A DNA stretch of 34,289 nucleotides from an uncultured Chloroflexota bacterium (lineage in GTDB: Bacteria > Chloroflexota > Anaerolineae > Anaerolineales > Villigracilaceae), in the NCBI GenBank assembly GCA_900696595.1, contig CAADGT010000177.1, forward strand, positions 1-34,289. Reading direction: 5' to 3'. The notes beneath the pieces were generated by a model. It was given only the letters and a program-made list of their open reading frames with translations. It ran no database searches and was not told the DNA's origin. How positions within the stretch are numbered: the stretch's first letter is position 1; each line of letters opens with the position of its first letter. Shown in pieces: positions 1 to 34,289 of the stretch. Both the position numbers and the translations under genes were made by a program.

Positions 1-40
1 CATATCGTTGCAATGGATAGTATAAAATACCCCTCGCGGG

Positions 41-46
41 TATAAT
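41..46 (+). promoter_or_regulatory. candidate -10 box upstream of the mutase B12 subunit
   Basis: A perfect TATAAT lies 16 nt before the ATG at 63, with a purine-rich GTGAGG (51-56) between them that could act as a ribosome site. No convincing -35 hexamer is seen at normal spacing. The position implies a very short leader of about ten bases. The call rests on the hexamer alone. Confidence 0.4.
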
Positions 47-62
47 CGCCGTGAGGTTTCCA

Positions 63-485
63 ATGACCGATAAAAAAACGAGTCCTGAACAAGCGCAAAG
101 GATCAGAGTCCTTGTCGCCAAGCCCGGTTTGGACGGCCACGACCGCGGCGCGAAGGTGATCGCGCGCGCCCTGCGCGACGCGGGTATGGAAGTGATCTAC
201 ACCGGGTTGAGACAAACGCCGGAGATGATCGCCGAAGCCGCTTTGCAGGAAGATGTGGACGTGGTCGGTTTGTCCGTGCTTTCGGGCGCGCACATGGCGT
301 TGACCCCGCGCGTGATGGAACTGTTGCGTTCCAACGGACAGTCGCACGTCAAACTCTTCATCGGCGGCATCATCCCCGATGAAGACCTGCACCGTCTGGT
401 GGAAATGGGCGTGGCGGGCGTGTACGGTCCCGGCGCCAACACCGAAGACATTATCCGCGATATAAAAAAGGCTGTGGCGGGATAG
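63..485 (+). CDS. methylmalonyl-CoA mutase small subunit, stand-alone B12-binding domain
   Basis: This 140-residue protein is a single cobalamin-binding Rossmann-like domain, the size of the separate C-terminal B12 subunit of two-part methylmalonyl-CoA mutases. It carries the base-off/His-on motif D24-x-H26-x-x-G29 (LDGHDRG), then GLSVLSGAH (the S-x-L element) and the GG turn in FIGGIIP. By family knowledge it binds adenosylcobalamin for the interconversion of methylmalonyl-CoA and succinyl-CoA, paired with a large TIM-barrel subunit that is not in this window and may lie upstream. An in-frame GTG at 51 is possible, but ATG 63 is preferred because GTGAGG sits just before it and the domain begins soon after. 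The MeaB chaperone gene follows, which supports the assignment. Other carbon-skeleton mutases (isobutyryl-CoA, ethylmalonyl-CoA) use very similar domains and cannot be excluded. Confidence 0.85.
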
Positions 486-498
486 CCTGCACACGTTG

Positions 499-526
499 AC
501 ACAGAGCCTTTGCTCTGTGTTTTTTT
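499..526 (+). terminator. intrinsic terminator after the mutase subunit gene
   Basis: A perfect 9-bp stem (ACACAGAGC with GCTCTGTGT, loop CTTT) is followed directly by a run of T residues through 526. It starts 13 bases after the stop codon. This is the clearest intrinsic terminator in the window and suggests that meaB has its own promoter or depends on read-through. Confidence 0.85.
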
Positions 527-594
527 CCAAGAGATTGTTTCTTAAAAGGCTTTCTCGGACACGGATGACGCGGAAAGAGAATGCACCCCTGAGG

Positions 595-654
595 TCACAG
601 AGTTCACAGAGAATTTTGAATGGATTTTCTCCGCGCTCTTTGTGAACTCTGTGA
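595..654. repeat. inverted repeat of the 'cacagagttcacagag' word type
   Basis: TCACAGAGTTCACA (595-608) is perfectly inverted at 641-654, and four more pairs (one of them G-T) extend the stem inward to 612/637. The arm ends 17 bases before the meaB ATG. It has no T-run, so it is more likely a member of the dispersed palindromic word repeats of this genome than a terminator. Confidence 0.7.
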
Positions 655-671
655 TATTTTCAAGGAAACAA

Positions 672-1676
672 ATGAGCGCAACTCAAGCGATTCTTAACGG
701 CGACCGACTCGCCCTCGCGCGGCTGTTGACGAAAGTGGAAAACAACACCGCCGAGGGTCGGGACGCTTTAATCGAACTCTTTCCGCATACCGGCAGGGCG
801 CATCTGATTGGCGTGACCGGCGCGCCGGGGACGGGCAAGTCTTCGCTGGTCAATCAACTGGCGCTGCATTACCGCAAAACCGGGGATAAACGCATCGCGA
901 TCGTCGCCGTTGACCCTTCAAGCCCGTTCACGGGCGGGGCGGTGCTGGGAGATCGAGTCCGGATGCGCGACCTTTCCGGCGACCCGAATGTTTTCATCCG
1001 TTCGATGGCTTCGCGCGGTTCGCTCGGCGGGCTGGCGCAGGCGACGGCGGATGCGACTCAGGTCTTCGACGCAGCGGGATTCGACATTATCATCGTCGAG
1101 ACTGTCGGCGCGGGGCAAAGCGAAGTGGATATTGCGCGCCTCGCCCATACGACGATTGTGGTAGAAGCCCCGGGGTTGGGGGACGACATCCAAGCCATCA
1201 AAGCCGGCATCCTTGAGATCGCGGACGTTCTCGTCGTCAACAAGGCGGACCGTCCCGGCGCGGAAAATACCGAGAAGGCGTTGAGAACCATGCTTGAACT
1301 GGCTCACCCGACGGAGCGCGTGTTTATTCATCACGGCGCGGCGATGAAAACGGACTCTCCGAAAACAAAGACAGATCATGCCTTGTGGATTCCGCCCATT
1401 CAGCGCGCGGTCTCGACGGAAGGGACGGGCATCCCCGAACTGGCGGATGCGGTGGCGCGGCATGTGGCGCACTTAAGATCCAGCGGAGAATGGGCTTCTC
1501 GTGAGCGCGCCCGGCTCGAGGTCGAATTGGAGGCGTCCATCCGCGAGGGATTGATGAGAAAATTCAGAGAGACGCTGACGGCTCAGGCGTACGATCAGAC
1601 TCTCGAGTCGGTCATCCAAAGAAAACTATCGCCGCGGCAGGCGGCGGCGATGTTGATGAATGGAAGAAAGAAATAA
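672..1676 (+). CDS. meaB: methylmalonyl-CoA mutase-associated GTPase MeaB
   Basis: This 334-residue protein is a full-length MeaB/ArgK-family G3E P-loop GTPase, which gates cofactor loading and protects methylmalonyl-CoA mutase from inactivation. Walker A is GAPGTGKS (K56). The family hallmark DPSSPFTGGAVLGDRVRM follows, then ETVGAGQSEVDIA (switch II) and the guanine-specificity motif NKAD. The C-terminal helical part that mediates dimerisation is present. ATG 672 is chosen over an in-frame GTG at 642 because AAGGA (662-666) sits six bases before it and the upstream codons belong to an inverted repeat. The gene follows the B12-binding subunit, the expected pairing. Confidence 0.95.
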   Translation: MSATQAILNGDRLALARLLTKVENNTAEGRDALIELFPHTGRAHLIGVTGAPGTGKSSLVNQLALHYRKTGDKRIAIVAVDPSSPFTGGAVLGDRVRMRDLSGDPNVFIRSMASRGSLGGLAQATADATQVFDAAGFDIIIVETVGAGQSEVDIARLAHTTIVVEAPGLGDDIQAIKAGILEIADVLVVNKADRPGAENTEKALRTMLELAHPTERVFIHHGAAMKTDSPKTKTDHALWIPPIQRAVSTEGTGIPELADAVARHVAHLRSSGEWASRERARLEVELEASIREGLMRKFRETLTAQAYDQTLESVIQRKLSPRQAAAMLMNGRKK

Positions 1677-1725
1677 GCGTATTGCCTTTCGCGTGGGGCG
1701 CGCGTAAGAAGGAGAAGCAAGGTTC

Positions 1726-2715
1726 ATGCACCATGTTCATCGCGATTTGAAGGTTTACGGCGGCATCAAACTCTTCGGGGGCACCGGCTCGCCCGAACTC
1801 GCGCAGAAGATCGCCGAGTATCTCGACCAGCCGCTCAGCAGCCACGAGGTAATCGAATTTCCCAACGAGAATCTGTTCGTCAAGTTGAACGGCAGCGTGC
1901 GCGGGCAGGATGTGTACCTGATTCAGACCACGTCTTCGCCTGTGCATCGCAACCTGATGGAACTGCTGATCACCATCCAAACCCTGCGGCTGGATTCGGC
2001 GGCGCGCATCACGGCGGTCGTGCCGTATCTGTGTTACGGACGTTCGGATAAAAAAGACCAGCCGCGCGTGCCGATCACCGCCCGCCTTGTGGCGGATATG
2101 ATCGAAGCCGCCGGCGCGGACCGTTACATGACTCTCGACCCGCACGCCGGGCAGATCCAGGGATTCTTCTCCATCCCCGGCGACGTGCTGACCGCTTCGC
2201 ACATGCTCATCCATCACATCAACAAAACCTTGCGAGCCGATATGAAAGACCCGGTGGTCGTTTCGGTTGATCTCGGTTTCGCCAAAAAGGGACGCAACTA
2301 CGCCGCAGACATGGACATGCCCATCGCCTTCATCGAAAAACGCAGGCAGGGCAACGACGCCAAAGCCGAAGCGCTGACCCTGATCGGCGACGTGACGGAC
2401 CGCGATGTGATCATCGTGGACGACGAAGTGGACACCGGCGGCTCCATCGCGCAGGCGGTGGATGTCGTGAAACGCAACGGCGCGCGCGACGTGTACCTTG
2501 CCTTCGTTCACCCGATCCTTTCTGCGAACGGCGCGCAACGACTCGCCTCCCTGCCCATAAAGCGCATCATCACCACAGATTCCGCCCCGCTTTCGCCGGA
2601 GAAGACAAAACTGCTCGAAGATAAATTAACGGTTCTTTCTGTCGCGTCATTGCTCGGAGAGGTCATCAAGCGCGCCCATGAGGGCAGGTCGGTGGGGGAG
2701 ATGTTTAATGAGTGA
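1726..2715 (+). CDS. prs: ribose-phosphate pyrophosphokinase (PRPP synthetase)
   Basis: This 329-residue enzyme makes PRPP from ribose-5-phosphate and ATP for nucleotide, His and Trp synthesis. Visible family elements are the N-terminal KLFGGTGSPELAQKIA, the RGQDVYLIQTTSSPVHRNLMELL block, RVPITARLVADMIEAAGADR, DPHAGQIQGFF, and the ribose-phosphate loop VDDEVDTGGS (231-240). It is a somewhat divergent member: the usual Y-F-x-Y-A-R-Q-D stretch reads YLCYGRSDKKDQ, and the usual S-P-D-x-G-G reads SVDLGFAKKGR. These may be lineage features rather than defects. The nearest candidate ribosome sites for ATG 1726 are AAGGAG at 1709-1714 and AAGG at 1719-1722. It could use ribose-5-phosphate produced by the ribokinase cluster at 14-20 kb. 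Confidence 0.92.
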   Translation: MHHVHRDLKVYGGIKLFGGTGSPELAQKIAEYLDQPLSSHEVIEFPNENLFVKLNGSVRGQDVYLIQTTSSPVHRNLMELLITIQTLRLDSAARITAVVPYLCYGRSDKKDQPRVPITARLVADMIEAAGADRYMTLDPHAGQIQGFFSIPGDVLTASHMLIHHINKTLRADMKDPVVVSVDLGFAKKGRNYAADMDMPIAFIEKRRQGNDAKAEALTLIGDVTDRDVIIVDDEVDTGGSIAQAVDVVKRNGARDVYLAFVHPILSANGAQRLASLPIKRIITTDSAPLSPEKTKLLEDKLTVLSVASLLGEVIKRAHEGRSVGEMFNE

Positions 2716-2779
2716 CGAGTAACAAGATACGAGTTACGAGTTACCCTTAATCTCCAATTACCAATTACCAATCACCCAT
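2716..2779. repeat. tandem word-like repeat between prs and mutM
   Basis: The 64-base spacer is nearly all short degenerate direct repeats, first of the type 'tacgagttacgagttac' and then 'ccaattaccaattaccaatca'. The second word recurs at 15175-15262 and inside the coding region at 10040-10070. It replaces any recognisable Shine-Dalgarno sequence before the mutM start. Confidence 0.7.
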
Positions 2780-3601
2780 ATGCCCGAACTTCCCGAAGTC
2801 GAAACCATTGCCCGATCCATCGCGCCGCACGTCGCCGGGCGGAAGATTGTCTCCGCCGATGTGCGCTGGGCGCGGACGGTGGCGACTCCTTCGCCAAAGA
2901 AATTCAGGGAACGGATCAAAGGTCAACGCATCCTGGGGGTGACGCGCCGCGCGAAATACCTCATCCTCAAGCTCGAAGATTACAATCTCCTGATACATTT
3001 GCGCATGAGCGGCGATGTTGTCGTGAGAAAAGGTAAAATGCAGGCGAAGAAGCACGACCGCCTTATCCTCGCCCTGCGCGGAGAACGCGGAGAGGAGAGC
3101 AGCCTTGCCTTCAACGACACGCGCAAATTTGGGCGCGTCTGGCTGACGGACGACCCCGACAGCATCCTCGGCAAACTGGGACCCGAACCGCTCGGCAAAG
3201 AATTCACGCCGAAATGGTTGTACGAGAATCTTCGCAGGCGAAACCGTCAGTTGAAACCCTTATTGCTCGACCAGAATTTTCTTGCGGGCATCGGCAACAT
3301 CTACGCAGACGAGTCCCTGCACCTGGCGAAACTGCACCCTCTCGGGTTGTCCAATGCCGTAACGCTGAAACAGGCAAAGGCGTTGCATGAGGCGATCCGA
3401 TCCGTCTTGAAGGAAGGCATCCGCCGCAACGGCGCATCCATAGACTGGGTCTATCGCGGAGGCGAATTCCAAAACTACTTCCGCGTGTACGGCCGCGAAG
3501 GAGAACCCTGCTCTGCCTGCGGGACGGAGATCCAAAAATTTACTGTCGGTCAGCGCGGCACGCGCGTCTGCCCGAAGTGCCAGCCGCTCGAAAGGAAATA
3601 A
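2780..3601 (+). CDS. mutM: formamidopyrimidine-DNA glycosylase / AP lyase
   Basis: This 273-residue bifunctional base-excision enzyme removes oxidised purines such as 8-oxoguanine and cleaves the abasic site. It begins with the catalytic MPELPEVET (Schiff-base Pro2, Glu3), has the conserved lysine K59 in RRAKYL, the HLRMSGD strand, the NDTRKFG segment, the H2TH-region core LLLDQNFLAGIGNIYADE, and a C-terminal zinc finger with C-x2-C and C-x2-C pairs (CSACG, CPKCQ). Length is normal. No Shine-Dalgarno precedes ATG 2780; the spacer is word-repeat sequence. The next gene starts one base after the stop. Confidence 0.96.
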   Translation: MPELPEVETIARSIAPHVAGRKIVSADVRWARTVATPSPKKFRERIKGQRILGVTRRAKYLILKLEDYNLLIHLRMSGDVVVRKGKMQAKKHDRLILALRGERGEESSLAFNDTRKFGRVWLTDDPDSILGKLGPEPLGKEFTPKWLYENLRRRNRQLKPLLLDQNFLAGIGNIYADESLHLAKLHPLGLSNAVTLKQAKALHEAIRSVLKEGIRRNGASIDWVYRGGEFQNYFRVYGREGEPCSACGTEIQKFTVGQRGTRVCPKCQPLERK

Positions 3602-3602
3602 C

Positions 3603-4385
3603 ATGCAGATCAATTTTGCCACCGTCACCATTCCGACCCTTATGCTCTGGGGCTTGGGATTTCTCGTGTTTCTCATCGGCGGATTGCTCGGTTATTTCAA
3701 CATGGCAATTGACGCGCGCAAAAAAGCGGATTCGGCGGACTTGAAAGTTGAGAACGCGCGGGAGGAAGCCCGGCGAAAATTTGCGGAGGCTGAAAAAATC
3801 TTGAAGGAAGCGCAGGCGCTGAAAGACCAGGCTCCGCAGGCGGCGGGCGAACCGGCTTTATTGAAGTTGACCAACGACGAAAACTTCCGCGCGCAGATCG
3901 AGATGGACGGCAAACCCCTCGTCGCCCCGTTGACGCCCGAACGAAGAAAACGCCTGCTCGAACTCATCAATCAATTCCGCCCATGGATCGAAGGCGGGGA
4001 TGTTTCGTCCCAGACGTTTTCCTCCGCCTTTGCCGCGCCTCAGACTCCGCCGGAGGCTGTCTCCGTTCCCGAACTTGATTCAACGCTCAAGCCGGTCCCC
4101 GTCAATTTGATCTCCCCCGCGCAAAAGCCCAAGACCGATCCTGAAACCGAATTCAAACTGCTGAGCATGGTCAAGCAGATAGACGTCGTCCTGCAAAAAC
4201 GCATCGCCGGGACCGCGCTCGAACCGCTCGGCATCCGCTTGCAAGACACCATACACGGCGGGATCGAAGTCATGATCGGCTCGAAAAAATTCGAAACCAT
4301 AGACGACGTGCCGGACGCGAACATAAAGAGCGCCATCCGCGCCGCCATTGCGGAATGGGAACAGAAGTACGTGCCGGGGGCGTGA
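3603..4385 (+). CDS. membrane-anchored coiled-coil protein of unknown function
   Basis: I do not recognise this 260-residue protein as a named family. It has one clear N-terminal membrane helix (about residues 9-31), then a charged, alanine-rich predicted coiled coil (about 36-75), a proline-rich linker (about 140-165) and a C-terminal globular part. The C-terminal part includes a short stretch (LGIRLQDTIHGGIEVMIGSKKFETIDDVPD) that resembles a compact folded domain. The likely topology is a short outside N-terminus with the bulk in the cytoplasm. The start lies one base after the mutM stop, and AAAGGAAA at the mutM end serves as a ribosome site, so the two are probably co-transcribed. That pairing does not by itself indicate a repair role. 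Confidence 0.85.
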   Translation: MQINFATVTIPTLMLWGLGFLVFLIGGLLGYFNMAIDARKKADSADLKVENAREEARRKFAEAEKILKEAQALKDQAPQAAGEPALLKLTNDENFRAQIEMDGKPLVAPLTPERRKRLLELINQFRPWIEGGDVSSQTFSSAFAAPQTPPEAVSVPELDSTLKPVPVNLISPAQKPKTDPETEFKLLSMVKQIDVVLQKRIAGTALEPLGIRLQDTIHGGIEVMIGSKKFETIDDVPDANIKSAIRAAIAEWEQKYVPGA

Positions 4386-4503
4386 CGCGTAAGCCCGCGC
4401 GAGCATAAACGCCCGCGCTATTTTTACAAAATTTTGCGGGGGCGGGTAAGGATTGCCGGGTTTAATTATTAACTCATCTTACACACTTTTGCCATCCTCA
4501 CGA

Positions 4504-4571
4504 ACCGTCCACGAATAAAGTCGCGAATGCTGGCGCGCCTATTCGTTTATTCGTGAACATTCGTGGACGGT
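4504..4571. repeat. inverted repeat of the 'ccgtccacgaat' word type
   Basis: ACCGTCCACGAAT (4504-4516) is perfectly inverted at 4559-4571. A second partial copy of the word (TTTATTCGTGAACATTCG) lies just inside the right arm. It has no T-run and lies far from any start codon. It fits the dispersed palindromic word repeats of this window. Confidence 0.75.
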
Positions 4572-4615
4572 CGCCGACTCATCGGCAGGCGCATTTCCTA
4601 ACCAAATGCCGCCTT

Positions 4616-4646
4616 GCGTAAGGCGAATTATTAACTCGCCTTACGC
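4616..4646. repeat. short perfect hairpin repeat
   Basis: GCGTAAGGCGA (4616-4626) is perfectly inverted at 4636-4646, giving an 11-bp stem with a 9-base AT-rich loop. Related 'ctcaccttacgc' words flank the repeat block at 30.9-31.02 kb. There is no downstream T-run. Confidence 0.7.
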
Positions 4647-4678
4647 GGCAGGAGACGAAATTTCAAATTTCTCAAAGA

Positions 4679-4798
4679 ATGGAAAGCAATGCCGAAGAAA
4701 TTTTAACCGCCTATGACTTCTTATCGGTGGGGCGCGTTCCTGAACCGCCCGGGGATATTCTTGGCGTTTTTGAAACCGTTTTATTCCCCGACCCCTGA
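4679..4798 (+). CDS. doubtful 39-residue small ORF
   Basis: This open frame from ATG to TGA encodes 39 residues (beginning MESNAEEILTAYDFLS and ending in VLFPDP). It is acidic with no membrane helix or known motif. Its composition looks more protein-like than the surrounding repeats, and it may be a real small protein or the decayed start of a lost gene. AGGAG at about 4651-4655 is too far from the ATG for a normal ribosome site. There is no family support. Confidence 0.2.
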   Translation: MESNAEEILTAYDFLSVGRVPEPPGDILGVFETVLFPDP

Positions 4799-4851
4799 TA
4801 TGACAGCGCAAGGTTGATCCTTCGCCGGGGGCGGCGGCTTTGAGCCTGACT

Positions 4852-4971
4852 TTATCGGGGATTATTTTTGGATGCGGACAAGCGCGGAAAACGCGGATTT
4901 CCTATTCTTTTATCAGCGTAAATCCGCGTTCATCTGCGTCCGACAAAAGGACTTTGACTGATTACCGATAA
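4852..4971. mobile_element. MITE-like palindromic element, copy 1 (120 bp)
   Basis: The element is bounded by TTATCGG (4852-4858) and its complement CCGATAA (4965-4971). Its 72-base core, from GATGCGGACAAGCGCGG to TCATCTGCGTCCG, matches the reverse complement of the element at 9143-9261 at all but about seven positions, and homology continues to both ends. The core is itself an imperfect palindrome of 'cgcggattt/aaatccgcg' words. No coding capacity is visible. Convincing target duplications were not seen for this copy. Confidence 0.7.
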
Positions 4972-5034
4972 TCAGTAGTTCACGAAACGGCTTGAACATG
5001 GTTTACTTGGCTCTTACCAAGGAGACCAGCCGCC

Positions 5035-5313
5035 ATGTCCAAGCTTGCCCATAAAAATAACCGAATCTTGCGATCTCAGCAAGCGTTGAACGCCTTCGTT
5101 ACAATCATGCGTCCCTATTTACCGCTTGACTTGCGAAACACGCGCATTACAGCGGAAGACATCATTGCCGTATTGGGATATGCCAGCATTCATCGTGTCA
5201 GCATGGATGCGGCGTCGCATGAATTGAAAGAGGCGCCGTCTGCAAACCGTTTGCGCGAAGTGTTGGCGCAAGCCCTGCCTGAGCGAAAAATATTGCAGCG
5301 CGGTGTCTCTTAA
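5035..5313 (+). pseudogene. possible N-terminal remnant of a transposase
   Basis: This is a 92-residue open frame with AAGGAG about 11 bases before ATG 5035. The segment from LGYASIHRVSMDAASHELKE to SANRLREVL resembles the N-terminal helical region of some DDE transposases, in which a 'distribution-of-A-S-x-L ... P-S-x-x-x-(V/L)-R' pattern precedes the catalytic core. No catalytic DDE region follows; the frame stops and a repeat begins. It is therefore either a truncated insertion-sequence remnant or a small unrelated protein. It lies 63 bases after the MITE-like element, which fits a mobile region. The family call is from memory of patterns and is weak. Confidence 0.4.
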
Positions 5314-5324
5314 GTTCTTTTTGT

Positions 5325-5408
5325 ACGCGGATTACACGGAGTTCGCGGCATTTTATGAAACAATCCGGTTAGTCCGTGAAATCCGTCAACTCCGTGTACT
5401 TAAAAAGG
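5325..5408. repeat. inverted repeat of the 'ctccgtgta' word type
   Basis: ACACGGAGTT (5334-5343) is perfectly inverted at 5388-5397, with flanking 'cttttt...gtac' and 'gtacttaaaaag' sequence that extends the symmetry. It fills the spacer between the transposase-like remnant and the convergent SDR gene and may also act in transcription termination from both sides. Confidence 0.6.
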
Positions 5409-5411
5409 GCT

Positions 5412-6365
5412 TTAATTCGATCTTTGAGTTGAAATTCGTTCGCTGATCGCGCTCCACAGGCGTTCATACCAGCGTTTGCGTTTAAGATAATCGAGCCGGT
5501 AGGAGAAGCGCGCGGGCATCAAGCCGAAGTAACGCGGCATGGAGTCGACAGAGGTTGTGCGGTTGACGGCGAAGTAATCGAGAAAGAGGGAGGAAATGGG
5601 AAAGCCAGGCAGCACGCCTTCAAGAAAGACGGTGACGGCCCGCAGGGTAATTGGCGAGATGGGCGCAAGGAAGCGCCGTCGGCGGGTTGTTTCCATGACG
5701 ATTTCCACGATTTGCCGGAGGGTGAAAAATTCGTTGCCGCCGACCTCGTATACCTGGTTGAGCGTGTCTTTGTTTTCCAGCGCCCAGATCATGCAGGTGA
5801 CGAGGTCTTCCACCCAGACTGGCTGGACGACGGCCCGGCCTCCGTTGGGGATGGGAAAAAAGCCGGGCGAGTTGCGAATCAACTGCGCGAGAACGTTGGT
5901 GAAATGATCTTCAGGCCCGTACACCAGCGATGCGCGGATGATGGTGTATGGGGTTCTGCCCGCGCGGATGCTTTCCTCTGCGATGCCTTTGGTTTTGAAG
6001 ACCGGGTAGCTTGAGGCGCGGGCCGCGCCAAGGTGGCTGAGGTAGATGAACCGGTCAATGCCCGCGCCGGCGGCCGCCTCGACCAGGTTTTGCGTCCCCT
6101 GAATGTCGGCGGTCAGCAGGCTTCCGCGCGAGCCTTGATTTTCGGCGCTGGCGAGATGAAAAACTGTTTCCACATCGCGCATGGCGGCGCGCAGGCCGCG
6201 CGTATCGGCGAGCGAGACCACCGCCACCTCCACCGGCACGCCTTTGGGCAGGCGCGGGGTTTTCGCGGAGGGGCGGATCAGCGCGCGCAACGGATACCCG
6301 ATGGAGGATAATTGCCGCACAAGCGCGCGCCCGATGAATCCGGTTGCGCCGGTAATAAGAATCAT
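5412..6365 (-). CDS. NAD(P)-binding atypical SDR (NDUFA9/NmrA-like)
   Basis: This 317-residue protein starts MILITGATGFIG, the dinucleotide-binding G6-x-x-G9-x-x-G12 of atypical (extended) short-chain dehydrogenases. It has VFHLAS after the fourth strand, a Y-x-x-x-K (YPVFK) at the usual catalytic place, RASLVYGPEDHF and the substrate-side VQPVWVEDLV, all typical of the complex I NDUFA9-like subgroup. The substrate cannot be deduced; related proteins act on quinones, sugars or carotenoid-type lipids. ATG 6365 is preferred over upstream in-frame starts because the Rossmann fold begins there and a TATAAT sits seven bases before it. The radical SAM gene upstream ends nine bases away, so the two could also be co-transcribed. 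Confidence 0.88.
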   Translation of the reverse strand: MILITGATGFIGRALVRQLSSIGYPLRALIRPSAKTPRLPKGVPVEVAVVSLADTRGLRAAMRDVETVFHLASAENQGSRGSLLTADIQGTQNLVEAAAGAGIDRFIYLSHLGAARASSYPVFKTKGIAEESIRAGRTPYTIIRASLVYGPEDHFTNVLAQLIRNSPGFFPIPNGGRAVVQPVWVEDLVTCMIWALENKDTLNQVYEVGGNEFFTLRQIVEIVMETTRRRRFLAPISPITLRAVTVFLEGVLPGFPISSLFLDYFAVNRTTSVDSMPRYFGLMPARFSYRLDYLKRKRWYERLWSAISERISTQRSN

Positions 6366-6372
6366 GCGAAGA

Positions 6373-6378
6373 ATTATA
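6373..6378 (-). promoter_or_regulatory. -10 box of the SDR gene, leaderless arrangement
   Basis: TATAAT on the minus strand lies seven bases before the SDR ATG, so transcription would begin at or within a base or two of the start codon. The hexamer contains the TAA stop codon of the upstream radical SAM gene. No clear -35 hexamer is visible. Confidence 0.55.
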
Positions 6379-7432
6379 CCCACACGCCGGGGATGGGTTC
6401 GCCGCACTTCGGGCATTTCCCGTCGGCGGTTATTTTCTTCTCCATGATGATGTACCCCCGCCTCTTGACCAGCCGGTGACTGCACTTCGGGCAAAGGGTA
6501 TCTTCATACTCCCCGACCGTCCCCGGCAAATTGCCCGCGTAGACGAATTTCAGCCCCGCCTCGCGCCCAATCTCCGCCGCGCGGATCAACGTCTTCGCGT
6601 CGGTGTTGTCCGGTTCGGTCATTTTGTAGTCCTTGTGAAACGCGGTCACATGCCAGGGAATATCCGTCGAGACTCCGGCAAGGAAGCGCGCCGCCTCCCA
6701 AAGTTCCTCATTCGAATCGTTGAAGCCGGGGATGACCAGCGTGACCACTTCCACCCACAAGCCGCGCTCCCTCGCGCGTTTGATTCCGTCCAGCGTGTTT
6801 TGCAGTGTCCCGCCGAGTTTGCGATAGTTCCGGTCGTTCATGCACTTGAGGTCAACTTTATAGGCGGAGAGATACGGCGCGAGATAATCCATCGCTTCGG
6901 GCGTGTTGTTGCCGTTCGAGACGCAGGCGCACAGCAGTCCGTTCGCTTTGGCGATCTTGAAAATCTCCACCGCCCACTCGCTGGTGATCAGCGGCTCGTT
7001 GTAAGAGGAGACCACTGCCGAAGCCCCGACTTTGCGGGCATAATCCACCACCGCTTGCGGGGTTATTTCGCGAATGAACTGCGCCGAAACATCCGACGCC
7101 GGGTCGCGCATGGCTTGGGAGGTCAGCCAGTTCTGGCAGTACGGGCAGTGATAGTCGCATCCCAGCATCCCAAAAGTCAACGCGCTCGCGCCGGGCAGGA
7201 CGTGCGAAAAAGGCTTCTTTTCGATGGGGTCGTTTTGCAACGCCGCCACATATCCGTGCGGGACCATCAACCTCCCGCCTTTGTTGAAGCGCACCTGGCA
7301 GATGCCGCGCCTCCCCTCGCGGATGAGACAGCGATGCCCGCAGGCGAAACAACGCACAGCGCCATCGGCGAGTTTTTCGTACAACTCGCCTTCAACCGTC
7401 AAAGCATCGAGCCGATTCGCCAGTCTGCTCAT
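6374..7432 (-). CDS. amrS: AmmeMemoRadiSam-system radical SAM enzyme
   Basis: This 352-residue radical SAM protein has the [4Fe-4S] motif C92-x3-C96-x2-C99 (CDYHCPYC). An N-terminal C-x2-C-x3-C cluster (CFACGHRC) followed by GICQVR, and a C-terminal double C-x2-C zinc-ribbon pattern (CPKCSHR, CPKCGEPIPGVW) are the hallmarks of the family linked to MEMO and AMMECR1 proteins. VVSSYNEPLITSEWAVEIF and YAGNLPG also match that family. The system's substrate is not established by this sequence, and the MEMO and AMMECR1 partners are not in this window. Start ATG 7432 fits the family start (ELYEKLADGAVRC). The gene is divergent from mobA across 18 bases. Confidence 0.88.
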   Translation of the reverse strand: MSRLANRLDALTVEGELYEKLADGAVRCFACGHRCLIREGRRGICQVRFNKGGRLMVPHGYVAALQNDPIEKKPFSHVLPGASALTFGMLGCDYHCPYCQNWLTSQAMRDPASDVSAQFIREITPQAVVDYARKVGASAVVSSYNEPLITSEWAVEIFKIAKANGLLCACVSNGNNTPEAMDYLAPYLSAYKVDLKCMNDRNYRKLGGTLQNTLDGIKRARERGLWVEVVTLVIPGFNDSNEELWEAARFLAGVSTDIPWHVTAFHKDYKMTEPDNTDAKTLIRAAEIGREAGLKFVYAGNLPGTVGEYEDTLCPKCSHRLVKRRGYIIMEKKITADGKCPKCGEPIPGVWV

Positions 7433-7450
7433 ATCATCTATAATATACCC
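7433..7450. promoter_or_regulatory. 18-bp bidirectional promoter with overlapping -10 boxes
   Basis: Only 18 bases separate the start codons of the divergent radical SAM gene and mobA. On the plus strand TATAAT (7439-7444) is six bases before the mobA ATG. On the minus strand TATTAT (complement of 7440-7445) is seven bases before the radical SAM ATG. The two hexamers overlap by five bases, so polymerase binding in one direction should exclude the other. Both mRNAs would be leaderless; -35 elements, if any, would lie inside the opposite gene. Confidence 0.6.
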
Positions 7451-8092
7451 ATGTTATCGGTCATAATTCAAGCAGGCGGAATGTCCACGCGCATGGGCGA
7501 GGACAAGGCGCTCAAACCGTTTTTAGGAAAGCCGCTGATCGAACGGGTTATTGAACGGCTTTCGCCCATTGCGGATGAACTGATTGTAACGACCAATCGC
7601 CCCGCAGACTATGAATTCCTTAAAACGCGCCTCATGCCGGACCTCAAGCCGGGCCGCGGCGCCCTGGGCGGACTCTACACTGCGATCGCATCCGCCAATC
7701 ATGCGTTCGTGGCGGTTGCGGCGTGCGATATGCCCTTCGCCAGTCCACACTTCTTCGAAAGCGCGCTCCGCCTTCTCGTTCAGGAAGAGGCGGATGTGGT
7801 CATCGCTAGCGTAGCATCCCGAGCAAAGCGAGCGGGCAAAACGGACGAAGGCTACGAACCGCTCCACGCCCTGTATCGCCGCGAGACCTGCCTGCCCGCC
7901 ATCGAATCTGCCCTGGACGCGGATTTATGGAAAGTCGTCGCCTGGTTTCCGCAAGTCCGCGTTCGGACGTTGTCGCCGGACGAGTTGCAGAAGTTCGACC
8001 CGGACGGACTGTGTTTTTGGAACGTCAACACCCCCGAAGAGTTTTCCCGGGCTGAAGCGCTCGCCCTACAGTCCGGCCGGCAGGCTACCTGA
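7451..8092 (+). CDS. mobA: molybdenum cofactor guanylyltransferase-like nucleotidyltransferase
   Basis: This 213-residue GT-A-fold nucleotidyltransferase has the MobA loop QAGGMSTRMGEDKAL (7-21), LGKPLIERVIERL, VTTNRPADYEFL, and the metal-binding ACDMPF. By family it attaches GMP to molybdopterin. It could also be a related CTP-using enzyme, but the R-M-G-x-D-K loop favours MobA. Between DVVIAS and GYEPLHALYRR the protein carries about 12-15 extra residues (SVASRAKRAGKTDE) encoded by a repeat-like, palindromic stretch (7804-7850). ATG 7451 is set by the family start and the leaderless -10. The 3' end overlaps the convergent UspA gene by eight bases. moaA lies at 27.6 kb, so the pathway is scattered. 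Confidence 0.85.
   Translation: MLSVIIQAGGMSTRMGEDKALKPFLGKPLIERVIERLSPIADELIVTTNRPADYEFLKTRLMPDLKPGRGALGGLYTAIASANHAFVAVAACDMPFASPHFFESALRLLVQEEADVVIASVASRAKRAGKTDEGYEPLHALYRRETCLPAIESALDADLWKVVAWFPQVRVRTLSPDELQKFDPDGLCFWNVNTPEEFSRAEALALQSGRQAT
7804..7850. repeat. repeat-like palindromic insertion within mobA
   Basis: The stretch contains GCTAGCGTAGC at its left end, a CCCGAGC-AAAGC-GAGCGGG middle and GGCTACG at the right, forming imperfect nested inverted repeats. It encodes residues about 118-133, a segment that the usual MobA alignment lacks. It looks like an in-frame copy of the dispersed palindromic words seen between genes. Confidence 0.5.
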
Positions 8093-8507
8093 CGATCAAC
8101 ACCGGGCAGGGCGCGTGAGCCACAACCTTCTGACTCGTGCTTCCCAGCAACAAACCCGCCAGCCTGCCAAGCCCGCGCGACCCCATGACGATCACGTCGC
8201 TCTTGCGGGTTTTGGCGACTTCGATAATGGCATTGGCCGGATCGCCCTCCACAATTCCGGTCTGAATTTCGCACGGAATCTCGCCAACGTCCTTTACCGC
8301 TGTGTTCAATATTTCCTCGGCTTCGCCTTTGCGGTTTGTGATGGCGATCTGCATGTTCGGCTCGCCCAGATACAACGGAATGGGATCGTAGGCGACAACG
8401 ATGCGAAACTCCTCAGGTTTCATCAGACGCGCCAGTTCTGCGGCTTTGCGGGCGGCGTGGAGGGCGTGTTCGGATCCGTCCACTGCAAGAAGAATTCTTT
8501 TGAACAT
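8085..8507 (-). CDS. universal stress protein, UspA family
   Basis: This 140-residue single Usp domain starts MFKRILLAVDGSEHA and ends with the ATP-binding signature G-x2-G-x9-G-S (MGSRGLGRLAGLLLGST) followed by APCPVLIVR. It therefore belongs to the ATP-binding subgroup, which usually forms dimers and acts in stress physiology; no specific partner is visible. GAAAGGAG lies six bases before the ATG. The gene is convergent with mobA and overlaps its last eight bases. Confidence 0.95.
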   Translation of the reverse strand: MFKRILLAVDGSEHALHAARKAAELARLMKPEEFRIVVAYDPIPLYLGEPNMQIAITNRKGEAEEILNTAVKDVGEIPCEIQTGIVEGDPANAIIEVAKTRKSDVIVMGSRGLGRLAGLLLGSTSQKVVAHAPCPVLIVR

Positions 8508-8671
8508 GGATGCTCCTTTCGATGGTGTACAATTTCAGTATATATCCGGGTCGTCAGATTTTCATTTGAGACGCGCCGCCGTATGTAACCAAATTGCAAT
8601 GTCGTTTGTCAGCGATTCGCCGGCGCCGCCATTTCCCTTTGTTTAAGACAATCAGGTTTTCAGGAGTTTAT

Positions 8672-9112
8672 ATGGAAGGCTACGAAGGTCTATCAAGCGC
8701 ATGGATGGAACAAATGACCCTGCTGAGTTCGATCATCGGCGGGTTTTCGCTCGCCATTGCGGTCGAATTTCTGGCGGGCGAGAAAAAACAGCGCGTTGCC
8801 GGACCCCTGATCGGTATTTTCATTCTGGCGGCGTCGCTTTTGCTGATTGCAACCTCGGTCGGAAGCCAGATTGTGGTGAAGATGGCGATTGTGGAAAACG
8901 TGGAGATCGCAAACATCCCCCCGCACCTTCTTGAGAACATGCCGACCGCGGCGAGATTCGTTTCAACTTTTTATTACATCGGACTGGGGATGTTCGTTGC
9001 CGGTCTTGGGCTGGCAGGCTGGATGCGCAACAAAACCCTCGGCATCGTCACAACCGTTATAGCGGTCGTGGGCGGCGGCTTCATTATCGCGCTCATGCTC
9101 ACGATCCGCTGA
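8672..9112 (+). CDS. small four-helix membrane protein of unknown function
   Basis: This 146-residue protein has four predicted membrane helices (about residues 12-32, 45-65, 93-113 and 119-143) and few charged residues. A short extramembrane loop between helices 2 and 3 contains IANIPPHLLENMPTAAR. No family motif is recognised. ATG 8672 is chosen because CAGGAG lies five bases upstream; an in-frame ATG at 8594 would add a basic, unlikely 26-residue tail. It stands alone between a UspA gene and a repeat-filled spacer. Confidence 0.85.
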   Translation: MEGYEGLSSAWMEQMTLLSSIIGGFSLAIAVEFLAGEKKQRVAGPLIGIFILAASLLLIATSVGSQIVVKMAIVENVEIANIPPHLLENMPTAARFVSTFYYIGLGMFVAGLGLAGWMRNKTLGIVTTVIAVVGGGFIIALMLTIR

Positions 9113-9142
9113 ATGCTCCAGGGAAATTTACAGCAATAGACG

Positions 9143-9261
9143 TTATCGGAAATAAGTCAATGTTCTCTTATCGGACGCAGATGAACTCAGATTTACGCTG
9201 ACAAAAGAGTAAAAAATCCGCGTTTTCCGCGCTTGTCCGCGTCCAAAATAATTTCCGATAA
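9143..9261. mobile_element. MITE-like palindromic element, copy 2 (119 bp)
   Basis: The element runs from TTATCGGAAATAA (9143-9155) to AATTTCCGATAA, giving terminal inverted repeats of about 11-12 bases. In reverse complement it matches the element at 4852-4971 along its full length, with a 72-base core differing at about seven positions and a nearly equal total length. This is the stronger case for discrete ends of the family. Confidence 0.72.
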
Positions 9262-9323
9262 AGTTTAATATCCATTGGCGCAAACCTCGCAGCAAAGCGA
9301 AAATCTTCGGAACGTTTCGCGCA

Positions 9324-9371
9324 ACGCCAGTTATGGAAGACTGTCTGAAAACTCAGACCTGGCGTCTTTTT
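9324..9371 (+). terminator. nested hairpin with T-rich tail, possible terminator
   Basis: ACGCCAG (9324-9330) pairs with CTGGCGT (9359-9365), and inside it GTCTGA (9343-9348) pairs with TCAGAC (9353-9358) around an AAAC loop; CTTTTTC follows. It could end transcription about 250 bases after the four-helix gene or be another word repeat. Confidence 0.45.
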
Positions 9372-9471
9372 CCGCAATCTACGCCCACCCGCGCGAACTT
9401 GGAACCGATTCGCGCTTCCCCACATTCCGGGTTGAACCATCCAACCACCCCGGTTCCCAACAGGAACGCCC

Positions 9472-10173
9472 ATGAACAACTACATCGCCCTCGCCCTTAC
9501 CTTCGCCATCGCGCTCGGATTTTTGCGCCTGATGGATTTTTTCGCCCATCGCGGCTGGATCGAAAGCAAACTCAGCCGCAAGTTGATTCACATCGGCACG
9601 GGTCCGATCTTCGTTTTGTGCTGGTTCTTTTTCGACGATGCCCCCTCTGCCCGATGGCTGGCGGCGTTGGTTCCGTTTGCGATCACGGTGCAGTTCGCGT
9701 TGATCGGCTTCGGCGTCATCAAAGACAAAGCCTCGGTGGATGCCATGTCCCGCACGGGCGACCCGAAGGAAATTTTGCGCGGTCCGCTTTATTATGGAAT
9801 CATGTTCGTTGTCCTGACCCTGATCTATTGGAAAGATTCCCCCATCGGCATCGTCGCCTTGATGATGATGTGCGGCGGCGACGGCATCGCGGATATTATG
9901 GGTAGGAAGTTCGCTTCGGCGAAACTGCCATGGAGCAAAGAGAAATCGGTCGCCGGGACTATCAGCGTCTTCGTCGGCGGGTTTGTCTTTTCGACCCTGA
10001 TGCTCTTTATTTACGTCACAGCGGGAGTTTTCAGCGGAACAATTAACAATTACCTCTTACCAATTACCACAATAGCATTCGTCGGCGCAATCATCGAGTC
10101 GCTTCATTACAAGGATATTGACAACATCAGCATGACTCTCGCATCCGCGCTGGTGGGGCATTGGTTCTTTTAA
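9472..10173 (+). CDS. phytol/polyprenol (dolichol-type) kinase, CTP-dependent family
   Basis: This 233-residue integral membrane protein matches the VTE5/dolichol kinase family. It has the N-terminal SRKLIHIGTGP (35-45), a central GGDGIADIMGRKF (135-147) and a following LPW...KSVAGT (152-163), with about six to seven membrane helices. By family it phosphorylates a long-chain isoprenoid alcohol using CTP, in salvage of phytol or polyprenol. The exact alcohol cannot be read from the sequence. The loop GTINNYLLPITT before the last helices is encoded by a stretch (10040-10070) with the same 'caattaccaatta' word as the intergenic repeats, which may be an in-frame insertion. Start ATG 9472 follows an AGGAA site. 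Confidence 0.88.
   Translation: MNNYIALALTFAIALGFLRLMDFFAHRGWIESKLSRKLIHIGTGPIFVLCWFFFDDAPSARWLAALVPFAITVQFALIGFGVIKDKASVDAMSRTGDPKEILRGPLYYGIMFVVLTLIYWKDSPIGIVALMMMCGGDGIADIMGRKFASAKLPWSKEKSVAGTISVFVGGFVFSTLMLFIYVTAGVFSGTINNYLLPITTIAFVGAIIESLHYKDIDNISMTLASALVGHWFF
10040..10070. repeat. intergenic-type 'aattacc' word inside the polyprenol kinase gene
   Basis: Three degenerate copies of AATTAAC/AATTACC occur in 31 bases and are read in frame as INNYLLPIT. The same word fills the spacers at 2716-2779 and 15175-15262, where it is clearly non-coding. Confidence 0.5.
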
Positions 10174-10177
10174 CAAT

Positions 10178-10318
10178 GTAGGGGCGACCCGTCCCAATCC
10201 TTCGTCAGATCCGTTCTAAGGAAAGGGTCGCCCTTGCTGGCAGGTTGGCGCTTTCGTTACAGGGCGACCCTTGCTGTAAGATGGTATCGCTTGCAAAACC
10301 TTGACGGGTCGCCCCTAC
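10178..10318. repeat. composite inverted repeat of the 'ggggcgacccgtc' family
   Basis: GTAGGGGCGACCCGTC (10178-10193) is perfectly inverted at 10303-10318, with two further inner copies of AGGGTCGCCCTTGCTG-type sequence around 10223-10280. It fills the spacer between convergent genes. The right arm contains the stop codon of the PBP-like gene (10315-10317). A related copy lies at 31666-31720. Confidence 0.8.
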
Positions 10319-12828
10319 TTCACCGTCACCTGAATCACCGCCGTATCCACTGCCTGGTCGGCGCGGACGACGACCAATTGCACGGCGTACAAGCCGCTCA
10401 GTCCGGTTGTGTCCCATTCCGCCAGCATCCCGCCTTCGACGGGCGTTGCGTTATCGCCGCCCAGTTGAATCCACTCCTGCGGATTCAGTCCCTTGCCCAC
10501 TTGCACGCGATAATATAAAAAGTCCTCGCCCGATGCCGTGCCGAGAATCAGCGCCTTGCCGTTCACATCTGAGAACAGGGGCGGGGCGGTAATGTTGGCG
10601 TACGGGTTGATCGGCGGCGCTTGAATCGCATCGTACACCGTCGGCGGGACGGGGATGCCCTCGCCCGCCGCCCATTCGCGCGCTTCGTCGGGGAGAATCA
10701 TATACACGCGCTTTTCGATCAACTCCGGCGGCGTGAAGACTGTGGCAAGCAAGCCCGTTTCGCGGTTGATGAAAAACTCGCGGAACAAAGTATCGGCTTG
10801 AGTCGGTTCGCTGCCGTTCAGGAAAACTTCGGTTACAAGGTTCGGACATTCGCGGGTCGGCAACATTCCAGAGGGGTCGCAAACAGTCATCGTCGAAATT
10901 CCCGGCGGCGGAGTCCAGCCGTCGTTTGGCTTGCCTTCCGAAGCCGTCTGCATCAAGGCGTTCCACAGCGCGGCGGGGAATCGCGGCGTGACAATGTCAT
11001 TCTCGCCGCGCGCGCCCGTCCATACCGCAACCGAAACATACGGCGTAAACCCGATCATCCACGCATCTTTCCCGTCGGGGGTCTGCCCCGGCTTTGCGCC
11101 CGCGGGAAAACCGAGCTCCAAAACATTCTGCCTGCCCCATACATCCGACCGCGCAGGTTCGTCGCTCAAAACGTCGGTCATCAAATACGCCATTGCGGGC
11201 GTCACCACAGTTTGCGCTTCGGGCAATGACCAGTCGAGCAGGGCTTCATGATCCACGCCTTCCACACGCAGGACGGTCGCAGGCGAAAAATCGTCGTTCA
11301 CATATTGACCGAACTTCACGCCCTGAACGCCGAACGACCCATAGGCGCCTGCCAGATCGAGCAGCGAAACTTCCTGACCGAAATTCAAACCGAACGACGA
11401 CGCGATATTTTCCACATTCTCGATTCCCATTTGCGTTTTCAGCGTCTCGACGGGGATTTGATAATCGTTCGCCAGTGCGATCCTTAATCGCATCGCGCCG
11501 TGATATGCGCCGTCGAAATTTGGATTGATGTCTTCGCCGGGGATGTCCCACGTTAAAGAGGCTGGGCCCAGGCCGCGGGTGAATCCCGTCAAGTAGACAA
11601 ACGCATCCAACCCGGACCCGGGGTTGTGGGCGGCGATAAGGGGCGTTTCCTCGCCTTGAATTGTCTCTCCCACCATCGCCAACACCTGCCCCGTCTGCGG
11701 GTCGAGGATGATCGCGCTGGCGGACGAATCGGCAAACGTCGAATCCGGCGGCAGGGATGGGAGTCGTCGCGCCGCGTCACATGCGATGGTCGGTTCGGGC
11801 AAGCCCGCCAGGCGCGAAGCGTAGACTTCCGTTGCGCACGCGGCGTTCTTCTGCAAGTCATAATCCAGCGTGGAGGTGACGATGATGCCGCCGCGCAGAA
11901 TCCGCTCGCGGGGGATCTGCGAGTCGATCTGGGCGAGGAGAAGGTTCAGGAAGGCGGGGGCAACTTCGGGCGGGGTTGGAGGCGCGGGCATGATGGCGGG
12001 ATTCTCTCCCAGCGCAATCGAAGCCAGGTCGGAGGGAATCCATCCGAGGTCGCGCATCACATAAAGGATTTCGCGCCCGCGTTGAGTGGCGACCAGCGGC
12101 GCGTCGTGCGGGTTGAGCGCGGGAGTCTGACTCGTCGCGGCAAGCATGGCGGATTCGGCGAGGGTCAGTTCTGCGGCGGGCTTGCCAAAGTAAAGTTGCG
12201 CGGCGGCTTCCACGCCGTATGCGGTGTTGCCGAAGTTCGCGCTGTTGAGATACCACTCCATGACTTGATCGCGCCCGAATTGCGACGTGATCTGCGCGGC
12301 GAGCAAGCGCTCGCGGACGGCGCGTTTGAACGACGGCGGTTCGTTATAAAGCATCAGGTCGTTGACAAGTTTTTGCGCGATGGTCGGGTGCAGGTCGAAA
12401 TTATTGAATCCATCGAGCGAGTAGCCGGAGTGAGTTTCGAACCCGGGGTCGGCGGCGGCGATGACGGCGTTGACCAAGTCCTTTGGAATGTGCTGGGCGT
12501 TCTGTTCGCTGACGGGGATGTAGCGTCGCGGCGATTCGTCCGGCGCGAAGGTGGCGAGCAATTGCAGACCGCTGCGGTCATAGATGCGCGTGGGTTGCAA
12601 CAGCAGTCCGTCGGGCGGGTTGAGCAGGATCGGAAGGATTTGCGTCGAGGGTAAATTGCGGGTGACATCGGCGTAGAGGAATGCGCCGATGATGATGATC
12701 GAGCCGAGGATGAGCGAAAGGACAAGCCCGACGCTGAGGATCGCGCCGCGCGAACGGTTTTCGCTTCGCTTTTGTTTGTCCAGTCGGCGGTCGCGCCGCG
12801 CGCGCAGGATGGGCAGGGTGGAGCGCAT
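10315..12828 (-). CDS. class A penicillin-binding protein homologue with altered active sites
   Basis: This 837-residue protein has a cytoplasmic basic tail, one membrane anchor (about 29-53), a GT51-like glycosyltransferase region (about 75-255), a transpeptidase-like region (about 365-620) and a C-terminal beta-rich domain (about 755-837). The fold-specific text is clear (EWYLNSANFGNTAYGVEAAAQLYFGK), yet catalytic motifs are changed: the first GT glutamate of E-D-x-x-F is Ala126 (AADPGF), and G-G-S-T-I-T-Q-Q-L has become LHPTIAQKL. The transpeptidase S-x-x-K reads S405-G-L-D408, S-x-N reads D455-Y-Q457, and K-T-G reads K579-P-G581. It is therefore probably a non-catalytic cell-envelope pseudoenzyme, perhaps a scaffold. 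ATG 12828 is chosen because TATACT lies seven bases upstream; the longer open frame beyond it is tandem repeat. Confidence 0.88.
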   Translation of the reverse strand: MRSTLPILRARRDRRLDKQKRSENRSRGAILSVGLVLSLILGSIIIIGAFLYADVTRNLPSTQILPILLNPPDGLLLQPTRIYDRSGLQLLATFAPDESPRRYIPVSEQNAQHIPKDLVNAVIAAADPGFETHSGYSLDGFNNFDLHPTIAQKLVNDLMLYNEPPSFKRAVRERLLAAQITSQFGRDQVMEWYLNSANFGNTAYGVEAAAQLYFGKPAAELTLAESAMLAATSQTPALNPHDAPLVATQRGREILYVMRDLGWIPSDLASIALGENPAIMPAPPTPPEVAPAFLNLLLAQIDSQIPRERILRGGIIVTSTLDYDLQKNAACATEVYASRLAGLPEPTIACDAARRLPSLPPDSTFADSSASAIILDPQTGQVLAMVGETIQGEETPLIAAHNPGSGLDAFVYLTGFTRGLGPASLTWDIPGEDINPNFDGAYHGAMRLRIALANDYQIPVETLKTQMGIENVENIASSFGLNFGQEVSLLDLAGAYGSFGVQGVKFGQYVNDDFSPATVLRVEGVDHEALLDWSLPEAQTVVTPAMAYLMTDVLSDEPARSDVWGRQNVLELGFPAGAKPGQTPDGKDAWMIGFTPYVSVAVWTGARGENDIVTPRFPAALWNALMQTASEGKPNDGWTPPPGISTMTVCDPSGMLPTRECPNLVTEVFLNGSEPTQADTLFREFFINRETGLLATVFTPPELIEKRVYMILPDEAREWAAGEGIPVPPTVYDAIQAPPINPYANITAPPLFSDVNGKALILGTASGEDFLYYRVQVGKGLNPQEWIQLGGDNATPVEGGMLAEWDTTGLSGLYAVQLVVVRADQAVDTAVIQVTVK

Positions 12829-12835
12829 GGGGGGA

Positions 12836-12841
12836 AGTATA
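12836..12841 (-). promoter_or_regulatory. -10 box of the PBP-like gene, leaderless arrangement
   Basis: TATACT on the minus strand is seven bases before the chosen ATG at 12828. It supports that start over the longer open frame, and it implies a leaderless mRNA. Confidence 0.5.
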
Positions 12842-12911
12842 AAGGAAAAGGCTTGCCCTGAGCGAAAGCGAAGGGATGAAGGATGAAGGTTTGCCCTGAT
12901 CGAAGGGGGAT

Positions 12912-12999
12912 GGAGAATGGAGAATAGAGAATGGAGAATAGAGAGTAGAGAGTAGAGAGTAGAGAGTAGAGAATAGAGAGTAGAGAGTAGAGATTGGAG
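12912..12999. repeat. degenerate tandem 7-mer array
   Basis: About twelve units of the type GAGAATA/GAGAGTA/GAGAATG run head to tail. The array is read through by an open frame on the minus strand as repeated L-L-S-T-L-Y-S-like residues, but a period of seven bases shifts the frame each unit, which argues against coding. It resembles a slippage-prone minisatellite. Confidence 0.8.
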
Positions 13000-13040
13000 G
13001 TTGGTTGGGCAACACGGTTGTTGCATGGTATTGCGCGCAT

Positions 13041-13095
13041 AGTACCGCAAACTTTAGTTTGCGCTTTGCATGGGGTAAACTGAAGTTTGCAGTAC
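13041..13095. repeat. palindromic 'gtaccgcaaacttcagtttgc' repeat, copy 1
   Basis: Two halves, GTACCGCAAACTTTAGTTTG and GTAAACTGAAGTTTGCAGTAC, are each internally symmetric and inverted with respect to each other. A second copy lies at 20748-20814 at the other end of the nucleoside operon. Confidence 0.7.
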
Positions 13096-13156
13096 GCCGC
13101 GCCATGTTGGTGTAAGATAGCGTTTGCATCAATTCGATCATCGAGGAGAATCTTCC

Positions 13157-14206
13157 ATGTCGTTTCAAATCATCTGGGCAATCGGCGAACTGATCTTTAT
13201 TTTGGTCTTCTTTCTGGTCGTCTTCTACCAACTCAAAAGCAGGTTAAAAACTCAAACGGCAAATATTGAAAGCCCCGCCGCGCCAGGCGGGAGAATCGTC
13301 AACATCCTCATCCGCCTTGTGCGGGTGCTGGGGTTCGGGGTCGGCGTTTTTCTGCTATTGGCGTTCTTCGTCGGCGTGGAGCGCGCAGTCTATTCGGTCT
13401 TTACAGAAACATCTCCAGCTCCCAGTGAAGTGTTTATCCCCGATAACCTCGGCTTTGAAGTGGAAGAAGTCACATTCGCAAGCGAAGATGGGATCACATT
13501 GGCAGGCTGGTTCACACCTTCGCAAAACGGCGGGACGGTCATCCTCCTTCACGGCTACGGCGGTAATCGCACCGGCATGGTCTGGCACGCGCGTCAACTG
13601 ACCGAAGCCGGGTTCGGCGTCTTGATGTACGACGAACGCGCCAGCGGCGAAAGCGGCGGCGAATACCGTTCGTATGGCTGGGAGGATACCCGCGATGTAA
13701 AGGCGGCGATTCAATTCATCCATTCACGAAACCCGGACGAACACATCGGCGCGGCGGGCTGTTCCACCGGCGCGGATATTGCCGTATATGGCGCGGCGCT
13801 TTACCCGCAGATCGAAGCCGCATGGGGCGACGGCAACTCCTCGGTTCGCGCGCGCGATCTACCCGTCCTGAAAAATCCGCTCATCGCTTTGATCTCGTTG
13901 AATAATTTTCTACTCGACTGGCTTTACACCGTCAAACTCGGAATCGAAGCCCCGGACCCGATGACGGATGTTCTGCCGGACATCGCCCCGCGCCCGGTCA
14001 TGTTCGTCGGCGGCGGGATGGATCGTCCGCTGTTGGGCAGTGAAGCGGATCTGTTCACGCTTCGCTACGCCGCCCTGTCCGGTCCCAACGCCCAGGCATG
14101 GGTCATCCCCGAAGCGACTCACTGCGACGGCCCGCGCCAAAGACCTGAGGAATACGCGCAGAAAATGACGGCGTTCTTCGCCGAGGCATTTAAGGATGTA
14201 AAATAA
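13157..14206 (+). CDS. membrane-anchored alpha/beta hydrolase
   Basis: This 349-residue protein has two N-terminal membrane helices (about 5-25 and 50-73), then an alpha/beta hydrolase domain with the oxyanion-site LHGYGG (131-136), the nucleophile elbow G-C-S203-T-G, a candidate acid near GGGMD, and the catalytic histidine in EATHCDG. It resembles the BAAT/Abhydrolase-type lipases/esterases of unknown substrate. GAGGAG lies eight bases before ATG 13157; the in-frame ATG at 13124 is less likely. It ends five bases before the ribokinase start, so it is probably the first gene of the nucleoside salvage operon, although its role there is unclear. Confidence 0.88.
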   Translation: MSFQIIWAIGELIFILVFFLVVFYQLKSRLKTQTANIESPAAPGGRIVNILIRLVRVLGFGVGVFLLLAFFVGVERAVYSVFTETSPAPSEVFIPDNLGFEVEEVTFASEDGITLAGWFTPSQNGGTVILLHGYGGNRTGMVWHARQLTEAGFGVLMYDERASGESGGEYRSYGWEDTRDVKAAIQFIHSRNPDEHIGAAGCSTGADIAVYGAALYPQIEAAWGDGNSSVRARDLPVLKNPLIALISLNNFLLDWLYTVKLGIEAPDPMTDVLPDIAPRPVMFVGGGMDRPLLGSEADLFTLRYAALSGPNAQAWVIPEATHCDGPRQRPEEYAQKMTAFFAEAFKDVK

Positions 14207-14211
14207 CCGGC

Positions 14212-15174
14212 ATGGCAGAAATCATCGTCGTCGGCTCCCTCAACGCAGACCTCGTCGTCAAATCGCCGCGCTTCCCGCAGCCGGGCGAAACCATCAGCGG
14301 CGAAGATTTACAAATCATCTCCGGCGGCAAGGGCGCAAACCAGGCTGTGGCGGCGGCAAGGCAGGGGGTGGACGTAACAATGATCGGACGGGTCGGAAGC
14401 GACAATTTCGGCGCCTTCCTCGTCGAGAATCTCAAATCGAATCGCGTGGATACGTCGCGCGTGATTGTAGATGAAGCCGCGACCGGAACCGCCGTCATCC
14501 TCGTGGATGCGAACGGGCAGAACAGCATCGTCCTCTCGCCGGGCGCGAACGGCAAAGTCTCGCCAGCGGATGTAGACTCCGCCTCTTTCCTAAACTCGAA
14601 GTTGCTTCTGCTCCAGTTGGAGATTCCCACGCCGACGGTTCTCCGCGCCGCGCAAAAAGCCCGCGAACACGGAATGACCGTCCTCCTCAACCCCGCGCCC
14701 GCAAAATCATTGCCCGCTGAATTGCTTGCAAACGTGGACATTCTCATCCCCAACGAAAGCGAACTTGCTTTGCTTACCGGTTTGCCCATCACGGATGTTT
14801 CATCCGCTGAAGTTGCCGCAAAAGAAATTTTGAAACAGGGCGTGAAGACGGTGATCGTGACGTTGGGCAGCGAAGGCGCGTTATTGGCGACAGGCGCGCA
14901 AGCGACGCAGGTAGGCGCGTATACAGTTGACGTTGTGGACACCACCGCGGCGGGCGACGCCTTCATCGGCGGATTCGCTTCCAAAATCCTTACGCATAGT
15001 TGGAGTTCTCCAACCCCGGCGGATGCGCAAGAGAGCGCATCCTACGCAAAAGCCCTCGAAGAAGCCGTCCGTTATGGATGCGCATGCGGCGCGCTGGCAA
15101 CGACCAAATTCGGCGCACAACCATCTTTGCCAACCAAAGCCGAGGTCGAAACCTTCCTCAACCAATATCAATAA
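14212..15174 (+). CDS. rbsK: ribokinase (PfkB family)
   Basis: This 320-residue sugar kinase phosphorylates ribose at O5 with ATP. It has the N-terminal PfkB signature region (GSLNADLV, GGKGANQAVAAARQG, GRVGSDNFG), LNPAPA, PNESELALLTG and the C-terminal DTTAAGDAF with catalytic base D249. Nucleoside hydrolases follow, giving it ribose as the natural substrate. Residues about 261-279 (THSWSSPTPADAQESASY) are extra compared with the usual spacing from GGFA to LEEAVRYG, and are encoded by two adjacent perfect hairpins (14999-15042). The last codons (NQYQ, stop) lie in the word repeat that fills the spacer to the next gene. The protein should still fold if the loop is external. Confidence 0.93.
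   Translation: MAEIIVVGSLNADLVVKSPRFPQPGETISGEDLQIISGGKGANQAVAAARQGVDVTMIGRVGSDNFGAFLVENLKSNRVDTSRVIVDEAATGTAVILVDANGQNSIVLSPGANGKVSPADVDSASFLNSKLLLLQLEIPTPTVLRAAQKAREHGMTVLLNPAPAKSLPAELLANVDILIPNESELALLTGLPITDVSSAEVAAKEILKQGVKTVIVTLGSEGALLATGAQATQVGAYTVDVVDTTAAGDAFIGGFASKILTHSWSSPTPADAQESASYAKALEEAVRYGCACGALATTKFGAQPSLPTKAEVETFLNQYQ
14991..15048. repeat. double-hairpin palindromic insertion inside rbsK
   Basis: GTTGGAG (14999-15005) pairs with CTCCAAC (15008-15014), and GGATGCGC (15021-15028) pairs with GCGCATCC (15035-15042). The pair is flanked by a TACGCA direct repeat (14991-14996 and 15043-15048). It falls where ribokinases normally have no extra residues and keeps the frame open. Confidence 0.7.
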
Positions 15175-15264
15175 CCAACCTCCAATTACCAATTACCAAC
15201 CTCCAATAACCAACCTCCAATTACCAATTACCAACTTCCATTCATCCTTCCTCCTTCATCCTCT
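15175..15264. repeat. tandem 'ccaattaccaaccte' word array
   Basis: The spacer is made of degenerate copies of CCAATTACC, CCAATAACC and CCAACCTCC, then a 'ttcatccttcctcc' tract. It begins inside the last ribokinase codons and runs to the nucleoside hydrolase ATG at 15265, leaving no Shine-Dalgarno. Confidence 0.8.
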
Positions 15265-16224
15265 ATGTCCTCCCCCACCCGTCTCATCCTCGACACCGAC
15301 CCCGGCGCGGACGACGCGCTCGCCATTTTGCTCATGCTGGCTTCGCCTGAGATTCAACTCGAAGCCGTCACTGCCGTCCACGGCAATGTGGGCATCGAAA
15401 AGACCACGCGCAACGCGCTGGCGATCTTGGAATTTCTCAATGCGGATATTCCGGTTGCAAGGGGATGTTCCCGTCCGCTGATCAAATCGCCGCATAATTG
15501 GGGAGAGTCCGTCCACGGCGCGAGCGGATTGGGACAGGCAAAACTGCCCGAGCCGAAGACAGAGCCGGTTGGCTTGCACGCAGTAGATTACCTGATTCAG
15601 CGCTTCCTCGCCGAACCGAAGGAACTGACGCTGTTTGCCGTCGGTCCGCTGACGAATATCGCGCTGGCGATCCGCAAAGAGCCGAAGTTCGCCGAAGCGG
15701 TAAAGGAATTGGTCGTCATGGGCGGGGCGATTCGCTCCGGCGGGAATGTCACGCCGCTGGCGGAGTTCAACATCCACGAAGACCCGCACGCGGCGCACAT
15801 CGTCTTCAATTCGGGGATTCCCATCACGCTCATTCCCCTCGATGCGACCTATAAATGTTTGCTCGCTCCGGCGGACGTTGAACGACTGCTTAAGACCGGT
15901 TCGCCCGTCGCGCATTTTGTCCGCGACGTGATGGCGGATTACATGGCGTTCTATTCAAAATATGAAGGGTTCGCCGGGTGCGCTTTGCACGATCCGTTGA
16001 CTGTCGCGGCGATCATCGCGCCGGAGTTGCTGCATCTCGAAGAACATTATGTGGACGTGGATGTTTCGGGCGGGGTCTCGACGGGGAAGACTTACGCCGA
16101 TTTTATGAAAGTCTCGAAGAAGCCCGCGAACATGAAGGTCGCTTTGGATGTGAAGGGCAGGGAGTTCGTGGAGTTGTTTTTGGAAAGGATCATGTCATTC
16201 ATACATGCTCAAGGCGGCGGCTGA
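15265..16224 (+). CDS. nucleoside hydrolase, inosine-uridine-preferring type (copy 1)
   Basis: This 319-residue enzyme cleaves the N-glycosidic bond of ribonucleosides to base and ribose. The calcium- and ribose-binding signature D10-T-D12-P-G-A-D16-D17 is at the start, followed by GNVGIEKTTRNA, VVMGGAIRSGGNVTPLAEFNIHEDPHAAHIVF and a C-terminal LHDPLTVAAI that supplies the last calcium ligand. Base preference cannot be read from the sequence. The ATG is preceded by repeat and has no obvious ribosome site. A paralogue follows four bases downstream, sharing the same order of motifs; the pair probably differ in base preference. Confidence 0.95.
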   Translation: MSSPTRLILDTDPGADDALAILLMLASPEIQLEAVTAVHGNVGIEKTTRNALAILEFLNADIPVARGCSRPLIKSPHNWGESVHGASGLGQAKLPEPKTEPVGLHAVDYLIQRFLAEPKELTLFAVGPLTNIALAIRKEPKFAEAVKELVVMGGAIRSGGNVTPLAEFNIHEDPHAAHIVFNSGIPITLIPLDATYKCLLAPADVERLLKTGSPVAHFVRDVMADYMAFYSKYEGFAGCALHDPLTVAAIIAPELLHLEEHYVDVDVSGGVSTGKTYADFMKVSKKPANMKVALDVKGREFVELFLERIMSFIHAQGGG

Positions 16225-16228
16225 GCTA

Positions 16229-17200
16229 ATGCAAAAACACATCATCCTCGACACCGACCCCGGCATTGACGACTCGCTTGCCATTCTTTTGGCGGCGGCT
16301 TCGCCTGAGATTGTTGTGGACGGCGTTGTCTCCGTGCATGGCAACGTCTCCACAGAGCAAACCACGCGCAACGCCTTGGCTGTTTTGGAGTTGGCGAAGG
16401 CGGGTCACGTCCCTGTCTATAAAGGATGCGACCTGCCTCTGGTAAAAGAGTCATTGCTCAGCCCGGAGACTCACGGCGACTCCGGCTTGGGCTATGCAGA
16501 ACTCCCAGAACCGCTGAATCAGCCCGGGGCGGGGCATGGAAGCGATTACATTATCGAGCGGATCATGTCAGAGCCGGGGGAGATCACATTGGTGTGCATT
16601 GGTCCGTTGACCAATGTCGCGCTGGCAATTCGGCAGGAGCCGCGCATTGTGGAAAACGTCAAAGAGGCGTTCATCATGGGCGGGGCGATCCAGTACCCGG
16701 GCAACACCACGGCGCTGGCAGAGTTCAATACCTTCGTGGACCCGCACGCGGCGCATATCGTTTTTCATTCGGGGATGCCGATAACGCTCACGCCGCTGGA
16801 CGTCACTTATCAATGTGTCTTCACCAAAGACGATTTGAATCGTTTGCTGAAAATCAATTCGCCGATCACAAAATTCATCGCAGATTCGACCCGCTTCTAC
16901 ATGGAGTTCCACGACGAGTATCAAAGCATCGAGGGCTGCGTGATCAACGACCCGATGACGCTGGCGCTGACCTTCATGCCGGAGATTTGCGACTACCAGG
17001 ATTTGGTCGTGGACGTGGACCTTTCGACGGGGGTTGGGCTGGGCAATACCTTCGCCGATTTCTATAATTATGAGAAGAAGCCGAAGAATATGCGGGTGGC
17101 AATGGGCGTGCGCCCGCGTCTGTTCATGGAAATGTTCCTGGAGCGGATGGAGAAACTGGCGCAGGGGGCATTTGCTCAGGGCAGCGAGAGCAATGGATAA
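16229..17200 (+). CDS. nucleoside hydrolase (copy 2)
   Basis: This 323-residue paralogue has D8-T-D10-P-G-I-D14-D15, GNVSTEQTTRNALAVLELA, FIMGGAIQYPGNTTALAEFNTFVDPHAAHIVF and INDPMTLALTF, so the active site looks intact. ATG 16229 is chosen because it aligns with the paralogue; an in-frame ATG at 16205 would overlap the upstream stop codon. It differs from copy 1 in several substrate-proximal segments, consistent with a tandem duplication that has diverged. It sits directly before the ECF transporter genes, which points to imported nucleosides as substrates. Confidence 0.94.
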   Translation: MQKHIILDTDPGIDDSLAILLAAASPEIVVDGVVSVHGNVSTEQTTRNALAVLELAKAGHVPVYKGCDLPLVKESLLSPETHGDSGLGYAELPEPLNQPGAGHGSDYIIERIMSEPGEITLVCIGPLTNVALAIRQEPRIVENVKEAFIMGGAIQYPGNTTALAEFNTFVDPHAAHIVFHSGMPITLTPLDVTYQCVFTKDDLNRLLKINSPITKFIADSTRFYMEFHDEYQSIEGCVINDPMTLALTFMPEICDYQDLVVDVDLSTGVGLGNTFADFYNYEKKPKNMRVAMGVRPRLFMEMFLERMEKLAQGAFAQGSESNG

Positions 17201-17205
17201 ATTTC

Positions 17206-17235
17206 GTGACATTCCGACGCCGAAAGTGTTATGAT
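17206..17235 (+). promoter_or_regulatory. possible internal promoter before the ECF transporter genes
   Basis: GTGACA (17206-17211) and TATGAT (17230-17235) are spaced by 18 bases, close to a sigma-70 pattern, about 40 bases before the ECF substrate-binding gene. It may allow the transporter to be expressed apart from the hydrolases. Confidence 0.3.
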
Positions 17236-17275
17236 AATCAAGTCGTTCATTTCATCATCTCAACCGGAGGATGCC

Positions 17276-18043
17276 ATGTTTGAGAATATCAAAAAAGAGT
17301 TTACCACCCGCACTCTGGTGCTTATTCCAATCGCAATTGCCATAAATATCGCCATTGGAGAGTTGGTGGTTCGTTTGAAACTGCCAGTGTATTTGGACAG
17401 TATTGGAACCGTCCTGGTTGGCGCGATTGCCGGTCCGTGGGCAGGCGCGCTGACAGGCGGTCTTGCCAATTTGATCTGGGGTCTGTTTAACCCATTTGCC
17501 GCGCCTTTCTTTTATGTTGCGGCGGCGATCGGTCTTATGGCGGGGTTTGCGGGCAAACGCGGCGCGTTCCAAAATGAGACCCCGCGCTGGGTGTCGGTGG
17601 TTGTCGGCGCAGTTTTTGTTTTTTCATTAACCCTGTTCATCCTTGCCTTCATCAATGCTTCAACGGATGAGACGGGCTACACCTCCTACCCAAGCATGAG
17701 TCAGTTGTTCTCTCAATATTTGGGGATCTTCATCTTCGCGATTCTTGCCGGCGCCGCCATCGGATACTTCCTCCTGCAAAAGGGCGGTTATGCGGGTATG
17801 TGGGGGCTCATCACCGGGATTGTCGCCGCCATTATTTCTGCGCCAACGGCTGCTTATGTTTTTGGCGGCGTGACAGGCTCCGGCACAGACTTGCTGGTTG
17901 CCGCCTTCCGCGCCAGCGGCGGCGGTATTCTCGCCTCGGTACTTGCGCAGGGCAGCGTCTCTGACCCATTTGATAAAATGCTTTCTTTCATGGTGGTTTG
18001 GCTTATTATTCGCTCTCTGCCTGCCCGCTTCACTTCACGATAA
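17276..18043 (+). CDS. ECF transporter substrate-binding (S) component
   Basis: This 255-residue integral membrane protein has five to six predicted helices and the S-component pattern LPVYLDSIGTVLVGAIAGPWAGALTGGLANLIWGLF, with small residues packed in the helices that contact the T component. GGAGG lies five bases before ATG 17276; the in-frame ATG 17231 would add an unlikely tail. Substrate is not readable from sequence, but neighbours (two nucleoside hydrolases and ribokinase) suggest a nucleoside. It heads the transporter set S-T-A-A. Confidence 0.88.
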   Translation: MFENIKKEFTTRTLVLIPIAIAINIAIGELVVRLKLPVYLDSIGTVLVGAIAGPWAGALTGGLANLIWGLFNPFAAPFFYVAAAIGLMAGFAGKRGAFQNETPRWVSVVVGAVFVFSLTLFILAFINASTDETGYTSYPSMSQLFSQYLGIFIFAILAGAAIGYFLLQKGGYAGMWGLITGIVAAIISAPTAAYVFGGVTGSGTDLLVAAFRASGGGILASVLAQGSVSDPFDKMLSFMVVWLIIRSLPARFTSR

Positions 18044-18052
18044 AACCGCGAC

Positions 18053-18829
18053 ATGAACGCCCTTGGCATGTATGTAGCCCGCGAAAGCGGGCTGCATAGT
18101 CTTCACCCACTTACCAAAGTTTTGCTGACTCTATTATTTATTACGGCAGGACTGACTCTGCCCGGAAATTGGACTGGATATTTCATTGTCGCCTTCATTG
18201 TTTTTCCACTCGCCTTTTGGGGGCGCGTAGTCTCAAACCTGTTCTCTGCAACGTGGAAGGTCAGCCTGCCGTTCGCAATTTCTGTGATCCTGATACATGG
18301 TTTTTTTTGGGGCGAGGGTACGCCTGTTTTTGAAGTCGGCATCCTTTCTCCTAAATGGGAGGGCGCCATATTTGCAGCAATTAGCATGGGCAGGATTATA
18401 TTGGTTATGTCTGTTTTTTTATTGTTTTCCATGACAACCCGGCCAGATGCTTTGATGATTACCCTTAAACAGGCTGGGGTTCCGAGCAGCATTGCCTATA
18501 TTATTGTTACAACCTTACAAATTGCGCCGAGCTTTCAAAGAAAAGCCCTGACCATATTGGATGCGCAGCGTTCGCGCGGACTCGAAACGGAAGGAAACCT
18601 GTACATTCGCGCCAAAGCGCTCATTCCTCTTATCCTGCCTCTGGTACTCGGCAGCCTGATGGAAGTGGAGGAACGCGCCATAGCCATAGAGGCGCGGGGC
18701 TTCAACTCCGGTAAAAAGGAAACCAGTCTAATTGAAATTCCTGATACGCCCTTGCAAAAAAATATTCGACGTATTGTCATCTTTTCGATATTTGGGTTGA
18801 TCGTACTTGGTGTGCTATGGCGTTTGTAG
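18053..18829 (+). CDS. ecfT: ECF transporter transmembrane (T) component
   Basis: This 258-residue membrane protein has about five helices and the cytoplasmic coupling motifs AQRSRGL and IEARGF, the 'Ala-Arg-Gly' elements that contact the two ATPases. Residues 7-16 (YVARESGLHS) are encoded by a 12-bp hairpin with a GAAA loop (18071-18098), unusual for this family, which normally begins close to the 'HPLTK' segment. It starts nine bases after the S gene and its 3' end overlaps the next ATPase gene by 13 bases, which implies translational coupling. Confidence 0.93.
   Translation: MNALGMYVARESGLHSLHPLTKVLLTLLFITAGLTLPGNWTGYFIVAFIVFPLAFWGRVVSNLFSATWKVSLPFAISVILIHGFFWGEGTPVFEVGILSPKWEGAIFAAISMGRIILVMSVFLLFSMTTRPDALMITLKQAGVPSSIAYIIVTTLQIAPSFQRKALTILDAQRSRGLETEGNLYIRAKALIPLILPLVLGSLMEVEERAIAIEARGFNSGKKETSLIEIPDTPLQKNIRRIVIFSIFGLIVLGVLWRL
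18071..18098. repeat. perfect GNRA-loop hairpin in the 5' coding region of ecfT
   Basis: TATGTAGCCCGC (18071-18082) pairs with GCGGGCTGCATA (18087-18098) with a single G-T pair and a GAAA tetraloop. It lies 18 bases into the reading frame and may be a repeat copy that became coding sequence or an mRNA structure affecting translation. Confidence 0.65.
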
Positions 18830-19668
18830 TTCTTAAAAATCTCACATACCTGTATCCAACTTCCGAAAAGCCGGTTTTGCGAAACCTCAGTTTTCATATT
18901 CAAGAAGGCGAGTTCGTCGCAGTCGTCGGTCCCAACGGGGCGGGCAAATCAACGCTGTGTTATGCGCTGGCGGGGTTTGTCCCGCATTTTTTCAAGGGCG
19001 AAATTTCGGGCGAGATCGAAGTGAACGGGAGGAAGTCGAGCGAGTCCACGCTGGATGAGTGGGTTCTAAACGTCGGACTGGCGTTTCAAAACCCGTTCAA
19101 TCAAATTTCCGGCGCGAAGTACACCGTCTTCGAGGAGATCGCCTTCGGGTTGGAAAACATCGGCGTGCCGCGCGAAGAGATGAAGAAGCGGGTGGAGGAC
19201 GCCATGTCCCTGACGGGGATCGGCGATCTGGCGGATCGCTCCCCTTATTCGCTCTCCGGCGGACAACAGCAACGCGTCGCGCTGACCTCGATCCTGGTCA
19301 TGCGACCCCGGCTTTTGGTCCTCGACGAGCCGACCTCGCAAATGGACCCGATCGGCGCGCGCGAAGTCTTTGGCGTGGTGCGGAAGATGGCTGAAGAAGG
19401 GATGACGGTCGTGATGGTCGAACATAAAGTGGAATGGATCGCGAATTTCGCAGACCGGGTCATCGCTTTGAAAGAGGGTCAAATCTTGCTCGAAGGGTCT
19501 GCCAGCGAGGTGTTGACCTCCGAAGCGCTGGTCGAAAATGGGTTTGGCGTTTCGCGTTACACATCGGCGGCAAGAGAGGCGAAGAAAAAAGGGCTGTGGA
19601 AGAAGGAACGATTACCAGTCACTTTGGACGAAGCGGCGGAAGGGTTTAACCTGACGCGTAATGCGTGA
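18817..19668 (+). CDS. ecfA1: ECF transporter ATPase 1
   Basis: This 283-residue ABC ATPase powers the ECF transporter. It has Walker A GPNGAGKST (38-46), Q-loop FQNP, a canonical signature SLSGGQQQR, Walker B LLVLDEPTSQMD and the switch histidine in VVMVEHKVEW. It overlaps the ecfT end by 13 bases. The final residues LTRNA and the TGA stop (19666-19668) are provided by a 'gcgtaatgcgt' palindromic repeat that continues into the spacer. It pairs with ecfA2, whose signature motif is altered, so this subunit may supply the one canonical ATP site. Confidence 0.95.
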   Translation: MAFVVLKNLTYLYPTSEKPVLRNLSFHIQEGEFVAVVGPNGAGKSTLCYALAGFVPHFFKGEISGEIEVNGRKSSESTLDEWVLNVGLAFQNPFNQISGAKYTVFEEIAFGLENIGVPREEMKKRVEDAMSLTGIGDLADRSPYSLSGGQQQRVALTSILVMRPRLLVLDEPTSQMDPIGAREVFGVVRKMAEEGMTVVMVEHKVEWIANFADRVIALKEGQILLEGSASEVLTSEALVENGFGVSRYTSAAREAKKKGLWKKERLPVTLDEAAEGFNLTRNA

Positions 19669-19703
19669 CGCGCAATATCGCGCATTACGCATTACGCATT
19701 ACG
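19656..19703. repeat. 'cgcattacgcattacg' repeat overlapping the ecfA1 3' end
   Basis: GCGTAATGCGT (19656-19666) faces three direct copies of CGCATTA (19681-19703) in inverted orientation. The left arm encodes the last ecfA1 residues and part of its stop; the right arm ends three bases before the ecfA2 start. Confidence 0.75.
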
Positions 19704-19706
19704 AAT

Positions 19707-20513
19707 ATGACGGAATCAATGAAGATCGCCATAGATAAACTCCATTTCACCTACCCCATCGGCTTGGAAGCCTTGAAGGGCATCAGCCTCGTCGTCGAAC
19801 CCGGCGAGCAGGTCGCGATCGTCGGGCAGAACGGCGCGGGGAAGACGACGCTCGCGCGTCACTTGAACGGACTGCTCAAGCCGACATCCGGCTCCGTATT
19901 CATTGGCGATTGGGAGACGACAAAATTTTCGACGGCGAAACTGGCTGCGCGGGTCGGCTATGTTTTTCAAAACCCGGACGAGCAATTGTTCTCAAGGGAT
20001 GTGGTGACCGAAGTCTCGTTCGGTCCGCGCAATTTGGGATACGCCAAGGGGAAAGTGGATGAACTCGTCGAGCGCGCGATGGCGTTGACTGAGTTGAACG
20101 GCAAGGCTGAGGCCAATCCCTACGACCTCTCGCCCGCCTGGAGAAAAATGGTCGCGCTGGCTTCGATCATAGCGATGGACACGCCCATCGTCATCTTCGA
20201 CGAGCCGACGACGGGACAGGATGCCGTCAACGTGGCGAGGATTGCTCATGTCATATCGGAATTGAAGCGCGAGGGCAGGACCGTCGTCGTCATCACACAC
20301 GACATTGACTTCTGCGCCGAGAACTTCGAGCGCGTGATCGCTTTATCGCAGGGGCGGGTATTGCTGGACGGCTCGACGCGGGAGGTGTTGGGTCAGGAAG
20401 ATATCCTGGCGCAGACCTATGTGGAACCCCCGCAGTTGACGAGGTTGGGAAAACGATTGGGGTTGAAAGAAACGGTGACGACGCAGGAGGAGTTTATAAA
20501 GTCGCTCGCGTAG
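19707..20513 (+). CDS. ecfA2: ECF transporter ATPase 2 with altered signature motif
   Basis: This 268-residue ABC ATPase has Walker A GQNGAGKTT (40-48), Q-loop FQNP, Walker B IVIFDEP (D165, E166), D-loop TTGQD and switch H198. Where the ABC signature L-S-G-G-Q belongs it reads L141-S-P-A-W-R-K147 (DLSPAWRKMVALASII). Some ECF ATPase subgroups also depart from L-S-G-G-Q here, so this need not be a defect, but the ATP site completed by this motif may be weak. The start is ATG 19707; the longer frame upstream is a repeat. No Shine-Dalgarno is visible. It ends the operon. Confidence 0.93.
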   Translation: MTESMKIAIDKLHFTYPIGLEALKGISLVVEPGEQVAIVGQNGAGKTTLARHLNGLLKPTSGSVFIGDWETTKFSTAKLAARVGYVFQNPDEQLFSRDVVTEVSFGPRNLGYAKGKVDELVERAMALTELNGKAEANPYDLSPAWRKMVALASIIAMDTPIVIFDEPTTGQDAVNVARIAHVISELKREGRTVVVITHDIDFCAENFERVIALSQGRVLLDGSTREVLGQEDILAQTYVEPPQLTRLGKRLGLKETVTTQEEFIKSLA

Positions 20514-20567
20514 GGCGCGCGCCGCAAGCGCATCGGCGCAGGGGAAGGCCGACTATAGTATTGCTCT

Positions 20568-20709
20568 CTGATTATCTTACACTCTTAAAATCAGGACGCA
20601 GACGAGCGCGGAAAACGCTGATTCAAGACATTTTTTTCAGGCGTTTTGCCAAAAAATCTGCGTTCATCCGCGTTTTCCGCGTCCTAAAAACAAAGTGTAA
20701 GGTAATCAA
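20568..20709. mobile_element. MITE-like element with 9-bp flanking direct repeats
   Basis: A palindromic element with ends CTGATTATCTTACACT and AGTGTAAGGTAATCAA (inverted matches at 14 of 16) encloses a core of 'gcggaaaacgc' and 'gcgttttccgc' words. It is flanked by TATTGCTCT at 20559-20567 and again at 20710-20718, exactly abutting the element. The core words are shared with the elements at 4852 and 9143, but the ends differ. The flanks look like a target-site duplication, so this copy probably arrived by transposition. It has no coding capacity. Confidence 0.72.
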
Positions 20710-20747
20710 TATTGCTCTTTAAAAACTACGCCAGTCGCGAAGGTTTT

Positions 20748-20814
20748 ACGCGGCGCTGCAAACTTCAGTTTGCTTCTCGCGCAGGCGCAAATTGAAGTTT
20801 GCGGTACGCGCCGC
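20748..20814. repeat. palindromic 'gtaccgcaaacttcaatttgc' repeat, copy 2
   Basis: The pair CTGCAAACTTCAGTTTGC and GCAAATTGAAGTTTGCGGTAC is symmetric, with outer arms ACGCGGCG and CGCGCCGC. It is homologous to the copy at 13041-13095. The two copies bracket the nucleoside operon. Confidence 0.7.
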
Positions 20815-20822
20815 CCATGCTG

Positions 20823-21383
20823 TTACCAAAATAAAAAACCCGTCTTCAGCGCAAACCAGTCAATGAGGGATGGATAGAACCCCAAGCCCAGCAGGGCGAC
20901 GATGATTCCCAAAATCATTCCGGCAACGATGTCCGACAGATAATGCACGCCCATGGCGACGCGCGCCAAAGCCACCAGCGGAGCCCAAAGCCAGAGGAGC
21001 AGAGCCAGCCAGGGCGGGGCGAGAGCCGATCCGATCGCGGCGATGAGGAAGGCGCGGGCGGCGTGTCCCGATGGGAAGGAGTGCGGATCCGTGTTCCTGT
21101 AGATTCCCCCCCAATCTCCTTCGGGTCGTTTGCGTTTAACGCTGAATTTAACAAGCAAGACAACGACCGCCAGCCCGCCAATGCCGAAAAATTCGACCGT
21201 TTCCCATTTTTTCCAAAACGGATCGCTGAAGAACCAGGCGAGGATCAGCCCTGGAAGCCACAGCCACGAGTCGCCGGAATGTGCGAAGAAGACGGCGAGG
21301 TTGCGCAAAAGACCCGGCTTTTCCGCCACGCGCATCTGGCTGGAGAGCCGGGCATCGAGTTCGAGGATGCGCCGAAAGGTCAT
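20823..21383 (-). CDS. PAP2-family membrane phosphatase
   Basis: This 186-residue membrane protein has the three PAP2 motifs: K-x6-R-P in VKRKRPEGDW, PSGH in FPSGHAARAF, and an R-x5-H-x3-D in ARVAMGVHYLSD. By family it dephosphorylates a lipid phosphate or pyrophosphate (for example phosphatidate or undecaprenyl pyrophosphate), or acts on a related headgroup. Its ATG overlaps the stop codon of the upstream nucleotidyltransferase gene by four bases, so it is translated in a coupled way and its natural substrate may be a product of that operon. Confidence 0.92.
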   Translation of the reverse strand: MTFRRILELDARLSSQMRVAEKPGLLRNLAVFFAHSGDSWLWLPGLILAWFFSDPFWKKWETVEFFGIGGLAVVVLLVKFSVKRKRPEGDWGGIYRNTDPHSFPSGHAARAFLIAAIGSALAPPWLALLLWLWAPLVALARVAMGVHYLSDIVAGMILGIIVALLGLGFYPSLIDWFALKTGFLFW

Positions 21384-22243
21384 TTGCGTTTTGCCTTCGG
21401 CTTTGCGGCTTTCTTTGCGCCGCTTTTTTTACGCGGTTTGCGAAGGGGCGCGGGTTTGCGTTTTGCGCGCTGTTGACGGGCAAGGTCTTCGCGGAGCAAT
21501 TCGAGTTGATGAGGCTTGTCCACATCCATGCAGGGTTCCGCTTTATCCCAGACGATGGCGCGACCCTTGATGCCGATGCGCTGTGAAGCGCGTTCGACCA
21601 AACCTTGTAAAGTGAATTGACCCGTGGCGAGTTGAAAGAGCGTATCCAGCCCGATGACAGCCGCCTGGCGCAGAGGGCTTTTGCGGTTGCCGATCAGTTG
21701 TTCCCATGTGTCAAGGTGTTCGGTCACCATGCGGACGTGCGTGATGTTGATGTCCGCGCCGCAGACTTCCATGTCTTTGAGTTTGGTGTAAGTGCGGTTG
21801 GAGTCGGGAAAGCGGCTCTCCATCACCTCGCGCGGGCAGACGCCGTAATACAGGTCGTCCTTTGTTTTCATGCAGGTCTTGACCAGCCAATCCACCATCT
21901 CGCCTTTAAGGGTTGGGATGTCGGCGGAGACGACGAGGACGTATTCGCATTTTGGGTTGAGTTCGAGGGATTTATTGACCCCGGCGGTGATGTTCGCCAA
22001 CATGCGCCCCTGATTTGAAACATAATGCAGGGGTTTCTTGCAGGTCAGCCCGCTTTTGGGCGAAAGACCGATGACAATAACCTGGTCAACTGTCTTGGCT
22101 TCGCCGAGCGCGTCCAGCGCCCATTGCACCATGGGCTTGCCCGCCACGTCAATCAGGGCTTTTGAATCGCCGTTGGAGTAGGCATATAACTTGTCGCCGG
22201 GCTGGGGGATGCCCCCGGCGGTGACGATTGCGTTCATTTTCAT
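21380..22243 (-). CDS. MobA-like NTP transferase with a lysine-rich tail
   Basis: This 287-residue protein has a GT-A nucleotidyltransferase fold: AIVTAGG at the start, SKALIDVAGKPMVQWALDAL, VIVIGLS and the metal-ligand VVSADIPTL. The usual short G-G-x-S-x-R-M-G loop is replaced by a longer one (GGIPQPGDKLYAYSNGDSK), so its NTP and acceptor are uncertain. The last 30 or so residues (about 255-287) are rich in Lys, Arg, Ala and Pro and look disordered. The stop of the quinate-dehydrogenase-like gene and this ATG share one base (TGATG), with GGAG eight bases upstream. It sits between a dehydrogenase-like gene and a PAP2 phosphatase, which suggests work on an activated small alcohol or a lipid headgroup (inference). 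Confidence 0.85.
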   Translation of the reverse strand: MKMNAIVTAGGIPQPGDKLYAYSNGDSKALIDVAGKPMVQWALDALGEAKTVDQVIVIGLSPKSGLTCKKPLHYVSNQGRMLANITAGVNKSLELNPKCEYVLVVSADIPTLKGEMVDWLVKTCMKTKDDLYYGVCPREVMESRFPDSNRTYTKLKDMEVCGADINITHVRMVTEHLDTWEQLIGNRKSPLRQAAVIGLDTLFQLATGQFTLQGLVERASQRIGIKGRAIVWDKAEPCMDVDKPHQLELLREDLARQQRAKRKPAPLRKPRKKSGAKKAAKPKAKRK

Positions 22244-23148
22244 CAACTCAACTCCTGCAACTGTGGCTGGAAGCCGAGTTTGTCAATCAACTCGGTCAGT
22301 TCTTCAAAGGTCAGCGGGCGACCCCTGCCGGAGAGCGCCACAAGAGCCGCCTCCATCATATTTGTGCCGAAGGAGCGCCCCTCGAGGACGGGGGTGGTGG
22401 TGATCAGGTATTTGACGCCGCACTTGCGGAAGAACTCCACATCTTCGGGCGTGGTGGTGTTGGCGACGACAACCTTGCCCTGCATATTGAACGGCATGTG
22501 TCGTTTAATATAAAGACAGTCGCCCGCAATGACGGTCGCCCACTCGTACCACTTGTTATATTTTGGCCGGTGTTCGTTTTGTTTTTCGCCTGTGGGGTAC
22601 AGCCACTCGAACGGGAAGCGCGTGACGATGGGGATCAGAATGGACGCGAGAGTTCGCAGCCCTTTCATGGAGCGGACGGGGATCGGAATGTCGAGGGCGA
22701 ACATCAGATCGCAGAAGACGGTTTCGTAGCCCGCCTCGGCAAAGGATTTGGAGAGTCCCCAACGGTCCACGCCGACGGTGATCATCACTTTGCGTCCGCG
22801 CTGGTTGATGTAGTCGCCGATGGTCCGGTCGAGAAAGCCGGGGGCTTTGTTTTCGAGCGTGTTTTTAAGCCCGCCGCCGTCCACCACGGGGGTTTTTTTT
22901 ATGTAGCGGATGAGTTTTTGAACGGAGTGGAAGGGATAGAATTTGCCTTCCACAATGGCGCCCAGATCCGCGCCGCCCACGCCGAAGGCGTCCACTTTGC
23001 CGTCTAGTTCCTGGTATTTGAGGGCGGCGGCTTCCATGTCGCCGTCTGTGCCGATGCGTTCAATCCGCACGGTTTCGCCCAGCAGGTTCACCTCCACTGC
23101 CTTGTTGCGTTTGGACGAGCCGATGCTGATGCTGACTGCGTGCTTCAT
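22243..23148 (-). CDS. conserved protein of the 'quinate 5-dehydrogenase'-annotated family
   Basis: This 301-residue protein starts VSISIGSSKRNKAVEVNLLGE and has a conserved run DAFGVGGADL, TPVVDGGGLKNTLENKA and a closing LITTTPVLEGRSFGTNMMEAAL. From memory similar proteins in Chloroflexota and Clostridia are labelled quinate/shikimate 5-dehydrogenase, but I know of no experimental proof and the sequence does not show the usual G-x-G-x-x-G nucleotide loop of that enzyme. It could be a different Rossmann-type enzyme. GGAGG lies nine bases before ATG 23148. It is the first gene of a tight three-gene operon with an NTP transferase and PAP2. Confidence 0.7.
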   Translation of the reverse strand: MKHAVSISIGSSKRNKAVEVNLLGETVRIERIGTDGDMEAAALKYQELDGKVDAFGVGGADLGAIVEGKFYPFHSVQKLIRYIKKTPVVDGGGLKNTLENKAPGFLDRTIGDYINQRGRKVMITVGVDRWGLSKSFAEAGYETVFCDLMFALDIPIPVRSMKGLRTLASILIPIVTRFPFEWLYPTGEKQNEHRPKYNKWYEWATVIAGDCLYIKRHMPFNMQGKVVVANTTTPEDVEFFRKCGVKYLITTTPVLEGRSFGTNMMEAALVALSGRGRPLTFEELTELIDKLGFQPQLQELS

Positions 23149-23190
23149 TATGAAAATCCTCCAGGTGAGATGATTTCAGTTTATCACGAT

Positions 23191-26157
23191 TCAGGATTCG
23201 GAGCCCGCAGGCGGAAGCGTAAAGAAGAAGGCGGTTCCTTTCCCCGGTTCGGACTCGACCCAGATCCGGCCTTTGTGGACCTCGATGATTCTCTTCACGA
23301 GGGCAAGCCCAATTCCCGTGCCTTCGGAATCGGGGTCGAGTTTGTTGAACAACCCGAAGATGCGTTCATGATGGGCGGGTTCGATGCCGATGCCGTTATC
23401 GCGCACGAAGAAGACCGGCAGAGACCCTTCCATGCCGTCCTGCCCGATCTCGATCCTTGCATTTTCCCGCGTAAACTTTGCGGCGTTGTCAATCAGGTTT
23501 TGGAGCGCCTCGACCATGCGCTGGCGGTCAACGAAGACGGCGTCCATATCATCCTGCACATGCAGTTGCACATGATTGGCTTGAATCCGCCCCTGAACGA
23601 GGGCGACGGCTTCCTCCACGATTTCATTGAAGGGCGCGGGGCTGGGCGGGTTGACCAGGCGCCCGACGCGCGAGAGTTCGAGAAGTTCGTTCAGCAGGGA
23701 TTGCATTTTATCGGTGGCGTCCGAGATGCGTCTGATGTCGGCTTGCAGGCGCGGAAGATTCCCGGAGAGGGCATCCTGCTCCAGAAAACCGAGGAAGCCG
23801 CGGATGGTGATGACCGGCGATTTGAGATCGTGCGACACGGTGTAGGTGAAGCGCTCCAGTTCGGCGTTCTTGAGTTCCAGCTCTTCGATCAACTTCTCGC
23901 GTTCGGTCTCCACCCATTTGCGCTGGCTGATGTCGCGCACCATGCTGATGGCGGATTCGGAGGTGACCGCCGCGATGCGCGCTTCTAAAAATCGAACTTC
24001 ATCCCTGAAAGGCAGTTCGTATTCGAAGGAATGTACCTGTCCGGTGGCGATGGCGCGCTCGAGGGCAAAAAGGGTCTGGTCGGCGATTGTCTCCGGGAGG
24101 ATTTCCCGGACGTTCTTGCCGATGAATTGATCGGGGGGCAGGGTGGGGGCGACCTCTGCGGAAGCCATAAAATCGAGATAGGTTCCGTCCTTCGATATCT
24201 CGAAGATCATATCCGGGATGGAGGCAATGATGGCGCGCATACGGGTTTCGGCGGCGCGAAGAGCCTCCCGCGCCTCTTTTTGCGCGGTGACATCATAGAA
24301 CATGGAGAGAATCGCCTCGGCTTCGCCGAAGGCGATCACCTCGCTGAAGGCGACGGTCGTCTTGATCCGCCCTTCCCTGCTCACGAACTGGTAGTCGGGG
24401 TTGAACGTGGAGCGCGTTTCCATGATGGCGCGGATGAAGTCTTCGCGTTTGGAGCGATCATCCCAGATGCCGATCTCTTGAGCGGTTCTCCCGACGGAGG
24501 TTTGCGGGTCGTAGCCCGTCAACTTCCAATAGGCTTCGTTGGCGTCGAGGATGCGTCCTTCGTCAAGCGTGGTGATGACGATCGCCACCGGGCTGGCTTG
24601 GAAGACCTTGCGGAATCGCTCATCGCTTTCGAGCAGGTTGCGTTGAGCGCGCCTTTCCTCCGAGATGTCGTAGAACATGCTCAGAATGCACAACCGGTTC
24701 CGAATGGTGATCAATTCGTAATATCCAAGAGAGGATCGGGGCGGTTTATCGCCCCCGATAAATTTTACCTCCACGTCGGCGAGCGAACCTTTTTCGAGCA
24801 GGTCGCGCGCGAATTTCCTCCGGTCTCCCGGGTTTTCCCATAGGTCAAATTCAAGGGTTGAATGGCCGAGCGCTTTTTCGGGCGTCAGCCCCGACAACTC
24901 CCAAAAGGCGTTGTTGGCTTCGAGGAAGATCCCCTCTTCGAGGGTCACGATCGTGACGGCGATCTTGTTGTTGTTGAAAACCTTACGGAAGCGCTCGTCG
25001 CTCGAACGCAGGTCTTCTTCGATCTTTTTTCTCTCCGCAAGTTCCCTGCGGGCTTCTTCATAAAGGCGGGCGTTGTCAATGGCGAGCGAGGCGAGCGCGG
25101 CGAGGCGTTCGAGCAGGGACACCTGTTCGGGATCCATCTTTTTATCTTCTTCGAGGGCGGCGACGATCAATGCGCCGAGAAATTTGTCGCCCGATTTCAA
25201 GGGCGCCCCCGCCACCGAGCGAAAGCCGACCTTCACGGCTTCAGGATCCCGAAATTCCCACGTTGGGTAATCGTTCGCCGACAGGGTTCGTTCTGTTTCG
25301 CACACCAAACCAGTCAAACCCTTCCCCTTTGAAGTCAGTTGCCCGTTCCAATCTTTGAAGATGCCCTTGCCTACCTCCTGGCGCAGGGAGGTTCCGTCGG
25401 GGGAGAGCAAGTCTATGCCGACGTGGGGCGTTTCGAGCAAATTGCTGACGCGGTCAAGGATCGATTCAAGGAGCGGATTCAGTTCGAGGCGGTCGAGCAA
25501 GCCGAAGGTCGTGTCGTGAAGCGCAGTCAGATAACGCGCCTGCTTTTGCAGTTTTTCCTCCGCCCGCAGACGTTCGCGCAATTCCAGCCGCGCATCCAAG
25601 AGGGAGCGGTTCAGGCGATAGATGAGGATGTAGATCAGGACGCTGGAAAGGAGGAAGACGGTCGTCAAGTCGCGCGCGAAAGAATACGGAGGGTCCTGCG
25701 CGATCTGGCGCGCGCCGAGGCTTTCTTCAGCGGCAAAATACCAGATGGCAGCCACGCTCAACAGCGCCGCAACCGCGCCTTCGCGCCAGCCGAGAAGCAG
25801 GGCGCACAAGAGGATGACGACCGGGTAGGCGAGAATCGTCACATCGCGCAGCCCGGAGGCGAGCCAGGCTTGAATCGTCAACGCAAACCAGATCCCCACG
25901 ACCAGAAAAACCCCCGCGGGACGCACATACCCCGCGCGAATCATGACCTGGGTGGCGAGGATGATCGCCAAAACGCCGGGAAAGAAAACCTTGGAAGATT
26001 CGCTCTGCCAGTTCCCCGTGACAAGGCGGGTTACGGTCAAGAACAACACCGCCCAAAAGACAATCCATCCGATGGAACTGAGAATCCGCGCGGCGCGGGT
26101 CTTTTCTTCGTCCTCGAAGATGGACGGGGCAAACAAGCGGCGCAACCACTCACGCAT
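23191..26157 (-). CDS. membrane sensor histidine kinase with GAF and three PAS domains
   Basis: This 988-residue orphan kinase has an N-terminal block of about six membrane helices (20-185), a short coiled coil, a GAF domain (about 210-365), three PAS domains (roughly 380-500, 505-625 and 630-760), then HisKA with phospho-acceptor H776 (YTVSHDLKSP) and an HATPase domain with N box LQNLIDNAAKF and glycine boxes VRDNGIGI and GTGIGLAL. There is no receiver domain, so a separate regulator is needed; the nearest CheY-like protein is at 31 kb and is not clearly its partner. PAS and GAF count suggests a soluble or redox signal, not identified. ATG 26157 is preferred because TATAAT lies six bases upstream. 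Confidence 0.93.
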   Translation of the reverse strand: MREWLRRLFAPSIFEDEEKTRAARILSSIGWIVFWAVLFLTVTRLVTGNWQSESSKVFFPGVLAIILATQVMIRAGYVRPAGVFLVVGIWFALTIQAWLASGLRDVTILAYPVVILLCALLLGWREGAVAALLSVAAIWYFAAEESLGARQIAQDPPYSFARDLTTVFLLSSVLIYILIYRLNRSLLDARLELRERLRAEEKLQKQARYLTALHDTTFGLLDRLELNPLLESILDRVSNLLETPHVGIDLLSPDGTSLRQEVGKGIFKDWNGQLTSKGKGLTGLVCETERTLSANDYPTWEFRDPEAVKVGFRSVAGAPLKSGDKFLGALIVAALEEDKKMDPEQVSLLERLAALASLAIDNARLYEEARRELAERKKIEEDLRSSDERFRKVFNNNKIAVTIVTLEEGIFLEANNAFWELSGLTPEKALGHSTLEFDLWENPGDRRKFARDLLEKGSLADVEVKFIGGDKPPRSSLGYYELITIRNRLCILSMFYDISEERRAQRNLLESDERFRKVFQASPVAIVITTLDEGRILDANEAYWKLTGYDPQTSVGRTAQEIGIWDDRSKREDFIRAIMETRSTFNPDYQFVSREGRIKTTVAFSEVIAFGEAEAILSMFYDVTAQKEAREALRAAETRMRAIIASIPDMIFEISKDGTYLDFMASAEVAPTLPPDQFIGKNVREILPETIADQTLFALERAIATGQVHSFEYELPFRDEVRFLEARIAAVTSESAISMVRDISQRKWVETEREKLIEELELKNAELERFTYTVSHDLKSPVITIRGFLGFLEQDALSGNLPRLQADIRRISDATDKMQSLLNELLELSRVGRLVNPPSPAPFNEIVEEAVALVQGRIQANHVQLHVQDDMDAVFVDRQRMVEALQNLIDNAAKFTRENARIEIGQDGMEGSLPVFFVRDNGIGIEPAHHERIFGLFNKLDPDSEGTGIGLALVKRIIEVHKGRIWVESEPGKGTAFFFTLPPAGSES

Positions 26158-26163
26158 GAAGCG

Positions 26164-26169
26164 ATTATA
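26164..26169 (-). promoter_or_regulatory. -10 box of the histidine kinase gene, leaderless arrangement
   Basis: TATAAT on the minus strand is followed by six bases and then the ATG. There is no Shine-Dalgarno. It resembles the arrangement at 7433-7450 and 33111. Confidence 0.55.
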
Positions 26170-26220
26170 TATCAAGCCTGCGCCGGGCGGCGGTTTGCGA
26201 AAATAAAAAACAGGACGTCT

Positions 26221-26316
26221 CACAACGCCCTGCCGCTCGCATCTCGCAACTTGTATCTCGTATCATGCAACTTGTATCTTATCCCGCGTATCTCATATCT
26301 CGCCCCTTCCCCTCCC
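26221..26316. repeat. 'tctcgcaacttgtatctcg' word array
   Basis: Degenerate direct repeats of 'atctcgcaacttgtatctcgtat' fill the 96-base spacer between the YacL-like gene and the histidine kinase. They resemble other word arrays of this genome; no coding sequence is seen. Confidence 0.65.
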
Positions 26317-27393
26317 CTACTTCCTCCCCTTCTTCCCGCCCTCTTCCTCCACGCGCCCAAAGATCATGCGCCCCGCCGCGGTTTGCAACACTTTGGTGAT
26401 GTTGACGTCCATGTATTCGCCGATGTATTCGCGCCCGTTCTCGACCACGACCATCGTGCCGTCGTCCATATAGCCCACGCCTTGCCCGTGTTCCTTCCCC
26501 TCCTGCATAATGTTGATGCGCAGGGCTTCGCCCGGCAGGACGACCGATTTGACGGCGTTTGCCAGTTCGTTGATGTTCAGCACGGTCACGCCTTGCAGTT
26601 CCGCCACGCGGTTCAAGTTGTAATCGTTGGTGAGGATCGGGCTTTTGAGTTGTTTACCCAGCACCACCAGTTTGTCATCCACTTCGCGCACGCCGTCCAC
26701 GTTGATGTCCGAGATGCGCACGAGGACGTTGGGCAGTTTTTGCAGTTCGGCAAGCACTTCCATGCCGCACCGCCCGCGCTGGCGTCGGAGTCCGTCCGGG
26801 GAATCGGCGATGTATTGCAGTTCGTTCAACACGAAGCGCGGAATGAGCAACGTGCCAGGCAGGAAGCCGGTCCTGGCGATATCCGCCACGCGCCCATCAA
26901 TGATCACGCTGGTGTCGAGCAGAATGTTGCGGTTGAGGTTGGTCCACGAAGAGGAGCCGCCGCCCTCGCTTCGCCCGCTCAGAGCGCTGAGCAAGCCCAT
27001 GATGTCGCCCTGGCGCATGACGAAGATCGAAACGCCGAAATACGCGAAGATCAAAACGCCGATGAAGGGCAATATCTGGCTGAACGGCGCGGGGAGCATC
27101 GAAAGCGGGAAGGCCAGCAAAGCCGCGATCAATAAGCCGACCACGAGCCCGGTCAACCCGGCGAAGAGCGATTCGGCGGTCATACGCCCCAGCAGGGAAC
27201 GGACAGCGCGCGCGGGGCGGGTGGTGAAGTAGGGTGTCAGGACCAAACCCGCCAGCGCGCCGGACAAACCAAAGACAAGCACGGCGCGCAGAGCGTCTTC
27301 CGGAACGAAGCGGGAGAGGCTGAAACCCCAATATCCGCCGGCGATCCCCAATACAATCATCCCAATGATGCGAAGAATAAACTCGAAACTCAT
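26317..27393 (-). CDS. PIN/TRAM domain membrane protein, YacL family
   Basis: This 358-residue protein has four membrane helices (within about 5-128), then a PIN ribonuclease-like domain (about 155-280) beginning with LLDTSVIIDGR (acidic D160, D166) and ending in LTNDYNLNRVA, and a C-terminal TRAM domain (about 287-345) typical of nucleic-acid binding. The family is widespread in Gram-positive and Chloroflexota genomes and its function is not settled. AGGAG lies six bases before ATG 27393. It lies next to the histidine kinase but is separated by repeats, so a link is not established. Confidence 0.92.
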   Translation of the reverse strand: MSFEFILRIIGMIVLGIAGGYWGFSLSRFVPEDALRAVLVFGLSGALAGLVLTPYFTTRPARAVRSLLGRMTAESLFAGLTGLVVGLLIAALLAFPLSMLPAPFSQILPFIGVLIFAYFGVSIFVMRQGDIMGLLSALSGRSEGGGSSSWTNLNRNILLDTSVIIDGRVADIARTGFLPGTLLIPRFVLNELQYIADSPDGLRRQRGRCGMEVLAELQKLPNVLVRISDINVDGVREVDDKLVVLGKQLKSPILTNDYNLNRVAELQGVTVLNINELANAVKSVVLPGEALRINIMQEGKEHGQGVGYMDDGTMVVVENGREYIGEYMDVNITKVLQTAAGRMIFGRVEEEGGKKGRK

Positions 27394-27565
27394 GAATAAC
27401 TCCTGGATCCAGGAACTTACGAAATGGCGCAATCGGCGTCTTCAAATGCCGTATTTGCGCCGGATGTTTTCGCAGTTTCCGGAAAAAAAAGAATAAGTGC
27501 ATGGTCATGATAGCATGGCTGATACCCCGCGTCAATTCAAAAACGGGAATGTCTCATAAAGTTGA

Positions 27566-27571
27566 TATAAT
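27566..27571 (+). promoter_or_regulatory. candidate -10 box upstream of moaA
   Basis: TATAAT lies 48 bases before the moaA ATG and just before a GC-rich tract with CGCGTCGCGCGCGCG. No clear -35 was seen. This leader contains nothing recognisable as the molybdenum-cofactor riboswitch. Confidence 0.35.
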
Positions 27572-27619
27572 CGCGTCGCGCGCGCGATTAAGAACGCGCC
27601 AGGCGCTGATCCCTACTCC

Positions 27620-28624
27620 ATGACCCTGCTCGATACCCTCAACCGACCCCTGCGCGACCTGCGCATCTCCGTCACCGACCGGTGCAACTTTCGTTGCGTT
27701 TATTGTATGCCAAAGGAAGTCTTCGGACCGGATTATCAATTCCTTGCCCGCGACCGGGTGCTGACCTTCGAGGAGATTGCGCGCCTCGCGCGCATCTTTG
27801 CCGGTTTGGGCGTTCGCAAGATTCGACTCACCGGCGGCGAGCCGCTCGTCCGTAAAGACCTGCCGACCCTAATTGCCATGCTCTCGCAGATCCCCGACCT
27901 CGACCTGACGATGACCACCAACGGGGCGCTCCTATCGAAATTTGCGGAACACCTCAAAGCGACGGGGTTGAAGCGCGTCACCGTCAGCCTTGATTCGCTC
28001 GACGATAAAATCTTCAAAGCCATGAACGACGCCGACTTCCCGGTGAAAAAAATCCTCGAAGGCATGGACGCCGCAAAGTCCGCCGGGCTCGAGCCGATCA
28101 AGGTCAACATGGTGGTCAAACGCGGACTCAACGAACAAAGCATCCTGCCGATGGCGCGCTTCTTCCGCGGGAAGGGCTACATCCTGCGCTTCATCGAATA
28201 TATGGACGTCGGTCGCAGCAATGGCTGGCGCATGGACGACGTCGTTCCCGCAAAAGAAATTGTGGGCATCGTCAACGCTGAAATGCCGCTCGAACCCGCC
28301 AGCCCGAACTATCGCGGCGAGGTGGCGGAACGCTGGCGTTATAAAGATGGAAGCGGCGAGATCGGCGTGATCGCTTCGGTCACCCAGCCGTTTTGCAGCG
28401 GATGCAACCGCGCGCGACTCTCGGCTGAGGGCAAACTTTACACCTGTCTCTTTGCAATCAAGGGTCACGACCTTCGCGAACTGTTGCGCGGCGGCGCGAC
28501 GGACGAAGATATCGCGCAAAAAATCGAAAGCGTCTGGGGCAAACGCGCCGACCGCTATTCCGATATCCGCTCGCAGAACACGCTCCCGCTTCCAAAAGTG
28601 GAAATGTCGCACATCGGCGGATAA
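27620..28624 (+). CDS. moaA: GTP 3',8-cyclase (molybdenum cofactor biosynthesis)
   Basis: This 334-residue radical SAM enzyme catalyses the first step of molybdopterin synthesis with MoaC. The SAM-binding cluster is C22-x3-C26-x2-C29 (CNFRCVYC), with [11 protein letters not shown], and the C-terminal second cluster is [18 protein letters not shown]. It ends in GG, the conserved tail needed for function in this family. Length is normal. The start is without a clear Shine-Dalgarno. Its downstream neighbour is a HAD phosphatase 75 bases away. The other cofactor gene in the window, mobA, is 20 kb away. Confidence 0.97.
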
Positions 28625-28699
28625 AACGAACAGTCGTCGTTCTCTTACGAAGACAGGCGCGCAAGAAACCTGGCTCATATGTAAAGTCTGGAGAAGTCA

Positions 28700-29416
28700 T
28701 TGTCCGAAAAATTCAAAGCAATCCTGTTTGACCTCGACGGAACCCTGCGCGTCAACCTTCCCCCAGACGGGGAAACTTTTGCGGAATGCGCCAAAGGCAT
28801 GGGCGTCGAACCCTCTCACGAAGACCGCATCCGCGCCGAACGCTGGGAACATTTCTATTTTGCCAACTCGCCCCAGATCAAGGACGATGCAAAGAAATTC
28901 GACGGCGACGACAAGGGCTTCTGGGTCAACTTCACACAACGCCGCCTGGTTGCCTTGGGCGTGCATCGCAACAGGGCGGTAGAACTTGCCCGTAATATCT
29001 CCGACTGCATGGAGGCGAACTACAAACCCGAAAACGCCCTTTCCGGCGGCATCCACGACTTGTTGAAATCTTTGAAAGATAATGGCTACGTTTTGGGCGT
29101 GGTCTCCAATCGCGGCGAACCCTTCCACGACGAGCTCGAATCGCTCGGATTGAAACCCTATTTCGATTTCACCCTGGCGGGCGGCGAAGTGGATTCCTAC
29201 AAACCCGACCCCGGCATCTTCGAACACGCGCTGAAACTCGCCGGGACATCCGCCCACGAGACGATATACATTGGCGACAATTACTTTGCAGATGTGGTCG
29301 GCTCGCTTCGCGCCGGACTGACGCCGGTTCTCTACGACCCCAGCCTGCTCTTCCCCGAAGCCGAATGCGCCGTCATCCGCTCGTTCGAAGAGTTGCATGA
29401 GTTGCTGATCGCATAG
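28700..29416 (+). CDS. HAD-superfamily hydrolase
   Basis: This 238-residue phosphatase has motif I FDLDGT (nucleophile D11, D13), a helical cap, motif II in VVSNRG, and motif IV in YIGDNYFADV. It resembles the phosphoglycolate/pyrophosphatase-like subgroup; substrate is unknown. It uses a TTG start at 28700 with GGAGA (28690-28694) five bases upstream. It follows moaA and may be co-transcribed. Confidence 0.9.
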   Translation: MSEKFKAILFDLDGTLRVNLPPDGETFAECAKGMGVEPSHEDRIRAERWEHFYFANSPQIKDDAKKFDGDDKGFWVNFTQRRLVALGVHRNRAVELARNISDCMEANYKPENALSGGIHDLLKSLKDNGYVLGVVSNRGEPFHDELESLGLKPYFDFTLAGGEVDSYKPDPGIFEHALKLAGTSAHETIYIGDNYFADVVGSLRAGLTPVLYDPSLLFPEAECAVIRSFEELHELLIA

Positions 29417-29479
29417 GCCCGCGCCGAAGGCGAAGAAAACGCCAGCCGCTTCAGTCTTCGAACCGACGCGCAAGGCGGG

Positions 29480-30760
29480 TTACTTCATCAGCCCCGCCGC
29501 GCGCCGCCCGATCTCCACCGCAAAGTTTGTCCCCCGATCCCACGGATAGACCTGACTCATCGAAGCAAAATACAACCCTTCGATTGGCGTCTGAATCGCC
29601 GGAATATTTTTGGAATGTCCAACCAACGGGACGGGCTGGGCATAATTCGTCCTGTGAACCCAGATTTTCTTAATCCAATCGCGCTGGAACTCCGGGTTGA
29701 ATTTTTCGAAAGCCGGGATGAATTTCTCCAGCAAGCCCTCGTCGCTCAACGAAAAATACTCGTGACCCAATTCGAGATAATCTCCCGCATAAACGATGTG
29801 ATCGCCGCCGAAATGTTCCTTTGAAACAAAGTTTGTATGCTCCACCAGCGCAAGGAAGGGATATCCTTCTCCCTTCGGCACGTTGAACCAGTAATAGCCT
29901 TCTTTGGATAGAGGGCGTTTCAACGAAAGCGTCATTACCACCGCGCCCATGGATTTCAACTCCAGCAAACCCTTCAAATACGATTCGGGCAACTGCGGGC
30001 ATAACTTCGCCATTTGATTTGGGGATGTGGTGACCAAAACCTTATCATAGGATTCGATTCCCATCCCGCTTCGCGCCTCGAGTTTGGCTTGATTCTTCTC
30101 AATGGACTGGATACTTACTCCCAATCTGATCTCTACTCTCTGCTCTCTGAGTTTTTCCGCAAAGAGATCGGCGAATTTCTGAAACCCGCCCTCGAACGTG
30201 CCAAGTCTCGTTGTGCGGGCGTGCATCCGCGCCCACAGCCACGCCATATTGACATCCTTATAGTAAGAAGCGAACTTGCCTACCAAAAGCGGCTCCCACA
30301 TTCGCTCGTAAACTTTTTTACCCGCATACTTCGTCATCCACTCATGGGCGGTGACCTTTTCGAGCGCCTGCCAGTTCTTCGTCAGCCGCAAAAACAACCC
30401 GACCAGCCCGAAGCGGAGTTTATCCAACCCAAACCCCAGCCCGGGAAAGAGAAGCGCGTTGAGGATCGAGTCGAAGGGATGCCACTTATTCTTATGAAGC
30501 ATCACCGTCAACGGGCGCGGAAAGACAACCTTATCCTCCAGCCCCAGTTCGCGGATCAAACCCAGCATGGCATCGTCCGACTGGAACCAGTGATGATAGT
30601 ACTTCTCCACCGACCAATCCCAATGCGGCTCCTTGAACCCGCTTGCGAGTCCGCCCACGTAATCCGCCGCTTCATAGATGACAACGTCATGCCCCGCCTT
30701 TTTCAAATCCCACGCGGCGGCCATGCCGCCGTAACCCGCTCCAAGAATTGCGATTTTCAA
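29480..30760 (-). CDS. FAD-dependent oxidoreductase, protoporphyrinogen oxidase/phytoene desaturase-like
   Basis: This 426-residue flavoprotein has the dinucleotide-binding G7-x-G9-x-x-G12 (LGAGYGGMAAAW), YEAADYVGGLAS as the second FAD contact, and a C-terminal GLYFASMSQVYPWDRGTNFAVEIG that resembles the FAD-binding closing segment of this superfamily. The substrate may be a carotenoid, a terpene, a porphyrinogen or an unrelated amine, and sequence alone does not choose. It uses TTG 30760 as start, with TGGAGA seven bases upstream. Two repeat blocks lie upstream. No pathway partners are adjacent. Confidence 0.9.
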   Translation of the reverse strand: MKIAILGAGYGGMAAAWDLKKAGHDVVIYEAADYVGGLASGFKEPHWDWSVEKYYHHWFQSDDAMLGLIRELGLEDKVVFPRPLTVMLHKNKWHPFDSILNALLFPGLGFGLDKLRFGLVGLFLRLTKNWQALEKVTAHEWMTKYAGKKVYERMWEPLLVGKFASYYKDVNMAWLWARMHARTTRLGTFEGGFQKFADLFAEKLREQRVEIRLGVSIQSIEKNQAKLEARSGMGIESYDKVLVTTSPNQMAKLCPQLPESYLKGLLELKSMGAVVMTLSLKRPLSKEGYYWFNVPKGEGYPFLALVEHTNFVSKEHFGGDHIVYAGDYLELGHEYFSLSDEGLLEKFIPAFEKFNPEFQRDWIKKIWVHRTNYAQPVPLVGHSKNIPAIQTPIEGLYFASMSQVYPWDRGTNFAVEIGRRAAGLMK

Positions 30761-30783
30761 AAGAGATTCTCCAGTTAATTTCC

Positions 30784-30874
30784 CGTCATTGCGGGGAGCG
30801 CTCTTGTTCTTTGCGACGAAGCAATCTTAGCCCTTGTCATGAGATTGCTTCGGGCTATCGCCCTCACAATGACG
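30784..30874. repeat. palindromic 'cgtcattgcg...gaagcaatct' repeat
   Basis: CGTCATTG (30784-30791) is inverted at 30867-30874, and GAAGCAATCT (30818-30827) is inverted at 30842-30851. This word family is widespread in bacterial intergenic regions from my general knowledge. It lies upstream of the FAD gene. Confidence 0.8.
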
Positions 30875-30918
30875 ATACTCTAAATTTTCTTACGCCTAAC
30901 TAACTCACCTTACGCGAT

Positions 30919-30987
30919 GTCATTCTGAGCGAAGCGAAAAATCTCTACGACTGTCTGAGAGACCCTTCGCTATCGCTCAGGGTGACA
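30919..30987. repeat. palindromic 'gtcattctgagcgaagcgaa' repeat
   Basis: TGTCATTCTGAGCGAAGCGAA (30919-30939) is inverted, imperfectly, to end at 30987, with matching TTCGCTATCGCTCAGGGTGACA. It is a second widespread word family. Outer arms with 'actcaccttacgc' words (about 30890 and 31020) add a further layer of symmetry. Confidence 0.8.
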
Positions 30988-31017
30988 TAAAAAGGATAAA
31001 CTGCGTGAGGTGAGTGC

Positions 31018-31632
31018 CTAATTTCTTTTTTCCAATCTTTCCGCAATGGCTTTCAATTTCTCCCATCGCTGACGGACGACGTAGATCATCGCCAGGGTTT
31101 GCTGCCAGACCAGTTCGGGGTTGGGCAGTTGAACCGCATCCTCGAGGACTTTTACCGCCTCTTCATCCGTGCGCTGAACGCGGACGTATTCGTCCGCCAA
31201 ACGACGCAGGCGCGCCTCCCTGTTTTCCTGCGCGACGGGCATGTTATCCAGCCGCCGGATGACATCCCGCATGGCGTCGTCCAGTTCGTGTTCGGTGAAC
31301 GGCTTGATAAGGAAGTTTTGGATGCCCAATTCCCCTGCCGCCTCAAGAGTCTCCGGATGACGCTCCGCCGAAACGAGGATGCAGACTGTGCGCGGATTTT
31401 CCTTCAATATTTGGCGGTATGCCGCCAGCCCGTTGACCTTGGACATGTTTATATCCAACAGGACAATATCGGGCTTGTGCAGGCGCGCCATTTCGACGGC
31501 CTGCGTGCCGTCGAGCGCGATGGCGACCACCTCCACGCCTTTGACGGACGAAAGCATCACGCGCGTATTGCGGCGGGTCTCCTGGGTGGTATCCGCAATC
31601 AAGACTCGTTTTTTTCCGGGATGGGGTTGCAT
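31018..31632 (-). CDS. CheY-like single-domain response regulator with helical tail
   Basis: This 204-residue protein has a receiver domain (about 8-125) with phospho-acceptor D60 (VLLDINM), S88 and K110 (LIKPF), and then an extra helical region (about 130-204) with no known DNA-binding motif. The usual paired acidic residues near the N-terminus read A13-D14-T15, so one magnesium ligand seems to be missing. It may regulate by protein contact, as in chemotaxis or pilus systems. ATG 31632 lies nine bases after AAGG. No sensor kinase gene is adjacent. Confidence 0.9.
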   Translation of the reverse strand: MQPHPGKKRVLIADTTQETRRNTRVMLSSVKGVEVVAIALDGTQAVEMARLHKPDIVLLDINMSKVNGLAAYRQILKENPRTVCILVSAERHPETLEAAGELGIQNFLIKPFTEHELDDAMRDVIRRLDNMPVAQENREARLRRLADEYVRVQRTDEEAVKVLEDAVQLPNPELVWQQTLAMIYVVRQRWEKLKAIAERLEKRN

Positions 31633-31665
31633 GGCAAACTGCCTTGTCTAATAAACGCCGTATCC

Positions 31666-31720
31666 ACAGGGGCGACCCGTCCACATCTTTGTAAACTTTG
31701 TTGCGCCCATAAAGGGTTGC
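31666..31720. repeat. 'ggggcgacccgt' family repeat, second location
   Basis: CACAGGGGCGACCC and GGGTTGCCCTGTG face each other in imperfect inverted orientation around 'gtccacatctttgtaaactttgttgcgcc'. It shares its core word with 10178-10318. Confidence 0.65.
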
Positions 31721-31759
31721 CCTGTGAATATTAGTACGCCAAGTATAACCGAGCCGGGT

Positions 31760-32767
31760 TCACTCCGCCTCCTTGCGCAGAGAGTCGTTCCATTTAATCC
31801 CTTCGCGGGCGAGGTAATACGCGCCGAGGATGGTGATGGGAACCCACAACGCCACATGCAGGACGAGGGTGTAGCCCGCCGCAGTCGCCTGATCCACGCC
31901 GTAGGCGGTTAGCACGGCAATGCCCGGGGCGTCAAACGTGCCGATATAGCCGGGCGCGGAGGGAAGCGTGGTGGCGAGATTGACGATGCCGTTCATCAGC
32001 ATCAGCGCAAAGAATGAGACGTTGAAATCGAAAGCATGCATCACGAACCAGTATTTGCCGGTTTCCAACAACCAGATGAAAACCGAGGTCAGGAAGACCA
32101 TCAACACGTTGAAGGGGGAGCGAAGCGAGGCAAGCCCATCCAAAAACTTATTGATTACAGCGATCAAACGGGCGTGGAATCTCCGCGGGACGAAAATCTT
32201 CAACGCCCAAAGGCTGACTTTCATGGCGGTATGCGGAAACATTGACGCCAGAAGGAAGAGGATGAGCGCGCCGATAAAGATTCCCGTGCCATATACCGCC
32301 GCCTGTTGGATATTTCCAACAAAACCCGACGCGCCGGTTAACTTTGCCAGTTCCGATAAATTAACGAAGACGAAGGCCAGCATCGTCACTCCGTCGAAGA
32401 TGCGCTCGACGATGATGGTCGCCAGCGAAGCGGACACGGACACGCCCTCTTTGCGTTTCAGGATCACAGCCCGCAACACTTCCCCGGCGCGCGCGGGATA
32501 GATGTTGTTTCCCATGTACCCGATGGCCGTAATCGGAAACATGGTTTTTGTGGGGATCTTTTTGATCGGACCGAGCAGGTAGTGCCACCTCCACGCCCGC
32601 GCCCACACGCCGACGAAATACACCGCGATCCCCGGCGCGAGCCAGATGTAGTTCGCCTTTTGCATCGCGCCCCAAAAATCGCCCAGGTTCAGCCCGCGCA
32701 GAGCGAGCCACAAAAAAAGGACGCTGATCAGCGCCCCAATCCAGAACTGCCATTTCTTCATTTGCAT
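31760..32767 (-). CDS. flippase-like lysylphosphatidylglycerol-synthase-type membrane protein
   Basis: This 335-residue integral membrane protein has about eight to nine helices and the pattern of the UPF0104/AglD-like family: RAWRWHYLL, NNIYPARAGEVLRAVILKRKEG, VERIFDGVTMLA and NGIVNLATTLPSAPGYIGTFD. By family it translocates or modifies lipid-linked or glycolipid substrates; the aminoacyl-transferase half of MprF is absent. Two starts are possible at 32767 and 32761 (MQMKK); the first is used. A TACAAT lies nine bases upstream. Confidence 0.9.
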   Translation of the reverse strand: MQMKKWQFWIGALISVLFLWLALRGLNLGDFWGAMQKANYIWLAPGIAVYFVGVWARAWRWHYLLGPIKKIPTKTMFPITAIGYMGNNIYPARAGEVLRAVILKRKEGVSVSASLATIIVERIFDGVTMLAFVFVNLSELAKLTGASGFVGNIQQAAVYGTGIFIGALILFLLASMFPHTAMKVSLWALKIFVPRRFHARLIAVINKFLDGLASLRSPFNVLMVFLTSVFIWLLETGKYWFVMHAFDFNVSFFALMLMNGIVNLATTLPSAPGYIGTFDAPGIAVLTAYGVDQATAAGYTLVLHVALWVPITILGAYYLAREGIKWNDSLRKEAE

Positions 32768-32776
32768 AGTGGTGGG

Positions 32777-32782
32777 ATTGTA
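32777..32782 (-). promoter_or_regulatory. -10 box of the flippase-like gene
   Basis: TACAAT on the minus strand lies nine bases before ATG 32767 and 15 before the second ATG. It could give a nearly leaderless mRNA. Confidence 0.4.
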
Positions 32783-32853
32783 CCAAAAGGGAAAAAAAGA
32801 TGAAGGATGAAGGGATTTATGTGCGCACGCAAAACATGTCAGGCAGGTTGCTC

Positions 32854-32875
32854 CCTGCGCCGTCCCCGGCGCAGG
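32854..32875. repeat. perfect 9-bp hairpin
   Basis: CCTGCGCCG (32854-32862) pairs with CGGCGCAGG (32867-32875) around TCCC. There is no T-run, so it is more likely a repeat than a terminator. Confidence 0.6.
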
Positions 32876-33110
32876 ATTCCCTCGTAACACGCCGCCGCCC
32901 ACAGGGGGCTTCGCACAGGACGGCGGCTTGAGCGTATGCCGCTGATAACCTTTGCGCGCACACGGGGTTTATCCTGATTTCCGGACGGCGGCTCCCGGTA
33001 AAGGAAGCAAGTCGGAGCGGCGCTTCGACCCACAGACGCCATCTTTTGATTGGAGTCTTTGTCGGTTTCCGTGGCAGGTTGCGGATTTTCAAGGCGGGAG
33101 AAAACCCAAG

Positions 33111-33116
33111 TAAAAT
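33111..33116 (+). promoter_or_regulatory. -10 box of the YitT gene, leaderless arrangement
   Basis: TAAAAT is followed by six bases (CGCGGC) and then ATG 33123. No ribosome site is visible. A TTTCAA at 33087-33092 could be a weak -35. Confidence 0.45.
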
Positions 33117-33122
33117 CGCGGC

Positions 33123-34007
33123 ATGAAAAAATATCTTCCCACAGTTCGCGATTACCTGCTTATTATATTTTCCAGCCTGATCCAGGCCGCCAGCCTGCGA
33201 TTGTTCTTCATCCCGGCAGACCTCGCCTCCGGCGGCGTAAGCGGCGTTTCTCAACTGATCAATCGCTTCACAAATTGGCCCATCGGCCTGATGGTGCTGG
33301 TCGGCAATATTCCACTGTTTGCGCTCGGCTGGCGCTTCCTCGGCGGGTTCAAATTCGCGATGCGCACAGCGGTCGCCATCCTTACATATTCATTGTTCAT
33401 TGACCTGCTGGATAACATTCAGGTTTTTGAACAGTATTCACAGGCGTTGATTGTGGACTTACAGGGCGACATCTTTCTCAACTCGCTATACGGCGCCATC
33501 GTCAGCGGGGTGGGATACGGTCTGGTCTATCGCGCGCGCGGTTCCAGCGGCGGGTCGGACATCCTCGCCCGCATCCTCAACCACTGGCGCGGCATCCCGA
33601 TGACGCAAAGTTATCTGATGGTGGATACGGCTGTCATTCTATCGGCCGGATTCGTCTTCGGTTGGAAACCCGCCTTATACGCCATGATCGCCCTCTACGT
33701 CAGCGGCTTGGTCGCAGAGACCGTGCTGGAAGGCGGCGGCACCATCCGCACGGCGATGATTGTGACGGGAAACCCGGAGACAGTTGCAAGCCGCGTCATC
33801 GAAGAACTTCAACGCGGCGTGACCTGGCTCGAAGGCAGGGGCGCGTACACCGGCAACGATCGGCCCGTTTTATATTGCGTCGTCAATCGCGCCGAGATCG
33901 CCACGCTCAAAGCCATCGTCCACGAAAGCGACCCGGAGGCGTTCATGGTCATCGGCGCGGCGCATGAGGCGTTGGGGGAGGGATTCAAGCCCCTGAAAGG
34001 CAGATGA
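33123..34007 (+). CDS. YitT-family membrane protein
   Basis: This 294-residue protein has five to six helices in the first 190 residues, with the family starts LLIIFSSLIQAASLRLFFIPADLASGGVSGVSQLI and GSSGGSDILARIL, and a C-terminal cytoplasmic DUF2179 domain (about 210-294) with RGAYTGNDRPVLYCVVNRAEI and AFMVIGAAHEALGEGF. The family's transport substrate is unknown. Length is normal and the start is supported by the leaderless -10. It is a single gene with no co-directional neighbour in view. Confidence 0.94.
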   Translation: MKKYLPTVRDYLLIIFSSLIQAASLRLFFIPADLASGGVSGVSQLINRFTNWPIGLMVLVGNIPLFALGWRFLGGFKFAMRTAVAILTYSLFIDLLDNIQVFEQYSQALIVDLQGDIFLNSLYGAIVSGVGYGLVYRARGSSGGSDILARILNHWRGIPMTQSYLMVDTAVILSAGFVFGWKPALYAMIALYVSGLVAETVLEGGGTIRTAMIVTGNPETVASRVIEELQRGVTWLEGRGAYTGNDRPVLYCVVNRAEIATLKAIVHESDPEAFMVIGAAHEALGEGFKPLKGR

Positions 34008-34289
34008 AAGTTTGGCGAGTCTAAGAACGGGCGAGGATCGCTCAAAGTTTTTCGGTTCGCGCGAGAATCGGCGGGCTGACGCTTCGATGAACTCAACGCA
34101 AGCGCCCTGCTTCAGTTCGTAGAAGTCCGCTATTGCGCTTTTCCAAATTAATCCAGCAATAAATACTGAACACGGGTACAAATTGCGCTTTTGCCGAATG
34201 AAATTCTTAACGCCAGGTCGCAAAGACGCGAAGGGAAAACCCTTGAATCTTTGCGGCTTGGCGGCTTTGCGTTTAAAAGGAAACCGCAA
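34008..34289. other. window-end sequence with a word repeat, no clear gene
   Basis: No conserved gene is recognised in the last 282 bases. The minus strand is open here but its product matches nothing I know. From about 34205 the sequence is a 'gtcgcaaagacgcgaag ... ctttgcggcttggcggctttgcg' palindromic word repeat. Confidence 0.5.
34205..34285. repeat. 'gcaaagacgcgaag' word repeat
   Basis: Left GCAAAGACGCGAAGGG and right CTTTGCGGCTTGGCGGCTTTGCG words are in imperfect inverted orientation around AAAACCCTTGAAT, giving one more family of palindromic words. Confidence 0.6.

Follow-up and report, generated by a model that had tools for sequence, protein, structure and literature searches.

A class A penicillin-binding protein homologue from Anaerolineales with its catalytic motifs lost

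Can a gene for a class A penicillin-binding protein (PBP) in which every catalytic motif is altered still be kept as a protein, and if so, for what kind of work? Class A PBPs are usually studied as enzymes and as antibiotic targets. The gene in question is found in an uncultured Chloroflexota bacterium of the order Anaerolineales, in a stretch of 34,289 nt of contig CAADGT010000177.1 (assembly GCA_900696595.1), which we call the window.

The protein and its catalytic motifs

An earlier note on this DNA had reported an intact frame, and we find the same: the gene at 10315-12828 on the negative strand has 837 codons and no internal stop. Its ATG at 12828 is backed by a conserved protein start (MPSTLPILRARRERR in the consensus), and the coordinates include the stop codon. 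We refer to the 837 aa product, a class A PBP homologue with its catalytic motifs lost, as pseudo-aPBP. All protein features below are encoded on the negative strand.

In brief, the N-terminus of pseudo-aPBP (residues 1-28) is rich in Arg and is assumed to lie in the cytoplasm, and a hydrophobic membrane segment (residues 29-56) follows it; the two are encoded at 12661-12828, with limits set by eye. R9, R11, R12 and R27 are invariant in all 32 rows of alignment A1. The hydrophobic segment, also read by eye, and a helix over residues 5-56 in the AlphaFold2 model agree with the membrane anchor of a class A PBP. The GT51-like domain (residues 110-260, 12049-12501) matches PF00912 at residues 110-258 with an E-value of 1.3e-29 and 103.3 bits against a Pfam cut-off of 27. 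The transpeptidase-like domain (residues 366-635, 10924-11733) is recognised from Pfam, PDB alignment and Foldseek. Its PF00905 match is below threshold (residues 371-481, 0.0016, 18.2 bits against a Pfam cut-off of 22.1), but the PBP1A structure 7u4h aligns over residues 369-740, and the PDB matches cover both the GT51 and the transpeptidase domains. The NCBIfam model PBP_1a_fam matches at 3.1e-74, which is under its curated cut-off. A C-terminal extension (residues 636-740, 10609-10923), in which Cys650 and Cys661 are kept, and a terminal all-beta domain (residues 741-837, 10318-10608) complete the protein.

The structure models have a mean pLDDT of 50 for the full protein (32 sequences) and 60 for residues 366-837 (29 sequences, three intact relatives added); the terminal domain is the best-predicted part of the second model. 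PBP1A chains rank first in a Foldseek search with this weak 366-837 model, at an rmsd of about 10. Since the models are poor, we used them for fold recognition alone and not for the cleft or for interfaces.

General background on the GT51 and transpeptidase motifs was taken from PMC4810414. Alignment to PBPs in the PDB and to intact relatives puts the altered motifs of pseudo-aPBP where the earlier note had placed them. A126 (12451-12453) replaces the first glutamate of GT51, S405-G-L-D408 (11605-11616) stands for SxxK, D455-Y-Q457 (11458-11466) for SxN and K579-P-G581 (11086-11094) for KTG. The protein thus lacks the motifs of an active class A PBP and is a pseudoenzyme in the sense of an enzyme homologue with catalytic residues lost. 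The statement that all motifs are altered is correct motif by motif but not residue by residue, since S405, K579, G581 and E173 survive. E173 (12310-12312) is the retained second GT51 glutamate; loss of this residue too was considered and rejected, because alignment to the intact sisters places a glutamate there. Which glutamates of the domain are catalytic we take to be as in model PBPs.

The GT51-like domain is changed further in that motif 2 is degenerate (PTIAQK for STITQQ) and about 11 residues are absent between motifs 1 and 2. In no alignment did we find an intact substitute site to which the catalytic Ser, Lys or Glu could have moved. A sequencing error in the window can be excluded because the motifs altered here are affected by losses in the homologues as well. 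With S405 and K579 still in place, some residual activity is conceivable.

Distribution, origin and constraint of the dead clade

A scan of the contig collection gave 39 loci, mostly from Chloroflexota MAGs, and alignment A1 took 31 of these. Relatives 56-87% identical to pseudo-aPBP have losses at the motifs altered in it, and the PBPs of three loci (L040, L043 and L044) have their motifs intact. The set was extended by profile searches that covered 297 genomes from the class and 201 from the order. Of the 65 genomes listed for f1, the family of the window, 64 gave matches of 1e-170 or better, G137 being the one without a match; these matches were partly read for motifs, and 7 further genomes without a match may include f1 members.

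For a motif census, 60 added loci from families across the order were joined to the earlier loci, giving 104 distinct dead-clade sequences and 31 distinct intact ones. Duplicates (L047, L049, L058 and L069) were removed ahead of the counts, and the rows L039 (partial), L034 and L042 (split frames) and L051 (the window itself) were dropped. The partial L151 was scored as lacking the GT glutamate, and the domain comparison was made without L062, L077 and L079. The copies in L034 and L042 are split over several frames; in L042 assembly errors are likely, because the neighbouring genes are split as well. Another contig, L036, is filed under a Methylomicrobium MAG and bears a typical dead PBP; it is probably mis-binned.

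All four scored motifs (first GT glutamate, SxxK, SxN and KTG) are lost in 97 of the 104 dead-clade sequences, the remaining seven keeping one each, and all four are present in 31/31 PBPs outside the clade. The first GT glutamate is kept in 2/104 and the second in 60/104. At the transpeptidase motifs, S405 is kept in 71 of the 104, K408 in none, S455 in 3, N457 in 1, K579 in 86, T580 in 7 and G581 in 95, so that a whole SxN survives in one sequence and a whole KTG in four. Position 405 is T in 26 sequences; at position 408, where at least eight residues are seen, 44 sequences have D and 30 have T. The Asp at position 455 is shared by 90 of the 96 dead sequences outside family f5. The spacer between GT motifs 1 and 2 measures 11 or 12 residues in 87/104 dead sequences and 22 or 23 in 29/31 intact ones. 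Furthermore, at 30 sites the 18 intact sequences and the 43 f1 dead sequences compared are each fixed to at least 90%, but for different residues; S388E, N394E, R401H and K408D are among these sites.

Both FastTree and IQ-TREE group pseudo-aPBP with class A PBPs and nest the dead clade among intact ones. The intact group was defined by motif, and the 139-sequence tree separates it from the dead sequences without exception. FastTree support for the dead clade is 0.811 with family f5 and 0.999 without it (139 sequences). In IQ-TREE the clade has 100/100 SH-aLRT/UFBoot both with and without f5, on 45 of the 139 sequences (25 dead), a subset from which long branches (L077, L079, L158, L193 and L194 among them) were omitted. 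In IQ-TREE, support for the order's intact clade as its sister is low (82/51). Dead copies occur in families f1, f2, f5-f10, f63 and f64, where f2 and f7 are each represented by one dead sequence, that of f7 being partial. Intact copies occur in f3, f4, f61, f62 and f65, which belong to this order too, and in those genomes read that are from the class but not from the order. Family f5 branches first, has the full GT spacer in four of its eight sequences and S455D in none, and its state looks intermediate. Long branches are seen in some members of f2, f10 and f63. The simplest reading is that the chemistry was lost once in a common ancestor and that further erosion followed family by family.

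The earlier note had also stated that the gene was kept as a protein and had proposed a dN/dS check and a comparison with the active PBPs of the genome. The statement is strongly supported, by a conserved clade, a dN close to that of the active paralogue and constraint in every domain. In 11 genomes of the genus the dead gene was set against the class A PBP of the type found on contig C213, whose motifs are intact in the ten copies read (L005, L078, L080-L083, L085-L087 and L090). The median ratio of dN, dead over C213-type, is 1.09 (55 pairs, same genomes). Where dS is finite, omega ranges from 0.08 to 0.26 in the dead gene and from 0.05 to 0.16 in the active PBP; in the same pairs it is mostly higher in the dead gene, which counts against the role proposed below. 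Many pairs have a dS that is infinite, saturated or nearly so, and omega is therefore rough and we rely on the dN ratio. Conservation of the clade under purifying selection is what is expected of a retained pseudoenzyme.

Constraint extends across all domains. Median dN (66 pairs) is 0.142 for the C-terminal extension, the slowest part, 0.190 for the terminal domain, 0.212 for the transpeptidase and 0.219 for the GT domain. Between f1 dead sequences and the intact sister clade, mean identity is 0.40 for the GT and 0.36 for the transpeptidase domain (0.70 and 0.69 within the sister clade), and 0.48 for the C-terminal extension and 0.46 for the terminal domain (0.57 and 0.51 within it). Thus the last two domains are near the intact type; their identity to C213-type PBPs is 0.25 and 0.21. 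By these sequence comparisons the catalytic domains appear to have diverged at inactivation, and the C-terminal extension and the beta domain to have stayed close to the ancestral state. We read this as a sign that the ancestral job of the C-terminal modules continued once catalysis stopped.

Possible roles and related systems

On balance, and with modest confidence, we consider that pseudo-aPBP is a pseudoenzyme descended from an active class A PBP and retained as a non-catalytic partner of peptidoglycan synthesis. A structural or regulatory role in the envelope would be the likeliest one, given the membrane-anchored PBP architecture and the retained C-terminal modules. The ancestral gene encoded an active class A PBP. 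One branch of Anaerolineales then lost the GT and transpeptidase residues, most simply once in a common ancestor, while another class A PBP stayed in the genome, and purifying selection kept the protein as a membrane-anchored pseudoenzyme. The protein is presumably inactive and probably acts by binding, as a scaffold or an allosteric regulator of peptidoglycan synthesis. It would dock by means of its ancestral C-terminal modules, the extension and the beta domain, and of the surfaces of its dead domains that are still PBP-like. In the former transpeptidase cleft, the newly conserved Asp455 may aid folding or bind a new ligand.

Other GT51 proteins accompany the dead copy. A GT51 match with E below 1e-50 is present in 45/45 genomes of one sample, in the carriers of a dead copy apart from the dead gene itself, and a second genome sample likewise has a strong GT51 match elsewhere, except for G010 (partial matches only). 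Genomes of the intact type have two or three GT51 matches (one in G330), which suggests that redundancy preceded the loss. We did not detect a dead copy in 19 draft genomes examined, each with exactly one GT51 match, which is strong; the dead protein therefore does not look like an obligate partner. In G137, G232, G288 and G299 searches down to 1e-8 gave no dead copy. The 19 drafts are 90-99% complete, and any one absence could reflect a gap. Two genera of family f10, g15 and g18, show the absence consistently, which indicates that the protein is dispensable in some lineages and that the active PBP does not need it. Many genomes of g15 and g18 (those of g18 measure 1.7-2.4 Mb) combine a single GT51 match with no detected dead PBP and are possible natural deletion strains. 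In the order sample, 27 of 201 genomes have no match at 1e-60; true absence is wider, because this threshold also admits active PBPs such as that of G247.

A somewhat different function, which we regard as possible though doubtful, is that of a repurposed binding protein whose dead clefts bind a ligand (lipid II, a glycan strand, a muropeptide or other) and which works as a sensor or decoy and not as a scaffold. The near fixation of Asp455 outside f5, the new fixed D408, E388 and H401 in the relatives of the window protein, the 30 sites fixed differently in intact and f1 dead sequences and the retention of E173, S405, K579 and G581 in pseudo-aPBP all fit such a function. Besides D455, however, few new residues are fixed clade-wide, as the mixture at position 408 illustrates, and the shortened GT spacer should impair lipid binding. 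Some of the same residues could be taken for a rebuilt active site in which S405, D408, D455 and K579 carry out another reaction, given how often S405, K579 and D455 are kept in the clade. A new active site should be fixed, but the putative nucleophile and its partners differ between families (T at 405, at least eight residues at 408), and new catalysis is unlikely. Residual penicillin binding or slow transpeptidation with a non-canonical base, for which S405 and the KTG lysine are still present in pseudo-aPBP, seems very unlikely when the clade retains no SxxK lysine and next to no whole SxN or KTG.

That the gene is heading for loss and has been retained by chance alone we find the hardest to believe. 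Repeated absence and the long branches in f2, f10 and f63 are in its favour; against it are a dN close to that of the active paralogue, the intact frames and a mean column identity of 73% over 32 sequences. Gradual loss is contradicted for family f1 and may hold for some long-branch members. Returning to the non-catalytic partner of peptidoglycan synthesis, a more specific version can be offered, more tentatively than the binding protein above: a doubly dead class A PBP would have been recruited early in a large Anaerolineales branch as a dedicated controller of wall building. It would dock on the wall machinery by its PBP-like shape and its ancestral C-terminal modules, and its Asp455 cleft would sense a ligand that is a lipid or comes from the wall. 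If so, a former drug target would have turned into a sensor-regulator of its active sisters.

Pseudo-aPBP resembles class A PBPs of the PBP1A type in domain order, in both folds as judged by sequence and in its nested position in the trees, and it shares the C-terminal extension with its intact sisters. It differs from them in that the first GT glutamate, the SxxK lysine, the SxN motif and the KTG threonine are gone and the GT spacer is shortened. Inactive wall-enzyme homologues are already known as regulators: the degenerate LytM factors EnvC, NlpD and ActS are reported to activate amidases without catalysis of their own (PMC7668044, PMC8360153, PMC8416486 and PMC5533458). The likeness to pseudo-aPBP is one of working only, an inactive homologue kept as a regulator; LytM factors have an unrelated fold and belong to the hydrolase side of wall growth, and it is for them that the regulator role is reported. 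In Csd1-Csd2, Csd2 is the member without activity. The Helicobacter Csd1-Csd2 heterodimer (PMC5053510) is a possible precedent for an inactive paralogue paired with an active one, although these are M23 peptidases instead of PBPs.

The same genome has another PBP-like module, outside the window, in the form of a SEDS (FtsW/RodA) polymerase fused to a PBP-like domain (G000:C173:24574-27249, negative strand; the same as L218:572-3250, negative strand). The fusion matches PF01098 at 4.7e-69, PF00905 at 2.6e-8 over the first 50 positions of that model, and PBP_dimer_2 at 3.9e-6. The SxxK lysine is missing in 20/20 fusions read by eye from the alignment, the copy of this genome included. Like pseudo-aPBP, the fused module lacks this lysine and is widespread in the order; unlike it, it is a PBP_dimer_2-matching domain fused to FtsW/RodA and encoded by a separate gene. 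In G014, G015, G314 and G016 (contig edge) the frame read has SEDS without the fused domain, and in G315 a fusion with a dead transpeptidase domain stands beside an intact class A homologue. Presence of the fusion does not track that of the dead class A PBP. A search for cases in which the SEDS protein and the dead PBP are absent together gave none; in 18/19 genomes without a detected dead copy the SEDS protein is in a frame of at least 865 aa, so it too seems able to do without the dead PBP. That PBP modules free of chemistry are kept beside a polymerase makes a scaffold or regulator more plausible, without proving it.

A search of the open-access literature with narrow terms gave no description of a doubly dead class A PBP family. 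The family described here is widely distributed and offers an evolutionary series from intact to dead. A dead lineage conserved near the rate of its active sister separates the non-catalytic work of PBPs from catalysis, and provides a natural map of the modules that matter without chemistry, namely the C-terminal extension and the terminal domain. In addition, when PBPs of the Anaerolineales (Chloroflexota) are counted by their GT51 matches, both wall synthases and targets of beta-lactams are overestimated.

Gene neighbourhood and other features of the window

A folP gene lies upstream of 19 of 43 dead loci and of none of 16 intact loci, with stretches that differ in length and gene names read from the sequence; L040 and L103 are one gene in the intact count. 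A pfkA gene, named likewise from the sequence, is downstream in 18 of the 43 dead loci. Many relatives (L010, L012, L014, L020, L025 and others) share a conserved order, folP, a TPR-like gene and the dead PBP, then pfkA, RNase Z and ftsK. The copy in the window stands elsewhere, with neither folP nor pfkA as a neighbour, and no wall-synthesis family was seen among its immediate neighbours, which counts against a part in peptidoglycan synthesis. The gene order of the dead loci gave no functional hint.

Directly upstream of the pseudo-aPBP gene is a heptanucleotide tandem repeat (GAGAATA, 12910-13004), which is probably not part of the protein. Other heptanucleotide arrays in the window are found at 15162-15240, 2710-2744 and 19681-19703. 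Three of the four arrays are intergenic or largely so, and one is located within an ABC ATPase gene. The region 14212-20513 on the positive strand is likely a cluster for nucleoside salvage and uptake, encoding a PfkB kinase, two tandem nucleoside hydrolases, CbiQ, two ABC ATPases and a protein whose ECF match is weak and below threshold.
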